A stretch of DNA of 64,000 bases from contig NZ_CP098401.1 of the NCBI RefSeq assembly GCF_023674425.1, positions 1,426,001 to 1,490,000 of the forward strand, given 5' to 3'. The first letter of the stretch is position 1. Every line of letters starts with the position of its first letter. Shown here piece after piece: positions 1 to 64,000 of the stretch. The DNA comes from Sphingomonas donggukensis (GTDB taxonomy: Bacteria > Pseudomonadota > Alphaproteobacteria > Sphingomonadales > Sphingomonadaceae). The translations under genes and the position numbers were made by a program. Below the pieces are notes generated by a model that made no database searches, was not told the DNA's origin, and worked only from the letters and a program-made list of their open reading frames with translations.

Positions 1-2181
1 CCGCGGCGCGATGACGGCGCCCAGCGTGTAGGTCGTGGCGCGCTCGACGTCGAGGTTCGGGTTGCCCGAAGTCGTGACGTTGATCTGGTTCGACGACGGC
101 TGCGAAATGCCGCCGTACGTGCCGGCCGGAGCGCCCGTGCCCTCGCACAACGTGCGCGAAGCGGTCGGTGCGGCGCCGGCGCACGGATCGACGAGCAGGT
201 TGGAAAGGCCCTGCACCGGCGACTGGAACAGTTCCTGGATGTTCGGCGAGCGAACCGCCTTCTGGTACATGCCGCGGAACTTGAAGCCCTGGATCGGCTC
301 GATCGTGCCGCCGGCCTTCCACGTGGTGCTGCCGCCCGTCGTCGAATAGTCGGAATAGCGGACGCCTGCCTCGATCGAGGCGCGATACAGAAAATTGTCC
401 TCGATCAGCGGAATGATGATCTCGCCGAACGCTTCCCGCACGTCGTAGGTGCCGAAGTCCGGCGGGGTGCGTGCGCCGGTGCCGAGCACTTCGCCCTGGA
501 TCTGCGACGGCGCGTCAGGCGTCGCCGATGCGGTCAGCTTGCGGTATTCCGCACCGATCGAGAACGCGATCGGCGAGTTGGCAAACGGGCTCGTCAGGTT
601 GAAAAGATCGCCGTTGATCGAGCCGGTGATGACCTTCTGCGATACGAGACGGCGGATTTGCGCGTCGAGGTCGATGAAGGCGATCTGGTCCGGGGTGATC
701 GAGCCGTTGGCGCCGAACACGTTCAGCGGAACGCAGCCGTTGGCCGTGTTCGAGCAGACCAGCTGGCCGGCGGCGTTGCGATAGGCGAGCAGCGCCTGCT
801 GCACCTTCGACGACGAACCCCAGTTGATGCGCGCCTGGTTCTGGTTGGTCTCGCCGTACTGCGCCGAGACGTCGAACTTCAGACCTTCCACGATGTCGCC
901 GCGGATGCCGGCCTGGACCTGGAACATCGTCGATTCGATCGGGTTGCCGCGCGGACCGTATTCGGCGAAGCGCCGCGACGGGATCACGCGCACGGTGCGC
1001 GCCGTGCCGGTGTTGACCGCCGCCGCTGCGTTACAGTCGGCGACCGAGATGCCGTTGGCTGCGCACAGCTGGTTGCGGGCGGTGGTCGGCAGGTACGGGT
1101 TGTTGAGCGGCAGGTCGTAGGCGTTGCCGAACGTCCCCGACGAGGCCAGCGCCAGCTCGGCCTTGTTGCGCGTGAACATGCCGGTCGCATAGACCTCGAT
1201 GTTGTCCGCCACTTCGTAACGGCCCGACGCGTACACGTTGTACTGCTCGAGCGGCGTCAGGAAATAGGTGCCGAGGTTGGTGTTGAAGGTGTCCGCCTGC
1301 GTCGCCGCACGGAACGACCCCGTGGCCGGATCGATCACCGCGCCGAGGCCGGTGGTCGGCAGACCGTTCGGGTTGGTCGTCGTCGCCAGGCTCGACTGGA
1401 AGATCGCCGGAACCGAACCAGTGGACCCCAGGAACGTGCCGGTGCCCGAACCGATCGGGATTTCCGCGATCTTGCGGCTGGTGGCGAGCACCGCCTTGCG
1501 ATTGGCATAGCCGAGGCCGAGCACGACGTTGCCGCGACCGTCATCAAGGTTCGCGCCGACGAGCAGGTCGCCGCGGTACTGGACTGCGTCGCCGAGTTCG
1601 GAAACGCGGTAATTGCCCGAAGCCTGGATGCCCGAGAAGTTGCGCTTCGTGATGAAGTTCACCACGCCAGCGACAGCGTCGGCGCCGTAAACCGACGAAG
1701 CGCCGCCCGTCACGACGTCGACGCGCTCGACCAGGCCGGTCGGGATGACGTTCAGATCGACCACGCCGTCCAGGCCGAACGGCACGATACGACGACCGTC
1801 GAGGATGACGAGCGTGCGGTTCGCGCCGATGCCGCGCAGATCGACCGCGGCCGAGCCGTCCGAGCCGTTGTTGACTGCCGGGCCGAGGTTCGGGCGGACC
1901 GACGGAAGCTCGCGGAGCAGGTCTTCGGCCGTGTTCGGCTGGCGCAGCGCGATTTCCTCGCTGCCGATCACATTGACCGGGCTGGCGACTTCCAGGTCGG
2001 GACGCGCGATGCGCGAACCGGTGATGACAATGTCTTCACCGACCTGCGCCTCAGGCGCCTGCTGTGCGTCGGGAGCGGTCTCGGTCGCTTCCGCAACCTG
2101 GGCATAGGCCGGCGTCGACAGCGCGGCTGCCGAAATCAGCAACGTCGACGCCAGCAGGCGGCGGCGGATATATGGCTTCAT
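1..2181 (-). CDS. TonB-dependent receptor, 3' end beyond window
   Basis: Outer-membrane receptor that imports a large substrate using TonB energy. The first 727 codons are visible. A signal peptide ends near residue 28 (TPAYAQ). A short linker then leads to the TonB-box-like stretch DIVITGSRI and the plug domain, with LRGIGANRTLVILDGRR and GGASSVYGADAVAGVVNF, followed by beta-barrel sequence. The frame is still open at base 1, inside a typical late-barrel segment (NLDVERATTYTLG), so roughly the last 100-250 residues are missing. The substrate cannot be told; this type, with an extended N-terminal linker and a GASSVYG plug, is abundant in sphingomonads. It is transcribed away from the 2416 gene. 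Confidence 0.93.
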   Translation of the reverse strand, partial: MKPYIRRRLLASTLLISAAALSTPAYAQVAEATETAPDAQQAPEAQVGEDIVITGSRIARPDLEVASPVNVIGSEEIALRQPNTAEDLLRELPSVRPNLGPAVNNGSDGSAAVDLRGIGANRTLVILDGRRIVPFGLDGVVDLNVIPTGLVERVDVVTGGASSVYGADAVAGVVNFITKRNFSGIQASGNYRVSELGDAVQYRGDLLVGANLDDGRGNVVLGLGYANRKAVLATSRKIAEIPIGSGTGTFLGSTGSVPAIFQSSLATTTNPNGLPTTGLGAVIDPATGSFRAATQADTFNTNLGTYFLTPLEQYNVYASGRYEVADNIEVYATGMFTRNKAELALASSGTFGNAYDLPLNNPYLPTTARNQLCAANGISVADCNAAAAVNTGTARTVRVIPSRRFAEYGPRGNPIESTMFQVQAGIRGDIVEGLKFDVSAQYGETNQNQARINWGSSSKVQQALLAYRNAAGQLVCSNTANGCVPLNVFGANGSITPDQIAFIDLDAQIRRLVSQKVITGSINGDLFNLTSPFANSPIAFSIGAEYRKLTASATPDAPSQIQGEVLGTGARTPPDFGTYDVREAFGEIIIPLIEDNFLYRASIEAGVRYSDYSTTGGSTTWKAGGTIEPIQGFKFRGMYQKAVRSPNIQELFQSPVQGLSNLLVDPCAGAAPTASRTLCEGTGAPAGTYGGISQPSSNQINVTTSGNPNLDVERATTYTLGAVIAPR

Positions 2182-2415
2182 CAGTTTGGTCCCCACAAAT
2201 ACCGCCCCCCAAGGCGGCACAATGCGCATGGTGTTCCACCACGCTCCCCCTTATCGTCCCTTTGAACGCCCCGGTGCGCAACGCTAGAATTGGAACGTCG
2301 AGCCGATTGCAATTGAGCTGTTGCGTCGCCGCAACATGGGACTCTAACCGCAATATTTTCATAATCTTACTTATGCTGAAACAGTAGCTAGCAAATCAAA
2401 ACTCGGGAGCAAGAC
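2182..2415. promoter_or_regulatory. Divergent intergenic region, TonB receptor / exported protein
   Basis: This 234-bp region separates two divergent genes and must hold both promoters. Bases about 2335-2400 are clearly AT-richer than their surroundings and sit directly in front of the 2416 gene. The side facing the receptor is a longer GC-rich leader. I could not assign -35/-10 boxes or an operator with confidence. Confidence 0.45.
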
Positions 2416-2943
2416 ATGCAGTTGAGTGTCGGAACATTGCTGATGGCCATGATCGGCGCCACAGCGGCACCGCAAACGTCAACGCGCGATGGCGCACCGT
2501 CGCATGTCGACAGGATCGCCGCCTGCCTGGAGATCGCCGACAACACGCGGCGCCTGGAGTGTTTCGACGCGGCGGGCCGCGCGCTGGTCGATGCCACGCG
2601 CCGGCGCGAGATAGTGATGGTCGACAAGGACGAGGTGAAATCGACGCGCCGGTCGCTGTTCGGTTTCCAGCTGCCGCGGATCGGGCTGTTCGGAAAAGGC
2701 GGACCCGACAAGGGCGACGAGATCGATACCATCGAGGCGAAGATCACGAATGTCTCGACGCTGGGCTACGGCAAATACGGCTTCACGATCGAGGGCGGGG
2801 CGCGCTGGGCGACGACCGAGGCCTGGGTCGGCAGCCTGCCGCCCGTGGCGGGCCAGGTCATGACGATCCGCAAGGCGGCGCTCGGCAGCTATTTCGTCAA
2901 GATCGGCAAGGGCAAGGGCATCCGCGCCATGCGCACCGGCTGA
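2416..2943 (+). CDS. Small exported protein of unknown function
   Basis: A 175-residue protein. The N-terminus is short and weakly hydrophobic (MQLSVGTLLMAMIGATAAPQ) and looks like a signal peptide. Residues about 34-55 (CLEIADNTRRLECFDAAG) resemble the paired-cysteine N-terminal segment seen in periplasmic VasI-like and related small proteins (known pattern, not proof of function). The C-terminal half is predicted beta-rich with many Gly and aromatic residues (YGKYGFTIEGG) and may bind a ligand. The start is supported by GGGAGC about 6 bases upstream. It stands alone between a TonB receptor and the cys operon, tail-to-tail with cysQ three bases away. Confidence 0.75.
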   Translation: MQLSVGTLLMAMIGATAAPQTSTRDGAPSHVDRIAACLEIADNTRRLECFDAAGRALVDATRRREIVMVDKDEVKSTRRSLFGFQLPRIGLFGKGGPDKGDEIDTIEAKITNVSTLGYGKYGFTIEGGARWATTEAWVGSLPPVAGQVMTIRKAALGSYFVKIGKGKGIRAMRTG

Positions 2944-2946
2944 GCC

Positions 2947-3681
2947 CTACCCCTCGCCACCCTCCGCCAGCACCGCGAGGATCGTCCCCGCCACCGCCGG
3001 CGAGCAGATCAGGAGGTCGGGCAGCCATGTTTCGCGGCGGTTGTAGGTGAGCGGCGTGCCGTCCAGCCGCGAGACGTGGAGGCCGGCGGCGAGCGCGACG
3101 GCGGCGGGGGCGCAGTTGTCCCAAGCGTATTGGCCGCCGGCGTGGATGTAGATGTCGGCCTCCCCCATCACCACCGCCATCGCCTTTGCGCCTGCCGAGC
3201 CCATCGGCACGAGTTCGCCGCCAAGCCGTTCGGCAAGCAGGACCGCTTCCGCCGGCGGGCGGGTGCGGCTGACGACAATGCGCGGGGGCACGCGCGCGGG
3301 CGGCGCGGCGGCACAGGCTTCGGTGTCGAAGACGAGGCCGCGCGCGGGCAGCGCGACCGCGCCGGCGGCGGGCACGCCATCGATGCTCAAGCCCACATGC
3401 ACCGCCCAGTCGCCGCGGCCCGCGGCATATTCGGCGGTCCCGTCGAGCGGATCGACCACCCAGCAGCGCCGTGCAGAGCAGCGCGCCGGATCGTCCTCCG
3501 ATTCCTCGGACAGGATGAACTCGCCGGGCCGGGCCGCGCGCAGCCGGTCGAGGATCAGCGTGTTGGCCGCGCGGTCGCCCGCGTCGCCCAGCGCCCGCCC
3601 GGTGGCGCCCGAATGGCGGATCGAGAGCAGCAGTCGCCCCGCCTCCTCCGCGATCGACCGGGCGAGCGCGGCGTCGGTCAT
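2947..3681 (-). CDS. cysQ: 3'(2'),5'-bisphosphate nucleotidase CysQ
   Basis: Hydrolyses PAP (adenosine 3',5'-bisphosphate) to AMP, removing the inhibitory by-product of sulfate assimilation. The inositol-monophosphatase fold is recognisable: LSEESEDD (metal site), [12 protein letters not shown] (the DPxDGT metal-binding signature) and [14 protein letters not shown] (the WD motif near the C-terminus). I chose ATG 3681 because it overlaps the cysNC stop as ATGA; an in-frame ATG at 3696 would add five residues inside cysNC. The product is 244 residues, normal for CysQ. Last gene of a cysD-cysNC-cysQ operon, which fits the role. A general inositol phosphatase is less likely given the neighbours. 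Confidence 0.9.
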
Positions 3682-5597
3682 ATGACGGGCATCCACATGC
3701 CGACGATGCGGTCGACGATCAGCTCGGCGGCATCCTCCGCCGACATGCGCTGGGTGTCGATGCGGATGTCGGGGTGTTCGGGGGGCTCATAGGGGCTGGA
3801 GATGCCGGTGAAGTTCGCGATCTCACCGCTGCGGGCCTTGGCGTAGAGCCCCTTTTCGTCGCGTGCCTCGGCCACGGCGAGCGGCGTGTCGATGAACACC
3901 TCGACGAATTCGCCCTCCGGCAGCATCGCCCGCACCAGCTCGCGTTCGGCGCGGAACGGCGAGATGAAGGCGGTGAGCACGATCAGCCCGGCGTCGGTCA
4001 TCAGCCGCGCGACCTCCCCCACTCGGCGGATATTCTCGATCCGGTCGGCGTCGCTGAAGCCCAGGTCGCGGTTCAATCCGTGGCGGACGTTGTCGCCGTC
4101 GAGCAGGAAGCTGTGTCGGCCGAGCGCGTGCAACTTCTTTTCGACCAGATTGGCGATGGTGGACTTGCCCGAGCCCGACAGGCCGGTGAACCAGAGCAGC
4201 TTCGGCGCCTGCCCCTTCTGCGCGGCATGTGCCTCGCGCGTGATCTCGATCGCCTGCCAGTGGACGTTCTGGCTGCGGCGCAGCGCATGCTCGATCATGC
4301 CCGCAGCGACGGTTGCGTTGGTCAGCTTGTCGATCAGGATGAACCCGCCGAGCACGCGGCTGTCGGCATAGGGCGCGAAGGGGATCGGGCGATCGGCCTG
4401 AACGTCGGCGACGCCGATGTCGTTCAGGCCGAGCGTCTTGACCGACAGATGCTGGAGCGTGTTGACGTCGATCGCATATTCGGGCGCGCGGACGCTGGCG
4501 CTGACCGTGGTCGCGCCCGATTTCAGCCAGTACCCGCGACCCGGCAGCAGCGGGGTTTCGTCCATCCAGACGATGGTCGCGGCGAACTGGTCGGCGACCA
4601 CGGGCGGGTCGTCCGCGGCGGCGATGACGTCGCCGCGCGAGCAATCGACCTCGTCCGTCAGGGTCAGCGTCACGGCCTGCCCCGCCACCGCGACGTCGAG
4701 ATCGCCGCCCTGCGTGACGATGCGCGCGACATGGCTGGTGCGGCCCGAGGGCACGATCCGCACGCGGTCGCCGGGGCGGACGCTGCCCCCGGCGACGGTG
4801 CCGGCGAAACCGCGGAAGTCCAGATTGGGGCGATTGACCCACTGCACCGGCATCGCGAACGCCGCGGGCGAGGCGTCGTCGCTGTCGATCGACACGGTTT
4901 CGAGGTGGTCGAGCAAAGTCGGCCCATCATGCCACGGTGTGTTCGCGGACCGCGACGCGATATTGTCGCCGCCCAGCCCCGAAATCGGGATCGCGACCGC
5001 CTGCCCCATCCCGATCGAGGTGCCGAACGCGGCGAAATCGGCGACGATTGCATCGTAGGCAGATTGGTCCCAGCCGATCAGGTCCATCTTGTTCACCGCC
5101 AGCACGATGTGGCGGATGCCGAGCAGGTGGGCGAGGAAGCCGTGGCGACGCGTCTGGGTCAGCACCCCCTTGCGGGCATCGACCAGGATGACGGCGAGGT
5201 CGGCGGTCGAGGCGCCGGTGACCATGTTGCGGGTATATTGTTCGTGGCCGGGCGTGTCAGCGACGATGAACTTGCGCCGATCGGTCGCGAAGAAGCGGTA
5301 GGCGACGTCGATGGTGATGCCCTGCTCGCGCTCGGCGGCAAGGCCATCGACCAGCAGCGCGAAGTCGATGTTCGCGCCCTGCGTGCCGACTCTTTTCGAA
5401 TCCGCCTCGAGGCTGGAGAGCTGGTCGTCGAAGATCGCGCGGGCATCGTACAGCAGCCGCCCGATCAGCGTCGACTTGCCGTCGTCGACCGAGCCGCAGG
5501 TCAGGAACCGCAGCAGCGACTTTTCCTGATGCCGCGCGAGATAGGCGTCGATGTCGGTCGCGATCAGCGCGTCGGGGCGGTAGGCGTGGCGGGTCAT
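3678..5597 (-). CDS. cysNC: Bifunctional sulfate adenylyltransferase subunit 1 / APS kinase (CysNC)
   Basis: Fusion of the GTPase subunit of ATP sulfurylase with adenylylsulfate kinase. With CysD it makes APS and then PAPS. The N-terminal GTPase part has G1 GSVDDGKST (residues about 35-43), G3 [12 protein letters not shown] and G4 NKMD, followed by EF-Tu-like beta domains. The C-terminal kinase has P-loop GLSGSGKST (about 468-476) and [15 protein letters not shown] 5597 gives 639 residues, usual for this fusion; an upstream in-frame start at 5654 would add 19 Arg-rich residues that do not resemble CysN. It overlaps cysQ by 4 bp downstream. The 148-bp gap to cysD is longer than usual in this operon type. 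Confidence 0.95.
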
Positions 5598-5695
5598 CGG
5601 GCGATGCCCTGCGCAGGGAAAGCGCCGCCGCCGAATTTCTCGAAGTTCGTCCACAGGCGTGTTGTAAAACGCGTGAAGTTGCGACCGTCCGTCAT
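5594..5695 (-). CDS. Possible 33-codon ORF coupled to cysNC
   Basis: An ATG at 5695 opens a 33-codon frame (begins [15 protein letters not shown], ends FPAQGIAR). Its TGA overlaps the cysNC ATG as ATGA, the same coupling used elsewhere in this operon. It fills most of the unusual gap between cysD and cysNC. No good Shine-Dalgarno sequence is visible upstream, and the peptide matches nothing I recognise. It could be a leader peptide that hands ribosomes to cysNC, or an accidental frame in the mRNA gap. Confidence 0.3.
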
Positions 5696-5745
5696 GGCGC
5701 GGACGTTAGGGGCGCGGGCGTGTGTAGGACAGGCGCGGGGCGGCA

Positions 5746-6645
5746 TCAGAAATAGCCCTCCGCCTTCTTCTTCTCCATGCTGGCCGACTGGTCGTGGTCG
5801 ATAGCGCGGCCCTGGCGCTCGCTGGTGGTGGCGAGCAGCATTTCCTGGATCACGGCGCCGAGCGTCGTCGCCTCGCTCTCGACCGCACCGGTCAGCGGGT
5901 AGCAGCCGAGCGTGCGGAAGCGGATCGAGCGATGGACCGGGACTTCGCCCGGGGCGAGGCGGAAGCGGTCGTCGTCGACCATCAGGATCATGCCGTCGCG
6001 CTCGACCGTCGGGCGCGGGGCGGCGAAATAGAGGGGCACGATCTCGATCCCCTCGCGCAGAATGTACTGCCAGATGTCGAGCTCGGTCCAGTTGCTCAAG
6101 GGGAAGACGCGGATGCTCTCTCCCTTCGCCTTGCGGGCGTTGTAGAGCTGCCACAGCTCGGGGCGCTGCGCCTTGGGATCCCAGCGGTGGGTGGCCGAGC
6201 GGAAACTGAACACGCGTTCCTTGGCGCGGCTCTTCTCCTCGTCGCGGCGCGCGCCGCCGAACGCCGCATCGAAGCCGTGGAGGTCGAGCGCCTGCTTCAG
6301 CCCCTCGGTCTTCCAGAGGTCGGTGTGGAGCGCGCCGTGATCGAACGGATTGATCCCGCGCGCCTCCGCGTCCGGGTTGCGGTGGACGAGCAGCTCCATC
6401 CCCGCCGCCGCTGCGGCGCGGGCGCGCAGCTCGTACATCGCGCGGAATTTCCAAGTGGTGTCGACGTGGAGCAGCGGGAACGGCGGCGGCGCGGGGAAGA
6501 ACGCCTTGCGCGCCAGATGCAGCATGACCGCCGAATCCTTGCCGATTGAATAGAGCATCACCGGGCGCTCGGCCTCTGCCACCACTTCGCGCAGGATGTG
6601 GATCGATTCGGCTTCGAGCGCGTCGAGGTGGGTCGGGCGGGACAT
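5746..6645 (-). CDS. cysD: Sulfate adenylyltransferase subunit 2 (CysD)
   Basis: Catalytic ATP-pyrophosphatase subunit of ATP sulfurylase: sulfate + ATP gives APS + PPi, driven by CysN GTP hydrolysis. The PP-loop variant [17 protein letters not shown] is near residues 33-49, and other family motifs follow: [38 protein letters not shown] and [12 protein letters not shown]. The C-terminus EKKKAEGYF is the typical CysD end. 299 residues is normal length. It is the first gene of cysD-cysNC-cysQ, so the operon promoter should lie in 6646-6718 or within the end of the gene upstream. Confidence 0.96.
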
Positions 6646-6718
6646 GGTGGCGCCTATCTAGGCGGAAACCACCCGTGCGCCGCAAACAATTGCTTGGCGC
6701 GGACGTAGCGGTGGTGGC

Positions 6719-6748
6719 GGGGCCTGCCGGTCGGCGCCGGCAGGCCCC
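6719..6748 (-). terminator. Perfect 12-bp-stem hairpin between secreted-protein gene and cysD
   Basis: Arms 6719-6730 and 6737-6748 are perfect reverse complements around a 6-base loop, eight bases after the stop of the 6756-7406 gene. There is no T-run after it on the minus strand, so it is a terminator-like or mRNA-stabilising hairpin, not a textbook intrinsic terminator. Confidence 0.5.
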
Positions 6749-6755
6749 GCGATCC

Positions 6756-7406
6756 TCACTTCTTGATCGTCGTGGTCGTCGAAACCGGTACGGCTGCGGC
6801 GGGCGCCGCGGTCACGACCGGTGTCGCCGCCGGAGCTGCCAGCGGGGCCGCCGCGGCGAAGGTTACCGGCAGATCCTCGTCCAGGAAGGCGCCGACCGGG
6901 GCGCCGAGCGGGATCTTGGCGCTGGTCCCGGTCATGAAGAAACCGGCGGGCAGAAACACAATGGCCGACACCGCGGCAGCACCGACGCCGCCGGCCTTGC
7001 CCTTGTCGTCGAAGCCGCCGGTCAGGCGGATCTGGCGCCCGTTGACGCGGGCGAATAGCACGCGGGCGTTGATGCGCCCGGACTTGCCCCACATGCCCTT
7101 GTTGCGGACGTCGGTGATCTCACCGGTCGCGGGACTGCCCGCGGGGATGACGACGGTGCTGCCGATCATGACCGGTTCGGCAACCTCGAGCTGGACGCGC
7201 TGGCCGATGCGCAGCTTCTTGCCCTCGGTCGTCAGCGGCTCGGCGGTCTTCAGCGCGATCGGCGTTCCGGCGCGCAGCATGGTCTCGGTCGATGCGGCGA
7301 TGGTCGCCGTTGCGGGCACGGGCGCCGGCGCCGGCGCGGTCTGGGCGCAGACTGCGGCAGGCGCGAGTGCCGACGCGCACGCGAGCGCGATCAGATAGGT
7401 CCTCAT
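6756..7406 (-). CDS. Secreted Ala/Pro/Thr-rich protein of unknown function
   Basis: 216 residues from ATG 7406; a 15-residue upstream extension to 7451 would hide the signal peptide and is rejected. The N-terminus MRTYLIALACASALAPAAVCAQ is a clear Sec signal. The core (residues about 50-165) contains IGQRVQLEVAEPVMIGSTVVIPAG and GEITDVRNKGMWGKSGRINAR, a beta-rich layout like periplasmic proteins that limit surface properties. A hydrophobic AVSAIVFLPAGFFMTG stretch follows. The last 50 residues are low-complexity Ala/Pro/Val/Thr ending TTTTIKK. I recognise no defined family. It is transcribed in the same direction as cysD but separated by a strong hairpin. Confidence 0.75.
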   Translation of the reverse strand: MRTYLIALACASALAPAAVCAQTAPAPAPVPATATIAASTETMLRAGTPIALKTAEPLTTEGKKLRIGQRVQLEVAEPVMIGSTVVIPAGSPATGEITDVRNKGMWGKSGRINARVLFARVNGRQIRLTGGFDDKGKAGGVGAAAVSAIVFLPAGFFMTGTSAKIPLGAPVGAFLDEDLPVTFAAAAPLAAPAATPVVTAAPAAAVPVSTTTTIKK

Positions 7407-7566
7407 GATATCCCCCTCCGCGGCCGCCCCCCTGGCCGACCGCACCGGCAATCTCGAAGACTATCCGGTGCGAAGTCAAGCCCCTGCACGCCATTGCCAC
7501 CGAAGCGGTCGGACTTTCCGGTGCATCCGGACGGGGTCGCAATCGCTTACCGCAGGCGGCGCGACC

Positions 7567-9390
<1,824 letters not shown>

Positions 9391-9414
9391 GTACGCTAAT
9401 TCCTGTCAGGCCGC

Positions 9415-9726
9415 TCAGCGCGGGAAATTGGTGTCGACGAAGGTGCGGGTAAATTCCGCAGGGTCGGGTTCGCGACCGTGGGCGGCGACGAAGCGCGGGC
9501 GCCCCTTGTCCCACACTTCGCGGACCGCGCCGGCCATGCCCGCCGGGAATTTCATCTGGGTGGCGACGACGTCGCGCCAGCGCCCGGTGGTGCCGAACGT
9601 CTCGGCGAACTTCGGCTCCATCGCGGTCAGCGCGGCCTCCTGATCGGCGGGGAGGTGACCGATCGCGTCGAGGATGTAGCTGTCGAGCAGCCGCAGGAAC
9701 GGCTTGCCGTCGTACCGGTCGCTCAT
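9415..9726 (-). CDS. Small conserved-looking protein between glmU and glmS
   Basis: A 103-residue protein, mostly helical, with no signal peptide or membrane segment. Its ATG at 9726 overlaps the glmU stop as ATGA, so it is translationally coupled to glmU. Recognisable segments are PFLRLLDSYILDAIGHLP and FPAGMAGAVREVWDKG. I do not recognise a named family. Its place between glmU and glmS suggests a link to amino-sugar supply, but that is only inferred from position. The frame has normal high-GC codon use and is very likely real. Confidence 0.8.
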   Translation of the reverse strand: MSDRYDGKPFLRLLDSYILDAIGHLPADQEAALTAMEPKFAETFGTTGRWRDVVATQMKFPAGMAGAVREVWDKGRPRFVAAHGREPDPAEFTRTFVDTNFPR

Positions 9727-11081
9727 TTGCCTGTCTTCTTCGCCAGCATGTTGTCGCGGAAGCGTTTGGCCCAGTTAGGGAGCGCGCGGTGTTCGCCGCG
9801 GGCGACGGCCAGCGCGTCGGGATCGACGTCGCGGGTGATGACCGATCCGGCACCGACGATCGCGCCGGGGCCGATGCTGACCGGAGCGACGAGCGCGCTA
9901 TTCGAGCCGATGAAGGCGCCCGCGCCGATCTTCGTACCGTATTTGAAGAAGCCGTCGTAATTGCAGGTAATCGTGCCCGCGCCGATGTTCGCGCCCGCCC
10001 CCACGTCGGCGTCGCCGATGTAGCTGAGGTGGTTGGCCTTCGCGCCCTTGCCGAGCACGGCCTTCTTCATCTCGACGAAGTTGCCGACCTTCGAACCTTC
10101 ACCCAGTACGGCGCCGGGGCGCAGGCGGGCGAACGGGCCGATCTCGGCACGCGATGCGATCGTGGCCCCCTCCAGATGGCTGAAGGCGTGGATGGTGACG
10201 CCGTCGGCGACGGTCACGCCGGGGCCGAAGACGACGTTGGGCTCGATGGTGACGTCGCGGCCGAGCACCGTGTCATGGGCGAACCAAACGGTGTCGGGGG
10301 CGATCAGCGTCGCGCCGTCGGCCATCGCCTGCGTGCGGCGGGCGTGTTGCCAGTCGGCCTCGACCGCGGCGAGTTCGGCGCGGCTGTTGATGCCCGCGAC
10401 TTCGGCGGCAGCGGTCTCGATCACCGCGGAGGGGCGACCGTCGGCATCGGCGAGCATGACGACGTCGGGCAGGTAATATTCGCCCGCGGCATTGGCGTTG
10501 CCGACGCGCGCGAGCAGGCCGAACAGATCCTCGCCCCGAACCGCGATCAGCCCGGAGTTGCAGAGATCGACCGCGCGCTCGGCATCGGTCGCGTCCTTGA
10601 ACTCCACCATTTTCGTGATGCGACCATCCGCGTCGGCTATGACGCGGCCATAGGCGCCGGGATCGGCGGGGCGGAAGCCGAGCACGACGGCGGCGGGCAG
10701 GTCGGCGGCGTGAAGCCGGTCGATCATCGCGCGCATCGTGGCCGCGCGGACCAGCGGGGCGTCGCCGTAGAGCACGATCACGTCGCCCGCGAAACCGCCC
10801 AAAGCCGCCTCGGCCTGGGCGACGGCGTGGCCGGTGCCGAGTTGCTCGGACTGGTGGACGATCTCCGCCCCCAGGGGCGCGACCGCCGCCTCGACCTGCT
10901 CACGGCGCGCGCCGACCACAACCATCGTGCGGGCGGGCGCGAGTTCGGCGACGCTGTCGATCAGGTGGAGCAGCATCGGGCGCCCGGCGATCGGGTGCAG
11001 CACCTTGTGCGTGTCGGATTTCATGCGCGTACCCTGGCCGGCAGCCAGGATGATCGCAGCGAGGGGGCGCGGTGTGGTCAC
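9723..11081 (-). CDS. glmU: Bifunctional GlcN-1-P acetyltransferase / GlcNAc-1-P uridyltransferase
   Basis: Makes UDP-GlcNAc in two steps. The N-terminal pyrophosphorylase domain shows LAAIILAAGQGTRMKSDTHK near the start, then LYGDAPLVR and NAAGEYYLPD. The C-terminal left-handed beta-helix (from about residue 250) has hexapeptide repeats such as IEPNVVFGPGVTVADG and the acetyltransferase stretch YIGDADVGAGANIGAGTITCNYDG. GTG 11081 gives 452 residues, the family length. The frame stays open further upstream to 11390, but that part is Arg/Pro-rich and antisense to gph, so it is not used. Divergent from gph across only 62 bp. Confidence 0.95.
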   Translation of the reverse strand: MTTPRPLAAIILAAGQGTRMKSDTHKVLHPIAGRPMLLHLIDSVAELAPARTMVVVGARREQVEAAVAPLGAEIVHQSEQLGTGHAVAQAEAALGGFAGDVIVLYGDAPLVRAATMRAMIDRLHAADLPAAVVLGFRPADPGAYGRVIADADGRITKMVEFKDATDAERAVDLCNSGLIAVRGEDLFGLLARVGNANAAGEYYLPDVVMLADADGRPSAVIETAAAEVAGINSRAELAAVEADWQHARRTQAMADGATLIAPDTVWFAHDTVLGRDVTIEPNVVFGPGVTVADGVTIHAFSHLEGATIASRAEIGPFARLRPGAVLGEGSKVGNFVEMKKAVLGKGAKANHLSYIGDADVGAGANIGAGTITCNYDGFFKYGTKIGAGAFIGSNSALVAPVSIGPGAIVGAGSVITRDVDPDALAVARGEHRALPNWAKRFRDNMLAKKTGK

Positions 11082-11143
11082 GCGCGCCGCACTGCCACGA
11101 ACGTCTTGCCAATTCCATAGCCGCGCGTGCAGGCATCGGCGCC

Positions 11144-11845
11144 ATGACCGCAAAACCCTTCGACATCGTCGGTTTCGACCTGGACGGTACGCTCGTGGAC
11201 ACGTCGGGCGACCTGACCGCGGCGGTGAATGTCGCGCTGGCCGCCGCCGGGAGGGCACCGCTGAGCGCAGACGAGGTGCGACCGATGATCGGCGGGGGCG
11301 CGAAGCATATGCTGCGGCTGACGCTGGACGCCACCGGCGGCTGCGACGAGGCGGACTTTCGGCGATATTACAAGATGTTGCTGGCGTCATATGAGGCCAG
11401 TATTTCGGTGCATAGCCAGCCGTTCCCCGGCGCGGTGGACGCGCTCGACCGGCTGGCGGGGCTGGGCGTGACCGTGGCGGTGGTGACCAACAAGTTCGAG
11501 AGCTTTGCGGTGAAGTTGCTCGACGACCTGGGACTCAGCGAGCGGTTCGCGTGCGTGATCGGGGGCGACACGCTCGGCCCCGGCAACGCCAAGCCCTCCC
11601 CCGCCCCGCTCCGCGAGATGATCGAGCGCTGCGGCGGCGGCAGCGCGGCGTTCGTCGGCGATTCGATCTACGATATGATGGCGGCGCGGAATGCGGGCGT
11701 GCCGGCGATCGCGGTCAGCTTCGGCTTCCTGACCGGGCCGGTCGAGGATCTGGGGGCGGACGCTGTGATCGACGATTACGGCGCGCTGATGCCTACGCTG
11801 GACCGGCTTTCCGCCACTTGGTCCACAGGTGCCGCGCGAGCATGA
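11144..11845 (+). CDS. gph: Phosphoglycolate phosphatase (HAD family)
   Basis: Dephosphorylates 2-phosphoglycolate, formed from oxidised DNA ends and other sources. HAD motifs are in place: FDLDGTLVDT (motif I, catalytic Asp near residue 11), VTNKFES (motif II), the lysine in NAKPSPAPL (motif III) and FVGDSIYDMMAARNAG (motif IV). ATG 11144 gives 233 residues; an earlier in-frame start at 11072 would run into glmU. Its 3' end overlaps the convergent nucleotidyltransferase gene by 53 bp, so the last 17 codons of gph are also coding on the other strand. Other HAD phosphatase substrates are possible, but the sequence fits Gph well. Confidence 0.9.
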   Translation: MTAKPFDIVGFDLDGTLVDTSGDLTAAVNVALAAAGRAPLSADEVRPMIGGGAKHMLRLTLDATGGCDEADFRRYYKMLLASYEASISVHSQPFPGAVDALDRLAGLGVTVAVVTNKFESFAVKLLDDLGLSERFACVIGGDTLGPGNAKPSPAPLREMIERCGGGSAAFVGDSIYDMMAARNAGVPAIAVSFGFLTGPVEDLGADAVIDDYGALMPTLDRLSATWSTGAARA

Positions 11846-12800
11846 GTGGCGGCATGCGGAGCCAGTGCGAGCGGATGTAGAAGGCCAGGCGCGTGAGCGG
11901 GCGCGTGGCGCGGCCCCAGCCGTCGCGGGCGAGCAGGCGGCGGCGGTAGAGACGGTCGGCGAGCGTTAGCGGACTGACAGGTTTCTCGACTTCGCTCGGG
12001 GAGTAGAGCGCCTGCGCCAGCCGCATCGCGCGCGCGGCTTCGCGCTCCAGCCCGTGGTGGCGGGCACGCGCCATCAGCGCCGACGTCTCGACCTCCTTCA
12101 GCAGGCAGTGGATGTCCCACAGGTTGCGCAATCCCCCCGCCAGATCGCCGTCGGCGAACAGATGCGCGACCGAGTGCAGCACCATGTCCTCACGCGACAG
12201 CACGCGCAGGCCGTTTCCCAGTGTCACGCTGTCGTCGATCATCGCGTCGATGTCGGGCGTGATGCGGGCGGTGAGCGGCAGGATGGTATGGTGGACGTCG
12301 ATCATCCGGTCGCGCTCGCGGTGGATGAGCGGGGGGAGTTCGTGCATCCAGTGGCGGTAATAGGCGTCGTCGTAGGGATCGGGCTTCACCCATTCCCACC
12401 CCGCCGCCAGCAGCGCCGCTTCGACCGCGTCGAGCGAAGCCCGGGGCACGAGAATGTCGAGATCGCCGATCGACCGCCCCTGCCCCGCCTGCAAGCCCGC
12501 GGCGACATAGGCGGTCCCCTTCAGCAGCACGACCGGTACCCCGAGCAGTGCGAGGACGCGGTGCGCGGCCTCCGCCTCCCACAGCGCGGCGATGCGGCCC
12601 TGTTCGGCGGAGGCGAGGGTTGCGGTCAGCAGGCAGTCGGCGGCGGGGGGTTTGGCGATGCCGGTGACGCGGCGGGCGAGCGTGCCCGCCATCTGCTCGG
12701 CCCGCGCCATGGCGATCAGCGCGGTCCAGCCGTCGCCGTCGAGCGCCGCGGTGGAGGCCGGATCGCGCAGCGCGCGGACCAGGGTCATGGCGTCGGTCAC
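11793..12800 (-). CDS. Nucleotidyltransferase-family protein of an HPr-rel-A cassette
   Basis: 335 residues, resembling the uncharacterised nucleotidyltransferase family PF14907 (NTP_transf_5). The core VVLLKGTAYVAAGL followed by GRSIGDLDILVPRA gives the DxD metal-binding pair typical of pol-beta-like nucleotidyltransferases. Later motifs are HWMHELPPLIHRE, RMIDVHHTILP and EDMVLHSVAHLF. GTG 12800 overlaps the kinase stop as GTGA; ATG 12788 is a fallback. It is third in a coupled PqqD-like / HprK-related kinase / nucleotidyltransferase set, an arrangement known as the HPr-rel-A system, whose product is unknown. Bases 11976-11998 carry a fragment of the local palindromic repeat inside the coding frame (residues SEVEKPV). 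Confidence 0.85.
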   Translation of the reverse strand: MTDAMTLVRALRDPASTAALDGDGWTALIAMARAEQMAGTLARRVTGIAKPPAADCLLTATLASAEQGRIAALWEAEAAHRVLALLGVPVVLLKGTAYVAAGLQAGQGRSIGDLDILVPRASLDAVEAALLAAGWEWVKPDPYDDAYYRHWMHELPPLIHRERDRMIDVHHTILPLTARITPDIDAMIDDSVTLGNGLRVLSREDMVLHSVAHLFADGDLAGGLRNLWDIHCLLKEVETSALMARARHHGLEREAARAMRLAQALYSPSEVEKPVSPLTLADRLYRRRLLARDGWGRATRPLTRLAFYIRSHWLRMPPLMLARHLWTKWRKAGPA

Positions 12801-13657
12801 AGCGCGGACCACTCCGCCTCGACCATCTCCAGCGCGGCGTCCGTGTCGGGATAGTCGATCGCGCGTGATGGCACGGCGCGGACGAGATGGGTCAGCGCGT
12901 CGAACCCGGCTTCTCCGAGCGCGGTGTAGTTGGTCGATGCCTGGGTCAGCCGCACGAACGCCTCACTCTGCGGCAATGGGCGCGTGGCGGGGTCGAAGCC
13001 GAAGCTGGGGAACAGGATCAGCGCCGGACGCGCGGGCTGATCCATCCGCACGATCGCGGTGGCGTCGGGCACCATGTGGCGGAGGTCACCCTTCGGCGTG
13101 CTCGCCAGCAGCGGCCCGAAGCGGGCGGCCGGCGCCGCCGCCTGCATCACGCCGACGCTCGCATTCTTCAGGCTGACGAGCCGCGGGAAGGCGTGGACCA
13201 GGCCGGTCGCGGGGTCGAGCAGCGCGAATTCGTCGCCCATCAGGCGCCAGCCGCGCGTCGCAAGCAGCGCGGCGAGGGTCGACTTCCCCGCGCCCGACAC
13301 CCCCGTCATCAGCAGCGCGCGTCCGTCGCGCTCGACCGCGGAGGCGTGGAGCAGCAGGTAGCGCCGCTCGCCCAGCGCCAGTTGCAGGTTCATCGCCATT
13401 TCCGCGGCGAGCACGCCCCAGTCGAGCGGCATCGGCACCGCGTCGGGCAATGTGAAATCTCCGCCGAGCGTAATCGCTGGCCTCAGCCAGCGGCGCCACG
13501 GACGCGCGGCGAACAGGCGGACGTTGTAGTCGGCAACGCCATCGTTTGGAGCGGGATAGTCGCGGTAGAGGTCGGCGATCTGCGCGATCGGCGCGCGCCA
13601 GTCGCTGCCGATGCGGAACCCGACCGGGCCGATGCGGACGCGGTGGACGTGCTTCAT
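12797..13657 (-). CDS. HprK-related kinase A
   Basis: A 286-residue P-loop protein related to HPr kinase/phosphorylase. HASAVERDGRALLMTGVSG leads into the Walker A GVSGAGKST (residues about 119-127). GDEFALLD (about 141-148) is the acidic second motif, and PRLVSLKN (158-165) follows. True HprK enzymes are longer and sit with PTS genes; no HPr or PTS gene is in this window. ATG 13657 overlaps the PqqD-like stop (ATGA), and its own stop overlaps the next gene (GTGA). The family co-occurs with a PqqD-like protein and a nucleotidyltransferase, as here, and its substrate is not known to me. Confidence 0.88.
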   Translation of the reverse strand: MKHVHRVRIGPVGFRIGSDWRAPIAQIADLYRDYPAPNDGVADYNVRLFAARPWRRWLRPAITLGGDFTLPDAVPMPLDWGVLAAEMAMNLQLALGERRYLLLHASAVERDGRALLMTGVSGAGKSTLAALLATRGWRLMGDEFALLDPATGLVHAFPRLVSLKNASVGVMQAAAPAARFGPLLASTPKGDLRHMVPDATAIVRMDQPARPALILFPSFGFDPATRPLPQSEAFVRLTQASTNYTALGEAGFDALTHLVRAVPSRAIDYPDTDAALEMVEAEWSAL

Positions 13658-13923
13658 GCGCGCGATACCAGTCCGGCGGCTTCGAGTTCGGCGAGGCGTT
13701 CCGTCAGCGCGGCGGGGTCGGCGTCGGGGAGTTCATATTCGTTGGCAAGATGGGCGAGCAATGCGTCGAGATCGCGGGGTTTGTTGAGGGCGGCGAGCAG
13801 CTCGGGAACCGGCGATGCGACGACGTGGGTGATGCCGGAAGTGCGGTGGTAGATGAGAGTGAGCGCGTCGAGGTCGACGATGCGCAGGGTGCGGGGGTCG
13901 GCGGCGGTGTAGCGGTTCGTCAC
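13654..13923 (-). CDS. PqqD-family peptide chaperone-like protein (HPr-rel-A system)
   Basis: An 89-residue PqqD-like protein. PqqD relatives bind a peptide substrate and present it to a modifying enzyme. The pattern fits: an N-terminal beta region (IVDLDALTLIYHRTSGITHVV), then a winged-helix-like helical part (SPVPELLAALNK; DLDALLAHLANEY; ERLAELEAAGLV). GTG 13923 has GAGGGG about 8 bases upstream; ATG 13941 would add six residues with a weaker ribosome site. There is no radical-SAM gene nearby, unlike the PQQ pathway. It is first in the coupled cassette with the HprK-related kinase and the nucleotidyltransferase. Confidence 0.82.
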   Translation of the reverse strand: MTNRYTAADPRTLRIVDLDALTLIYHRTSGITHVVASPVPELLAALNKPRDLDALLAHLANEYELPDADPAALTERLAELEAAGLVSRA

Positions 13924-13984
13924 TATCCTTGCCCCTCGCATCTACCCGTTAGTCGTGGATCGGATTGGCGCGCGGTCTCGAGTC

Positions 13985-14396
13985 CCACGATGTCTCGATA
14001 CGAGCCCTCGATACGCGTGTGCCACGCTACTCGGTCTCTCCTCGACAAGAACGGTTTTTGAAGCGCGCGCGGCATGGCGATCTTGGCAGGGGTCGTTTCG
14101 GTTGGCGTCGGGCGTTGCGCGGCCGTTGCGACGCCGCGGCACATCAGCCCGGCGAAGCTCCCGACGGTCAATCCCTCACTTTCGAAATATGCCAGCCCAA
14201 CCGCCCTGCGACATACGCTATCCATCCCGCACCGCCGTGAGCGCCGTCGAGCATCGCGCCTGATCCGCACAACCCTTGCCCACCCCCTACCGTTCGTCCC
14301 GAGTAGCGATCGAGTAGGCCGCAGGCCGTATCGAGATCGCGTATCGAGGGATTTGGCGGGCGCAGATGTCTCGACAGGAACCGCTATAAGAAAGCC
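13985..14396. repeat. Gene-free region bracketed by imperfect inverted repeats
   Basis: About 450 bases without a convincing gene lie between the PqqD-like gene and the Tat protein gene. Several blocks on the left recur as reverse complements on the right: 14005-14017 with 14338-14350 (13 of 13), 14025-14034 with 14299-14308 (10 of 10), and a TCTCGATACG block near 13993 with its complement near 14327. The order is partly scrambled, so these look like two diverged copies of a repeat in opposite orientation around about 230 bp. The promoter of the HPr-rel-A cassette should also lie here. Confidence 0.6.
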
Positions 14397-14789
14397 TCAG
14401 CCGCGCGGCATTTGCAGGGAGGCGAAGCAGGTGAAGCCGCTTTGGCCGGATTGCAGACGGCGGATGTAGTTGGTGTACGCCTTGCTGCGTTCGTAGTCGG
14501 TGCCGGGCAGCGTGCCGCCGTTCAGCGCCTTTTTCACATCCTCGCCCTTGAACGCGGCACCTGCGGGCGGGAAGGCGCCGGGGGTGCCGGGATCGACCAG
14601 CGAGCCGTCGGCGGCGATGTATTTGCCGGCGCGGCCGGGATCGGGGACCGGGATTTCGCAGTTCGCGACCGATCCGGCCGCCTGCGCCAGCGCCGGGCGG
14701 ATCGAGACGATCGCCGATGCCCCGACCGCGCCGATCATTAGCGCGCGGCGGCGGGTCGATCCGGTCGGAAGGTCGCTGTCGTCGCTCAT
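14397..14789 (-). CDS. Small Tat-exported protein of unknown function
   Basis: 130 residues. The N-terminus has STRRRALMIGAVGASAIVSI followed by RPALAQ, a twin-arginine signal with an AxA-like cleavage site, so the protein is probably exported folded. The mature part has two cysteines (VANCEIP and GFTCFAS), Gly/Pro-rich turns (PVPDPGRAGKYI) and a helical C-terminal half (YERSKAYTNYIRRLQSG). ATG 14789 is preceded by AGGGG five bases upstream; the GTG just before it is too close to that site. No named family recognised. It lies upstream of the HPr-rel-A cassette on the same strand but 470 bp away, and is divergent from phoR. Confidence 0.75.
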   Translation of the reverse strand: MSDDSDLPTGSTRRRALMIGAVGASAIVSIRPALAQAAGSVANCEIPVPDPGRAGKYIAADGSLVDPGTPGAFPPAGAAFKGEDVKKALNGGTLPGTDYERSKAYTNYIRRLQSGQSGFTCFASLQMPRG

Positions 14790-14887
14790 CACTGCCCCTT
14801 GTCCGCCATTTGCCTTTCACAATCGTGAAGGCGGTGCAAGCGCGTGCTTTACGGCGCGCGTCCCGTTCCGCTACGCCGCTTGGCGCT

Positions 14888-16132
14888 ATGGGGACGGCAC
14901 GATCGATCCGGCTGATGCTGGCGCTGGCCCTGGTCGCGGGGACCGGCATCGCCGCCTGGCTGCTGACGGGCGACGGATCGACGACGTTGCTGGTGCCCGT
15001 GATCGGCGCGGCGGCGGTGCTGCTGGGCGCGGGGCTCGGCGAGCCGGTGCGCGCGATCGGCGGGGGCGACGCCGACACCGCGGACAATGGCATCGACGCG
15101 CTGCTGGACGCGGTGGACGAACCGATCCTGGTGATCGCCGGCGCGCAGGTGGTGCGCGCCAATCGCGCCGCGCGCGCGCTGGTCGGGGAGCATGTCATCG
15201 CGCAGGACGTGCGCCTGGCCATCCGCCACCCCGCCGCCGCCGAACGGCTGATCCGGGACGACACCGACGACGCTGCCGTCGATCTGGTCGGCCTGGGCCA
15301 GCGCGACCAGCATTGGCAGATGCGGCTGCGCGATATCGGCGGCGAGCGGCGGCTGATCCACCTGTCCGATCGCACCGACAGCCGCGCCGCAGACCGCATC
15401 CGCGTCGATTTCGTCGCCAACGCCAGCCACGAGCTGCGCACCCCGCTCGCCTCCATCCTGGGCTTCATCGAGACCTTGCAGGAGGGCGCGGGCGAGGAGC
15501 CTGAAGTGCGCGCGCGGTTCCTGCGGGTGATGGACGACGAGGCGCGTCGGATGGAGCGGCTGGTCGGCGACCTGATGAGTCTCAGCCGGATCGAGGCGGA
15601 GAAATTTCGCGCGCCCGAAACGCGGGTCGATCTGGCGCACGTCGCGCGCGGCGTCTGCGTCGAGCTGAGCGCGGGCGATACGGCGCGGGCGGGCGACCTG
15701 GTGCTGGACGCGTCCGTGCCGGTCGTGGTGCCGGGCGACGCGGCGCAATTGTCGCAGCTGCTGCACAACCTCGTCGGCAATGCGATGAAATACGGGCGGG
15801 TCGGAACCCCGGTGACGATCGCCATCGCGCGCGACGACACGATCGCGCGTGTCACCGTGACCGATGAGGGCGACGGCATCGCGCCCGAGCATTTGCCGCG
15901 GCTGACCGAGCGGTTCTATCGCGTCGATCCGGGGCGCAGCCGTGCAGTCGGAGGCACGGGCCTGGGCCTCGCCATCGTCAAGCACATCGTCGAGCGGCAC
16001 CGCGGGCGGCTGGATATCCGCAGCATGGTTGGACAGGGGACGACGATCGCGGTGGTGCTGCCCGCCGCCCCGGTCGCGGACGACACGGACGCGCTGTCAT
16101 CATGCCGTAACGAAACCGCAACAGGGGTCTGA
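14888..16132 (+). CDS. phoR: Phosphate-regulon sensor histidine kinase PhoR
   Basis: Senses phosphate status, through the Pst transporter and PhoU, and phosphorylates PhoB. Two membrane segments (residues about 8-26 and 33-50) have almost no periplasmic loop, as is usual for PhoR. A PAS-like region follows, then the dimerisation/phosphoacceptor box FVANASHELRTPLASILGF with His181. The ATPase domain has LHNLVGNAMKY (N box), VTDEGDGIAPEHL (G1), FYR and GGTGLGLAIVKHI (G2). ATG 14888 gives 414 residues; the longer open frame from 14717 lacks coding character. It heads a phoR-pstSCAB-phoU-phoB cluster. A possible Pho box for pstS lies inside its last codons. Confidence 0.94.
   Translation: MGTARSIRLMLALALVAGTGIAAWLLTGDGSTTLLVPVIGAAAVLLGAGLGEPVRAIGGGDADTADNGIDALLDAVDEPILVIAGAQVVRANRAARALVGEHVIAQDVRLAIRHPAAAERLIRDDTDDAAVDLVGLGQRDQHWQMRLRDIGGERRLIHLSDRTDSRAADRIRVDFVANASHELRTPLASILGFIETLQEGAGEEPEVRARFLRVMDDEARRMERLVGDLMSLSRIEAEKFRAPETRVDLAHVARGVCVELSAGDTARAGDLVLDASVPVVVPGDAAQLSQLLHNLVGNAMKYGRVGTPVTIAIARDDTIARVTVTDEGDGIAPEHLPRLTERFYRVDPGRSRAVGGTGLGLAIVKHIVERHRGRLDIRSMVGQGTTIAVVLPAAPVADDTDALSSCRNETATGV
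16094..16111 (+). promoter_or_regulatory. Candidate PhoB-binding site (Pho box) before pstS
   Basis: CTGTCAT (16094-16100), a 4-base spacer, then CCGTAAC (16105-16111). Alphaproteobacterial Pho boxes are two CTGTCAT-like repeats 11 bases apart; the first matches fully and the second only partly. The site ends 73 bases before the pstS start and lies within the 3' end of phoR, a sensible position for a pstS promoter. Confidence 0.45.
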
Positions 16133-16184
16133 CGACGCCCGCGGACGAATCGCGCGTCGTCGCCAGCGAGATTGCCCGAACGCG

Positions 16185-17216
16185 ATGCGAGCCGCCCGAC
16201 CGATCCTGGCCTCCCTGCTGGTGCTCGCCGCCTGCTCGGGCGGGGGCACGACGCGCGACCAGATCAAGGTCGTCGGATCGTCGACCGTCTATCCCTTCAC
16301 CACCGCGGTCGCCGAGAATTTCGTGAACGCGCGTCCCGACATGAAGGCGCCGGTGGTCGAATCGACCGGCACCGGCCCTGGCATCAAGCTGTTCTGCGCC
16401 GGCATCGGCCCGCAGCATCCCGACATCGTCAACGCCAGCCGGCGGATTAAGCGATCCGAATACGACGCCTGCCGCGCCAACGGCGTCGGACCGGTGATGG
16501 AAGTGCAGTTCGGCACCGACGGCATCGCGCTTGCCGAATCGAATGCCGGGCCGAAACTGCGGCTATCGCGTCGCGACGTGTATCTGGCGCTGGCCGCAAA
16601 CCCGCTGGGCAAGGCGAATGCGGCCCGGTTGTGGAGCGACGTGAACCCAGCCCTCCCCGCCATCCCGATCCAGACCTACGGCCCGCCATCGACCAGCGGC
16701 ACGCGCGACGCCTTTGCCGAGTTGGTGATGGTGCCCGCCTGCGAGGCGCTGGAGCCGCGGATGAAGGCGGTGAAGGACAGTGACCCCGACGCGTTCGCCG
16801 AGCATTGCACGCGGCTGCGCGAGGACGGCGCCTATGTCGACAAGGGCGAGAACGACAATCTGATCGTCCAGAACCTGTCGACCAACCCCAATGCGATCGG
16901 CATCTTCGGCTACAGCTACCTCGAGGAAAATGCCGCGCGGCTGCACGGCGTGCCGCTCGACGGCGTGGTGCCGACCTATGCCAGCATCGCCGACGGCAGC
17001 TATCCGGGCGCGCGACCGCTATACATCTATGTGAAGGTTGCGCATCTGCGGGCGGTGCCGGGACTGCGCGAGTTCCTGGCCGATTATGTGACGATGTGGG
17101 GACCGGGCGGGCCGCTGGTGCGGCGCGGGCTGATCGCGGCGGGCGCCGACGTGCGGGCGCGTGCAGCGGCGGTGGTTGCCAGGCGGACCCCGCTCGACCC
17201 GGCGGGGCTGCACTGA
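16185..17216 (+). CDS. pstS: Phosphate ABC transporter, substrate-binding lipoprotein PstS
   Basis: Binds inorganic phosphate in the periplasm and delivers it to PstCA. The N-terminus MRAARPILASLLVLAAC has a lipobox (LAAC), so this is probably a lipid-anchored form. Binding-site motifs are typical: VVGSSTVYPFTTAVAENF near the start, STGTGPGIKLFCAG, NASRRIKRSE and STSGTRDAFAELV. 343 residues is normal. It lies 52 bp after phoR and directly before pstC (one base between stop and the next start), so it is the first gene of the transporter unit and the natural target of PhoB control. Confidence 0.95.
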   Translation: MRAARPILASLLVLAACSGGGTTRDQIKVVGSSTVYPFTTAVAENFVNARPDMKAPVVESTGTGPGIKLFCAGIGPQHPDIVNASRRIKRSEYDACRANGVGPVMEVQFGTDGIALAESNAGPKLRLSRRDVYLALAANPLGKANAARLWSDVNPALPAIPIQTYGPPSTSGTRDAFAELVMVPACEALEPRMKAVKDSDPDAFAEHCTRLREDGAYVDKGENDNLIVQNLSTNPNAIGIFGYSYLEENAARLHGVPLDGVVPTYASIADGSYPGARPLYIYVKVAHLRAVPGLREFLADYVTMWGPGGPLVRRGLIAAGADVRARAAAVVARRTPLDPAGLH

Positions 17217-17217
17217 C

Positions 17218-18591
17218 GTGAACGGCGTGGCCCTCCTCGCCCTGATCGCCGGCCTGGCCCTGATAGGCTGGATGAGCGCGCGGGCGCGGGCGTTCGCGTT
17301 TGCGGGCGGACCGGCACGGGCCAATTCGCTGCCCGGACAGCATGCCGCCTATGTCGTGCTGTGGGTGGTCGTGCCGGCGCTGATCTTCCTCGCCGGGTGG
17401 GCGGCGCTCAGCCCGTCGCTGGTCACCGCCACCGCCCTCTCCCACCCCGCCGCCAGCGTGCTGCCGGCGGGCGGGTTCGAGCGCGAGGCAATATTGAACG
17501 AGGCGCGCAGCCTGGCAGCGGGCAGCGCATACGGCGCCTTCTATTCGCAGTCGGAAGGCCTGGCCCCCGCCTTCGCCGCCGCGGCCAGCCGCTATCGCTG
17601 GATCGGGACGATCGTCGCGATCCTGCTGGCCTTTGCCGGCGGCGCCTATGCGCTGAGCCGCGTCGCGCCGGCGTTTCGGGCGCGTGCGCAGGTCGAGCGC
17701 GGGGTAATGCTCGCGCTGCTGGTCGCGTCGCTGATCGCGATCCTGACGACGCTCGGCATCTTCCTCAGCCTCGTGTTCGAAAGCGTGCGCTTTTTCGAGC
17801 GCGTGCCGGTCACCGACTTCCTGCTCGGCACCAACTGGAGCCCGCAGGTCATCCCGGCGAACGACCCCGGCAGCGCGCTGGGCGCGGTGCCGCTGTTCTG
17901 GGGCACCTTCTTCATCGGTGCGGTCATCGCGATGCTGGTGGCGATTCCGTTCGGGCTGATGAGCGCGATCTACCTCACGCAGTACGCCAAGCCCTCGGTG
18001 CGGCGCTGGGTGAAGCCGATGCTGGAGGTGCTCGCAGGGATTCCGACCGTCGTGTACGGCTATTTCGCGGCGCTGACCGTCGGGCCGGCGATCCGGCAGG
18101 TCGCGGTGGCGCTGGGCATGCCGTTCGCCAGTTCGGAAAGCGCGCTGTCGGCGGGGCTGGTGATGGGGGTGATGATCATCCCGTTCGTGTCGTCGATGGC
18201 GGACGACGCGATCGCCGCGGTGCCGGCGTCGATGCGCGACGGCAGCCTGGCGATGGGGGCGACCACCAACGAGACGATCCGCCGCGTCCTGATGCCCGCC
18301 GCGCTGCCGGGCGTGGTGGCGGGCGTGCTGCTGGCGGTCAGCCGCGCGATCGGGGAGACGATGATCGTGGTGATGGCAGCGAGCGGCGCGGCGACGATCA
18401 CGCTGAACCCGTTCGAAAGCGCCACCACCGTCACTAAGCAGATCGTCGACCTGCTGACCGGGGAAGCCGAGTTCGACAGCCCGAAGACGCTCGCCGCGTT
18501 CGCATTGGGCCTCACGCTGTTCCTCATCACCTTCCTGCTGAACATCGTCGCATTGAGCGTCGTGAAACGGTATCGGGAAGCGTATGAATAG
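17218..18591 (+). CDS. pstC: Phosphate ABC transporter permease PstC
   Basis: Inner-membrane permease of the high-affinity phosphate transporter. It starts with GTG 17218, one base after the pstS stop; the next in-frame ATG is about 37 codons in and would remove the first membrane segment. Several hydrophobic segments are seen, with an N-terminal extension of about 180 residues before the conserved permease core. The EAA-like cytoplasmic loop is in the region containing MRDGSLAMGATTNETIRRVLMPAALPG, and the motif SRAIGETMIVVMA follows. 457 residues matches the longer alphaproteobacterial PstC type. Its end overlaps pstA by 8 bp. Confidence 0.93.
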   Translation: MNGVALLALIAGLALIGWMSARARAFAFAGGPARANSLPGQHAAYVVLWVVVPALIFLAGWAALSPSLVTATALSHPAASVLPAGGFEREAILNEARSLAAGSAYGAFYSQSEGLAPAFAAAASRYRWIGTIVAILLAFAGGAYALSRVAPAFRARAQVERGVMLALLVASLIAILTTLGIFLSLVFESVRFFERVPVTDFLLGTNWSPQVIPANDPGSALGAVPLFWGTFFIGAVIAMLVAIPFGLMSAIYLTQYAKPSVRRWVKPMLEVLAGIPTVVYGYFAALTVGPAIRQVAVALGMPFASSESALSAGLVMGVMIIPFVSSMADDAIAAVPASMRDGSLAMGATTNETIRRVLMPAALPGVVAGVLLAVSRAIGETMIVVMAASGAATITLNPFESATTVTKQIVDLLTGEAEFDSPKTLAAFALGLTLFLITFLLNIVALSVVKRYREAYE

Positions 18592-19843
18592 CGCCCCGCG
18601 CACGCCGACCGACTGGCGGGACAACGCGATGCAGCGCCGCATCCGCCGCCGCTATGCCGCCGAGCGCCGCTTCCGGCTGATGGGGTTGCTGGCGGTTGTG
18701 CTGTCGGGCGCGTTCCTGGCGTTCCTGCTCGGGTCGATGGTGTCTGGCGGGATCGGCGGGTTTCAACGCACGCAGGTGAAGCTGTCGATCGATTTCGAGA
18801 GCCTGGCGCTGCCGATCACCCGCGCGCAGTTGCAGGGGCCGGGCGCAGACCTCGCCATCTCGGGCGCGGGGCTTCAGGGTGCGGTTTCTAGCGCGGCGGT
18901 CGCCGCGTTCGGCCCGGACGGCGACCGGGTGATCGCCGATGCCGCGTGGCTGAAAGTGCGCGACGCGATCCGCGCCGACCCCGCCATCCTGCGCACCCGT
19001 GCGGCGATCGACGTGCCGGCATCGACCGACATCGATGCGGCGATGCGGGGGACCGGATCGCCAGAGGCAGAGGCGATCGTCGCGCGGTTGGAAGGACTTC
19101 GGCTGATCTCGACCGGGTTCAACCCCGATTTCTTCACCCGCGCCGACGCCACCGATCCCGGCGCGGTCGGCATCTGGGGGGCGCTGAAGGGATCGCTGAT
19201 GACGATGCTGGTGACGCTGGCCATCGCTTTCCCGATCGGCGTGCTGTCGGCGGTGTACCTCGAGGAATATGCGCCGCGGAACCGCTGGACCGACCTGATC
19301 GAGGTGTCGATCAACAACCTGGCCGCGGTGCCGTCGATCATCTTCGGCCTGCTGGGGCTGGCGGTGCTGCTGGGCACGTTCGGCCTGCCGCGGTCGGCGC
19401 CGATCGTCGGCGGACTGACGCTTGCCCTGATGATCATGCCGGTCATCGTCATCGCCGGGCGCAACGCGATCAAGGCGGTGCCGCCGTCGATCCGCGATGC
19501 CGCGCTCGGCATCGGTGCCAGCCGCATCCAGGTCGTGTTCCACCACGTCCTGCCGATCGCGCTGCCCGGCATCCTGACCGGCACGATCATCGGCATGGCG
19601 CGCGCGTTGGGCGAGACCGCGCCGCTGCTGATGATCGGGATGCGCGCCTTCATCGCCAGCCCGCCGCAGGGTTTCACCGACCCCGCCACCGTGCTGCCGG
19701 TGCAGATTTTCCTGTGGTCGGACGAGGTGAGCCAGGGCTTCGTCGAGAAGACGTCGGCGGCGATCCTGGTGCTGCTCGCCTTCCTGCTGGCGATGAATGC
19801 GCTCGCCATCTACCTCCGCAACAGGTTCGAGACCCGCTGGTGA
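18584..19843 (+). CDS. pstA: Phosphate ABC transporter permease PstA
   Basis: Second permease subunit. The N-terminus is basic ([12 protein letters not shown]) before the first membrane helix. A long periplasmic insertion of about 150 residues (residues about 55-200) separates it from the conserved permease core, a feature of the extended alphaproteobacterial form. Core motifs are [47 protein letters not shown] (EAA loop) and [13 protein letters not shown]. 419 residues. It overlaps pstC by 8 bp upstream and pstB by 4 bp (GTGA) downstream, so the genes are translationally coupled. Confidence 0.93.
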
Positions 19844-20607
19844 CCCTTAGCTCCCCCAAAATGGCCGCGCGCGGCGTCAGCGTCTCCTACGCCGGCAAGC
19901 AGGCGGTGTCCGACGTGTCGATTGACATGGCGGTGGACGAGGTGACAGCCTTCATCGGGCCAAGCGGCTGCGGCAAGTCGACGTTCCTGCGCACCCTGAA
20001 CCGGATGAACGACACCATCCCGTCGGCGCACGTGACCGGCAAGATCCTGCTGGACGGCGAGGACATCTACGCGTCGGACATGGACGTGGTACAGCTGCGC
20101 GCGCGCGTCGGCATGGTGTTCCAGAAGCCCAATCCCTTCCCCAAGTCGATCTTCGAGAACGTCGCCTACGGCCCACGCATCCACGGGCTGGCGCAGTCGA
20201 AGGGCGAGCTGGCCGACATCGTCGAACGGTCGCTGAAGCGCGCCGGGCTGTGGGACGAGGTGAAGGACCGGTTGCAGGACAGCGGCACCGCGCTGTCAGG
20301 CGGGCAGCAGCAGCGGCTGTGCATCGCGCGCGCGATCGCGGTCGACCCGGAAGTGATCCTGATGGACGAGCCGTGCAGCGCGCTCGACCCGATCGCGACC
20401 GCGCGGATCGAGGAGCTGATCGCCGACCTGCGCGGCAATTACGCCATCGTCATCGTCACCCACAACATGCAGCAGGCCGCGCGCGTGTCGCAGCGCACCG
20501 CGTTCTTCCACCTGGGGCAGCTGGTCGAATACGGGCTGACCGACGAGATCTTCACCGCGCCGCGCGAGGCGCGGACCAAGGATTACATCACGGGGCGTTA
20601 TGGTTGA
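19840..20607 (+). CDS. pstB: Phosphate ABC transporter ATP-binding protein PstB
   Basis: Powers phosphate uptake by ATP hydrolysis. Walker [10 protein letters not shown], the Q-loop region [11 protein letters not shown], signature [16 protein letters not shown], Walker [14 protein letters not shown] and the H-loop [11 protein letters not shown] are all present. GTG 19840 overlaps the pstA stop (GTGA) and gives 255 residues, matching usual PstB length and the short leader before the first strand. ATG 19861 would give 248 residues and is the alternative. The C-terminus [11 protein letters not shown] is typical of PstB. Confidence 0.95.
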
Positions 20608-20637
20608 GGCCTGCCCGACCGCGCTCACAAGGAGCAA

Positions 20638-21360
20638 ATGATGCCGACTGGTCACGAACATACCGTCAAGGCGTTCGACGCCGACATCGGCCAGCTGCGC
20701 GGCCTGATCTCGCAGATGGGCGGGCTTGCCGAACAGGCGATCGCCGATGCGATGACCGCGCTGACCCGCGGCGACGAGACGCTCGCACGCCAGGTCCGCG
20801 ACAAGGACAAGGCGATTGATGCGATTGAGGCGGAGGTCGAGCGGCTGGCGGTGCGCGTCATCGCGCTGCGCGCACCGATGGCGGACGATTTGCGTGAGGT
20901 CGTCGCCGCGCTGAAGATCGCCGCGGTGATCGAGCGGATCGGCGATTATGCCAAGAACATCGCCAAGCGCGTGCCGATGATCCACACCGGTGCCGACCGC
21001 ATCGAGGCGCTGTCGATCCTGCCGGCGATGGCGGTGCTGGCCAGCGACATGGTGCGCGACGTGCTGGATGCGTTCGCCAGGCGCGACGCGGCGGCGGCGA
21101 TCGACGTGTGCCAACGCGACCGCGCGGTCGACGATTTCTACAATTCGATCTTCCGCGTGCTGCTGACCTTCATGGCCGAAAATCCGAAGACGATCAGCGA
21201 GGTCGCGCACCTGATGTTCGTCGCCAAGAACCTGGAACGGATCGGCGACCACGCCACCAACGTCGCCGAAATGGTCTATTTCGCGGCGACCGGCCGCTAC
21301 CTCGCCGACCGCGAGAACGACATCATGGGCGACGGCCCGCAGGGGGAGACGAGGTTGTGA
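20638..21360 (+). CDS. phoU: Phosphate signalling complex protein PhoU
   Basis: Negative regulator that links PstSCAB to PhoR and keeps the Pho regulon off when phosphate is plentiful. It is an all-helical protein with the two PhoU repeats: DEVKAL-like LRGLISQMGGLAEQAI, LRAPMADDLREVVAALKI with ERIGDYAKNIAKR in the first half, and MFVAKNLERIGDHATNVAE in the second. The ERIGD(Y/H)A metal-binding motifs are both intact. AGGAG precedes two adjacent ATGs at 20638 and 20641; the first is used, giving 240 residues. Its TGA overlaps the phoB GTG. Confidence 0.95.
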   Translation: MMPTGHEHTVKAFDADIGQLRGLISQMGGLAEQAIADAMTALTRGDETLARQVRDKDKAIDAIEAEVERLAVRVIALRAPMADDLREVVAALKIAAVIERIGDYAKNIAKRVPMIHTGADRIEALSILPAMAVLASDMVRDVLDAFARRDAAAAIDVCQRDRAVDDFYNSIFRVLLTFMAENPKTISEVAHLMFVAKNLERIGDHATNVAEMVYFAATGRYLADRENDIMGDGPQGETRL

Positions 21361-22049
21361 GCCGCGCGACGATGCTGCTGGTCGAGGACGATCCCGCGCT
21401 GGCGGAGCTGGTGTCCTGGAACTTCCGCCGCGAGGATTTCGAGGTCCGCCACACCGCCGACGGCGAGGAAGCGATGCTGATGGCGCAGGAGGCAGCACCC
21501 GACATCGTCCTGCTCGACTGGATGATCGAGGGGGGCATTTCCGGCCTGGAAGTTTGCCGCCGCCTGCGCCGCCAGACCGCCACGCAGAACGTGCCCATCA
21601 TCATGCTGACCGCGCGCGGCGAGGAGGAGGACCGTGTCCGGGGACTGGAGACGGGCGCCGACGATTACGTGACAAAGCCGTTTTCCCCGCGCGAGCTGAT
21701 CGCCCGCGTCAACGCGGTGCTGCGCCGCGTGCGGCCGGGGCTGGCGGGCGAATCGCTGACTTATGGCGATCTGGAAATGGACACCGTCGGCCACAAGGTG
21801 AAGCGCGGCGGCGACACGGTCGCGCTGGGGCCGACCGAGTTCCGGCTGCTGAAGCATTTCCTGGAGCATCCCGGCTGGGTGTTCTCGCGCGAGCGGCTGC
21901 TCGATGCGGTGTGGGGGCACGATTCTGACATCGAGGCGCGGACCGTCGACGTCCACATCCGGCGGCTGCGCAAGGCGATCAACGTCGGCGACCGGCCCGA
22001 CATCATTCGCACTGTCCGTTCAGCGGGTTATGCGCTGGATGCCGGGTAG
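21357..22049 (+). CDS. phoB: Phosphate-regulon response regulator PhoB
   Basis: Transcription factor activated by PhoR phosphorylation; binds Pho boxes. The receiver domain shows acidic residues VEDDPA near residue 10, phospho-acceptor Asp54 (VLLDWM), Thr in IIMLTARGE and Lys in YVTKPFSP. The C-terminal OmpR-type winged helix includes LGPTEFRLLKHFLEHPG and SRERLLDAVWG, with the recognition region VDVHIRRLRKAI. GTG 21357 overlaps the phoU stop (GTGA), giving 230 residues. Here phoB is at the end of the cluster, while its partner phoR is at the front. Confidence 0.95.
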   Translation: MSRATMLLVEDDPALAELVSWNFRREDFEVRHTADGEEAMLMAQEAAPDIVLLDWMIEGGISGLEVCRRLRRQTATQNVPIIMLTARGEEEDRVRGLETGADDYVTKPFSPRELIARVNAVLRRVRPGLAGESLTYGDLEMDTVGHKVKRGGDTVALGPTEFRLLKHFLEHPGWVFSRERLLDAVWGHDSDIEARTVDVHIRRLRKAINVGDRPDIIRTVRSAGYALDAG

Positions 22050-22151
22050 CGAGCGACGAAAGTCGGATCGCAGAGGCAACGACTCCGCGCGTGCCGCGTT
22101 ACCCAGCATGACGCACGAACAGATGCGCCGAAATCTAGGAGCGATCCGATC

Positions 22152-22514
22152 ATGAAAGCCCTCTTGCTGGCGACTGCGCTCGCCTTTGGCGGCACGGCTG
22201 CCGTCGCACAGGACATGCAGACCCCGCCGCCGCCCCCTGCGCCGCAGGCTGCACCGATGCCGCCCGCAGCACCCATGCCGCCGCCGCCGCCGGCCGATCC
22301 CGCCGCACCGATGGCCGACCAGACGATGACGCCGGCCACGCCGCCTGCGCCCCCGCCGCCGGCTGATCCTGCAGCAATGGCGCCGCCGCCCGCACCCTCG
22401 ATGGACGCAGGCGCCCCTGCACCGATGACGGCCCCGCCGCCGCCGGCGCCCAAGGCGAATTATCCGCTGTGTTCGAAGACGATAACCGACAGCTGCCGCC
22501 AGCGCGGCGGCTGA
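22152..22514 (+). CDS. Secreted Pro/Ala-rich small protein
   Basis: A 120-residue protein with a clear Sec signal (MKALLLATALAFGGTAAVAQ). The next 75 residues are Pro/Ala/Met repeats (PPPPP, PMPPAAPMPPPPP), then a compact tail with two cysteines (YPLCSKTITDSCRQRGG). The layout suggests a long flexible spacer carrying a small disulfide-linked tail in the periplasm or at the cell surface. AGGAGCGATCCGATC precedes the ATG. I recognise the type from sphingomonads but know no function. A hairpin terminator-like structure follows. Confidence 0.75.
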   Translation: MKALLLATALAFGGTAAVAQDMQTPPPPPAPQAAPMPPAAPMPPPPPADPAAPMADQTMTPATPPAPPPPADPAAMAPPPAPSMDAGAPAPMTAPPPPAPKANYPLCSKTITDSCRQRGG

Positions 22515-22537
22515 TCGACCGTCCTTGACGCTACGGC

Positions 22538-22567
22538 GGGCGCGGCTTCCAACCGGAGGCCGCGCCC
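22538..22567 (+). terminator. Hairpin after the Pro-rich protein gene
   Basis: Arms 22538-22550 and 22555-22567 pair over 13 positions with one G-T wobble around a 4-base loop, 24 bases after the stop. It is followed by a GT-rich stretch with only short T runs, so termination is probable but not certain. Confidence 0.5.
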
Positions 22568-22587
22568 GTTGTGTGTTCCCTCCCCAT

Positions 22588-22665
22588 CCGTTCGTTTCGA
22601 GCGTAGTCGAGAAACCGCAACGGGAGCGCAGGTGGCGGTTTCTCGACTACGCTCGAAACGAACGG
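22588..22665. repeat. Palindromic intergenic repeat, copy A (perfect 31-bp arms)
   Basis: Arms 22588-22618 and 22635-22665 are perfect reverse complements with a 16-base loop. The core is TTTCGAGCGTAGTCGAGAAA. Closely related copies lie at 24841-24911 and 27817-27896, and more distant ones near 56626 and 58987. It sits downstream of one gene and upstream of another, both on the plus strand. Confidence 0.9.
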
Positions 22666-22731
22666 CGAAGGTGTTTCCGGTTTCCGCTGCCGCCGCTAAG
22701 GCCCTTCGCAAACCCGCAATGGAGAGCCTGA

Positions 22732-23628
22732 ATGATCATCGATTTTGCCGGAAAAGTCGCCATCGTCACCGGAGCCGGCGGTGGCTTGGGCCGCGCCTAT
22801 GCGCTCGATCTGGCGCGGCGCGGGGCGAAAGTGGTGGTGAACGATCTGGGCGGATCGCGCGACGGCACCGGCCATTCCGATGCTGCGCTGAAGGTGGTCG
22901 AGGAAATCGAGGCGGCGGGCGGCACCGCGATGGCGAACGGCGGCAGCGTCACCGAATACGACCAGATGGTCGAGATGGTCGCGCGCGCGAAGGAAGCGTT
23001 CGGCGGCGTCCACATCCTCATCAACAACGCCGGCGTGCTTCGCGACAAGAGCTTCGCCAAGATGGAGCCCGCCGACTTCAAATTCGTCGTCGACGTCCAT
23101 CTGAACGGCTCCGCCAACTGCACCAAGGCGGTGTGGGAGACGATGCGCGAGCAGGCGTATGGCCGCATTCTGATGACGGCGTCGTCGACCGGTTTGTTCG
23201 GCAATTTCGGCCAGGCGAATTATGGCGCGGCGAAGCTGGGCCTCGCCGGGCTGACCAAGACGCTGGCGCTGGAGGGCGCCAAGTATAACGTCCGGGTCAA
23301 CACCATCGCGCCGACCGCTGGCACGCGGATGACCGAGGATCTGTTCCCCGCCGACGCTTTCAAGCTGTTCGCGCCCGAGACAGTCGCGCCGGCGGCGGTG
23401 TATCTGGTGAGCGAGGATGCGCCGACCAACGCGATCCTGGGCGCGGGCGCGGGCGTCTTCCAGGCGGCCTATGTCACGCTGACGCCGGGGGTGCGCCTGC
23501 AGGGCGACGAGCTGACCGCCGAGGGGGTCGCCGCGCACTGGGCCGGGATCACCGACCGGACCGGAGAGATCGTGCCGCAGTCCGGGTCCGAACAGGCGAT
23601 GACGATCCTCAAGCACTTCCAAGGCTGA
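22732..23628 (+). CDS. SDR-family 3-hydroxyacyl-CoA dehydrogenase-like oxidoreductase
   Basis: Short-chain dehydrogenase, 298 residues. The cofactor loop is TGAGGGLG with a following [27 protein letters not shown], the catalytic Ser in [11 protein letters not shown], and Tyr/Lys in ANYGAAKLG are all present. The insertion [17 protein letters not shown] and LRDKSFAKM are typical of the (R)-3-hydroxyacyl-CoA dehydrogenase part of multifunctional fatty-acid enzymes, so an acyl-CoA substrate is likely. The hydratase partner is not adjacent. GGAGAG precedes the ATG. It stands alone between a repeat element and a membrane protein gene. Confidence 0.85.
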
Positions 23629-23695
23629 CCGCTCGCCGCACTGTATTGCATCACCAATACACTCGTGGTAGCCTTCCCCAACAGGGAGGATTGCC

Positions 23696-24772
23696 ATGTA
23701 TAGCGAACAGGATCTGATGAGCGCCGTGGAGGCCGGGGCGATCACCCCCGACGCCGCCGCGGCACTGCGCAATCATATCGCCGCGACGCGGGGCGCGCCG
23801 TCGGTGGACGAGGAACAGTTCCGGCTGCTGACCGGATTCAACGACATCTTCGTCGCGATCGCCAGCGCGCTGCTGCTGGCCGCGGTCGGGTGGATCGGCG
23901 GGTCGGTCTGGTCGCCGCTCGGTGGCGCGGCGGTTGCGGCAGTGGCATGGGGGCTGGCCGAATATTTCACGCGCGAGCGGCGGATGGCGCTGCCGAGCAT
24001 CCTGCTGCTGCTTGCCTTCGTCGGCGGGGTCGCGGCGACGCTGGCCGGGGTAGTCGCGGACAATGGCGACGCGCTGGGTCGCTGGATCGAGGCACAGAGC
24101 GCCGACCGCAACGTGCAGATGGCGATTGCGGGCACCATCGCTGCGGTGATCGCGGGCGTCGCGGCGTTTGCGGCGTGGCTGCACTGGCGGCGGTTCATGG
24201 TGCCGATCACGGTCGCCGCGGGTGCGGTTGCGGTGGTGGGCGTGGTCATGTCGCTGATCGTCGGGCTGATCCCGCCGGCGCGCGACGCGATCTTCCCGCT
24301 GGTGCTGGTCGCGGGCATCGCCATGTTCGCCTTCGCCATGCGGTGGGACATCAGCGACCGTGAGCGGCGCACGCGGCGCAGCGACGTCGCCTTCTGGCTG
24401 CACCTCGCCGCCGCACCGATGATCGCGCACTCCGTGTTCCACATGCTCGGCGTGTTCGACGCCCGCATCGGCGTCGGCATGGCGGTGATCGTGGTGGCGC
24501 TGTACGTCGCCTTCGCGATTGTCGCGCTGGCGGTTGATCGGCGGGCGTTGCTCGTCTCGAGCCTCGCTTACGTCCTGTACGCACTGGTGTCGCTGTTCGA
24601 GACGGCGGGGGCGGTCGAGCTGTCGGCGGCGTTCACGGGCCTCGTGATCGGGTCGGCGCTGCTGCTGCTGTCCGCCTTCTGGCACCGCGCCCGCGGGCTG
24701 GTCGTCGGGGCGCTCGGTACGATCGCCGGGTATCTGCCGCCGGTGCAGCAACCCCGCCTCGCCCACGTCTGA
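23696..24772 (+). CDS. Multi-pass membrane protein of unknown function
   Basis: 358 residues. The first 40 are soluble and helical (MYSEQDLMSAVEAGAITPDAA), resembling the N-terminal part of DUF2157-type proteins. About nine or ten hydrophobic segments follow from residue 50 onward, including FVAIASALLLAAVGWIGG and the last SALLLLSAFWHRARGLVV. There are no catalytic motifs. AGGGAGGATTGCC directly before ATG 23696 is a strong ribosome site. A clear intrinsic terminator follows at 24789. DUF2157 membership is tentative. Confidence 0.75.
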   Translation: MYSEQDLMSAVEAGAITPDAAAALRNHIAATRGAPSVDEEQFRLLTGFNDIFVAIASALLLAAVGWIGGSVWSPLGGAAVAAVAWGLAEYFTRERRMALPSILLLLAFVGGVAATLAGVVADNGDALGRWIEAQSADRNVQMAIAGTIAAVIAGVAAFAAWLHWRRFMVPITVAAGAVAVVGVVMSLIVGLIPPARDAIFPLVLVAGIAMFAFAMRWDISDRERRTRRSDVAFWLHLAAAPMIAHSVFHMLGVFDARIGVGMAVIVVALYVAFAIVALAVDRRALLVSSLAYVLYALVSLFETAGAVELSAAFTGLVIGSALLLLSAFWHRARGLVVGALGTIAGYLPPVQQPRLAHV

Positions 24773-24788
24773 CGGCTTGATATGAAAG

Positions 24789-24823
24789 CGCCCGGCAGTC
24801 CTCCACGGACCGCCGGGCGTTTT
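24789..24823 (+). terminator. Intrinsic terminator after membrane protein gene
   Basis: CGCCCGGC (24789-24796) pairs with GCCGGGCG (24812-24819), with an inner GTCC/GGAC extension, followed by TTTT at 24820-24823. It lies 17 bases after the stop of the 23696 gene. Confidence 0.8.
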
Positions 24824-24840
24824 ACGGCATTCTCCCTCAC

Positions 24841-24911
24841 CCGTTCGTTTCGAGCGAAGTCGAGAAACCTGTCTACAGATCCTGTTTCTCGACTTCGCTC
24901 GAAACGAACGG
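24841..24911. repeat. Palindromic intergenic repeat, copy B
   Basis: Arms 24841-24868 and 24884-24911 (28 bp) are perfect reverse complements around a 15-base loop. The core is TTTCGAGCGAAGTCGAGAAA, differing from copy A at one symmetrical pair. It sits between two convergent genes. Part of it (24851-24873) is identical, in reverse complement, to 11976-11998 inside the nucleotidyltransferase gene. Confidence 0.9.
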
Positions 24912-24922
24912 TGAAGTGGGAG

Positions 24923-25267
24923 TTAACCCTCGACCAACTTCATCAGCCGGCGCTCGACCGGTGCGAGGACGGGGCCAAGATCATGCCCCCGTTTCAGGAC
25001 CGCCCCCGACTCCCCCACCAGCGCCCACATGCCCTGCTTGCCGCGCAGGCTCGGGCGCTTCTCGATGCGGAATTCGGGGCGTTCGGCGGCGCGGCGGAAG
25101 GCGGCGAAGATCGCGGCGTCGCGGCCGAGATCGATCGCATAGTCGCGCCAGTGCCCGGCGGCCACCATGCGGCCGTAGAGGTCGAGGATGCGGTTGAGTT
25201 CCAGCCGCTCGAACCCGATCTGAAGCGGGCGTCCGGCGGCGAGCGGGAATGGCGTGACGCTGCCCAT
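24923..25267 (-). CDS. DUF2794 family protein
   Basis: 114 residues, matching the alphaproteobacterial DUF2794 family by the stretches FERLELNRILDLYGRMVAAG, HWRDYAIDLGRDAAIFAAFRR and VLKRGHDLGPVLAPV. No signal peptide or membrane segment; function unknown. Its ATG overlaps the cysE stop by one base (TGATG), so the two are coupled. The family is a good taxonomic marker for Alphaproteobacteria. Confidence 0.88.
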   Translation of the reverse strand: MGSVTPFPLAAGRPLQIGFERLELNRILDLYGRMVAAGHWRDYAIDLGRDAAIFAAFRRAAERPEFRIEKRPSLRGKQGMWALVGESGAVLKRGHDLGPVLAPVERRLMKLVEG

Positions 25268-25944
25268 CAGGCGCGATCACGCTCCTGATTTTCGGCCTGT
25301 TCGCGTGAGGCGAGCCGCGCGCGCATGTCGACCAGGTCGCGCTCGATCATGTCGAACCGCGTCATGCTGGCCTCGCTCATCTCGCGGCAGGGCGTGCCGT
25401 AGGGGACGAAATCGCGCTGGTAGGTTTCCGCCTCCACCACCACCGCGCGTGCCGGGATGCCGACCATCGTCGCGCCCGGGGGCACTTCCTTCGTCACCAC
25501 AGCGTTCGCGCCGATCCGCGCGCGTTCGCCGACCAGGATGGGACCCAGAACCTGCGCGCCCGACCCGACGATGACCCCGTTTCCAATCGTCGGATGACGC
25601 TTGCCCGCCACGCCGTTGTCGGGGCTGGTCCCGCCCAGCGTCACGCATTGGTAGATGGTGACGTCGTCGCCGATCACCGCGGTCTCGCCGATGACGGTGA
25701 AGCCGTGGTCGATGAAGAAATTGCGCCCGATGACGGCACCGGGATGGATGTCGATCGCGGTCAGGAAGCGCGAGAAATGGTTCACGAACCGCGCGAGGAA
25801 GAACAGATCGGCCTGGAACAGCCAGTGCGCGACGCGGTGCAGCCCGACCGCGAGGACGCCGGGATACAGCAGGATTTCCCAGCGCGAGCGCGGCGCGGGG
25901 TCGCGGCTCTTGATCGAATCCAGATAATCGACGAGCCGTGGCAT
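25267..25944 (-). CDS. cysE: Serine O-acetyltransferase (CysE/EpsC type)
   Basis: Acetylates L-serine to O-acetylserine, the acceptor for sulfide in cysteine synthesis. The hexapeptide-repeat core has [63 protein letters not shown] and [21 protein letters not shown], the classical serine acetyltransferase series including catalytic His in IDHG. ATG 25944 has AAGGGGAT upstream and gives 225 residues; an in-frame ATG at 25971 would overlap that ribosome site. It is coupled to DUF2794 and complements the cysDNCQ operon elsewhere in the window. Confidence 0.92.
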
Positions 25945-26100
25945 GATCGCAAATCCCCTTGGCCCGTCCATGTAGGATGCGATTTCGGCGATTTCCAGCA
26001 CGGCGATGTCTCGCCTTGGCTGCGCGATAGCCTATCTGTGTTGTCGGAATTGCCGCGCGCCGTCATGGTACCCACGCCGCCCCCGGTTGAGAGGATTCGA

Positions 26101-26862
26101 ATGCTCGACGGCATCGACTGGCAAGCCCTCCTGCCCTTCATCGCAGTCGGGTTTGCCGCGCAGATCGTCGACGGGGCGCTGGGCATGGCCTTCGGCGTGC
26201 TGTCGAACCTGTTGTTGCTGGGCCTGGGCGTGCCGCCCGCCGCGGCGTCGGCGGGGGTGCATACGGTTGAGACGTTCACGACCGCGGTGTCGGGCGTCAG
26301 CCACACGCTGCACAGGAATGTGCAGTGGAAGATGTTCTTCCGCCTGGTCATCCCTGGCGTCATCGGCGGGGTGCTGGGCGCCTATATGCTCTCGAACCTC
26401 CATGCCGAGGTCGCGAAGCCGTTCGTGCTGACGTATCTGATCGGCATCGGCCTGTACCTGCTGTGGCGCGGCTGGCACTTCCCGCCGATCGAGCGCAAGC
26501 CCAAGATCGTCGAGCCGCTGGGGCTGATCGGCGGGTTTCTGGATGCCGCCGGGGGCGGCGGCTGGGGGCCCGTAGTGACGTCGAACCTGCTGGTGCAGGG
26601 CGCCAACCCGCGGATGACGGTCGGCACGGTCAACACCGCCGAATTCTTCCTGGCGGCGACGATTTCAGCCACGTTTATCACCACGCTCGGTTGGGCCGCG
26701 TTCACGCTGGCGACGGTCGGGCTGCTGATCGGCGGAGTCGTCGCCGCGCCGCTCGGGGCGCTGCTGGCGAAGCGGGTGCCGGCGCGGGTGCTGATGCTGC
26801 TGGTCGGCGCGTTGCTGACGCTCACCAGCCTCTACAATCTCTACGCCTCGGTCTGGCGGTAG
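26101..26862 (+). CDS. TauE/SafE-type sulfite/anion exporter
   Basis: 253 residues with about seven or eight membrane segments. Family motifs are present: FAAQIVDGALGMAFGVLSN in the first half and the matching FLDAAGGGGWGPVVTSNLL in the second, the two-fold repeat of the TauE/SafE family, with HTVETFTTAVSGVSH. Members export sulfite, sulfoacetate or related anions. ATG 26101 is preceded by AGAGGAT; an in-frame ATG at 26065 is less likely. Divergent from cysE, which fits a sulfur role, but the actual substrate is not shown. Confidence 0.87.
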   Translation: MLDGIDWQALLPFIAVGFAAQIVDGALGMAFGVLSNLLLLGLGVPPAAASAGVHTVETFTTAVSGVSHTLHRNVQWKMFFRLVIPGVIGGVLGAYMLSNLHAEVAKPFVLTYLIGIGLYLLWRGWHFPPIERKPKIVEPLGLIGGFLDAAGGGGWGPVVTSNLLVQGANPRMTVGTVNTAEFFLAATISATFITTLGWAAFTLATVGLLIGGVVAAPLGALLAKRVPARVLMLLVGALLTLTSLYNLYASVWR

Positions 26863-26910
26863 ATCGCCGGTTTCGTATATAACCGGGCCAGTCATCGACG
26901 GAGACGATCA

Positions 26911-27810
26911 CTGGCTGCGACCTACCTGCCCACGATCAAGCAGCTCCACTATCTCGTCGCGCTGCGCGATGCGGGGCATTTCGGGCGCGCGGCAGCGAGC
27001 TGTTTCGTCACCCAATCGACGCTGTCGGCGGGCATCCGCGAGTTGGAGACGCTGATCGGCGTGACCCTGGTCGAGCGGACGCGGCGGGTGGTGCGGTTCA
27101 CGCCGCTGGGCGAGCGCATCGTCGACAAGGCACGGCGCGTGCTGCGCGAGGCGGACGAACTGGGCGACATGGCGCGCGCCGCCGGGCGCCCCTTGTCGGG
27201 CGAGATGCGGATGAGCGTGATCCCGACGATCGCGCCGTTCATGCTGCCACGCATCCTGCCGCGGCTGCGGCGCGATTACCCCGACCTGAAGCTGTACCTG
27301 CGTGAAGAGCCGAGTGCGGCGGCGTGCGAGCGGCTGAGCCACGGGCGCACTGACTGCGTGCTGCTGGCGCTGCCCTATGCCTGCGGCGACGTCGAAGCTG
27401 TGACGCTGTTCGCCGACACCCTGCACTTCGCCTTCCAGCGCGGCGAGATCGACCCGCCGACGCGCGGCATCCGCCCGGACGCGATCGACGAGACCCGCCT
27501 GCTGTTGCTGGAGGATGGGCATTGCCTGAAGGACCATGCGCTCGCCGCCTGCAACCGGCCAGAAATCCGCGCCGAGCCGACGATGCTCGGCACATCGCTG
27601 CACACGATCGTGCAGATGGTCGACAACGGCCTGGGCATGACGATCCTGCCAGCGATGGCGGTCGATGCGGGGATATTGGAGGGCACGCAGGTCGTCGCCT
27701 GCCCGCTCGCCGCCGACGACCCCGCACGCGACATCGCGCTGGTATGGCGAAGGGGGTCGCCGCGGGAGAAGGATTTCCGGTTGCTGGCGGGGGTGCTGGC
27801 GGAGGGGTAG
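26911..27810 (+). CDS. oxyR: Hydrogen-peroxide-sensing LysR regulator OxyR, CTG start
   Basis: LysR-type regulator of peroxide defence. The N-terminal helix-turn-helix reads LPTIKQLHYLVALRDAGHFG, then CFVTQSTLSAGIRELE. The redox pair is intact: Cys205 and Cys214 in EDGHCLKDHALAAC, nine residues apart as in E. coli Cys199/Cys208. There is no in-frame ATG, GTG or TTG between the upstream stop (26860-26862) and residue 45, and starting there would remove half of the DNA-binding domain. CTG 26911, with GGAG seven bases upstream, gives the expected 299-residue protein. No katG or ahpC gene is adjacent. Confidence 0.9.
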   Translation: MAATYLPTIKQLHYLVALRDAGHFGRAAASCFVTQSTLSAGIRELETLIGVTLVERTRRVVRFTPLGERIVDKARRVLREADELGDMARAAGRPLSGEMRMSVIPTIAPFMLPRILPRLRRDYPDLKLYLREEPSAAACERLSHGRTDCVLLALPYACGDVEAVTLFADTLHFAFQRGEIDPPTRGIRPDAIDETRLLLLEDGHCLKDHALAACNRPEIRAEPTMLGTSLHTIVQMVDNGLGMTILPAMAVDAGILEGTQVVACPLAADDPARDIALVWRRGSPREKDFRLLAGVLAEG

Positions 27811-27816
27811 AATTTC

Positions 27817-27896
27817 CCCGTTCGTTTCGAGCGTAGTCGAGAAACGGTTACCGGGCGCTCCTCTGCGGTTTCTCGACTACGCTCGAAACGAACGGG
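27817..27896. repeat. Palindromic intergenic repeat, copy C
   Basis: Arms 27817-27845 and 27868-27896 (29 bp) are perfect reverse complements around a 22-base loop. The core matches copy A. It starts 6 bases after the oxyR stop, between convergent oxyR and moaE, where it could act as a two-way terminator-like hairpin. Confidence 0.9.
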
Positions 27897-27969
27897 AGGG
27901 TGGTCGTGATCTCCGTCCCCCACCCGGTCGTGCTGAGGTTATCGACGCACGAACGGAAGATGTTTCCCC

Positions 27970-28407
27970 CTACCGCCACCGCTCCGCGGCAGCGTCGTCC
28001 GTGCCGCGCGCCTCGACCCAGCGGGCCGCGTCGGCGCGGGTTTCGCGTTTCCAGAAGGGGGCGTCGGTTTTCAGCCGGTCGATCAGATACGCGCACGCAT
28101 CGAGTGCCGCCGAGCGGTGTGGAGCCGCGGTGGCTACAAGGACGATGCGCTCGCCGGGACGCATCGCGCCGACGCGGTGGATGATCGTCGCGGCGGTCAG
28201 CGCGAAGCGGTCGGTCGCCTCCCGCGCCACCGCCTCCAGCGCGGCTTCGGTCATGCCGGGGTAGTGCTCGAGTTCCAGCACCGCCACGCCGTCGTCGGCG
28301 CGGACGAGGCCGGTGAAGGTCGCGACCGCCCCCGCCCCGTCGCCTTCGACCGCGGCCAGCGCCGCGGCGACGTCGATCGGCTCGCTCTGGACGCCGACGC
28401 GGATCAT
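27970..28407 (-). CDS. moaE: Molybdopterin synthase catalytic subunit
   Basis: Large subunit of molybdopterin synthase; with MoaD it inserts the dithiolene sulfurs into precursor Z. Motifs fit: GAVATFTGLVR, LELEHYPGM, HRVGAMRPGERIVLVATAAPHR and the active-site stretch LKTDAPFWKRE. 145 residues is normal. ATG 28407 overlaps the moaD stop as ATGA, so the two subunits are made together. The rest of the molybdenum-cofactor pathway is not in this window. Confidence 0.94.
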   Translation of the reverse strand: MIRVGVQSEPIDVAAALAAVEGDGAGAVATFTGLVRADDGVAVLELEHYPGMTEAALEAVAREATDRFALTAATIIHRVGAMRPGERIVLVATAAPHRSAALDACAYLIDRLKTDAPFWKRETRADAARWVEARGTDDAAAERWR

Positions 28408-28655
28408 CCGCCGGTCACCGGGGGAAAGATCGCGACTTCGCGCGCGCCGGCCAGCAACGCGTCGAGCGGCACGAACTGCTGGTCGATCGCCGCGCGCAAC
28501 CGGGTGCGGTCGGCGAAGGCGGTGGCGTGGGGCACGCTGTCACGCGCAAGCCAGTCCAGCAGTTCGGTAACCGTAGTAACGTCCGCAGGAGGCGCCACGT
28601 TCTCGCTGCCCTTCCCGACCGCCTCGCGCACCCAGGCGAAATACAGGACGTCCAT
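28404..28655 (-). CDS. moaD: Molybdopterin synthase sulfur carrier subunit
   Basis: Ubiquitin-like carrier, 83 residues, ending VAIFPPVTGG, with the C-terminal Gly-Gly that is thiocarboxylated by MoeB. The N-terminal strand MDVLYFAWVREAVG is typical. It overlaps moaE by 4 bp downstream. Its first base is shared with the end of pgsA (28655), so pgsA-moaD-moaE form one unit. Confidence 0.93.
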   Translation of the reverse strand: MDVLYFAWVREAVGKGSENVAPPADVTTVTELLDWLARDSVPHATAFADRTRLRAAIDQQFVPLDALLAGAREVAIFPPVTGG

Positions 28656-29224
28656 CAGCTATCCATGTGCTTCAGGCCGATGCGCAGATAGTCCCAGCCG
28701 GTGACAAGGGTCAGCACGGCGGCGCCCCAAAGCGCAAACAGGCCGGTCAGCTTCACGAACGCCAGTCCTGGCAGCGCGCCGGCCAGGATCAGCGCGCCGA
28801 GCGCGACCAGTTGCAGTGTCGTCTTCCACTTCGCCAGCCGCGAGACCGGGATCGACACCTGGATGCCGCCCAGGAATTCGCGCAGGCCCGACACCATGAT
28901 CTCGCGCAGCAGGATCACCATCGCCGGGATCAGATGGACGCCAGTGATGATCGCGCGATCCTCGAACCGGGTGCCCACCAGCATCAGGATCACTGCGGCG
29001 ACCATGATCTTGTCTGCGATCGGATCGAGGAACTGGCCAAGCTTCGACACGGTGCCGCGCGCCCGCGCGACATAGCCGTCGAAATAATCGGTCAGCCCCA
29101 TCAGGCAGTAGAGCGCGAACGCCAGCGCATAGCCCACCTCCCACTGCGGCCACCACAGCAGCGCGACCAGCAGCGGCACCGCGACGATCCGCGACAAGGT
29201 CAGCACGTTGGGAAGAGTGAGCAT
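28655..29224 (-). CDS. pgsA: CDP-diacylglycerol--glycerol-3-phosphate 3-phosphatidyltransferase
   Basis: Makes phosphatidylglycerophosphate, the committed step to phosphatidylglycerol and cardiolipin. The CDP-alcohol phosphotransferase motif D-x2-DG-x2-AR-x8-G-x3-D-x3-D is seen in LTDYFDGYVARARG and QFLDPIADK. It starts MLTLPNVLTLSRI, the usual N-terminus. 189 residues with several membrane helices. It is first in the pgsA-moaD-moaE unit and divergent from the MFS gene, whose relatives flip lysophospholipids. Confidence 0.94.
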   Translation of the reverse strand: MLTLPNVLTLSRIVAVPLLVALLWWPQWEVGYALAFALYCLMGLTDYFDGYVARARGTVSKLGQFLDPIADKIMVAAVILMLVGTRFEDRAIITGVHLIPAMVILLREIMVSGLREFLGGIQVSIPVSRLAKWKTTLQLVALGALILAGALPGLAFVKLTGLFALWGAAVLTLVTGWDYLRIGLKHMDS

Positions 29225-29372
29225 CGTTGGCCGGGCTTACGGTCCGCACCGGAAAACGGCAATGGCCGCGCGCGTCGCGACGCCGCGGAGGCGCGCAGAA
29301 ACATGCGTTGCCGCAACCCTTTCCGATCCGCTATGCCCCTGGCCTTCGACAACGGCCGAGGCGCCAGTTCTC

Positions 29373-30662
29373 ATGATCAGCGCCCTCGGGCTTCTCAAGG
29401 AGCGGCGATTCCTGCCGCTGTTCGTCACCCAGTTCCTCGGCGCCTTCAACGACAATCTGTTCAAGACCGCGATGGTCCTGTTCGCCACCTATCAGGTGTT
29501 CAACGATCCCGCGCTCGAACAGCATTTCAACGCGCTGGCGACCGGCCTCGCCATCCTGCCGTTCTTCCTGCTCTCGGCGCTTTCGGGGCAATTGGCCGAC
29601 ACGTTCGACAAGTCGCGAATCATCCGCATCGTCAAGACGGTCGAAATCTTCATCATGGTGTTCGGCGCCGCCGGGCTGCTGGCGGCGAAGGCGGGCTATA
29701 CCAGCGTCGGCATCGGCATGATGCTGGGCGCGGTGCTGATGCTGGGTACCCATTCGACGTTCTTCGGGCCGATCAAATACGCGATCCTGCCGCAGCATCT
29801 GCAGGACGAGGAAGTGCTGGGCGGTACCGGCCTGGTCGAGGCGGCGACGTATCTGTCGATCCTCGCCGGCACGATCCTGGCGGGCTATGTCGCTGTCGAG
29901 GTCGCGGCGGGGCTGGTCGTCATCGTCGCGCTGATCGGCTGGTTCGCCGGGCGGATGGTGCCCCCGGCGCCAAGGATGGGGCCGAAGCTGAAGATCAACT
30001 ACAATCCGTTCACGTCGTCGTGGCGGTTGATTTCGGCGACGATGCACATCCCGCGGCTTTTCCTGGCGATCTGCGCGATCAGCTTCTTCTGGACGATCGG
30101 GTCGGTGCTGATCATCATTTTCCCGGCGCTGGTGAAGAACGTGCTGACCGCCGACGAGCAGGTCGCGAGCCTGACGATCGCGGTATTCTCGGTCGGGGTG
30201 GCGATCGGCTCGGTGGCGATCAATGCCATGCTGAAGGGCAAGGTATCGGCGCGCTATTCGCCCGTCGCGGTGCTCGCGATGGCGGTGTGCGTCGTCGCCT
30301 TCTCGTTCGAGGCGCGCGGCTTCACCCCGGCGCCGACAGGCACGCTGTACGGTGTCGGCGACTTCCTGACGCACCCGCAATCGCTGGTCGTGATGGCGAC
30401 CCTGCTGGCGATCGCGATCACGGGCGGCATCTTCGTCGTGCCGCTCTATGCGTTTCTGACGACGACGGTCACCAAGGATCAGACCGCGCGCACGGTCGCG
30501 GCCAACAACGTCGTCAATTCGGGCGCGATGACGATCGGATCGATCGCCGTCATCGTCATCACCGGCTTGGGCGTCACGCCGGAAAACATGCTGCTGCTGG
30601 TCGCCGCGATGTGCGTCGCGTCGGCGTGGCTGGCGCAAAAGCTGCACCGCGCCTGCGACTGA
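29373..30662 (+). CDS. MFS transporter, LplT-like (lysophospholipid transporter type)
   Basis: 429 residues with about 12 membrane helices. The N-terminus FLPLFVTQFLGAFNDNLFK is the hallmark of the LplT/Aas-type MFS group. HSTFFGPIKYAILPQHL, EATYLSILAGTILAG and VKNVLTADEQVAS also fit that group. In many bacteria this module is fused or adjacent to acyltransferases that repair lysophospholipids; here it stands alone, opposite pgsA. ATG 29373 is the first start that keeps the FNDN motif at its usual distance; the open frame upstream to 29208 is not protein-like. Confidence 0.85.
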   Translation: MISALGLLKERRFLPLFVTQFLGAFNDNLFKTAMVLFATYQVFNDPALEQHFNALATGLAILPFFLLSALSGQLADTFDKSRIIRIVKTVEIFIMVFGAAGLLAAKAGYTSVGIGMMLGAVLMLGTHSTFFGPIKYAILPQHLQDEEVLGGTGLVEAATYLSILAGTILAGYVAVEVAAGLVVIVALIGWFAGRMVPPAPRMGPKLKINYNPFTSSWRLISATMHIPRLFLAICAISFFWTIGSVLIIIFPALVKNVLTADEQVASLTIAVFSVGVAIGSVAINAMLKGKVSARYSPVAVLAMAVCVVAFSFEARGFTPAPTGTLYGVGDFLTHPQSLVVMATLLAIAITGGIFVVPLYAFLTTTVTKDQTARTVAANNVVNSGAMTIGSIAVIVITGLGVTPENMLLLVAAMCVASAWLAQKLHRACD

Positions 30663-30680
30663 GCGCGGCGCACGTCTGCG

Positions 30681-30848
30681 TCAGATCAGGAACGTGTAGA
30701 AGCAGATGAAAAAGGCGGTGAAGCTCAGCGCGAACAGCTTCAGGTCGCTGTCCTGATCCGCGACCTCCACGGTGCGCAGTTTCGGCAGCGACTGGCGGAA
30801 CGGATGCCGCCGGGCTTCGTCGGTCAGGACCAGGTAGCGTCTCTTCAT
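30681..30848 (-). CDS. 55-residue single-pass membrane protein
   Basis: A short gene: ATG 30848 to TGA 30681. The first 35 residues are polar and basic (MKRRYLVLTDEARRHPFRQS), and the end is one hydrophobic helix (LFALSFTAFFICFYTFLI) that finishes at the stop. The layout suggests a tail-anchored small membrane protein with its N-terminus in the cytoplasm. Codon use is like the neighbours. It lies tail-to-tail with the MFS gene, 18 bp away. No strong ribosome site is visible. Function unknown. Confidence 0.6.
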   Translation of the reverse strand: MKRRYLVLTDEARRHPFRQSLPKLRTVEVADQDSDLKLFALSFTAFFICFYTFLI

Positions 30849-31010
30849 GGCGATCGATTAACGCGCCGGTTACCAATTCGTCACCGTCAACAATCGGTTA
30901 ACCGCCGTCCCGTCGCGAGACGCCGCGTGGTTACCCGCGCCCTCGCCCGCGTACAGCGGCAGCGCCCCTTCCCCTTGCGACGAGCGCCCGGACGCGATAT
31001 GCCGTGATTC

Positions 31011-31024
31011 TGATACCGGTGTCA
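31011..31024. promoter_or_regulatory. Operator-like palindrome TGATACCGGTGTCA before pectinesterase
   Basis: A 14-base near-palindrome centred on CCGG, differing from a perfect TGACACCGGTGTCA at one position, 66 bases before the pectinesterase start. The form is that of a LacI/GalR-family operator. Related sites are TGACACCGGTGCAC at 31119-31132 and GGAAACCGGTGTCA at 38256-38269, at the other end of the locus. No LacI-family gene is in the window. Confidence 0.5.
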
Positions 31025-31089
31025 TAACATCGGAAGCGGAGCTGCGGGGCGCAAAAGACGCACCGGCTTCGAAACGGGGGAGGACGGAG

Positions 31090-32190
31090 TTGGGAGCCGC
31101 GTGCGCCCGCCATCGCGATGACACCGGTGCACCAGGCCACGGCCCGGTCGATCGCCGGCGCGCGCTTGCGATCGGGGCTGCCGGGCTTTGCTGCCTGACC
31201 GTCCCGGCACAGGCGGCAACCCGCGCGGAGATCATTGTGTCAATCCGGCCCGGCATCGGCCATGTGGCATCCCTGTCTGCGGCGATCAACATGGCGCGGC
31301 AGCTCGGGCGCCCGGCCACCATCCGCCTGACCGCCGGCGTCTGGCGCGAGAAGCCGGTCGTGGACGTCCCCGACCTGACGATCGTCGGCGATGGAGCGAC
31401 GAGCGTGCTGACCTTTGGCGCGGCCGCGGGGCTTCGCCGCCCCGACGGCACGCGCTGGGGCACCGGCGGATCGGCGACGCTGACGGTAGCGGCCCCGGGC
31501 GTGACGCTGCGCAACCTGACGATCCGCAACGATTTCGACTATCTTTCCGACCTCAGCAGCGGCGCGTCGGGCGGGGCGCAGGCGGTCGCGCTGTCGCTGG
31601 CGGCGGGGGCCGACCGCAGCGTCGTGCGCGACTGCGCGATCGAGGGATATCAGGACACTCTGTACGTGCGCGAAGGGCGCGCGTGGTTCGAGGATTGCCG
31701 CATCCTCGGCGGGACCGATTTCATCTTCGGCGGCGCCGCCGCGCGGTTCGAGGATTGCACGATCGTCAGCCGCGCCATCCCGGGGCCGATCGCGGGCTTC
31801 GTCGCCGCGCCGAGTACGCCCGCCGTCCAGCCGGTCGGGCTGGTGTTCCACCGCTGCCGGCTGGAGCGCGAGCGCGGTCTTGCCGACGGCACCGTATTTC
31901 TGGGGCGTCCGTGGCGCGCGGGTGGCAACATGGCGCTGACCGGGGCCGCCGCCTTCATCGATTGCCGGATGGACGCGCACATCGCGCGGTCGGGGTGGAC
32001 GGCGATGGGCTACACCGCGCCGGACGGACGCCGCACGGAACTGACGCCGCAGGAGGCGCGGCTGGTCGAGCATGGCAGCCGCGGCCCCGGCGCTGCGCCC
32101 GCCGCCGACACCCGGCGCATGATCGACCGCGCCGCCGCCGCTGCGCTGCTGCAGGCAACCGACATCACGAATTGGCGACCGCGCGGATGA
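31090..32190 (+). CDS. Pectin methylesterase (carbohydrate esterase family 8)
   Basis: Removes methyl esters from pectin homogalacturonan in the periplasm or outside. It starts with TTG 31090 behind a strong GGGAGGA site; no in-frame ATG or GTG lies before the signal. DRRRALAIGAAGLCCLTVP followed by AQA looks like a Tat-type signal. Right-handed beta-helix enzyme motifs are GYQDTLYVREGRAWFEDC (catalytic Asp189), GGTDFIFG (Asp210) and FLGRPWRAGG (Arg/Trp site). 366 residues. It starts the cluster with the TonB receptor, GH43 and CE12 genes and lies just after the operator-like site. Confidence 0.9.
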   Translation: MGAACARHRDDTGAPGHGPVDRRRALAIGAAGLCCLTVPAQAATRAEIIVSIRPGIGHVASLSAAINMARQLGRPATIRLTAGVWREKPVVDVPDLTIVGDGATSVLTFGAAAGLRRPDGTRWGTGGSATLTVAAPGVTLRNLTIRNDFDYLSDLSSGASGGAQAVALSLAAGADRSVVRDCAIEGYQDTLYVREGRAWFEDCRILGGTDFIFGGAAARFEDCTIVSRAIPGPIAGFVAAPSTPAVQPVGLVFHRCRLERERGLADGTVFLGRPWRAGGNMALTGAAAFIDCRMDAHIARSGWTAMGYTAPDGRRTELTPQEARLVEHGSRGPGAAPAADTRRMIDRAAAAALLQATDITNWRPRG

Positions 32191-32227
32191 CGCGGCGCCT
32201 GGGGAAATCTTGGGAGGGATGATTGCG

Positions 32228-35200
32228 ATGAAGACCACACGACAGGCGCTGCACGGCGCGACGGCATCGACGCTGGCGATGGCGGTCGCGGCGCTGATCG
32301 GCGCGACGCCGGCGCTGGCGCAGGACGCGTCGAACCCGCCGCAGCGCCCGGCCACGCCCAACAACGCGCCGCAGCCATCGGTCGATTCGAACCAGATCGC
32401 CCCCGGTGCCGAGCCGACCCCGCAGAACGAAACCGCAACCGCCGCCCCCGACGCAGCGGACGGCGACATCGTCGTCACCGGATACCGCGCCGCCCTGCAA
32501 AGCGCGATATCGACCAAGCGCGAATCGATCGTGCAGGTCGATGCGATCAATGCAGAGGACATCGCCGACTTCCCCGACACCAACCTGGCGGAGTCGCTGC
32601 AGCGCCTGCCGGGCGTGTCGATCGACCGCGACAATGGCGAGGGCCGCGGCATCACCGTCCGCGGCCTCGGCGGCGATTTCAACCGTACCCGCCTGAACGG
32701 GCTGGAGGCGCTGGCGACCGCAGGGTCGAACGATGCGGGGACCAGCCCGAACCGCAGCCGCAGTTTCGACTACAACACGTTCGCATCCGAGCTGTTCAGT
32801 TCGCTGAAGGTGCAGAAGACCCCGTCCGCCGAAACCGATGAAGGCTCGCTCGGCGCGACCATCGACCTGCAGACCGGGCGTCCGTTCGACTACAAGAAGA
32901 CGACCTTCGCGCTCTCGACCGAGGGCAGCTATCAGCAGAACAGCAAGAAATGGTCGCCGCGCATCGCCGGCCTCGCCTCCACCCGCTTTTTGAACGGCGA
33001 CATGGGCATCCTGATCTCGGGCGCCTATTCGAAGTCGGAAAATTCGCTCGACCAGTATTTCCGCCAGCCGGGCCAGTCGGACTATCTCTACCGCGGCACG
33101 CAGTGGGCCGGGAACGAGAACCCGCAGCGCGCCGGCTTCTCCGCGCCCGCCGGCACGACCTTCGGCACCGCGATCACCAATCCCGAAGCGATCGCGGCGC
33201 AGACCGGATCGGACCCGACCGCCTATGCGAAGCTGTATCCGGGCGCGCCGTACAACACCGCGGGGCGCTTCGATGATTCGCTGGTGCGGATCCCGGCGCT
33301 CGCGACGTTGCAGCAGCAGGATGTGAAGAACGAGCGGATCGGCATCACCGGTTCGTACCAGTGGCAGATCAGCAACCGCACCCTGCTATCGATCGACGGC
33401 GCCTATTCGCGCTTCAAGAACCGGTCGACCAACAACCAGATTTCCTCGGTCGGCCTGAACCGCAACAACACCAACGCCACCTACAACACCGCGTCGAACA
33501 CGCTGACGCCGTCCGCGGCGCGCGCGCTGTATCCCGGGCTGTGCGTGCCCAATGCCGGCAGCGACATCGTGCCCGCACAGGATTGCGGGAGCCAGCTGTA
33601 CGGCACGACCCCGGCCTTCGCGACGGCGCTCAACAGCGCGAACGTGCTGGTGCCGTCCGTCCTCGCGCCGTCGGCAGTCACGCCGGGCGCGGTGGCGGCA
33701 AACGACCCGGCGACCGCCAACATCTTCTCGGTCAATCCGTTCAACCTCGATCCCTATGACTATTATAACAACCCCAATTCGGTCGGGTACATCGCGTCGA
33801 CCAACCGGCTGGCGTTCCGCGGGCAGCTGATCGGGCGGCCGGCGGTCGACGTGCTCGATGCGAACGTCACCAACGGCGTCGCCGACTATCTGGTGCTCCG
33901 CAACGTCGACTTCCGCTCGGCCGCAGACCAAAGCGAATACACGACCGAGTTCCGTCAGGTGTCGATCAACCTGGCGCACGAGTTCACCGACAATTTCAAG
34001 GCGGTGTTCATCGGCGGCGGATCGCAGTCGACCAACGATACGCAAGGCCTGCTGGTCGAGTTCAACCGCATGGATAGCCCGGGCAGCTTCGTCTATGACG
34101 AGCGCGGTGACGGGGCGATGCCCAAGATCGATTTCGGCTTCGACGCCGCCGATCCGGCCAGCTGGCAGACGGTCAAGGGTTTCTCCGCGATCCGCCATTA
34201 TGTCCGCAAGGTGAAAAACACCTACAAGCAGGCGAAGATCGATTTCGACTGGCAGGTGAACGACGAATTCAACCTGGGCTTCGGCGGCAACTATCGCGAG
34301 TTCGGGTTCGAGACGTCGCTGGCCGAGCGCAACAACGACCTGCTCAATCCGACACTGAGGGAAGCCGGCGCCACGGTCGCCTCGGTCAGCAAGACGATCG
34401 ACTTCGGCCAGGGCCTGACCCTGCCCGAGGGGACCGCGACCAGCTTCCTGGTGCCGACGATCGCGGGTTTCCAGAACCTGTTCGACTTCACCTGCAACTG
34501 CGTCAACAAATGGGGCGACTGGCGCCTGACGACGCGGCGCAACGGCGGTCGCGAGAATTTTTCGGTGACCGAAAAGGACACCGGATTCTATTTCCAGGCA
34601 GACTGGAACACGATGCTGTTCGGGCGTCCGTTCCGCGGCAACGCGGGCACGCGCGTCGCGATCACCGACGTCACCTCGAACGGCACCACGACCGCGGGCC
34701 GTCCGATCGTCGGCACGAACCGCTACACCGATTACCTGCCGTCGATGAACCTGGTGTACGAGCCGATCGACAATGTGATCGTCCGTTTCGCCGCGTCGAA
34801 GGTGATGGCGCGTCCGCTGCTGGGCAATCTGTCGCCGACGATCACCGCCCTGTCGGTCCCGAACGACGGCAGCACGGTCGGCGCCTCGCTGACGGTGGGT
34901 AACCCCAAGCTGAAACCGTTCCGCTCGACCAACCTCGACGCCAGCTTCGAATGGTATTTCGCGCGCGGCGGGCTGTTCTCGGTCGCGCTGTTCCAGAAGG
35001 ATATCGAAAGCTTCCCGCAGACGATCCTGTTCACCGGACCGCTCAGCAACTTCGCCGATGCCGCGACTGTGGCGGCGATCACCGCGCAGTTCACCAACGC
35101 CAACCAGATCGCGTATCTGAACAACAACGGCCCGTTCACCGCGCGCCAGTTCCAGGATGCACCGGGCGGCTATCTGCGCGGGATCGAGCTCAGCTATCAG

Positions 35201-35755
35201 CAGAACTTCACATTCCTGCCGTGGATCTTCCGCAACCTGGGCGCGCAGCTGAACTATACGTACATCAAGTCCGAGCTGAACTATATCCTCGACCCCGGCA
35301 CCCAGTCGGCAGCGGGCGTGCAGCTGACCCCGCAGATTCTGGGCAAGGCGCCGTTCGTGGGCGTATCGCCGCAGGCAATCAACGCGACTTTGTTCTACGA
35401 AACCAAGAAGCTGCGTGCGCGCGTTTCGGGGGCGTATCGTAAAGGATACAGCACCGCCTACCCGATTGCGGCGGGGCCGTGCGCACCGGGCCTGACCAAC
35501 AGCCCCGCCAACCCGTCGGTCGCCGGGGTCGAGTGCAACGGCCCGCTCGTCAACGACTTCGTCTATTCGAAGGCGACGACGAACATCGACGCGTCGGTCA
35601 GCTACAAGTTTACCAACTGGTTCTCGGTGACGGCGGAGGGGTTGAACCTGACCAACCAGACGACCAATCGCTTTGCCTATCAGGAGAATCCGGTCGTGAC
35701 CCAATATGCGAGCTCGGGCCCGATCTACCGCGTCGGCGCGCGGTTCAAGTTCTGA
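32228..35755 (+). CDS. TonB-dependent receptor, TonB-Xanth-Caul (TIGR01782) type
   Basis: Large outer-membrane receptor of 1175 residues. A signal peptide ends at PALAQ. An extended linker is followed by the TonB box DIVVTGYRAALQSAI and the plug (FPDTNLAESLQRLPGVSIDRD; VRGLGGDFNRTRLNG). A long barrel ends in VGARFKF with the terminal Phe needed for outer-membrane insertion. The QSAI..KR and ESLQRLPGVSI patterns are those of the TIGR01782 group, which take up plant polysaccharide fragments. ATG 32228 is 10 bases after GGAGG; ATG 32219 is too close. Its place between a pectinesterase and GH43 makes pectin oligosaccharides the likely cargo. Confidence 0.94.
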   Translation: MKTTRQALHGATASTLAMAVAALIGATPALAQDASNPPQRPATPNNAPQPSVDSNQIAPGAEPTPQNETATAAPDAADGDIVVTGYRAALQSAISTKRESIVQVDAINAEDIADFPDTNLAESLQRLPGVSIDRDNGEGRGITVRGLGGDFNRTRLNGLEALATAGSNDAGTSPNRSRSFDYNTFASELFSSLKVQKTPSAETDEGSLGATIDLQTGRPFDYKKTTFALSTEGSYQQNSKKWSPRIAGLASTRFLNGDMGILISGAYSKSENSLDQYFRQPGQSDYLYRGTQWAGNENPQRAGFSAPAGTTFGTAITNPEAIAAQTGSDPTAYAKLYPGAPYNTAGRFDDSLVRIPALATLQQQDVKNERIGITGSYQWQISNRTLLSIDGAYSRFKNRSTNNQISSVGLNRNNTNATYNTASNTLTPSAARALYPGLCVPNAGSDIVPAQDCGSQLYGTTPAFATALNSANVLVPSVLAPSAVTPGAVAANDPATANIFSVNPFNLDPYDYYNNPNSVGYIASTNRLAFRGQLIGRPAVDVLDANVTNGVADYLVLRNVDFRSAADQSEYTTEFRQVSINLAHEFTDNFKAVFIGGGSQSTNDTQGLLVEFNRMDSPGSFVYDERGDGAMPKIDFGFDAADPASWQTVKGFSAIRHYVRKVKNTYKQAKIDFDWQVNDEFNLGFGGNYREFGFETSLAERNNDLLNPTLREAGATVASVSKTIDFGQGLTLPEGTATSFLVPTIAGFQNLFDFTCNCVNKWGDWRLTTRRNGGRENFSVTEKDTGFYFQADWNTMLFGRPFRGNAGTRVAITDVTSNGTTTAGRPIVGTNRYTDYLPSMNLVYEPIDNVIVRFAASKVMARPLLGNLSPTITALSVPNDGSTVGASLTVGNPKLKPFRSTNLDASFEWYFARGGLFSVALFQKDIESFPQTILFTGPLSNFADAATVAAITAQFTNANQIAYLNNNGPFTARQFQDAPGGYLRGIELSYQQNFTFLPWIFRNLGAQLNYTYIKSELNYILDPGTQSAAGVQLTPQILGKAPFVGVSPQAINATLFYETKKLRARVSGAYRKGYSTAYPIAAGPCAPGLTNSPANPSVAGVECNGPLVNDFVYSKATTNIDASVSYKFTNWFSVTAEGLNLTNQTTNRFAYQENPVVTQYASSGPIYRVGARFKF

Positions 35756-35757
35756 CC

Positions 35758-37383
35758 GTGGCGCGGCGGGACGGCGAGATCGCGCTGACGCGGCGCGAGG
35801 CATTCGGGGCGACGGCAGCGGTGGCGCTGACCGCCGCCCTGCCGCCTGTCCCCGCCGCGGCAGCGGCACCGGCCCGGCGCGCACCCGTGCTCGACTGGAA
35901 ACGCGGGTACGACAACCAACGCATCGCCGACCTGGGCGACGGCCGCTTCCTCAACCCGCTGATGGCCGGCGACCATCCCGACCCGACGATCCTGAAGGAC
36001 GGGGCGGACTATTACATGACCTTCTCGACCTTCGATTCATATCCGGGGCTGGTCATCTGGCATTCGCGCGATCTGGTGAACTGGACGCCGATCACCGCTG
36101 CCCTCACACAGAATATCGGGTCGGTGTGGGCGCCCGAACTCGCCAAGCACGGCGGGCGCTATTTCCTGTACATCCCGGTGAAGGCGTCGCCGAACACGAT
36201 TTACGTAATCTGGGCCGACCGGATCGAGGGGCCGTGGAGCGCGCCGATCGACCTGAAGCTGCCCGCCCACATCGATCCCGGCCATGCGGTGGGCGAGGAC
36301 GGATCGCGCTGGCTGTTCCTGTCGGGCGGGGACCGGGTGCGGCTGTCCGACGACGGCCTGCGCCGCATCGGCGAGCCCGAACATGTGTACGATCCATGGC
36401 GCTACCCCGACAGCTGGGACGTCGAGGGGTTCAGCCCTGAAGGGCCGAAGGTGCTGCGCCACGGCGGCTGGTTCTACCTGATCCTGGCGGTGGGCGGCAC
36501 GGCGGGCCCGCCGACCGGGCACATGGTGATCGCCGCCCGCTCCCGATCGATCCATGGGCCGTGGGTCAACGCGCCGAACAACCCCATCGTCCGCACCACC
36601 GACCTTTCCGAAAACTGGTGGTCGCGCGGCCATGCCACCTTGGTCGAGGGGCCGGCGGGCGACTGGTGGAGCGTTTATCACGGGTACGAAAACGGCTATT
36701 GGACGCTCGGGCGGCAGACGTTGCTCGATCCGGTCGAGTGGACTCCGGACGGCTGGTTCCGGATGACGGGTGGCGATTTGTCGCAGCCGATCGCCAAGCC
36801 CCGGGGCGGCACAAAAATTGCTCCCCACGGCATGGCGCTGTCCGACGATTTCGGCACGCTGGACATCGGGCGCAAGTGGAATTTCTTCAAACCCGCCGCC
36901 GACGAACGATCGCGCGCGAACGTCGTGGGTGGCGCGCTGGTGCTGGCGGCGCGGGGCACCGCCCCCTCCACGTCCTCACCGCTGCTGCTGATCGCGGGCG
37001 ACCGGGGCTACCAGTTCGAATGCGATATCGAGATCGCGCCCGGCGGCACCGCGGGGCTGATCCTGTTCTACGACGAGAAGCTCTATTGCGGCCTGGGCTT
37101 CGACGAAAAGCGATTCGTCACCCACCAATATGGCATCGAGCGCGGGCGCCCGGCCAATCCCAACGGCCGGCGCATGCGGATGCGCGTGACGAACAACCGC
37201 CACATCGTCAGCTATCACACATCGACCGACGGCGGCGTCAGCTGGACGCGGTTCGACCGGGGGATGGAAGTGTCGGGCTATCACCACAATGTCCGCGGCG
37301 GCTTCCTGATGCTGCGGCCCGGGCTCTATTCGGCAGGAACGGGCGCGGCGACGTTCCGCGACTTCCGCTACCGCGCGTTGTAG
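35758..37383 (+). CDS. Glycoside hydrolase family 43 protein with C-terminal sandwich domain
   Basis: Exported glycosidase, 541 residues from GTG 35758, two bases after the receptor stop. TRREAFGATAAVALTAALPP resembles a Tat signal. The five-bladed propeller begins with FLNPLMAGDHPDPTILKDG (base Asp near residue 75). SVWAPELAKHGGRYFLYIPV follows, and the acid Glu is probably in SPEGPKVLRHGGWFYL (about 228). From about residue 365 a second beta-sandwich domain starts (SDDFGTLDIGRKWNFFKP), as in GH43 xylosidase/arabinofuranosidase types. Arabinan, galactan or xylan side chains are possible; the pectin context favours arabinose or galactose release. Coupled to the receptor. Confidence 0.87.
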   Translation: MARRDGEIALTRREAFGATAAVALTAALPPVPAAAAAPARRAPVLDWKRGYDNQRIADLGDGRFLNPLMAGDHPDPTILKDGADYYMTFSTFDSYPGLVIWHSRDLVNWTPITAALTQNIGSVWAPELAKHGGRYFLYIPVKASPNTIYVIWADRIEGPWSAPIDLKLPAHIDPGHAVGEDGSRWLFLSGGDRVRLSDDGLRRIGEPEHVYDPWRYPDSWDVEGFSPEGPKVLRHGGWFYLILAVGGTAGPPTGHMVIAARSRSIHGPWVNAPNNPIVRTTDLSENWWSRGHATLVEGPAGDWWSVYHGYENGYWTLGRQTLLDPVEWTPDGWFRMTGGDLSQPIAKPRGGTKIAPHGMALSDDFGTLDIGRKWNFFKPAADERSRANVVGGALVLAARGTAPSTSSPLLLIAGDRGYQFECDIEIAPGGTAGLILFYDEKLYCGLGFDEKRFVTHQYGIERGRPANPNGRRMRMRVTNNRHIVSYHTSTDGGVSWTRFDRGMEVSGYHHNVRGGFLMLRPGLYSAGTGAATFRDFRYRAL

Positions 37384-38220
37384 CTACGGGATCAGCAGCG
37401 GGCGCAGCGCGGGAACGCCCTCCCCGAGCGCCGTCGTCATCTGTGTCGCGAAATAGTCCGCGCCGGCGCGTCCCAAGTGGGTGTAGTCGAACGACAGCTT
37501 GGGATCGCCCCAGCGCGGGCCCGTTGTGGCGGGCTGCACCATCACTTCGGTCTTGGGCGCGGCGATCGTCGTGCCGGTCGCGGCGGCCACTTGCACCAAC
37601 GGTGGCGGCGGAAGCTGCGCGAGGTGGTTGGCGGCGACCGGGCCCATCGCCTGCACCGCGTCGGCGGACAGGCGGTTGAGGTCGATCACCGGCGTCGCGG
37701 TGCGCGCGCCCACCGCGCGGATCGCCGCCGCCCAGGGATCGAGATCGCGGTCGAGCCTGCCGTCCTTGAACTGACGCCGGGTCAGCGGCGTGAACAGCAC
37801 CGGGATCGCCCCCGTCGCGCGAATCTCGGCGACGTAGCGCTCCATGTTGGCGGGGAATTCGGTGGCAAGGTCGGTCGACCGACCCGGCTTGCCCGGCTGG
37901 TCGTTGTGCCCGAACCCGATCAGGACATAGGTGACGGCAAAGCCGGGCGTGCGCATCTCGGCGAGCGCCAGCGCCCATGACCCCTCCGCCCGGTAGTTCG
38001 ACGTGCTGCGCCCGCCACGCGCCAGGTTCACGCAGGCCGCGAACGACGTGACGTGATAGGCGCAGAACGCCCCGCCCCAGCCGCTGTTCGCCTGCACCGT
38101 CGAATCGCCGACCAGGACGATCTTCGTCGCTCGGATCGGCTGGACGGGTGGAACGGGCGTCTGGCCGGCTGCTCCCTGCGCCAGCGTCGCCGCCCACATT
38201 GCCAAAGCCGTTCGCCACAT
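37384..38220 (-). CDS. SGNH acetylesterase, rhamnogalacturonan type (CE12)
   Basis: 278 residues with an N-terminal signal peptide ending AQG/AAG. SGNH blocks are clear: IVLVGDSTVQ (nucleophile Ser40), LARGGRST (Gly), IGFGHNDQPG (Asn106) and a C-terminal DYTHLGRAGADYF with the Asp/His pair. The extra GGRSTSNYR and the GKPGRSTDLATEFPANMERYV region match rhamnogalacturonan acetylesterases, which remove acetyl groups from pectin hairy regions. It is convergent with GH43, with no space between the stops, and has an operator-like site just upstream of its start. Confidence 0.87.
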   Translation of the reverse strand: MWRTALAMWAATLAQGAAGQTPVPPVQPIRATKIVLVGDSTVQANSGWGGAFCAYHVTSFAACVNLARGGRSTSNYRAEGSWALALAEMRTPGFAVTYVLIGFGHNDQPGKPGRSTDLATEFPANMERYVAEIRATGAIPVLFTPLTRRQFKDGRLDRDLDPWAAAIRAVGARTATPVIDLNRLSADAVQAMGPVAANHLAQLPPPPLVQVAAATGTTIAAPKTEVMVQPATTGPRWGDPKLSFDYTHLGRAGADYFATQMTTALGEGVPALRPLLIP

Positions 38221-38255
38221 ATCTCGTCACCCCCCCCGATACGAGGCACGCTATT

Positions 38256-38269
38256 GGAAACCGGTGTCA
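38256..38269. promoter_or_regulatory. Second operator-like site, GGAAACCGGTGTCA
   Basis: Shares ACCGGTGTCA with the site at 31011-31024. The right half is identical; the left half is degenerate. It lies 36 bases upstream of the CE12 start, on the far side of the pectin locus, and 67 bases before the M16 peptidase start, so it could serve either gene. Confidence 0.4.
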
Positions 38270-38335
38270 TCGCCAAGTGGCTTTGCGGCCTGGCGGCGAT
38301 CGGGCAAGCTGGCGGGAACCGGAGTTTCCCCATCC

Positions 38336-41212
38336 ATGCCCCTGAATTCGCTCGCCCGCCGCCTTTCGGCACTCGCCCTGATGGCCTGTGCGGCGGCGGG
38401 CGTCGCCCGGAACCAGACGCCGACGCCGCCGGTCGCCGCGCCCGCGGTGGCGCCGTCGTGGCTGCACGCGGGCAGCGACATTCCCGCCGATCCTGAGTGG
38501 CGGACGGGGACGCTGCCCAACGGCGTCCGCTATGCCGTGCGGCGCAACGCCACCCCGCCCAACACGGTCGCGATCCGCGTGCGCATCGACGCCGGCGCGC
38601 TGATGGAGGGCGACGCGGAGAGCGGCTGGGCGCATTTCCTGGAGCACATGGTGTTCCGCGGCACCACCCGACGCCCGGACGGCGAAGCGGTGCGGCTGTG
38701 GCAGCGGCTGGGCGCGAGCTTTGGATCGGACACCAACGCCTTCACCTCGATGCGCGCGACGGTGTACAAGCTCGACCTGCCGCGAAACGACGCCGCATCG
38801 CTCGACGAAGCGACGGGCGCGCTTGCCGACATGATGACCGACGCGACGATCGCGCCGAAGCTGGTCGATATCGAGCGCAAGGTCGTGCTGGCCGAGCGCG
38901 CCGCCCGGATCACGCCGAGCGCGCAGAAGGTGCAGGACGCGGTGCGCCCGCTGTTCCAGTCCGGGCTGCTCGCCGAACGCCGCGACGTCGGCGGCACCGC
39001 GGCGTCGCTGGCGGCGACGGACAGCGCCGGGCTGCGGCGGTTCTACAAACGCTGGTACCGTCCCGAGCGCGCGGTCGTGGTGGTCGCGGGCGATGCCGAT
39101 CCGGCGGTGCTGGAGGGGCTGGTGCGGCGGCATTTCGGCGGCTGGCAGGGCGACGGGCCGCGCCCGAGCGAGCCGGCCTATGGCGCGCCGACGATCCCTG
39201 CGACGAACACGCGCATCGTCGTCGATCCGTTGGTGCCGGCGGGGCTGGCGGTCGCGTGGATCGCGCCGCACGACGACGCGGTGGTCACCGCCGAGCGCGA
39301 GCGCGCCGATACGCTGGCGACGATCGCGCTCAGGATCCTGAACCAGCGGCTGGATGCGGAGGCGCGGACCGGGGGCGACATGCTGGGCGCCAGCGTCTCG
39401 CGGTCGCAGTCGCGCAATCTTGCCGACCAGACCACGCTGTCGGTTTCGCCCCGCCCCGACCGGCTGCTCCCCGCGCTGGTCCAGGCGTACCGCGTCGTCA
39501 ACCGCACGCTCGCGACACCGGTCGACCAGGCCGAGATCGACCAGCAGACCGCCGGCGTCGGCCAGGCGCTGCGCCGCGCGGCCGATACCAGCACGACATG
39601 GTCGTCGGCGACGCAGGCCGACCTGTTCGTCGGGGCGGTGGACAGCGGCGACGTCGCCGGCCCCCGCGCCTATTACGCCGATCTGTTCGCGGCGCAGGTT
39701 CCGGCGATCACGCCCGCGGCAGTGCAGTCGGTATTGCGCACGCTGTTCGCGCCCGAACCGCGCCTGCTGGTGATCGCGCGAGCGCCGGTCCCTGCCGGCG
39801 ACGCGGCCAAGGCCTTGACCGATGCCCGCAAGGCCGGCGGCGGTGCCGCGTCCGCGCTGCGGACCGTCACCATCGACGCGCTCAGCCCGCCGCGCGCCGC
39901 GGGCGCCATTGCCGGGGAACGCCGGATCAACGACCTCGGCATCGAGCGCGTCACCTTCGCCAACGGCGTCGAGCTGGACATCAAGCACACCGACTATGCA
40001 CGCGATTCGATCGGCATCGACGTGCGCATCGGCCACGGCTTGGCCGGGCGGCGCCCGGGCGATGCCGGGCTGGGATGGAGCAGCGGCGTGCTGGCGGCGA
40101 GCGGGATCGCGGGCTTCACCGCGCCCGAGCTCGCGCGCTTCGCGGCGGGGCGGCAGGTCGGGTTCGGCGTTTCGCCGGGCACCGGGGCGCTCAGCCTCAG
40201 CGGCACGACCAGCCGCCGCGACCTCGACGAGGCACTGCGCGTGATGCTGGCGGGTGTGCTGCGACCAAGCATCGATCCGGTCGCGCTTTCCCAGGCGAAG
40301 GACGGGTTCAAGGCGGTGTTCGCGACGATCCGCAACCGGCCAGGCTCGGTGCTGCAACTCGTCGCGGCGCCCGCGCTCTACGGGGGCGACCTGCGCTTCC
40401 GTGGCCTGCCGGCGCCCGGCGACGTCTATGGTGCGACCGTGCTGGGGCTGCGGCGCTACTGGACCGAGCAGATGGCGGCCGGGCCGGTACGCATCGCGAT
40501 CGTCGGCGACGTCGACCGCGATGCCGCCATCGCCGCGGTCGCGCGGACGTTCGGCGCGCTGCCGCCGCGCACCGACGTGCCGCCCGCCGCCGCGTCGCTC
40601 GCCATTTCGGCGATGGCGGCAGGACCGATCCGGGCGACCCACGCGGGCGATCCGGATCAGGCGGCGGTGATGCTCGCCTGGCGCACGGGCGGTGCGCTGG
40701 CCGACCTGAAGACAGCACGCGCGCTGCTGGTCGCGCAGGCGCTGATCCAGAACCGCCTGACCGAGGAATTCCGCGAGACCGAAGGCGGCAGCTACAGCCC
40801 GAGCGTGAGCGGATCTGCGGCGCCCGGCTTCGAAGATTTCGGCGCGGTCGTCGCCAGCGCGCAGCTGCGGCCCGAACGCATCGCCGACTTCGCCGCCGCC
40901 GTCACGCGCATCGTGGCCGACATCGCCGCGCGCGGGCCGGACGCCGATGCGCTTGCCCGCGCGCGCCAGACCGTCGTCGCCGCCGCCGAACGCAACCGCG
41001 CGGGTAACGCCTATTGGCGTGCGGCGCTCGGCGGCGATCTCGACGATCCGCGCCAGGTCGAATCGATCCGCAGCTATGTGGAGGGGCGCCGCGTGGTCGA
41101 TGCCGCCGCGGTGCAGGCGGTGGTCCGCCGCTACCTGACGGCAGCGCCGCTCAGGATCGAAGTGGTGCCGGCATCACGCGCGACGCGCACAAAAACCGAC
41201 GCGGCGCCGTAA
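38336..41212 (+). CDS. M16 family zinc peptidase (pitrilysin-like), secreted
   Basis: A 958-residue periplasmic peptidase. A signal peptide (LARRLSALALMACAAAG) is followed by an M16 catalytic domain with inverted zinc motif HFLEH at residues 100-104 and the downstream Glu in the KVVLAERAAR helix. Usual M16 neighbours are LPNGVRYAVRRN, SFGSDTNAFTSM and FYKRWYRPERAVVVVAGD. A second, non-catalytic M16-like half follows (about residues 530-940) with TEEFRETEGGSYSPSV. ATG 38336 places the signal at the very start; the frame remains open to 38264. It probably degrades small peptides. Not obviously linked to the pectin genes. Confidence 0.9.
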   Translation: MPLNSLARRLSALALMACAAAGVARNQTPTPPVAAPAVAPSWLHAGSDIPADPEWRTGTLPNGVRYAVRRNATPPNTVAIRVRIDAGALMEGDAESGWAHFLEHMVFRGTTRRPDGEAVRLWQRLGASFGSDTNAFTSMRATVYKLDLPRNDAASLDEATGALADMMTDATIAPKLVDIERKVVLAERAARITPSAQKVQDAVRPLFQSGLLAERRDVGGTAASLAATDSAGLRRFYKRWYRPERAVVVVAGDADPAVLEGLVRRHFGGWQGDGPRPSEPAYGAPTIPATNTRIVVDPLVPAGLAVAWIAPHDDAVVTAERERADTLATIALRILNQRLDAEARTGGDMLGASVSRSQSRNLADQTTLSVSPRPDRLLPALVQAYRVVNRTLATPVDQAEIDQQTAGVGQALRRAADTSTTWSSATQADLFVGAVDSGDVAGPRAYYADLFAAQVPAITPAAVQSVLRTLFAPEPRLLVIARAPVPAGDAAKALTDARKAGGGAASALRTVTIDALSPPRAAGAIAGERRINDLGIERVTFANGVELDIKHTDYARDSIGIDVRIGHGLAGRRPGDAGLGWSSGVLAASGIAGFTAPELARFAAGRQVGFGVSPGTGALSLSGTTSRRDLDEALRVMLAGVLRPSIDPVALSQAKDGFKAVFATIRNRPGSVLQLVAAPALYGGDLRFRGLPAPGDVYGATVLGLRRYWTEQMAAGPVRIAIVGDVDRDAAIAAVARTFGALPPRTDVPPAAASLAISAMAAGPIRATHAGDPDQAAVMLAWRTGGALADLKTARALLVAQALIQNRLTEEFRETEGGSYSPSVSGSAAPGFEDFGAVVASAQLRPERIADFAAAVTRIVADIAARGPDADALARARQTVVAAAERNRAGNAYWRAALGGDLDDPRQVESIRSYVEGRRVVDAAAVQAVVRRYLTAAPLRIEVVPASRATRTKTDAAP

Positions 41213-41242
41213 GACGCCCAAGTATCTGAGATCATGGAAAGA

Positions 41243-41318
41243 TGGTGGAGCCGAGGGGGATCGAACCCCTGACCTCTGCAATGCCATTGCAGCGCTCTCC
41301 CAGCTGAGCTACGGCCCC
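41243..41318 (-). tRNA. tRNA-Ala (anticodon GGC)
   Basis: 76 bases including CCA. On the minus strand it begins GGGGCCGTAGCTCAGCTGGG, with acceptor stem GGGGCC(G) pairing to the 3' GGCTCC region and CCA encoded. The anticodon arm is CTGCA-ATGGCAT-TGCAG, giving anticodon GGC. The T-arm GGTTCGATCC is standard. It lies between the M16 peptidase and the TIGR02300 gene. Confidence 0.95.
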
Positions 41319-41437
41319 GAACCTTGCGGGATATACCCTGGGAAGGCGTCGCCTCTAGTCAGGCGCGACGCGGTTGGCAAGCGGGTTGAGCGGGGTTTCT
41401 CGGGAAAAACCGCACCGCCCAACCCGTGCCAGGAAAA

Positions 41438-41755
41438 TCAGCTTTCCTCGTCTTCGTCCGCGGTCTTGACGCCCAGGTCGTCGTCGCCGCCCAGGTCGAC
41501 GTCGTCGTCGGCCGAGGGCTCTTCTTCCTCGACGTCGGCGTCCAGATCGTCATCCGCCCCGAGATCGGAATCGGCTTCCTTCTTGTCGGCCTTCACCGCC
41601 TCGAACGGCAGCGGCTGCTTGGACTTCAGGATGGGCTCGGGGTTCCAGTTCACGCCGCATTCGATGCAGGTGACCGGATCATCCTTGCCGAGATCATAGA
41701 AGCGCGTTCCGCACTTCGGACACGCACGCTTCGTGCCCCATTCGGGCTTCACCAT
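41438..41755 (-). CDS. TIGR02300 family protein: zinc ribbon with acidic tail
   Basis: 105 residues. The N-terminal half has a four-cysteine zinc-ribbon (ACPKCGTRFYDLGKDDPVTC followed by IECG), with the FYDL motif that defines the family. The C-terminal 55 residues are very acidic (EEEEPSADDDVDLGGDDD), probably unstructured. ATG 41755 starts MVKPEWGTKR, the family N-terminus; an upstream frame to 41827 is Arg-rich and rejected. An alphaproteobacterial family of unknown role, perhaps nucleic-acid or ribosome related. Divergent from aroA. Confidence 0.88.
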   Translation of the reverse strand: MVKPEWGTKRACPKCGTRFYDLGKDDPVTCIECGVNWNPEPILKSKQPLPFEAVKADKKEADSDLGADDDLDADVEEEEPSADDDVDLGGDDDLGVKTADEDEES

Positions 41756-41858
41756 GAACCGCTCTCGCTTACAGGAATAATCGGGAAATCGCCGACAGTG
41801 CCAGCGACGTGGGGCGCGCCTTGCCATAGCGCAAGGGCACTGTCAAAGACCCCGGCGC

Positions 41859-43202
41859 ATGAGCCACCCCGCCCCTTCCCCGCTGACGATCGGCCCGCGC
41901 GGTGCGTTGAAAGGCCGGGTGCGCGTGCCCGGCGACAAGTCGATCAGCCACCGCGCGCTGATGTTTTCCGCGCTGGCAGTCGGGGAAAGCCGGGTCGAGG
42001 GACTTCTTGAGGGCGAGGACGTGCTCGCCACTGCGGCGGCGCTGCGCGCAATGGGCGCGACGATCGAGCGCGACGACGACGGTAGCTGGCGGATCCACGG
42101 CGTGGGCGTCGGCGGCTTGCTCCAGCCAGCGAGTGCGCTCGACATGGGCAATTCGGGCACATCGACGCGGCTGCTGATGGGGCTGGTCGCGAGCCACGCC
42201 ATCACCGCCACGTTCACCGGCGACGCTTCGCTCAGCAAGCGACCGATGGGGCGCGTGATCGATCCGCTGGCGACGATGGGTGCCGAGATCACCGCGAGTC
42301 CGGGTGGGCGCCTCCCGCTGATGGTCCGCGGGATCGTACCGGCGGTGCCGATCACCTACACGCTGCCGGTCGCGTCGGCGCAAGTGAAGTCGGCGATATT
42401 GCTCGCGGGACTCAACACGCCGGGCATCACCCGCGTGATCGAGCCGGTCGCGACCCGTGATCACAGCGAGCGGATGCTGGCGGGGTTCGGCGCCGACCTG
42501 ACCATCGAGGAAACGCCCGAGGGCCGCGTGATATCGATCCGCGGCGAGGCCGAACTGGCGCCACAGCATATCGTCGTGCCGGGCGATCCCTCCTCCGCTG
42601 CCTTCTGGCTGGTCGCGGCGAGCGTGGTGCCGGGGTCGGACGTGGTGATCGAGAATGTCGGGCTGAATCCGACGCGCAGCGGACTGGTCACAGCACTCAG
42701 GATGATGGGCGCCGATATCACCGAGCGCGATGCGCGCAGTGTCGGGGGCGAGCCGGTCGCTGACCTGCACGTCCGCCACGCCGCGCTGTCGGCGATCACC
42801 GTGCCGCACGACCTGGCACCGAGCATGATCGACGAATATCCCGCGCTGTTCGTCGCAGCCGCCTTCGCCACAGGCACGACGGTCGCGCGCGGGGCGGAGG
42901 AATTGCGCGTCAAGGAATCGGACCGCATCGCCGCGATGGCAGCGGCGCTGTCGGCAATCGGCGTGGCCGTCACCGAGCACGACGATGGCCTGTCGGTGAC
43001 CGGCACCGGCGGCGGGCCCCTGCCCGGCGGCGCGACGATCGCCTCGCTGCTCGACCACCGTATCGCGATGAGCCTGACGGTCGCCGGGCTGCACGCCGCA
43101 GCACCGGTCACGATCGACGACGCGTCGCCGGTCGCAACCAGCTATCCCATGTTCTTCGCGACGCTTGACGCGGTCGCCCCGGTGGCGGAAGTCGAGGCAT
43201 GA
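41859..43202 (+). CDS. aroA: 3-phosphoshikimate 1-carboxyvinyltransferase (EPSP synthase)
   Basis: Shikimate-pathway enzyme: shikimate-3-phosphate + PEP gives EPSP. Motifs are VPGDKSISHRALM, MGNSGTSTRLLMGLV, LSKRPMGRVIDPL, SAQVKSAILLAG and RVKESDRIAAMA (as LRVKESDR). The SGTSTRLLMGL stretch is nearer to the class II enzymes of alphaproteobacteria and Gram-positives than to the class I LGNAGTAMRPL motif of E. coli. 447 residues. Its last bases overlap cmk (ATGA), giving the common aroA-cmk-rpsA order. Confidence 0.95.
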   Translation: MSHPAPSPLTIGPRGALKGRVRVPGDKSISHRALMFSALAVGESRVEGLLEGEDVLATAAALRAMGATIERDDDGSWRIHGVGVGGLLQPASALDMGNSGTSTRLLMGLVASHAITATFTGDASLSKRPMGRVIDPLATMGAEITASPGGRLPLMVRGIVPAVPITYTLPVASAQVKSAILLAGLNTPGITRVIEPVATRDHSERMLAGFGADLTIEETPEGRVISIRGEAELAPQHIVVPGDPSSAAFWLVAASVVPGSDVVIENVGLNPTRSGLVTALRMMGADITERDARSVGGEPVADLHVRHAALSAITVPHDLAPSMIDEYPALFVAAAFATGTTVARGAEELRVKESDRIAAMAAALSAIGVAVTEHDDGLSVTGTGGGPLPGGATIASLLDHRIAMSLTVAGLHAAAPVTIDDASPVATSYPMFFATLDAVAPVAEVEA

Positions 43203-43834
43203 TTATCGCCGTCGACGGACCCGCGGCTTCCGGCAAGGGCACCATCGCCCGCGCGCTGGCGCGGCACTATAAGTTGCCGCATCTCGACACCGGCCTGCTC
43301 TACCGCGCGGTCGCCGCCACCGTGCTCGACAACGAGCTCGACCCCGAGAAGGAGGCCGACGCGGTCGCTGCGTGCAATTTCGACGAGGCGATGCTGGCGC
43401 AGGAGCGGCTGAAGGACGACCTGATCGGCAAGACCGCGTCGATCGTGTCCGCACACCCGCTGGTGCGGGCGGCGCTGCTCCAGCGGCAGAAAAGGTTCGC
43501 GGCACAGCCCGGCGGCGCAGTGCTCGACGGGCGCGATATCGGCACCGTCATCGCGCCGCACGCCGACGCCAAGCTGTTCGTGAAGGCGACGCCAATGATC
43601 CGCGCCCGTCGCCGCCACGCCGAGTTGCGCGACCGCGGCAGCTTTGCGAGCCTGGACAAGGTGCTGGCCGACATCCGCGCGCGGGACGAACGCGATTCCA
43701 GCCGCAGCCAAGCGCCCTTGCGCGCCGCCGAGGATGCCGCCTTGCTCGACACCAGCTTTCTCTCTATAGACGCCGCCGTCCAGCGGGCGATTTCGCTCGT
43801 GGAGGCTCGGACGGCAACGGCGAAACAGCCCTAG
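43199..43834 (+). CDS. cmk: Cytidylate kinase
   Basis: Phosphorylates CMP and dCMP to the diphosphates. It begins MIIAVDGPAASGKGTIARAL with P-loop GPAASGKGT. LDTGLLYRAVA (CMP-binding), VLDGRDIGTVIAPHADAKLF and the lid-region RARRRHAELRDRG are typical. 211 residues is normal. The start overlaps the aroA stop by 4 bp. The 197-bp gap before rpsA (43835-44031) contains no gene I can support and presumably holds the rpsA promoter and leader. Confidence 0.95.
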   Translation: MIIAVDGPAASGKGTIARALARHYKLPHLDTGLLYRAVAATVLDNELDPEKEADAVAACNFDEAMLAQERLKDDLIGKTASIVSAHPLVRAALLQRQKRFAAQPGGAVLDGRDIGTVIAPHADAKLFVKATPMIRARRRHAELRDRGSFASLDKVLADIRARDERDSSRSQAPLRAAEDAALLDTSFLSIDAAVQRAISLVEARTATAKQP

Positions 43835-44031
43835 CTCGCGAGGCGCGGAGCGCACCCGGTCGATACCGGCATCGCTGGCCGCGCCGTATGCGCATCAGTC
43901 CCAAAGTCTTCGCGTCGGCGGCTTTGCCCCGGTGGACGCCGCGTTCGGCACCCGGCCGCCGCGGCATTTTGGCCAAGACCGCCGGATCCAACCGGCTGGC
44001 CGGAAAACAGTTGAACAGGACGCCCATATTT

Positions 44032-45744
44032 ATGGCAACCGCCGCCAATCCCACCCGCGATGATTTCGCCGCAATGCTCGACGCCACTCTCGGCCAGGCC
44101 GACGGGTTCGAAGGCCGCGTCGTCATCGGCACCGTCACCGGCATCGAGAACGACCTGGCCGTCATCGACGTCGGCCTGAAGAGCGAAGGCCGCGTGCCGC
44201 TGCGCGAATTCGCCGCGCCGGGCCAGAAGGCCGACCTGAAGGTCGGTGACGAAGTCCAGGTTTATGTCGACCGCGTCGAGAATGCGAACGGCGAAGCCAT
44301 GCTCAGCCGCGACCGCGCCCGCCGCGAAGCCGCCTGGGACACGCTGGAAACCGAATTCGCCAAGTCGGCCCGCGTCGAGGGCGTGATCTTCGGTCGCGTC
44401 AAGGGCGGCTTCACCGTCGATCTCTCGGGCGCGGTTGCCTTCCTGCCGGGGTCGCAGGTCGATATCCGTCCGGTGCGCGACGTCACCCCGCTGATGGACA
44501 TCCCGCAGCCGTTCCAGATCCTGAAGATGGACCGCAAGCGCGGCAACATCGTCGTGTCGCGCCGCGCCGTTCTGGAAGAGACCCGCGCCGAGCAGCGTTC
44601 GGGCCTGATCCTGAGCCTGGCCGAGGGCCAGATCATCGACGGCGTCGTCAAGAACATCACCGATTACGGTGCGTTCGTCGACTTGGGCGGCATCGACGGC
44701 CTGCTGCACGTCACCGACCTCAGCTACAAGCGCGTCGGCCATCCGTCGGAAGTCCTGAACATCGGCGACACCGTCAAGGTCCAGATCATCCGCATCAACA
44801 AGGACACGCAGCGCATCTCGCTGGGCATGAAGCAGCTCGAGAGCGATCCTTGGGACGGCGCGATGCAGAAGTACCCGGTCGGCGCCAAGCTGTCGGGCCG
44901 CGTCACGAACATCACCGAATATGGTGCGTTCGTCGAGCTGGAAGCCGGCATCGAGGGCCTGGTCCACGTGTCGGAAATGTCGTGGACCAAGAAGAACGTC
45001 CACCCCGGCAAGATCGTGTCGACCAGCCAGGAAGTCGAAGTCGTCGTCCTCGAGGTCGATCAGGACAAGCGCCGCATCTCGCTCGGCCTGAAGCAGGCGC
45101 AGGCCAATCCGTGGGAGGCCTTCGAGGCTGCGCACCCGGTCGGCTCGACCGTCGAGGGCGAAGTCAAGAACGCGACCGAATTCGGCCTGTTCATCGGCCT
45201 CGACAACGACGTCGACGGCATGGTCCACATGTCGGACATCGCCTGGGGCATCTCGGGCGAGGACGCGCTCAACCTGCATCGCAAGGGTGAGACGGTCCAG
45301 GCCGTCGTGCTCGCGATCGAGCCCGACAAGGAGCGTATCTCGCTCGGCATGAAGCAGCTCGAGCGCGGTGGCCCCGTGGTCGGCGCGGCGGCAGCCGGCG
45401 ACAAGCTGAACAAGAACTCGGTCGTCACGGTCACCGTCCTCGAAGTCCGCGACGCGGGCCTCGAGGTGCAGGCAGGCGAAGACGGCGCGACCGGCTTCAT
45501 CAAGCGCACCGACCTCGGTCGCGACCGCGACGAGCAGCGTCCGGAGCGGTTCCAGGTCGGGCAGAAGTTCGACGCGATGGTCACCGGGTTCGACCGGTCG
45601 AAGAAGCCGACCTTCTCGGTCAAGGCGATGCAGATCGCCGAGGAGAAGCAGGCGGTCCAGCAGTACGGTTCGTCCGACTCGGGTGCGTCGCTCGGCGACA
45701 TCCTGGGCGAGGCCCTCAAGGCCCGCACCGGCGAAACCAAGTAA
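44032..45744 (+). CDS. rpsA: 30S ribosomal protein S1
   Basis: Essential mRNA-binding ribosomal protein, 570 residues from ATG 44032. Six S1/OB-fold repeats can be followed: VIGTVTGIENDLAVIDVG, VEGVIFGRVKGGFTVDL, IDGVVKNITDYGAFVDLG, LSGRVTNITEYGAFVEL, VEGEVKNATEFGLFIGL and a more divergent last one (VVTVTVLEVRDAGLEVQ). RISLGMKQLE-type ends recur after repeats 3 to 5. Codon use is strongly biased, as in highly expressed genes. An upstream open frame to 43372 overlaps cmk and is not used. It is followed by a strong intrinsic terminator. Confidence 0.97.
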   Translation: MATAANPTRDDFAAMLDATLGQADGFEGRVVIGTVTGIENDLAVIDVGLKSEGRVPLREFAAPGQKADLKVGDEVQVYVDRVENANGEAMLSRDRARREAAWDTLETEFAKSARVEGVIFGRVKGGFTVDLSGAVAFLPGSQVDIRPVRDVTPLMDIPQPFQILKMDRKRGNIVVSRRAVLEETRAEQRSGLILSLAEGQIIDGVVKNITDYGAFVDLGGIDGLLHVTDLSYKRVGHPSEVLNIGDTVKVQIIRINKDTQRISLGMKQLESDPWDGAMQKYPVGAKLSGRVTNITEYGAFVELEAGIEGLVHVSEMSWTKKNVHPGKIVSTSQEVEVVVLEVDQDKRRISLGLKQAQANPWEAFEAAHPVGSTVEGEVKNATEFGLFIGLDNDVDGMVHMSDIAWGISGEDALNLHRKGETVQAVVLAIEPDKERISLGMKQLERGGPVVGAAAAGDKLNKNSVVTVTVLEVRDAGLEVQAGEDGATGFIKRTDLGRDRDEQRPERFQVGQKFDAMVTGFDRSKKPTFSVKAMQIAEEKQAVQQYGSSDSGASLGDILGEALKARTGETK

Positions 45745-45752
45745 CATCGAAA

Positions 45753-45788
45753 CGGGGCAGCAAAATACTTTGCTGCCCCGCTTTTTTT
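45753..45788 (+). terminator. Strong intrinsic terminator of rpsA
   Basis: CGGGGCAGCAAA (45753-45764) and TTTGCTGCCCCG (45769-45780) form a perfect 12-bp stem with a 4-base loop, followed by a C and seven T (45782-45788). It begins 8 bases after the rpsA stop. Confidence 0.95.
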
Positions 45789-45889
45789 GGTCCCGCCAGT
45801 TGATGTAAGTTGGGATTGCTGCGTAAGAACGGTCTCTGCAAGGATGCGCCACGCCCGGCCATTCGAACGGGGACGCTCTGGGGGGCGGA

Positions 45890-46168
45890 ATGATCCGGTC
45901 TGAACTTGTGACCATGTTGATGCGCGATCACGCCGACCTTTCGGCGCGCGATATCGAGAAGATCGTCGATGTGTTCTTCGACCAGATCGTCTCGCGACTG
46001 ACGGCGGATGGCCGTGTCGAGCTGCGCGGCTTCGGCGCTTTCTCTACCCGCGCCCGCGACGCCCGCCAGGGTCGCAACCCCCGCACCGGCGAAACCGTGG
46101 ATGTCGAGGCGAAGCGCGTGCCGTACTTCAAGCCCGGCAAGGAAATGCGGGCACGGCTGAACGTTTGA
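45890..46168 (+). CDS. ihfB: Integration host factor beta subunit
   Basis: DNA-bending protein of the HU/IHF family, 92 residues. MIRSELVTMLMRDHADLSARD and the arm region RVELRGFGAFSTRARDARQGRNP followed by RTGETV identify the family. RNPRTGETVDVEAKRVPYFKPGKEMR is the IHF-beta-type end (DVEAKRVPYFKPG). The genomic position after rpsA is the classical place for ihfB. Its partner IhfA is not in this window. Confidence 0.94.
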   Translation: MIRSELVTMLMRDHADLSARDIEKIVDVFFDQIVSRLTADGRVELRGFGAFSTRARDARQGRNPRTGETVDVEAKRVPYFKPGKEMRARLNV

Positions 46169-46472
46169 GGCGGCCGGTCGCAAGGTAAGCGGAGCGGAGC
46201 GAGCGCACCTTACGGACGGACTCGCCGAAAACCGGCCGGCCTCGCGCATGCGAGGTTCGACGTCACGACGCGGCCCTTCGACTGCCTGCAAGGCAGGCGC
46301 TCAGGAGAGCCTTTGCCGCGGCGCGAATATCGGCCAATAGCTTTTCTAATGAAACGACTAGCGTATCGAGCCGTCATGCGAGTAAATCGCATGACGTCGG
46401 ACGGGCTAATGCCCGCCGGCCGGCTCGACGGAGTCTGGAACAAGCTGCGCTTGTTCCTCGCTCCGTCAGTGC
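46169..46472. other. Intergenic region with several stem-loops, no gene seen
   Basis: About 300 bases between ihfB and tRNA-Leu. Short perfect inverted repeats are visible: 46240-46255 (CCTCGC/GCGAGG around GCAT), 46282-46296 (CTGCCT/AGGCAG around GCA) and 46373-46395 (GTCATGCGA/TCGCATGAC around GTAAA). I see no protein frame with coding character. The tRNA promoter must be near the end; the stem-loops may be an ihfB terminator, a structured leader or an unknown small RNA. Confidence 0.4.
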
Positions 46473-46559
46473 GCGGACGTGGCGAAATTGGTAGACGCAC
46501 GGGACTTAAAATCCCTCGCCCGAAACGGCGTGCGGGTTCGAGTCCCGCCGTCCGCACCA
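46473..46559 (+). tRNA. tRNA-Leu (anticodon TAA)
   Basis: 87 bases with encoded CCA. The acceptor arm GCGGACG pairs with CGTCCGC before ACCA. The D-arm region is TGGCGAAATTGGTAGACGCA, the anticodon arm is GGGA-CTTAAAA-TCCC (anticodon TAA), a long class II variable arm follows (CTCGCCCGAAACGGCGTG), and the T-arm is GGGTTCGAGTCCC. The next gene's reading frame begins to look coding within the last bases of this tRNA. Confidence 0.97.
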
Positions 46560-46609
46560 CTGCTCTTCTCCTCTCGACCCTCGCCGCGTGCGAGCGCCGG
46601 CCCGATGAC

Positions 46610-47974
46610 GTGCCGGTCGTCGTCAGCGTCATCGGCGGGCCGGTCAACACCGCCGCGACCGGGCGCGCGCCCCCCTCCCCCGCGACCCGCACGCTGGTCG
46701 CGGCGACCGCGCAGGGCCTGGTCCAGTTCGACGCCGCCGGCGGGATCGAGCCGGGCCTCGCCGAACGCTGGATCGTGCGCGACGACAACCGCAGCTTCAT
46801 CTTCCGCCTGCGCGAGGCCAGCTGGCCCGATGGCCGAGCGGTCGTCGCGGAGGATATCGTGCCCGTCCTGCGCCGCGCGGTCGCCGCGCGCCCGGGCACG
46901 GCGGTCGCGCCCTACCTCACCGCGATCGACGAGATCGTGGCGATGACGCCGCAGGTGATCGAGGTGCGGCTGAAACGCCCCCGCCCCGACCTGCTGAAGC
47001 TGTTCGCGCAGGGCGACATGACGATCGCCGCGCGGGGAGGGATCGCCGGTGCCGGCCCGTTCCGGATCGTGGCCGGCGCCGCGGGTCCGGGCGTTATGCT
47101 GCGCCCGCTCGCCGAGACCGACGACGACGAGGCGCCACCGCCCGAGGCATTCGTGCGGCTGCGGGGCGAACGCGCGTCGGTGGCGGTGCTGCGCTTTGCC
47201 GACAAGAGGTCGGACATGGTGACCGGGGGCACGCTTGCCGACTGGCCGCTGCTCGCTCTCGCCGGGGTCGCGCCCGCCAATATCCGCGTCGACCCCGCCG
47301 CCGGGTTGTTCGGCCTCGCCATCGCCAACCGCGCGGGGTTCCTGGCGAGCGCCGACCACCGCGCCGCGCTGGCGCAGGCAATCGACCGCACCGCGCTGGT
47401 CGGGGTCTTCCGCGACGGCTGGAGCACGAGCGAGACGGTGCTTCCCGAGCAGCTCGACGCCGCCGCAGCGCCTGCGCCTGCCGGCTGGTCGTTGCTGCCG
47501 CCCGACGAGCGCCAGGCGGCGGCCGCGGCGCAGGTCGCGGCCTGGGGGCAGCCGGTGCGGCTGCGCATCGCATTGCCGTCCGGGCCGGGGATGACGACGC
47601 TCTACGGCCAGCTGGGGGCGATGCTTCGCCGCGTGGGGATCGCCACGGTGCGCGTCCCCGCCGATGCCGATGCCGACCTGCGGCTGGTCGATCAGGTCGC
47701 CCCCTATGACAGCGCGCGATGGTATCTGCGCACCGCGTGCCAGCCGTGCGGCGCGCCGGTTGCGGCGCAGATCGCCGCGGCGCGCGATGCCGATACGCTC
47801 GAGGAGCGGGCGCGGTTGCTGAGCGCCGCCGATCAGGCGCTGGCGGCGGACGTGGCCTTCATCCCGATCGCGCGCCCGCTCCGCTGGTCGCTGGTGGCGG
47901 CGCGGCTGAAGGCGTTCACGCCCAATGCCCGCGCGGCGCACCCGTTGAACCATTTGCGCGGCGACCCCAATTGA
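46610..47974 (+). CDS. Peptide/nickel-type ABC substrate-binding lipoprotein, start unclear
   Basis: Family-5 extracytoplasmic solute-binding protein: LVAATAQGLVQFDAAGGIEPGLAERWIV and IFRLREASWPDGRAVVAEDIV are the typical N-lobe motifs, and the C-terminal part has LRWSLVAARLKAFTPN. GTG 46610 is the first normal start in the free region and gives 454 residues. However, the frame upstream (46550-46609) encodes RTTALLLSTLAACERR, a convincing lipoprotein signal with lipobox LAAC, and that stretch has no ATG, GTG or TTG. It begins inside the tRNA-Leu 3' end. The true start is therefore probably non-standard or was lost. No permease or ATPase genes are next to it. Confidence 0.75.
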   Translation: MPVVVSVIGGPVNTAATGRAPPSPATRTLVAATAQGLVQFDAAGGIEPGLAERWIVRDDNRSFIFRLREASWPDGRAVVAEDIVPVLRRAVAARPGTAVAPYLTAIDEIVAMTPQVIEVRLKRPRPDLLKLFAQGDMTIAARGGIAGAGPFRIVAGAAGPGVMLRPLAETDDDEAPPPEAFVRLRGERASVAVLRFADKRSDMVTGGTLADWPLLALAGVAPANIRVDPAAGLFGLAIANRAGFLASADHRAALAQAIDRTALVGVFRDGWSTSETVLPEQLDAAAAPAPAGWSLLPPDERQAAAAAQVAAWGQPVRLRIALPSGPGMTTLYGQLGAMLRRVGIATVRVPADADADLRLVDQVAPYDSARWYLRTACQPCGAPVAAQIAAARDADTLEERARLLSAADQALAADVAFIPIARPLRWSLVAARLKAFTPNARAAHPLNHLRGDPN

Positions 47975-47979
47975 GGGAC

Positions 47980-48393
47980 ATGGCCAACCCCACCCCGCTC
48001 CGCCCCGACATCCGCCTGTCGCTCGGCACCGACCCCGCCGCCGTCCGCCAGCGGATCGAGGCGCTGGAGAAGCTGCTGGAGCGCAGCTTCGTCGTGCCGG
48101 GGATCAACCAGCCGGTCGGGCTCGACTTCATCGTCGGGCTGGTCCCCGTGGTCGGCGACGTGATCGCGGCGGCGATGGGGAGCTGGCTCGTGTGGGAGGC
48201 CCGCAATCTCGGCATGTCGAAGTGGCAGCTGGCGCGGATGTCGGCCAACGTCGGGTTCGACGCCCTGCTTGGCGCCGTGCCGCTGGTCGGCGATGCCGCC
48301 GATTTCTTCTTCCGCTCCAACACCCGCAACCTGCGGATCATCCGCAAACACCTCGACCGTCATCACCCGTCGACGATGACGATCGAGGCCTGA
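47980..48393 (+). CDS. DUF4112 family membrane protein
   Basis: 137 residues. The DUF4112 pattern is clear: LLERSFVVPGINQPVGLDFIVG, then LVPVVGDVIAAAMGSWLVWEA, then FDALLGAVPLVGDAADFFFRSN and NLRIIRKHL. Two or three hydrophobic stretches suggest a small membrane protein; function unknown. ATG 47980 lies 5 bases after the binding-protein stop with GAGGG in front, so it is probably co-transcribed with it. Convergent with the RNase T2 gene. Confidence 0.87.
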   Translation: MANPTPLRPDIRLSLGTDPAAVRQRIEALEKLLERSFVVPGINQPVGLDFIVGLVPVVGDVIAAAMGSWLVWEARNLGMSKWQLARMSANVGFDALLGAVPLVGDAADFFFRSNTRNLRIIRKHLDRHHPSTMTIEA

Positions 48394-48394
48394 T

Positions 48395-49111
48395 CTACCG
48401 CGCGCCGCGCCAGATCTTCAGCCGCTTCGAGGGGGCAAGCCCGCCCTGATGCGACGGACAGCGCGCATAGGCCATGCGCGTGTCGAGGCACAGCCACACT
48501 TCGTCCAGCCAGCCGCCGCGGTTCGCGGTCACGCGCAGCATGTCCGGGGCGATCCCGCGATTGGTGCGCGCGAAGGCCGTCGCGAACTGACCGACCGTCA
48601 GCCCCGGGCGTCGCGACAGCGCGTCCATGTCGGGATAGCGCAGCCGGGCGTAAAGCGCGGTCGATCGCCGGAAATAGTCCGCGGGCGGCACCGCCATGCA
48701 GGTGCCGTGCTTGGCATATTCATGCTGGAGCAGCTGCGGCGAGGGCGTCGCGCAGAGATTGGCCTGCACGACCTCCCGCGGGAGGATCGCGGCAGTGCTG
48801 CAATATTGCGGCCATTGCTTGCCGCGCCCGTCCGGCCACAGGCCGTGGAGCGTGAAACCGAAGCGATTGCCGCCGCCGCACTGGAACGCCGATGCGTCGC
48901 GGTCGGCGTTGCTGCGGCAATATTGCGGCGCCCAGGTGATCGCCAGCGTATAACCCCCGATCGGCAGCACACGCCGCGGCTCGCGCGGCGTCGGGCCGTC
49001 GGGGCGCGGCGTCGCGATGCGGTCGGGGATCGCGCATTTATACGCCTGCGCCGACGCCACTGCGGGCGCGGTGAGCGCCGCCAGCGCCAGGACGATGCGC
49101 GCCGGGGTCAT
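48395..49111 (-). CDS. Secreted ribonuclease T2 family enzyme
   Basis: RNase T2 enzymes cut RNA without base specificity, usually in the periplasm. A signal peptide (VLALAALTAPAVASA) is followed by both catalytic segments: CAS1 FTLHGLWPDG and CAS2 LLQHEYAKHGTCMA, with the two histidines and Glu/Lys in place. Several cysteines suggest disulfides (CAIP, QYC, FQCGG, NLC, HGTC, WLC). ATG 49111 overlaps the upstream membrane-protein stop (ATGA), giving 238 residues. The upstream open frame to 49480 is antisense-like and rejected. Confidence 0.9.
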   Translation of the reverse strand: MTPARIVLALAALTAPAVASAQAYKCAIPDRIATPRPDGPTPREPRRVLPIGGYTLAITWAPQYCRSNADRDASAFQCGGGNRFGFTLHGLWPDGRGKQWPQYCSTAAILPREVVQANLCATPSPQLLQHEYAKHGTCMAVPPADYFRRSTALYARLRYPDMDALSRRPGLTVGQFATAFARTNRGIAPDMLRVTANRGGWLDEVWLCLDTRMAYARCPSHQGGLAPSKRLKIWRGAR

Positions 49112-49530
49112 GCGCGCTCGACCGGGGTTTCGCCGAACCATACGCGCGTATCGGGCTTGAACAGCTGGGTCGCGGCGAAGACGTTCAGCGCGACGGTGAC
49201 GATCGAGATGATCGCTGCGGTCGTTCCCGGCAGCCGCCCCATCAGTGCCGAGAAAGCGAGACCACCGACGCCGATGACCGTCAGCACGACCATGATCCAT
49301 TTCGCCACCGCGCTGCCGCGACGAGCCACGAAATACCAGACCAGCAGCGGGATCAGCAGCCCGATCGCGGTAATGGTCGGCACATACCAGGCACCGATCT
49401 GCGCGGTGGCAAGCGCCACTTCCGGGCTCGCCTGCACCACCGACCACGTCATCGCGGTGTTGATGACGCCGAGCGCCCACGCCCCCAGATACACACGCTC
49501 AAACGTCACGATCGATGTCGGTCGCGTCAT
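49108..49530 (-). CDS. Small four-helix membrane protein
   Basis: 140 residues from ATG 49530, which sits about 8 bases after GGGGGAA; ATG 49536 is too near that site. About four hydrophobic segments: VYLGAWALGVINTAMTW, WYVPTITAIGLLIPLLVWYF, WIMVVLTVIGVGGLAFSAL and AAIISIVTVALNVFAATQLF. No known family recognised. It overlaps the RNase T2 gene by 4 bp (ATGA), so the two are made together, but the functional link is unknown. Confidence 0.75.
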   Translation of the reverse strand: MTRPTSIVTFERVYLGAWALGVINTAMTWSVVQASPEVALATAQIGAWYVPTITAIGLLIPLLVWYFVARRGSAVAKWIMVVLTVIGVGGLAFSALMGRLPGTTAAIISIVTVALNVFAATQLFKPDTRVWFGETPVERA

Positions 49531-49591
49531 GTCCATTTCCCCCAATTGCAGCCGCCAAGCTAACGCCGATCGCGGACAGCGCAATGGCGCG

Positions 49592-50443
49592 TCACATCGC
49601 GGTGAAATCCAGACCGACATCGGCAGCCGGCGCCGACTGGGTCAGGCGCCCGACGCTGATGTAGGTCACGCCGGTTTCGGCAATCGCGCGAATGGTGTCG
49701 AGGCGGACACCGCCCGAGGCCTCGGTCGGCACGCGTCCGCCGATCAGCGTGACCGCGCCGCGCAGGGTGGCGACGTCCATGTTGTCGAGCAGCAGGTGCG
49801 TCGCCCCAGCGGCGAGCGCGGGTTCGATCTGGTCGATGCGGTCGACCTCCACGATGATGCGGGCGATACCGGCGCGGACGGCGCGGGCGACGGCCTCCCC
49901 CACCGAGCCCGCGACCGCGACGTGGTTGTCCTTTATCATCGCCGCGTCCCACAACCCCACGCGGTGATTGGTCGCGCCCCCCATCCGGGTCGCATATTTC
50001 TCGAGCAGGCGCAGGCCGGGGATGGTCTTGCGCGTGTCGAGCAGCGTCGCACCGGTGCCGGCGATGGCATCGACATAGGTGCGCGTGAGCGTGGCGATGC
50101 CGGAGAGATGCTGCACGGTGTTGAGCGCGGAGCGCTCCGCGGTCAGCAGCGCGCGGGCATTGCCGGTCAGGTGCATCAGATCGGCGCCGGGAGCGACGCG
50201 TGCGCCATCCTCCACCAGCCGCTCGATCGTGACATCGGGATCGAGCGCGCGGAAGAACGCCTCGGCAATCTCGAGCCCCGCGACGGTGATCGCGTCGCGG
50301 CTGTCCATGACGCCGGCGAAGCGCGCGTCCGCCGGGATGACCGCGGCAGAGGTGATGTCGCCACCCCCATTCGTGACATCTCCCAGATCCTCCGCCAGCG
50401 TGGCGGCGACGAACGCGTCGATGTCGAAACCGGGGATCGTCAT
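49592..50443 (-). CDS. nadC: Nicotinate-nucleotide pyrophosphorylase (carboxylating)
   Basis: Converts quinolinate and PRPP to nicotinate mononucleotide in NAD synthesis. Motifs are EDLGDVTNGGGDITS, LLTAERSALNTVQHLSGIAT, LLDTRKTIPGLRLLEKYA (PRPP/quinolinate site), GGATNHRVGLWDAAMIKDNH and LLDNMDVATLRGAV, ending EASGGVRLDTIRAIAETGV and YISVGRLTQS. ATG 50443 gives 283 residues; GTG 50455 would add four. Divergent from PPK2. nadA lies about 3.5 kb away on the same strand, separated by unrelated genes. Confidence 0.95.
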   Translation of the reverse strand: MTIPGFDIDAFVAATLAEDLGDVTNGGGDITSAAVIPADARFAGVMDSRDAITVAGLEIAEAFFRALDPDVTIERLVEDGARVAPGADLMHLTGNARALLTAERSALNTVQHLSGIATLTRTYVDAIAGTGATLLDTRKTIPGLRLLEKYATRMGGATNHRVGLWDAAMIKDNHVAVAGSVGEAVARAVRAGIARIIVEVDRIDQIEPALAAGATHLLLDNMDVATLRGAVTLIGGRVPTEASGGVRLDTIRAIAETGVTYISVGRLTQSAPAADVGLDFTAM

Positions 50444-50552
50444 GGCCGTCGTCACTCGCGAATGTTGACAAAGTTGACGGCCGATTGGGGGGTATCGGCC
50501 TGCCCCTGCTCCTGTGGCATAGTCTGGGCAGCGTAGGACAGGGAGAACGCGC

Positions 50553-51302
50553 GTGAGCGACACATTGAGCGGATCGGACGCCCTGCAACTGGCCCTGGTC
50601 GAAACGCAGGTCGCCGCCCAGACATCGGGCGAGCGCATCGTCATCGTGCTGGAGGGGCGGGACGCCGCGGGCAAGGACGGGCTTATCAAGCGGCTGACCG
50701 AGCATCTGTCGGTCCGATCGACGCGTGTCGTTGCGCTACCGAAACCATCGGACCGCGAGAAAACCCAGTGGTTTCTCCAACGCTATGTCGCGCACCTGCC
50801 CGCGGCAGGCGAGCTCGTGATCTTCAACCGCAGCTGGTACAATCGGGCCGGCGTTGAGGTCGTCAACGGCTTCTCGACCGCTGCGGAGCAGGCGCAATTC
50901 CTGCGCGACGTGCCCGATTTCGAACGCATGCTGGTCGAAAGCGGCATCCGGCTGGTCAAGCTGTGGCTCGACATCTCGAAGGACGAACAGGCCAAACGGC
51001 TGGAGGCACGCCGCGACGATCCGCTGAAGGCGCTGAAAGTGTCGCCGCTCGACGCGGTCGCGCAGGAGAAATGGGACGCCTATTCGGCGGCGCGCGATGC
51101 GATGCTGCTGGCGACGCACACCAGTGCCGCGCCGTGGGTGTGCGTGGCGACCGACCACAAGAAAGATGCCCGCAAGGCCGCGATCCGCCACATCCTGCGC
51201 AGGGTGGCGCCGACGGAGGTCGCGGACGGGGTGAAGGCGCCCGACGACGAGGTGCTGTTCGTGTTCGATGCGGACGTGGCGAAGGACCGGCTGGCGCATT
51301 GA
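50553..51302 (+). CDS. Polyphosphate kinase 2 family protein
   Basis: PPK2 enzymes move phosphate between polyphosphate and nucleotides. Walker A GRDAAGKDG (residues about 35-43) and lid-region VIFNRSWYNRAGVEVVNGF are diagnostic, with WLDISKDEQAKRLEARRDDP after it. 249 residues, a single-domain PPK2. GTG 50553 follows GGGAGAACGCGC. Class I (GDP/ADP to NTP) or class II cannot be decided from this reading. It stands next to the toxin-antitoxin pair and divergent from nadC; the phosphate regulon is elsewhere in the window. Confidence 0.9.
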   Translation: MSDTLSGSDALQLALVETQVAAQTSGERIVIVLEGRDAAGKDGLIKRLTEHLSVRSTRVVALPKPSDREKTQWFLQRYVAHLPAAGELVIFNRSWYNRAGVEVVNGFSTAAEQAQFLRDVPDFERMLVESGIRLVKLWLDISKDEQAKRLEARRDDPLKALKVSPLDAVAQEKWDAYSAARDAMLLATHTSAAPWVCVATDHKKDARKAAIRHILRRVAPTEVADGVKAPDDEVLFVFDADVAKDRLAH

Positions 51303-51334
51303 ATATGGCCACTTTATTCGGTATATGGCCATAT
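51303..51334. promoter_or_regulatory. Probable toxin-antitoxin operator: two ATATGGCCA sites 20 bp apart
   Basis: ATATGGCCA occurs at 51303-51311 and again inside the perfect 12-base palindrome ATATGGCCATAT at 51323-51334. The 20-base spacing puts both on the same face of the helix. They lie 13-44 bases before the antitoxin start, where Phd-type antitoxins usually autorepress. Confidence 0.6.
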
Positions 51335-51346
51335 CGGAGACGTTGA

Positions 51347-51595
51347 ATGGCGACATACAGCATTGCAGGCGCGAAGGATCAGCTGTCACGGCTTATCGCC
51401 GCAGCCGAGGCGGGCGAGCACGTGGTCATCACGCGGCACGGCAAACCGGCGGTCGAACTCCGGGTCGTCTCCAAAACGGATATCCTCCCCGAGCCGGGTA
51501 CGGATATCCGCGCCTGGCTCGCCAAACGGCGCGCCGAGCGCCCCGCAGCCGACACCTCCAGCGTCGATGTGCTGAACGAACTTCGTGGCGACTAA
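51347..51595 (+). CDS. Phd/YefM-type antitoxin
   Basis: 82-residue antitoxin. The N-terminal DNA-binding fold MATYSIAGAKDQLSRLIAAAEA followed by GEHVVITRHGKPAVEL is the Phd/YefM signature. The C-terminal tail (WLAKRRAERPAADTSSVDVLNELRGD) should wrap around and block the toxin. The toxin gene starts inside its last codons (11-bp overlap). A palindromic operator candidate sits just upstream. Together they form a type II toxin-antitoxin pair. Confidence 0.9.
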   Translation: MATYSIAGAKDQLSRLIAAAEAGEHVVITRHGKPAVELRVVSKTDILPEPGTDIRAWLAKRRAERPAADTSSVDVLNELRGD

Positions 51596-52028
51596 GCCGG
51601 CGCCGCTCTATCTCGACGCATCGGTGATCATTGCGATGCATGTGCAGGAGCAATCGACCGCTGCGGCATGGGACGTGACGGCGCCCGATGGCATGACCGT
51701 CGTCGTCAGCGATTTCGGCATGGGCGAAGCGGCATCCGCGCTGGCACGCCATGTGCGTACCCGTCTGTTCACGCCGGCGCAGGCCGACGCGGCATGGAGC
51801 GACGTCGATCTGTGGTGTTCGCGAATGGCACGATCGGTCGATGTGACCGCGACCGATGTCGCACTGGCGACGCAATTCGTGCTGCGATACGAACTGAAAT
51901 TGCGGCTTCCCGATGCGGTCCATCTGGCGTGCGCCATTCGGCTCGACGCCGCTCTGGCGACGCTGGACCTACGCTTGTTCGATGCCGCCGAAAGTTTGGG
52001 CCACCCGACGGTTTTGCCCGGTGCGTGA
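51585..52028 (+). CDS. PIN-domain toxin (VapC-like)
   Basis: 147-residue PIN-domain ribonuclease. Metal-binding acidic residues are found in LYLDASVIIA (Asp11), FGMGEAASAL (Glu), RLPDAVHLACAI (Asp) and LATLDLRLFDAA (Asp). It probably cleaves tRNA or rRNA when its antitoxin is degraded. GTG 51585 overlaps the antitoxin by 11 bp, typical of such pairs. The genes following it are unrelated. Confidence 0.88.
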   Translation: MATKPAPLYLDASVIIAMHVQEQSTAAAWDVTAPDGMTVVVSDFGMGEAASALARHVRTRLFTPAQADAAWSDVDLWCSRMARSVDVTATDVALATQFVLRYELKLRLPDAVHLACAIRLDAALATLDLRLFDAAESLGHPTVLPGA

Positions 52029-52069
52029 TGTGCTTGCGCTGGCACTGTCGCGCCCCTAGCCCGCCCGAC

Positions 52070-52723
52070 ATGCGTATCCTGTCCACCCTGCTCGCTCTGT
52101 TGATCGCCCTGCCCGCCGCGGCGCAGGTGCCGTCGAACCGCCCGACGCCCGGCTATGTCCGGGTGCGGCTGGAGACGACCGCCGGGCCGATCGTGCTGGC
52201 GCTGGATGCGCGGCGGGCGCCACGGACGACGCGCAATTTCCTGAACTATGTCGATGACGGGCGGTTCGACGGCACCGTGTTCTACCGCGCCGCGCGCAAG
52301 AAGATCGCGCCGAAGTTCGGCTTCGTGCAGGGCGGCATCCGCACCGACGCGCGCCGGATGCTGCCGCCGTTTCCGCTGGAAAAGACCAGCCAGACCGGGA
52401 TCAAGCACCTCGACGGCACGATATCGATGGCGCGTCCGTCCTATGGCGGATCGGCGGGGGGCAATTTCTTCATCACGATCGGCGGCGCGCCGAACATGGA
52501 CGCCGCGGGGCAATATGAGGGCTATGCCGCCTTCGGGCGCGTCGTCGCGGGCATGGACGTGGTGCAGCGCATCCTGGCGATGCCGACCGGTGGCGGATCG
52601 GGGGCGATGCGGGGGCAGATGCTGCTGAAAACGATCGATATCCGGCGTGCGGTGCGGCTGGATGGGAGGCCGCAGCCGACCGGCGGGGTCAAGCCGTGGT
52701 TGATTGGGTTGGGAGCACGGTAG
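52070..52723 (+). CDS. Periplasmic cyclophilin-type peptidyl-prolyl isomerase
   Basis: 217 residues. A signal peptide (MRILSTLLALLIALPAAAQ) is followed by the cyclophilin fold: VRLETTAGPIVLALDARRAP, TTRNFLNYVDDGRFDGTVFY, FVQGGI, HLDGTISMAR and GGNFFITIG, ending with YAAFGRVVAGMDVVQRI. It speeds proline isomerisation of exported proteins. The active-site Phe in NFFITIG is kept, while some typical residues (FHRV to FYRA) differ, as in this bacterial periplasmic group. ATG 52070 gives the signal its normal place; the upstream open frame is shared with the toxin gene. Confidence 0.88.
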   Translation: MRILSTLLALLIALPAAAQVPSNRPTPGYVRVRLETTAGPIVLALDARRAPRTTRNFLNYVDDGRFDGTVFYRAARKKIAPKFGFVQGGIRTDARRMLPPFPLEKTSQTGIKHLDGTISMARPSYGGSAGGNFFITIGGAPNMDAAGQYEGYAAFGRVVAGMDVVQRILAMPTGGGSGAMRGQMLLKTIDIRRAVRLDGRPQPTGGVKPWLIGLGAR

Positions 52724-52911
52724 CGGGCGATATGTGAAGGCAGGAATTGGGTGGAAAGCGGAATTTGCCACCTTTGCGATTTGCCGCCGTCGAAGTCGAT
52801 TTACTGAACTAGCGGCAAATGTGCACGCAGCGGCTTTAGGCGGCTGATCCGGCGCACAACCCCCAAAGGCAGCGATGTCGCGCGTGATGCGCGTCATCCG
52901 CCCGCACCGAT

Positions 52912-53418
52912 TTACGTCATCCCGGGCAGCGCATCCTTCAGCATGCGCCGCAGGTACTCGGACAACCTCGCCTGCACCAACGCCGGTGTCAATTCGCCGA
53001 GTGGACACCGTCCGCCCCCAGTCATCGATCCGGAATGGTTCGGTCCGAGGGTCGATTCTAGAAAGGCCACCGACTTGCTGCCCGCGACATAGACGAACGA
53101 GAAGTACGGCCCGATGGACCTTTCGGGCTGGCCCTCTCCCGGCCTCGAGAAATGCAGGTGCATTCCTGCCGGAGCACGAAGTCCGGTGTCGCTTTCTGAC
53201 GAGGCTTCGTGCCGCACGATCTCGGCGGTCCACTTTCTCCCCTTGAAGTAGGCGGCGGCTTCAAGGAATTTGGGCTCAATCTCGTCCATCCGGGCGAGAA
53301 AATCGGCGTCTGCGGCGACCTGTGCCCGCCGACGCTCCGGCAAATCGAGTGCTTCCGCCCGGTCAAACGCCGCACTTTTGCTGAACATTACATCCAGGCT
53401 AGACTTCCAATTCGACAT
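52912..53418 (-). CDS. Hypothetical protein
   Basis: 168 residues from ATG 53418 (MSNWKSSLDVMFSKSAAFDR); the open frame to 53484 adds a Cys-rich start without a ribosome site. Soluble, with helical segments near the N-terminus (AEALDLPERRRAQVAADADF) and a beta-rich centre (GMHLHFSRPGEGQPERSIG; FSFVYVAGSKSVAFLES). I recognise no family. It lies in an accessory-looking stretch between the cyclophilin and nadA, where base composition drops. 188 bases on its 3' side (52724-52911) hold nothing I can support. Confidence 0.6.
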   Translation of the reverse strand: MSNWKSSLDVMFSKSAAFDRAEALDLPERRRAQVAADADFLARMDEIEPKFLEAAAYFKGRKWTAEIVRHEASSESDTGLRAPAGMHLHFSRPGEGQPERSIGPYFSFVYVAGSKSVAFLESTLGPNHSGSMTGGGRCPLGELTPALVQARLSEYLRRMLKDALPGMT

Positions 53419-53504
53419 CGTACCGCCCGTTGAACAGATTGAGTACGCGCACACAGATAGAAGAGCTTGGAAATAATCGATCAAACGAACAAAGTAGCTG
53501 CGGG

Positions 53505-53744
53505 CTAGATCGGCGTTTTGGCGACCAGCGACAAAATAATTTTGGGGCTAATTGCGGCTAGCTGCCGGTCGAGCGCGTCGCCCATTTGCCGGTGCGCAAT
53601 GCGAACCGAGATGTCTTTCGACTCCGATTCCATATGGCGAGTTTGAATGATACGTCCCCGCAATCGCTCAATTTCTGCTGTGTTCGGCATGCCGCGGGTA
53701 TCCCAATATGTAAGGGTTGGCGTCTTCGACCTTGAACCGCTCAT
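53505..53744 (-). CDS. Small hypothetical protein in a lower-GC patch
   Basis: 79 codons from ATG 53744 (begins MSGSRSKTPTLTYWDTRG); another possible start is ATG 53690. Third codon positions are far less GC-rich than elsewhere in the window (ATT, CAA, AAA, GCA occur often), suggesting recent arrival by transfer. The helical C-terminus (ALDRQLAAISPKIILSLVA) is plausible protein. No ribosome site is convincing and no family is recognised. Confidence 0.4.
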   Translation of the reverse strand: MSGSRSKTPTLTYWDTRGMPNTAEIERLRGRIIQTRHMESESKDISVRIAHRQMGDALDRQLAAISPKIILSLVAKTPI

Positions 53745-53908
53745 ATCACGTATACTCGGCACTCTCGCACGCTAACTGTGGTGCTGGCTTGTATGCTTGA
53801 TCCTGATGAAATTTGCAGAAGCGCCTAAGGACGCTGATTCCTTAAAAATTCGAACCCGAAAGTCCGCAATTGGGCGTAAGTCGTCATCCTTCATTTACGA
53901 ACCGCCGC

Positions 53909-54922
53909 TCAATCCCCCGTCACCTTGGCCGGCCCGAGATCGCCCATCCCCACCGTTGCGCTTGCCATCGAGAGCATCGCGTCGAGGCTCTTCTTCGCGC
54001 TCAGGCGGAGCGGTTCGGCGATCTCGATGCGGGGCTCGAGGTCGCGCAGGGAGACGTAGAGCTTCTCCATCGTGTTGAGCGCCATGTACGGGCAGATGTT
54101 GCAGTTGCAGTTGCCATCGGCACCCGGCGCGCCGATGAACTGCTTGTGCGGCACCGCCTTTTCCATCTGGTGGATGATGTGCGGTTCGGTCGCGACGATC
54201 AGCGTGTCGCCGGGAAAGGTCTTGGCGAAATTCAGGATGCCGCTGGTCGAGCCGACATAATCGCTGTGGTCGAGCACGTGCGGCGGGCATTCGGGATGCG
54301 CGGCGACGGGGGCGTCGGGGTGCAGCGCCTTCAGCTTCAAGAGCTCGGTTTCGCTGAACGCCTCGTGCACGATGCACACGCCCGGCCACAGCAGCATGTC
54401 GCGGCCCATCTTGCGGTTGATGTAGCCGCCCAGATGCTTGTCGGGACCGAAGATGATCTTCTGGTCCATCGGGATCTGGCTGAGGATCTTTTCCGCCGAC
54501 GATGAGGTGACGATGATGTCGCTGAGCGCCTTCACCTCGATCGACGAGTTGATGTAGGTGAGCGCGATGTGGTCGGGATGCGCCTCGCGGAACGCCTTGA
54601 ACTGGTCGGGGGGGCAGCTGTCCTCGAGGCTGCAGCCGGCATCCATGTCGGGCAGGACCACGATCTTGTCGGGCGACAGGATCTTCGCGACCTCGGCCAT
54701 GAAGCGCACGCCGCAGAAGGCGATGACGTCGGCGTCGGTTTCCGCCGCCTTCTTCGACAGGTCCAGGCTGTCGCCTACGAAGTCGGCGATGTCCTGCAGC
54801 TCGGGCTTCTGGTAGTAATGCGCCAGGATGACGGCGTTCTTTTCCGTGCGCAGCCGATCGATCTCGGCGCGCAGGTCGAGCCCGGTGAGCGAGCCGCCAA
54901 TGCCGTTCCGTGCGTCCATCAT
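53909..54922 (-). CDS. nadA: Quinolinate synthase A
   Basis: Condenses iminoaspartate with dihydroxyacetone phosphate to quinolinate using a [4Fe-4S] cluster. NAVILAHYYQKPELQDIADF, DAGCSLEDSCP (Cys97), LLWPGVCIVHEAF and GNCNCNICPYMALNT supply the three cluster cysteines. DADVIAFCGVRFMAEVAKIL and AHPECPPHVLDHSDYVGSTSG complete the family pattern. 337 residues. nadC is nearby (49592-50443), but nadB, often between them, is not in the window. The 146 bases downstream (53763-53908) contain no supported gene. Confidence 0.96.
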   Translation of the reverse strand: MMDARNGIGGSLTGLDLRAEIDRLRTEKNAVILAHYYQKPELQDIADFVGDSLDLSKKAAETDADVIAFCGVRFMAEVAKILSPDKIVVLPDMDAGCSLEDSCPPDQFKAFREAHPDHIALTYINSSIEVKALSDIIVTSSSAEKILSQIPMDQKIIFGPDKHLGGYINRKMGRDMLLWPGVCIVHEAFSETELLKLKALHPDAPVAAHPECPPHVLDHSDYVGSTSGILNFAKTFPGDTLIVATEPHIIHQMEKAVPHKQFIGAPGADGNCNCNICPYMALNTMEKLYVSLRDLEPRIEIAEPLRLSAKKSLDAMLSMASATVGMGDLGPAKVTGD

Positions 54923-54973
54923 TCCACCCTTGCGCTGACCACGCCTGTCATGTGGCCCGCGCGTGCGCGCGGA

Positions 54974-55690
54974 TCAATAGCGGTTGGAGAGGACCTGCTC
55001 GGGCGTGCGGCTCTGGTCCCAGCGTTCGCGGGGCCCCGAGCGTTCGTAGGGGAAGGTGACGACGACGCGGACGTCGCGCTCGCCCGCGGCGGCGAGCGGG
55101 GGTGCGAGCAGGCCGGCGAGCGCGCGGCGGGCATTGTCGCGGGCCTGGGCGAGCCGCTCGGGCTTCTGCGCCTCGGTGGCGGCGGAGGATTGCGCGGCGG
55201 CGGAGACGCGCTGCGACATCTGGTCGAACGCCTTGCGGGTCACGAACAGCCCGCGGGTTTCGCTGAGCGTCCGGCGCGCCTCGTCGACGTTGGCGGCGCC
55301 GATGGTGACGTCGGGGGCGTCGATGACGAGCGTGCGGCTGACGGGATCGTAGCGATAATCGGAGGGGCGCAGGCGCGAGACGTCGATGAAATAATCCACG
55401 GAAAACGGCGCCTTGATGACGTGGTCGGCGGTGAGCATCCCGCCCAATCGGCTGTCGGAGGCGGTCGCCTGGACGCTGCCCGACAGCGCGCCGACCTTCA
55501 GCGCGCTGGCGCGGGAGAACGTCGCGCGCACCACCTGCGTCACCGCCTGGCCGTCGTCGGCGCGGGCGACGACATAGCTGTCGGTGAAGCGATCGTAGAG
55601 CGGCTTGCCGATGAACACCGCCGCGACGAGGATGACGATGGCGAGCACCGCGCCGACGATCTGGCCGGGCTTCACGCGGCGATCGACCAT
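54974..55690 (-). CDS. DUF4230 family membrane-anchored protein
   Basis: 238 residues. One N-terminal membrane helix (IVGAVLAIVILVAAVFIGKPLY) anchors a periplasmic or cytoplasmic domain. FSVDYFIDVSRLRPSDYRYD, TLVIDAPDVTIGAANVDEAR and QARDNARRALAGLL match DUF4230. Function unknown. ATG 55690 overlaps the end of the upstream MBL-hydrolase gene by 19 bp, so the two are probably one transcript. Confidence 0.8.
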   Translation of the reverse strand: MVDRRVKPGQIVGAVLAIVILVAAVFIGKPLYDRFTDSYVVARADDGQAVTQVVRATFSRASALKVGALSGSVQATASDSRLGGMLTADHVIKAPFSVDYFIDVSRLRPSDYRYDPVSRTLVIDAPDVTIGAANVDEARRTLSETRGLFVTRKAFDQMSQRVSAAAQSSAATEAQKPERLAQARDNARRALAGLLAPPLAAAGERDVRVVVTFPYERSGPRERWDQSRTPEQVLSNRY

Positions 55691-56538
55691 GTCGCATCCT
55701 CCTGTCCGGTGACGAGCCCACGCTGTTCGAGGTCGAGCAGATGCGCCAGTACAGATCGCGCGGCGGCGGGGTGCATGCGGGGGTCGAGGCCGGAATACAT
55801 CGCCTGCACCATCGCGGCGATGTCGGTGTCGCCGGAGCGCAGCAGGCGCAGGATCGCGCCCTCGCGGCTCTTGCGGTGGCCCATCATGCCGCGCACCAGC
55901 CGCTGCGGATTGGCGACGGCGGGGCCGTGGCCGGGGTAATAGACGCGGTCCTGCGGGCGATCGAGCAGCCGCTGAAGGCTCGCCATATAGTCGCCCATGT
56001 CGCCGTCGGGGGGCGAAACGATGCTGGTCGACCAGCCCATGACATGGTCGCCACTGAACAGGGCGCCACTTTCCTCCAGCGCGAAACAGAGGTGGTTGGA
56101 GGTGTGGCCGGGCGTCGACACCGCGGTCAGCGTCCAGCCGGTGCCCGACACCCCCTCCCCGTCCGCCAGCACGCGGTCGGCGGCGTAATCATGGTCGAAC
56201 GCTGCGTCGGCGCGGGGGGCGTCGTCGGGGAGCGCGAGCGGGGCGCAGCCGACGATCGGCGCGCTGATGGCCGCCTTCAGCGCGCGGGCGAGCGGGCTGT
56301 GGTCGCGGTGGGTGTGGGTGCACAGGATCGCGACGAGCGGGCGGTCGCCGATGACCGATAGCAGCGCGGCGAGGTGCGCGGCGTCGTCCGCGGGGCCGGG
56401 ATCGATCACGGCGACATCGGTGGTGCCGATGACATAGCTCTGCGTGCCGGTGTCGGTGAAGGGCGACGGGTTGTTCGCGGTCAGCCTGACGACGCCGGGC
56501 TCAAGCGTCTCGGGCCCGCGGAGGGTGGCGGCGGTCAT
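55672..56538 (-). CDS. Metallo-beta-lactamase-fold hydrolase, LACTB2-like
   Basis: 288 residues. The MBL zinc motif is ILCTHTHRDHSPLARAL, with further metal ligands in VSTPGHTSNHLCFAL, LFSGDHVMGWSTSIV and YYPGHGP. The C-terminal helical domain (RKSREGAILRLLRSG; VLAHLLDLEQRGLV) resembles LACTB2-type proteins, which can act on RNA or thioesters. ATG 56538 is chosen; the open frame further up to 56859 lacks coding character. It overlaps DUF4230 by 19 bp downstream. Confidence 0.87.
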   Translation of the reverse strand: MTAATLRGPETLEPGVVRLTANNPSPFTDTGTQSYVIGTTDVAVIDPGPADDAAHLAALLSVIGDRPLVAILCTHTHRDHSPLARALKAAISAPIVGCAPLALPDDAPRADAAFDHDYAADRVLADGEGVSGTGWTLTAVSTPGHTSNHLCFALEESGALFSGDHVMGWSTSIVSPPDGDMGDYMASLQRLLDRPQDRVYYPGHGPAVANPQRLVRGMMGHRKSREGAILRLLRSGDTDIAAMVQAMYSGLDPRMHPAAARSVLAHLLDLEQRGLVTGQEDATWSIAA

Positions 56539-56855
56539 GGGGTTCAGATGGCGATTTGCGCGGAGCGGGGCAAGCGGGGGATGCGCGGGTAGTTGGCGCG
56601 GTGGTTGCGGCACGGAGAAGGACAGTGCTTCGACAGGCTCAGCACGAACGGACGGGGAGGCAGCGTTTGCCACCTTCGCACCCACACGCAGACGGGCGTC
56701 CTCACGCACACCCCTCACCCACGCGCGAAGCGGCGCCGGTGTTGCCACCGACGCCGCCCGCACCTGGCGGTTCGCCCGCATGCCTCCCGACAATCGTCCG
56801 GTCGCCGCACAGGGGAGCGCGGCGCCGAAGCCGGGCGGAACCGCCGAGCGACCCG
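56539..56855. other. Gene-free region with a half copy of a palindromic repeat
   Basis: 317 bases between the MBL hydrolase and the M56 gene. At 56626-56651 there is one arm of the GCTTCGACAGGCTCAGCACGAACGG type of sphingomonad repeat without its partner. The rest is GC-rich, with direct ACGC/CACC runs and no convincing protein frame. Confidence 0.6.
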
Positions 56856-58508
56856 TCAATCCTTGCGGTTCGATTCCATCGATTCCATCTCGCGGATCGC
56901 GCTGTCGATGCCGGACAGGGCGGCGGCGCGCTGGCTGTCGGTCATGTCGCGATTGGCCTCGATGCTGCGGCGGGCGTCGCGCAGCCCCTCCAGAGCGGTG
57001 GTTTCGGCGTGACGGCGGATGACGACGGCGCGCGTGCCGGCCTTGTCGGCCTCACCCATCGACAGCGCCGCCATCTTCTCGATGCGGTTGGTGCAGATGA
57101 TGACGATCTTCTTCGCGCCATCCTCGCGGCGGATGACGTTCTCGCCCTTGCCCTCGCCCTCAGTGCAGGTGCGCGAGCTGATCTCGGGCATGTTCTTCAG
57201 GCGGTCGCGCATTTCGGGGCTCAGGCCCGCGATAGCCTTGTCGTCCCAGGCCATCGGCTTGCCGTCCTTGCTGCGGAACACGAAACGATGCTTCACGCCG
57301 CCCGGCCCCTCGGGCAGCTTGATGTCGAGATCGCCGATCTCGTCGTCGGTCAGCGTGCGGGTCACCCCGTCCTTGTCGTGCATGATGACGCGGACCTTCT
57401 TCACGGGCTTGCCGTCGACATTGGTCACGGTGACCTGACGGTCGATCGAGGTGCCGGGCGCGCCGGGAGCCCGGGGCGCGGGCGGTGCGGGAGGGGGCGG
57501 CGGCAGGTCCTGCGCCAGCGCCGGCAGACGCGGCAGCTCCATCGCCGCGAAATCGACGCCTGTCGCGGTCTCGACGCCGGTGCGGACGCCCTCTGCCGCT
57601 GCGGTGCCGGAGGCGGTAACGCCGAGCCCGGTCAGCAGCAGCGCGCCGAGGGCAGCGGTGCCGGCATACAGGCGGGTACGGGTCGTGCGGTCGTGAACTC
57701 CAAGCATCTTCAACCTCCCTTTGATCTCGTTGATGGTGTGCAGGTGACAGGCGGCAGACACGGCGCCGCCGTGCGCGGACTTGACGATGGCGCGACCGTA
57801 AGCGGCGCGCAGCTCGCGGGCGCGACCGGCCAGGACGAGGGCATCGCACGCCATCTCCTGGTCGGCGCGGAAGGCGCGATAGGCGCGCCAGGCGACCGGA
57901 TTGAACCAGTGGACCGCCAGGATGACGAGCGCGATCCAGTTGGCGATCAGGTCGCCGCGGGCGTGGTGGCCAAGCTCGTGCGCCAGCGCCAGATCCTGTT
58001 CGAGCGGATCGTACCGCTCGGCAAAATCGCGCGGGAAGGCGACGAACTTGCGCCAGACGCCGAACGCCAGCGGCCCGGTGGCGGCATCGGTGGCGATGAC
58101 CCGAACATTGCCCGCCGCGACCGGCGTCACGCTGTCGGCATGGCGGCGGATGCGGGCGCAGAACCGGTGGTGGGCGATGATGTGCCACAGGGCGAAGCCG
58201 GCGGTGCCGATCACCCAGAGCGCCACCACGACGGTGGGCCAGCCGAAACCGTTGGCGGCCTCCGCGGGCAAGGTGGCGACGGGATCGCCGAGGTAGATGG
58301 TGATGTCCTGCGGCGTCGGCAGCACCGGGATCGCGGCACCACGCCAGCTGTCGGGCAGCGGCGGCAGGACCATGCGCAGCGCCGGGATCGCCCAGAGCGC
58401 ATAGCCGATCGCCGGGCCGAAGTGGCGGCGGACAGGGGTGCGGATCGCGAGCACCACCAGCATCAGCAGGCTGGTGGCGATGACCGTTTCGACGGCCCAG
58501 GCGATCAC
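56856..58508 (-). CDS. M56 family (BlaR1-like) membrane metallopeptidase
   Basis: 550 residues. Membrane helices lie at about 8-22, 33-45, 92-112 and 287-303. The zinc site is HELGHH (residues 177-182) with the third ligand Glu218 in ADQEMACDA. In BlaR1/MecR1, this protease cleaves the BlaI repressor after a signal from a penicillin-binding C-terminal domain. Here the periplasmic C-terminal part (about 305-550) has no transpeptidase motifs (no SxxK or KTG pattern). It carries Pro-rich spacing, VTNVDGKPVKKVRVIMHDKD and helical repeats, so the signal is something else. Overlaps blaI by 4 bp. Confidence 0.88.
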   Translation of the reverse strand: MIAWAVETVIATSLLMLVVLAIRTPVRRHFGPAIGYALWAIPALRMVLPPLPDSWRGAAIPVLPTPQDITIYLGDPVATLPAEAANGFGWPTVVVALWVIGTAGFALWHIIAHHRFCARIRRHADSVTPVAAGNVRVIATDAATGPLAFGVWRKFVAFPRDFAERYDPLEQDLALAHELGHHARGDLIANWIALVILAVHWFNPVAWRAYRAFRADQEMACDALVLAGRARELRAAYGRAIVKSAHGGAVSAACHLHTINEIKGRLKMLGVHDRTTRTRLYAGTAALGALLLTGLGVTASGTAAAEGVRTGVETATGVDFAAMELPRLPALAQDLPPPPPAPPAPRAPGAPGTSIDRQVTVTNVDGKPVKKVRVIMHDKDGVTRTLTDDEIGDLDIKLPEGPGGVKHRFVFRSKDGKPMAWDDKAIAGLSPEMRDRLKNMPEISSRTCTEGEGKGENVIRREDGAKKIVIICTNRIEKMAALSMGEADKAGTRAVVIRRHAETTALEGLRDARRSIEANRDMTDSQRAAALSGIDSAIREMESMESNRKD

Positions 58509-58873
58509 GACTTCAGCTCCTGCAGCAGCGCCTCGATCTCGGCGATGTCCTCTGCGGTCAGTTCGTCGCGTTCGGCCATGTGCGCGACCAGCGGGGTCAG
58601 CTTGCCGCCGAACAGCCGGTCCATCAGCCGCCGCGATTCGCCGGCGACATAATCGTCACGCGCGACAAGGGGGCGGTAGAGGTAGCGGCGCCCGTCCTCC
58701 TCATAGCCGACGACGCTTTTGGACAGCAGGCGCCCAAGCAGCGTCTTGACGGTGTTGGCGCTCCAGCCGCGGTCGGGGGCGACGCGTTCGGCCACGTCCT
58801 GCGCGGTGAGCGGGGACGCGTCCCACAGCACCTCCATCACCGCATGCTCGGCATCGCTGATTCGTTCGGCCAC
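58505..58873 (-). CDS. BlaI/MecI/CopY family transcriptional repressor
   Basis: 122-residue winged-helix repressor. ISDAEHAVMEVLWDASPLTA, WSANTVKTLLGRLLSKSVVG and GRRYLYRPLV are the family core, and the C-terminus carries LTAEDIAEIEALLQELK for dimerisation. GTG 58873 follows a strong GGAGG with six bases spacing. Its stop overlaps the M56 protease start (ATGA), the usual repressor/protease pairing. A 37-bp palindrome directly upstream is the likely operator. Confidence 0.9.
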   Translation of the reverse strand: MAERISDAEHAVMEVLWDASPLTAQDVAERVAPDRGWSANTVKTLLGRLLSKSVVGYEEDGRRYLYRPLVARDDYVAGESRRLMDRLFGGKLTPLVAHMAERDELTAEDIAEIEALLQELKS

Positions 58874-58888
58874 GTGGATCCTCCCTAC

Positions 58889-58925
58889 GACTACGCCTGT
58901 AATCGTACTGATTACGTGTGTAGTC
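58889..58925. promoter_or_regulatory. Nested palindromic operator before blaI
   Basis: GACTAC (58889-58894), 4-base gap, GTAATC (58899-58904), 5-base centre, GATTAC (58910-58915), 4-base gap, GTAGTC (58920-58925). Outer and inner blocks are each perfect reverse complements about 58907. TAC/GTA-type dyads of this spacing are typical of BlaI/MecI operators. It ends 15 bases before the blaI start. Confidence 0.75.
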
Positions 58926-59262
58926 AATAGGGGGATTTCCTGATGCTGCGGCGTGGAAATGACTTGAAGTTCGGACCACCCAGCCCCCCGTTCGTGCTTA
59001 GCTTGTCGAAGCACGTGCCGGTACACGTGCTTCGACAAGCTCAGTACGAACGGGCGGGGAGCGTCGGCGATTTTTACAATTGCGGTGCGTGGTTAACCGC
59101 CGGCAACCACCGTCCGGCGCGGAAAAGCGCCGCCGCGCGCGACTGGCACGGCATCTGCATCGCTTGTGACAGCCGAGCGTTCCACGCTTCAGCAGGGCGG
59201 GTCGTCGAACCCCCTATGGTCCCCACCCAAGGCGACCCGCCCGCACCCGGCTCTTCGACAGA
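58926..59262. repeat. Gene-free region with palindromic repeat, copy D
   Basis: 337 bases without a supported gene. An inverted repeat occupies 58987-59054: arms 58987-59017 and 59024-59054 (31 bases, two mismatches) around a 6-base loop. The arm core is CTTGTCGAAGCACGTG, the other sphingomonad variant of copies A to C. The remainder (59055-59262), next to the 3' end of the glycosyltransferase gene, shows no recognisable feature. Confidence 0.75.
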
Positions 59263-60576
59263 TCAGGCCGTCGCCAGCGTCCCGCGATAGGTGCGCGATC
59301 GTGGATCGCGCTTCGGCGGGAACAACAGCGCCGCATCCTCCTCCAGCCGGCGCGCGGTATTCGCCATCGCCGCAGGATAGATGTCGCCGAACAGCGTCTC
59401 GAACGTGCGCCGCCAGCTGTAGTTCGCCTCGACGAGCGCGCGCCCTGCCTGCCCCATATCGCGCGCGCGATCGGGCCAGATCGCGGCGACGTTCGCCGCC
59501 ATCGCCACCATATCGTCGACCGGCGAGAGCAGGCCAGTGCCCTCCGGCACCCGGTCCGGCATGGCACCGCCAGTCACGCCGATGATCGGCAGGCCCGATG
59601 CCTGCGCCTCCAGTACCGAAACCCCGAACGTCTCGTCCGCCATCGCCGAGACGTAGATGTCGCCGGACGCCAGCGCGCGGGCGAGTTCGCCGCGATCCTC
59701 CTCGAAACCGGTAAAGGCTACCGGCAGGTCGGCAGCCTCGGCCTCGAGGCGGGCGCGCAGCTTGCCGTCGCCGACCATGACGAGCGCAGCGCCCAGATCG
59801 CGCGGCAGGCGGCGCATCATCTCGACCAGCCGGTCGGCGCGCTTCTCGTTGTCGATGCGTCCGGCATAGACGAGCAGCGGCCCCTGCCCGCTAAGCCCCA
59901 GCGAGCGGCGATAGTCGGGATCGCGCTTCGACGGGTGGAACAGGTCGGTATCGACGCCGAGCGGGAGCACGCTCGAGCGCGTGATCGTGCGCTTGCGCAG
60001 GGCGGCGCGCGCGTCTTCGCTGAGCGTATAGACCCAGTCGAATTCGCGGTAGGTGACTTCGGCATAGCCCCAGATCAGCGACCGCAGGATGCGCGCGGTC
60101 GTCTCACCGAATTTCTCGCGCCCGACGCGGTAGATGTGGGCGTTGGGGAAATCGGTGCGGTACCCGGCGACCAGTGTCGTTTCCGGAAACGCCTTGCGGT
60201 GGTTGATCGCGGTCCACGGCAGCAGCCAGGGGCAGAGCGATTCGATGACGTCGGGGCGGTATTCGGCCAGCACCTCACGCACCTTTCCGGTGCGCAGGAT
60301 GAAACGGTAATTGGGGCTGCCCCGCACTGGATCGGCGCCGACCTCGACGAAGATGTGGCGACCGTTGACGGTCACGCGGTCTTCGGGGCCGGGCACGATC
60401 TGGAGCAGATGGTGCGGCGTGTGGGTCAGCACATAGTCGCGCTTTTCGCGCAGGTAGGTGCTGATGCCGCCGCCGCCCGAGGGCGAATAGCTCTGCGTCA
60501 GGTCGCACAGCAGCAGTGGGCGGGATGCTCCACGGACGCCGCCCGATACGCCGACGGCCTGGGTATTCTGCAACAC
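59263..60576 (-). CDS. Glycosyltransferase family 4 protein
   Basis: 437 residues from GTG 60576, 35 bases after grxD; the open frame reaches a TTG at 60627 inside grxD. A GT-B fold with N-terminal YSPSGGGGISTYLREKRDYV (the glycine-rich acceptor-side loop). The donor-binding half has LVYAGRIDNEKRADRLVEMM, FTGFEEDRGELARALASGDI and the E-x7-E motif ETFGVSVLEAQASGLPIIG. The acceptor and sugar are unknown; members build glycolipids, exopolysaccharide or similar. No other glycan genes are next to it. Confidence 0.87.
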   Translation of the reverse strand: MLQNTQAVGVSGGVRGASRPLLLCDLTQSYSPSGGGGISTYLREKRDYVLTHTPHHLLQIVPGPEDRVTVNGRHIFVEVGADPVRGSPNYRFILRTGKVREVLAEYRPDVIESLCPWLLPWTAINHRKAFPETTLVAGYRTDFPNAHIYRVGREKFGETTARILRSLIWGYAEVTYREFDWVYTLSEDARAALRKRTITRSSVLPLGVDTDLFHPSKRDPDYRRSLGLSGQGPLLVYAGRIDNEKRADRLVEMMRRLPRDLGAALVMVGDGKLRARLEAEAADLPVAFTGFEEDRGELARALASGDIYVSAMADETFGVSVLEAQASGLPIIGVTGGAMPDRVPEGTGLLSPVDDMVAMAANVAAIWPDRARDMGQAGRALVEANYSWRRTFETLFGDIYPAAMANTARRLEEDAALLFPPKRDPRSRTYRGTLATA

Positions 60577-60600
60577 GTCACTTCGCCTTGAAGGTTTTGC

Positions 60601-60621
60601 ACGCGGAGGGTCACTCCGCGT
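60601..60621 (-). terminator. Stem-loop at the grxD stop
   Basis: ACGCGGAG and CTCCGCGT (60601-60608 and 60614-60621) are perfect complements around a 5-base loop. The loop contains the grxD stop codon. There is no T-run, so it may stabilise the mRNA end or weaken read-through to the glycosyltransferase. Confidence 0.4.
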
Positions 60622-60943
60622 GGGCAATCCCCTTCTCGGACAGAAGTTCCTTGAGCTCGCCGCTCTCGTACATCTCCATCATGATGTCCGATCCACCGAC
60701 GAACTCGCCCTTTACATAGAGTTGCGGGATGGTCGGCCAGTCGCTGAACGCCTTGATCCCCTGGCGGACCTCCTGGTCCTGAAGCACGTCGACGCTGTCG
60801 AACTCGACGCCCAGATGCTGGAGGATCGCGATCGCGCGGCTGGAAAAGCCGCACTGCGGGAACAGCGGGCTGCCCTTCATGAACAGGAGCACGTCGGCCT
60901 TGTTGACGAGGTCGCCGATACGGGCGTGGGTGGGGTCGGTCAT
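60611..60943 (-). CDS. grxD: Monothiol glutaredoxin (Grx4/GrxD type)
   Basis: 110-residue CGFS glutaredoxin. VLLFMKGSPLFPQCGFSSRA has the active-site Cys31. DWPTIPQLYVKGEFVGGSDIMMEMYESGEL is the glutathione-binding region. These proteins hold and transfer [2Fe-2S] clusters, often as heterodimers with BolA. The bolA gene ends 4 bp upstream, a strong sign that they work together here. Confidence 0.95.
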   Translation of the reverse strand: MTDPTHARIGDLVNKADVLLFMKGSPLFPQCGFSSRAIAILQHLGVEFDSVDVLQDQEVRQGIKAFSDWPTIPQLYVKGEFVGGSDIMMEMYESGELKELLSEKGIAHAE

Positions 60944-60947
60944 CGAA

Positions 60948-61184
60948 CTACTCCTGGGGAACCGCGGTGGTGAGCTGGAGCGCGTGGAGCACGCCCCCCA
61001 TCCGCTCGCCGAGCGCGGCGTACACGGCGCGCTGCTGCTGCAGGCGCGACTGGCCGCGGAACGACGCGGACGTCACGCGCGCAGCATAATGATCGCCGTC
61101 GCCGGCAAGATCGGTGATCTCGACCTGCGCATCGGGGATGCCGGCGCGGATCAGCGTTTCGATATCGTCGGCGGCCATCGGCAT
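60948..61184 (-). CDS. BolA family protein
   Basis: 78 residues. IETLIRAGIPDAQVEITDLAGDGDHYAARVTS and FRGQSRLQQQRAVYAALGERMGGVLHALQL are the BolA core, with the His in HALQL as the usual cluster ligand. It starts at ATG 61184, six bases after the zeta-inhibitor stop, and ends 4 bases before grxD. The zeta-bolA-grxD order links iron-sulfur handling with ATP-synthase control in one transcript. Confidence 0.93.
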   Translation of the reverse strand: MPMAADDIETLIRAGIPDAQVEITDLAGDGDHYAARVTSASFRGQSRLQQQRAVYAALGERMGGVLHALQLTTAVPQE

Positions 61185-61189
61185 CGCGG

Positions 61190-61513
61190 CTATTTCGCCT
61201 CCATCAGCTGGCGGCGGGCATCGACGGTCGCTTCCTCAAGCGCGCGGCGCACTTCGCCCTCGTCGATCTCGACCGACGCGGCGGTCAGGTCGCCCAGCAG
61301 CTTGCGGATGACGTCGTCGTCGCCGGCTTCCTCGAAATCGGCCTGGACGACCGCCTTCGAATAGGCGTCGGTCTCCTCGGGCGTCAGGCCCATCTTCTGC
61401 GCGGCCCACTGGCCGACCAGCCGGTTGCGGCGCGCGGTCACGCGGAACGCCATTTCCTCGTCGCGCGCGAACTTGGTCTCGAATGCACGTTCGCGGTCGT
61501 CGAAACTGGTCAT
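61190..61513 (-). CDS. F1-ATPase inhibitor zeta subunit (DUF1476)
   Basis: 107 residues, all helical. MTSFDDRERAFETKFARDEE, RVTARRNRLVGQWAAQKMGL and YSKAVVQADFEEAGDDDVIRK match DUF1476, identified in Paracoccus as the zeta inhibitor that blocks reverse rotation of the F1-ATPase in Alphaproteobacteria. The N-terminal inhibitory helix is intact. First gene of the zeta-bolA-grxD unit. Confidence 0.9.
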   Translation of the reverse strand: MTSFDDRERAFETKFARDEEMAFRVTARRNRLVGQWAAQKMGLTPEETDAYSKAVVQADFEEAGDDDVIRKLLGDLTAASVEIDEGEVRRALEEATVDARRQLMEAK

Positions 61514-61594
61514 CGCATGCCCCTTGCTGTCCTGGCGGATGAGATAGGGCGGGGGCGGGAGTGGCGCAACCTGCGGTGCGGGGGTTCGGAGGAG

Positions 61595-61793
61595 AAGGTG
61601 GTTCAGAGAAGGCGCGAAGGCGCGAAGAATGAAAGGGAATTGTTCGCGCAGAGGCGCGGAGGCGCGGAGATTGCGTTCTTGCCTCGCCGAAGGCGCTCCA
61701 ACGCTGTCGCATTAAAGCGCTACGCGCAGACCTGGCGCTGACGCCTCCGCGTCTCCGCGTGCCCCCTCTTCCCTTCGCGCCTTCCCTGAACCC
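61595..61793. repeat. Inverted array of GC-rich short repeats
   Basis: About 200 bases between the zeta gene and the quinone reductase. The left part has repeated units near GGCGCGAAGGCGCGAAG (about 61600-61620) and GAGGCGCGGAGGCGCGGAGA (about 61650-61670). The right part carries their complements CTCCGCGTCTCCGCG (about 61744-61758) and CTTCGCGCCTTCCCTGAA (about 61773-61790). Together they form a large imperfect palindrome. The downstream gene ends at 61798, so it may act as a terminator-like element. Confidence 0.55.
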
Positions 61794-61797
61794 CCTT

Positions 61798-62802
61798 CTA
61801 CTGCGAAACCTCGACCACCAGCTTCCCGATCGCCCCACGCGCGGCCATCTTGGCGATGGCTTGGCCGCCGTCCGCAAAGGCGAAGGTATCGGTGACGCGG
61901 GGGTTGATCCGGCCTTCGGTCCAGAGCCGGAACAGCGTATCGACGTGGGCGGCGTTTGCCTGCGGATCGCGTGCGGCAAACGCGCCCCAGAACACGCCGC
62001 ACACGTCGCAGCTCTTCAGCAGCGTCAGGTTGAGCGGCAGGCGCGGGATGCCGGCGGGGAAGCCGACGACGAGGTAGCGCCCCTCCCACCCGATCGATCG
62101 CAGCGCCGGTTCGGCATAATCGCCGCCGACCGGGTCGTAGATGACGTCGTAGCCGCCTTTGCCGCCCGCCGCCTTGAACTGGTCGGCCAATGCCTTCGAC
62201 TGGTCCTTGTCGAAAGGCGCGCGGGCATAGACGATGGTTTCGTCCGCCCCGGCATCGCGCGCGGCCTGCGCCTTTTCCTCCGACGACACCGCCGCGACGA
62301 CGCGGGCGCCATACGCCTTGCCGAGCTCGATCGCGGCCAGGCCGACGCCGCCGGCGGCGCCGAGGACGAGGAGAGACTGCCCCGCCCTCAGATGCCCACG
62401 GTCGAGCAAAGCGTGGATGGTGGTGGCGTAGGTCAGCAGCAGCGCCGATCCTTCCGCGAAGCTGCGCCCCTCGGGCAGGCGGTAGAGTTTCGCCGCGTCG
62501 ACCGCGACCTTCTCGACCAGCCCGCCGTGACCGACCATGCCGATGACGCGGTCGCCGACCGCCCAGCCCTCGACCCCCTCGCCGACCGAATCGATCACGC
62601 CCGCGATCTCGCCACCCGGCGCGAACGGGCGCTGCGGCTTGAACTGATATTTGTCCTCGATGATGAGGACGTCGGGATAGTTGATCGCGCACGCCTTCAC
62701 CGCGACCACGACCTGCCCCGCGCCCGCCACCGGATCGGGCAGCTCGGCGAGTTTCAGGGTTTCCGGTCCGCCCGGCGCCTCAGACAGCAATGCTCGCATC
62801 AT
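61798..62802 (-). CDS. NADPH:quinone oxidoreductase-like MDR protein
   Basis: 334 residues of the medium-chain dehydrogenase family without structural zinc cysteines. [40 protein letters not shown] and [20 protein letters not shown] form the N-terminal catalytic domain, and [20 protein letters not shown] is the NADPH-binding Rossmann loop. [20 protein letters not shown] follows. Such enzymes reduce quinones, enones or acyl-CoA. ATG 62802 overlaps leuD by 23 bp (ATG 62799 is an equal alternative), so it is the last gene of a leuD-linked unit. Confidence 0.9.
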
Positions 62803-63394
62803 GGCCTCTCCCGCTGATCCACGGGCGATGCTGTCGATCCGCGGATTCGAATTTCGAAATCGCGGTATCCCTTGCCAGCGTCAGGCCGATCTCGTCCAGC
62901 CCCTGCATCAGGCAGTCGCGGCGGAACGCATCCATCTCGAAGGCGAAGCGGTCCTGGTAGCTGGTGGTGACGGTCATCGTCTCCAGGTCGACGGTGACCT
63001 CTCCGTCCTGCGCGGCCTCCATCAGCCGGTCGATCGCCGCCTGGGGCAGGACGACGGCGACGATGCCGTTCTTGAACGCGTTGCCCGAGAAGATGTCCGA
63101 GAAGCTGGGCGCGATCACCGCGCGCAGGCCCATGTCGCCCAAGGCCCAGGCGGCATGTTCGCGGCTGGAGCCGCAGCCGAAGTTCTCGCCCGCGATCAGG
63201 ATCGGCGCGCCGGCGTAGCGCGGATCGTCGAAGATGTTGCCGGGCGCGCTGCGCACCGTTTCGAATGCGCCCTTCCCCAGCCCCTCGCGCGTCGTCGTCT
63301 TCAGCCAGTGCGCGGGGATGATGACGTCGGTGTCGATGTTCTCCGCACCCCACGGATAGGCGCGGCCCGAGACGCGGGTGACCGGCTGGTTCAT
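62780..63394 (-). CDS. leuD: 3-isopropylmalate dehydratase small subunit
   Basis: 204 residues. With LeuC it isomerises 2- to 3-isopropylmalate in leucine synthesis. [36 protein letters not shown] and [20 protein letters not shown] are the aconitase swivel-domain signatures. The C-terminus is extended with a charged tail ([12 protein letters not shown]). ATG 63394 overlaps the upstream hydrolase stop (ATGA). leuC is not visible; it may lie beyond 64000, before the hydrolase. Confidence 0.95.
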
Positions 63395-64000
63395 TCCGCC
63401 GCCTTCGGGAACACCGGCAGCTTGGCGACGTCGGCGGGTTCGTGCTGGATCACCACGGTCGCCTTCAGGTTCGCGGCCATGCGCTTGAACCGGTCGAGGC
63501 TGGCGAGCGTGTCGGCGCGGTTGGTGTTGAACGCCGGCACCGCATTGCCCGCATAGTTGCTCGCGAAATGGGCGAGGTCGCCGGTCAGCAGCACGTTGCC
63601 CATGCCGCGCAGCCGCACCAGCAGCGATTTGTGGCCCGGCGTATGGCCGGGCGTGTCGAGGATCGTCACGCTGCCGTCGCCGAACACGTCCTTGTCGGCG
63701 CGCACCGCCTCATATTTGCCGCCGCCCGTGATCCAGTGGGCGAGCGGTGCGGGATCGACGTTGGCGGCGCGGTCCTTAGCGGTCAGCGCCGACCAGTCGC
63801 CCTGCCCGATCAGCAGGCTGGCCGAGGGAAAATCGCGCGCCTGCCCGGTGTGATCGCCGTGATAGTGGCTGACCCCGACATATTCGATGTCGGCGGCGTC
63901 GAGCCCGAGTTGTTTCAGCTGCTCGACGATGGTCCGCGGCAGCGCGATCGCCGATTTCGGATCGGTACGGTTCGATGCCGCGTACCCCGTATCCCACAGC
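63391..64000 (-). CDS. MBL-fold hydrolase, N-acyl-homoserine-lactonase-like, 5' end beyond window
   Basis: The last 203 residues of a metallo-beta-lactamase-fold hydrolase; the start lies past base 64000. LWDTGYA is followed by the zinc motif [35 protein letters not shown] and [13 protein letters not shown] provide the remaining ligands, ending with [21 protein letters not shown]. The spacing and the AHFASNY segment resemble AHL-lactonase relatives of the AttM/AiiA group, though many such proteins have other substrates. Its stop overlaps leuD (ATGA), an unusual partner for leucine genes. Confidence 0.88.

Follow-up and report, generated by a model that had tools for sequence, protein, structure and literature searches.

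The trio of genes and the gene upstream

The window, that is, the whole stretch of 64,000 nucleotides that was analysed, carries on its minus strand a trio of genes for a PqqD-like protein, an HprK-related kinase and a nucleotidyltransferase-fold protein, and the next gene upstream of the trio encodes a small exported protein (Table 1). The trio genes overlap by 4 bp, the PqqD-like and kinase genes in ATGA (13654-13657) and the kinase and nucleotidyltransferase genes in GTGA (12797-12800), as read from the sequence. These overlaps had been reported in a preliminary description of this DNA, together with a PqqD-like protein, a P-loop kinase and a nucleotidyltransferase with a DxD pair. All of this was confirmed, as the three proteins scored above cut-off with TIGR04353 (53.7 bits, cut-off 35; NCBIfam), TIGR04352 (245.9 bits, cut-off 200; NCBIfam) and PF14907 (172.4 bits, cut-off 31.2; Pfam), with GVSGAGKST and DLD located at the expected places. 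Since both TIGR models passed their curated cut-offs, the cassette is the HPr-rel-A system, as had been proposed. An adjacent nucleotidyltransferase also belongs to this system, and it is represented by the PF14907 gene that overlaps the kinase gene.

Table 1. Positions in the window of the cassette genes and of the sequence features discussed.
Feature	Positions	Strand	Remarks
Nucleotidyltransferase-fold protein, PF14907	11793-12800	-	GTG start; profile match
HprK-related kinase A, TIGR04352	12797-13657	-	Profile match
PqqD-like protein (RiPP recognition element type), TIGR04353	13654-13923	-	GTG start; ATG at 13941 possible upstream
Walker A GVSGAGKST of kinase	13277-13303	-	From sequence and aligned kinases
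D-L-D acid pair of nucleotidyltransferase	12456-12464	-	Third invariant Asp at 12297-12299
Exported small protein, candidate substrate, 130 aa	14397-14789	-	ATG at 14789; GTG at 14792 possible
Twin-arginine-type signal RRRALMIGAVGASAIVSIRPALAQ, residues 13-36	14682-14753	-	With hydrophobic-hydrophobic-[TS]-[LIVFMA] step; putative Tat signal, judged by sequence only
C-terminal motif T-C-F-A-S, residues 120-124	14418-14432	-	Ser124 (14418-14420) is the predicted phospho-acceptor

Alignments were built with references from 32 pre-selected loci and took in 15/15 PqqD-like, 17/20 kinase and 13/13 nucleotidyltransferase sequences available. Kinase residues H104, K125, S126, D142 and E143 were invariant in all 17 aligned kinases, and D117, D119 and D172 of the nucleotidyltransferase in all 13 aligned sequences. 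The best match of the kinase profile was HPr kinase (E=1.6e-5), and the canonical HPr(Ser) kinase model TIGR00679 remained below cut-off on the trio kinase (21.1 bits against 240). For the PqqD-like profile, the top PDB sequence match was the lasso B1 protein TfuB1, a weak match (E=0.012) with unrelated chains following from 0.025, and TbiB1 was matched weakly as well (E=0.29). The predicted structure of the nucleotidyltransferase (pLDDT 89) matched MenT1 (E=1.9e-4), ANT(2'') and, weakly, FKRP.

At E<=1, no Pfam or NCBIfam family matched the exported protein of the window. The conserved hydrophobic part of its signal is an S-A-I-V-S-I variant of P-x-[VI]-x-[TS]-L, and the protein is a putative Tat substrate; the TAT models of Pfam and NCBIfam did not match it, and 3 of 10 relatives scored with these models, all below cut-off. 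The genome does contain tatC. The predicted structure was of low confidence (pLDDT 66, below 50 in the motif) and this model had no PDB fold match; the profile, compared with PDB sequences, gave nothing convincing either (best E=0.13). The alignment of the exported protein took in 19 of 22 references from its own family.

Conservation and co-inheritance of the exported protein

The kinase scored above the TIGR04352 cut-off in 88/196 genomes of the order, in 8/289 of the class sample and in 61/398 of the phylum sample; these samples overlap, as two of the class hits and 13 of the phylum hits are genomes of the order. The kinase patterns had no match in the viral contigs searched. Pattern-based gene picks in 101 trio loci succeeded for the kinase in 63, for the PqqD-like protein in 47 and for the nucleotidyltransferase in 48. 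In a neighbourhood comparison for a conserved exported protein, which the preliminary description had suggested, an open reading frame picked by signal and position alone was present in 77 of the 101 loci. Two mis-picks were removed, leaving 75 proteins for motif counts, of which 72 contained [STN]CxxS; 200 shuffles of these sequences gave 9 on average and never more than 18. The final residue of the motif was Ser in 72/72, with Thr also permitted by the search, and Ser occupied the third position after the last Cys in 67/75. The signal pattern hydrophobic-hydrophobic-[TS]-[LIVFMA] was found in 74/75 (shuffle mean 36), preceded at four residues by Pro in 56 (shuffle mean 2). When signal and motif were combined across 6620 open reading frames, 78 hits lay upstream on the same strand and six elsewhere, one of the six being a true copy encoded on the opposite strand. 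The exported proteins are roughly 90-290 aa long and usually end a few residues past CxxS.

When the exported protein was used to search a second collection, 78 of the best 80 loci had the kinase on the same strand, no more than 1 kb downstream; as these loci were found with the motif and signal patterns, their motif counts are not independent. In distant families, too, the exported-protein gene precedes the trio, amid quite different neighbours. In 13 distant loci it was present without CxxS, and in three (L133, L146 and L170) no such exported protein was seen, the contigs of L133 and L170 starting only about 1.2-1.4 kb upstream.

Within its own family, 139 genomes were compared, 42 with the kinase and 97 without. 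The exported protein was detected at E<=1e-4 in 41 of the 42 kinase-bearing genomes, the 42nd having a divergent, linked copy, and in none of the 97 kinase-free genomes at the same threshold, an absence that is no proof because divergent members can escape the profile, as G895 did. In G035, G077 and G050 the exported-protein gene was unlinked to the kinase yet retained, and in G050 it adjoins a gene for a TIGR04353 protein. The kinase thus co-occurs with a small protein that combines a twin-arginine-type signal and a C-terminal [ST]-C-x-x-S and whose gene lies upstream of the trio. The preliminary description had envisaged a three-gene set that modifies a peptide or protein and has no visible target. 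The kind of system was rightly named, the same enzyme types being described as phosphorylating peptides in lasso and LPP (linear polyphosphorylated peptide) systems in the available portions of PMC9266682 and PMC13381572; the fourth member had been left out, and this co-encoded, co-inherited protein directly upstream is a candidate for the target that had seemed to be missing.

Proposed mechanism and rival explanations

The exported protein is likely to be the modification target of the trio. The locus is probably a four-gene modification-and-export cassette, in which this protein would be modified at the CxxS serine and exported by Tat. In the cytoplasm, the PqqD-like protein would act as the recognition element for the exported-protein precursor, most likely by binding the hydrophobic stretch that is conserved in the signal. 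The kinase would phosphorylate the C-x-x-S serine, and the PF14907 enzyme would then put a sugar or nucleotide onto the phosphate, in the way that PsmN is proposed to act on pseudomycoidin (PMC9266682, in the part available). This nucleotidyltransferase step is the weakest of the mechanism, since LppN is reported to give no detectable change in a heterologous test (PMC13381572, in the part available). The modified, folded protein would exit by Tat, and the export of a folded protein fits a modification completed before export. The product would act on the cell surface, probably within an exopolysaccharide layer or in association with one. XrtA/EPS families beside the cassette in other families of the order and outside the order (counts below) speak for this setting; the rarity of EPS genes beside it in its own family, and the frequency of exosortase in genomes that lack the trio, speak against it. 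More tentatively, and with appreciable doubt, the system might be the Tat-dependent equivalent, in Proteobacteria, of phosphorylated RiPPs, in which the signal would also serve as the leader read by the recognition element, the C-terminal phosphoserine would be converted by the PF14907 enzyme to a phosphodiester-linked sugar and the protein would be fastened to the exopolysaccharide layer.

As CxxS is absent from 13 distant loci, its serine cannot be the acceptor everywhere. The alternative is the conserved Thr/Ser within the hydrophobic stretch of the signal, whose phosphorylation would gate export or signal cleavage. This position is better kept than the C-terminal Ser (74/75 against 67/75), is present in some CxxS-free loci (L132, L149) and has a precedent in LppK, which modifies a residue adjoining the leader and not the C-terminus (PMC13381572, in the part available). 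However, it is mostly Thr (56 of 74 copies), and the S3T variant of LppA is reported there to show no phosphorylation; the signal pattern is permissive, Ser and Thr being ordinary in signal h-regions, and the near-terminal CxxS would be left unexplained. Modification at the signal is considered unlikely. A similarly small chance is given to the trio serving an exosortase substrate (a PEP-CTERM protein) or an EPS glycan, with the small protein as helper or sensor. XrtA/EPS families lie beside the cassette in 18/32 loci in other families of the order and 27/40 outside it, and the genome of the window has an XrtA locus; in its own family, EPS genes flank only 1 of 29 loci. An exosortase was found in 85 of 90 trio-bearing genomes of the order (two of them just under the kinase cut-off) compared with 65/106 others, and in 24/40 compared with 4/40 in a hand-picked wider set. 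Exosortase was nevertheless rejected as an obligate partner, none being seen in the remaining 16 trio-bearing genomes of that set; within the order it is also common without the trio, and the near one-to-one partner of the trio is the small protein, not exosortase.

The scanned neighbours of the trio in the window were a HAD phosphatase, GlmU and PhoR. Relatives of phoR, glmU and glmS are also frequent neighbours in the order, and the exported protein might be an unrelated gene kept beside them by synteny. This is very improbable, given that the protein was found in 0/97 kinase-free genomes, is retained unlinked in G035, G077 and G050 and precedes the trio even where, in distant families, the flanks are quite different. 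Modification of HPr or another PTS protein, in the manner of HPr kinase, is the reading to which we give hardly any credence. The P-loop, His, Lys and Asp are common to the trio kinase and HPr kinase, and the statement in the preliminary description that HPr and PTS genes are lacking holds for the genes scanned beside the trio but not for the genome, which has HPr (PF00381) roughly 515 kb away. However, 1.5 kb from HPr lies the gene for another protein with an HPr-kinase domain (PF07475, over cut-off), so that HPr probably has its own kinase, and HPr was set aside as target on this ground. The trio kinase also has D-E where HPr kinase has D-D, and it has a PqqD-like protein as partner and an exported protein encoded nearby.

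With modification of the exported protein as the preferred reading, an orphan system that occurs in many sphingomonads, and in further families of their phylum, gains one candidate protein and one candidate serine. If correct, kinase-tailored peptides would be extended to Tat-exported proteins, and PF14907 enzymes would gain a testable acceptor.

Comparison with known systems

The names and descriptions of HPr-rel-A in the NCBI library give no target, whereas a fourth, exported component was found here. The system was absent by name from the open-licence literature searched, and no pairing of a TIGR04352 kinase with an exported protein was found in that literature (titles and abstract starts; subscription journals lie mostly outside its scope). 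Genes of the XrtA/PEP-CTERM exopolysaccharide system (PMC1569441, in the part available) flank the cassette in many loci outside its own family, and the NCBIfam scans gave no PEP-CTERM match on the exported proteins scanned.

The systems closest to the cassette among those known are the LPP systems of Bacillota and phosphorylated lasso peptides. Phosphorylated lasso peptides are made with the kinases PadeK, ThcoK, SyanK and PsmK, the last accompanied by PsmN, according to the available part of PMC9266682. These tailoring kinases have a conserved His-Lys-Asp-Asp catalytic set; in the trio kinase H104, K125 and D142 are invariant and the second Asp is replaced by an invariant Glu143 (17/17). In paeninodin and pseudomycoidin the kinase acts on a C-terminal Ser, and in the cassette a near-terminal Ser is predicted; an annotated nucleotidyltransferase is linked to hexose on the phosphate, for which the cassette has its PF14907 enzyme (PMC9266682, same part). 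The lasso B1 protein belongs to the PqqD superfamily (PMC7533575, in the part available), like the PqqD-like protein of the cassette. The lasso precursor is a short threaded peptide, unlike the much longer exported protein, and neither a B2 protease nor a macrolactam cyclase was found among the scanned neighbours in the window. An AsnB-like neighbour at 26 loci was rejected as lasso cyclase, the member scanned being eps_aminotran_1 (883.7 bits, compared with 264 for lasso cyclase, cut-off 525).

LPP systems of Bacillota, as described in the available part of PMC13381572, likewise combine a recognition element, an HprK-like kinase and an NTP transferase, and their kinase LppK is, with the lasso kinases, a precedent for the proposed phosphorylation. 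Their clusters include a SipW-like peptidase and an MsbA-like transporter, and their leaders have the motif YxxPxVL, whereas the cassette has a Tat-type signal and a C-terminal CxxS. Neither a SipW-like signal peptidase nor an MsbA-like transporter was found among the scanned neighbours in the window, or among ten recurrent gene clusters of other loci (one member of each annotated). The signal of the window protein lacks the Tyr of the leader motif, and most relatives have P-x-[VI] without Tyr. With these parts missing, membership of the cassette in a lasso or LPP cluster was set aside. What it shares with LPP is a discrete recognition element, an HprK-like kinase and an NTP transferase, together with a precursor of variable body and conserved N-terminal part and an association with polysaccharide loci (PMC13381572, same part).

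The enzyme cassette and the exported protein encoded upstream

The preliminary description had claimed three genes joined by 4-base overlaps, and this was confirmed: the genes are present, are of the types stated, and overlap at ATGA and GTGA. All three products scored above the curated cut-offs of their families, the PqqD-like protein with TIGR04353 (53.7 bits; NCBIfam), the kinase with TIGR04352 (245.9 bits; NCBIfam) and the nucleotidyltransferase with PF14907 (172.4 bits; Pfam). The P-loop, His, Lys and Asp of the kinase are kept in 17 of 17 aligned sequences, all of which have Glu where HPr kinase has its second Asp, and three acidic residues of the nucleotidyltransferase are kept in 13 of 13. 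As the predicted model of the latter matches MenT1, ANT(2'') and, weakly, FKRP, its chemistry may be either nucleotidyl transfer or sugar-phosphate transfer. The PqqD-like profile gave a weak match to lasso B1, the PqqD-superfamily recognition protein of lasso peptides. Another HprK-like P-loop domain was seen in the same genome, late in a 540-aa ORF that is followed by a methyltransferase-like ORF; its match to TIGR04352 was weak (45.1 bits).

The cassette had been interpreted as phosphorylating or nucleotidylating a peptide or protein partner. This was supported in part, and a small exported protein encoded upstream is a strong candidate for the partner. It starts with a twin-arginine-type signal, ends in TCFASLQMPRG and had no match in Pfam or NCBIfam at E<=1. 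Its gene lies about 740 bases from the kinase, compared with 265-735 in 78 relatives, and the long gap (about 470 bases) separating it from pqqD is occupied by a long-range inverted repeat, which we take to be REP-like.

Features of the cassette and its surroundings (positions within the window unless stated)
Feature	Position	Strand	Remarks
PqqD-like protein	13654-13923	-	
Kinase	12797-13657	-	
Nucleotidyltransferase	11793-12800	-	3' end overlaps the next feature by 53 bases (11793-11845)
Phosphoglycolate-phosphatase-like gene	11072-11845	+	convergent
Exported small protein	14397-14789	-	130 residues; next minus-strand gene upstream of trio
Inverted repeat	13994-14350		22-nt arms, 86% complementary, plus a perfect 13-nt pair
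540-aa ORF with HprK-like domain	L002:424-2046 (own genome, C1 near 2338602)		

Occurrence of the exported protein with the kinase

Among 60 neighbourhoods from the order, a relative of the window protein was found upstream of the kinase at 24 of the 28 further loci from the own family (Sphingomonadaceae) and at one locus of another family. Most remaining loci of the order, and many outside it, carry an ORF of different appearance that shares the two ends, a signal and the C-terminal motif. When an ORF was picked at 101 loci by signal and position only, within a strict window and without use of the motif, one was found at 77, two of these being mis-picks. With the mis-picks removed, [STN]CxxS was present in 72 of 75 proteins, whereas 200 shuffles of these sequences gave 9 on average and 18 at most. 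Locating the last cysteine without requiring a serine gave Ser three residues after it in 67 of the 75 and S or T before it in 66, the tail beyond position three having a median of 6 residues and reaching 44. Furthermore, among 6620 ORFs, signal and motif were found together in 78 same-strand upstream cases (76 loci) versus 6 elsewhere. Two CxxS exported-protein genes precede a single trio at L060 and L078.

At 24 loci the strict window held no such ORF. Six of them (L042, L043, L045, L050, L052 and L078) have a motif protein in a wider window, and at L161 a CxxS exported protein is encoded divergently, on the strand opposite to the kinase. No exported protein was found near L069-L071 and L077, and none was seen at L133, L146 and L170. 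The other ten (L137, L139, L140, L145, L151-L156) encode an exported protein that lacks the motif and, with L132, L148 and L149, make up 13 distant loci at which the protein upstream of the trio has no CxxS; there the acceptor may be different or located in the signal. Several of these proteins have SPG[FY]W- or HGYW-like bodies. Near 8 of the 13 lies a gene of one cluster (cluster 20); the member of it that was scanned shows a below-cut-off resemblance to HtrA-type proteases.

Co-inheritance was assessed by running a profile of 19 family sequences (alignment A1; E<=1e-4) and the kinase model on the same 139 own-family genomes, a sample outside which the genome of L069 (G166) falls. The exported protein was matched in 41 and the kinase in 42, all 41 lying inside the 42, and the other 97 matched neither at these settings (Fisher p ~1e-34, computed on related, non-independent genomes; 31 of 96 genera are represented in each set). 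In the 42nd genome, G895, a linked copy ending in TCLVSLTNNLNLHI is too divergent for the profile, so the threshold misses members. Partial profile matches were those of G832 (motif absent from the reading frame examined), G883 (interrupted by a contig end) and G864 (with VSCLMS). Gene and kinase are at most 2 kb apart in 38 genomes. Their separation is 163 kb in G035 and 279 kb in G077, where the unlinked gene (L182, L183) sits among what are, by their appearance, presumably tad/cpa pilus genes. The cassette of G050 (L181) is split, with the exported protein and adjoining TIGR04353 protein on one contig and the kinase and nucleotidyltransferase on another. When named genomes were searched with the exported protein and the 80 best of 407 relatives were kept, most of them from sphingomonads, 78 were followed on the same strand by the kinase within 1 kb, the exceptions being L206 and L208; the latter is probably the genome of L088, with gene and kinase about 4 kb apart.

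Association with exopolysaccharide loci

In other families, XrtA/PEP-CTERM exopolysaccharide genes frequently surround the cassette. Neighbouring families, labelled by scanning one member of each gene cluster, included stp1 and stp2 glycosyltransferases, eps_aminotran_1, exosortase A, FemAB and PrsT. At least one such gene was found beside the cassette at 18 of 32 loci from other families of the order, at 27 of 40 outside the order, but at just one of the 29 own-family loci; the window's genome itself carries an XrtA locus, including eps_aminotran_1 and stp1, about 187 kb from the cassette. Exosortase was commoner with the kinase than without it, both in genomes of the order (85/90 versus 65/106) and in a hand-picked wider set (24/40 versus 4/40). 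An obligate partnership was rejected, as part of the kinase-bearing genomes have no exosortase. The exopolysaccharide link is an association, one not seen in the immediate surroundings of the window cassette.

Proposed mechanism and comparison with known systems

Beyond the genetics, we infer by analogy that the PqqD-like protein would capture the precursor, the serine at CxxS would be phosphorylated, the PF14907 enzyme would extend the phosphate, and the product would be exported by Tat. The leader may be the signal stretch P-x-[VI]-x-[TS]-L (S-A-I-V-S-I in the window), which resembles the P-x-[VL] half of known recognition motifs. Of 75 signals, 74 show the pattern and 56 have the Pro (shuffle means 36 and 2).

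PMC9266682 describes PadeK as phosphorylating a lasso precursor at a C-terminal serine, and ThcoK and SyanK as adding several phosphates. Hexoses on the phosphate require PsmN, although a host enzyme may act there after nucleotidylation. For the linear polyphosphorylated peptides (LPP) of Bacillota, PMC13381572 gives Ser3 of the core as the target of LppK, no product being seen with S3T or S3Y, and describes clusters within capsule loci that comprise a recognition element, kinase, NTP transferase, peptidase and transporter. The enzyme types of the trio are the same as those acting on lasso and LPP peptides (PMC9266682, PMC13381572).
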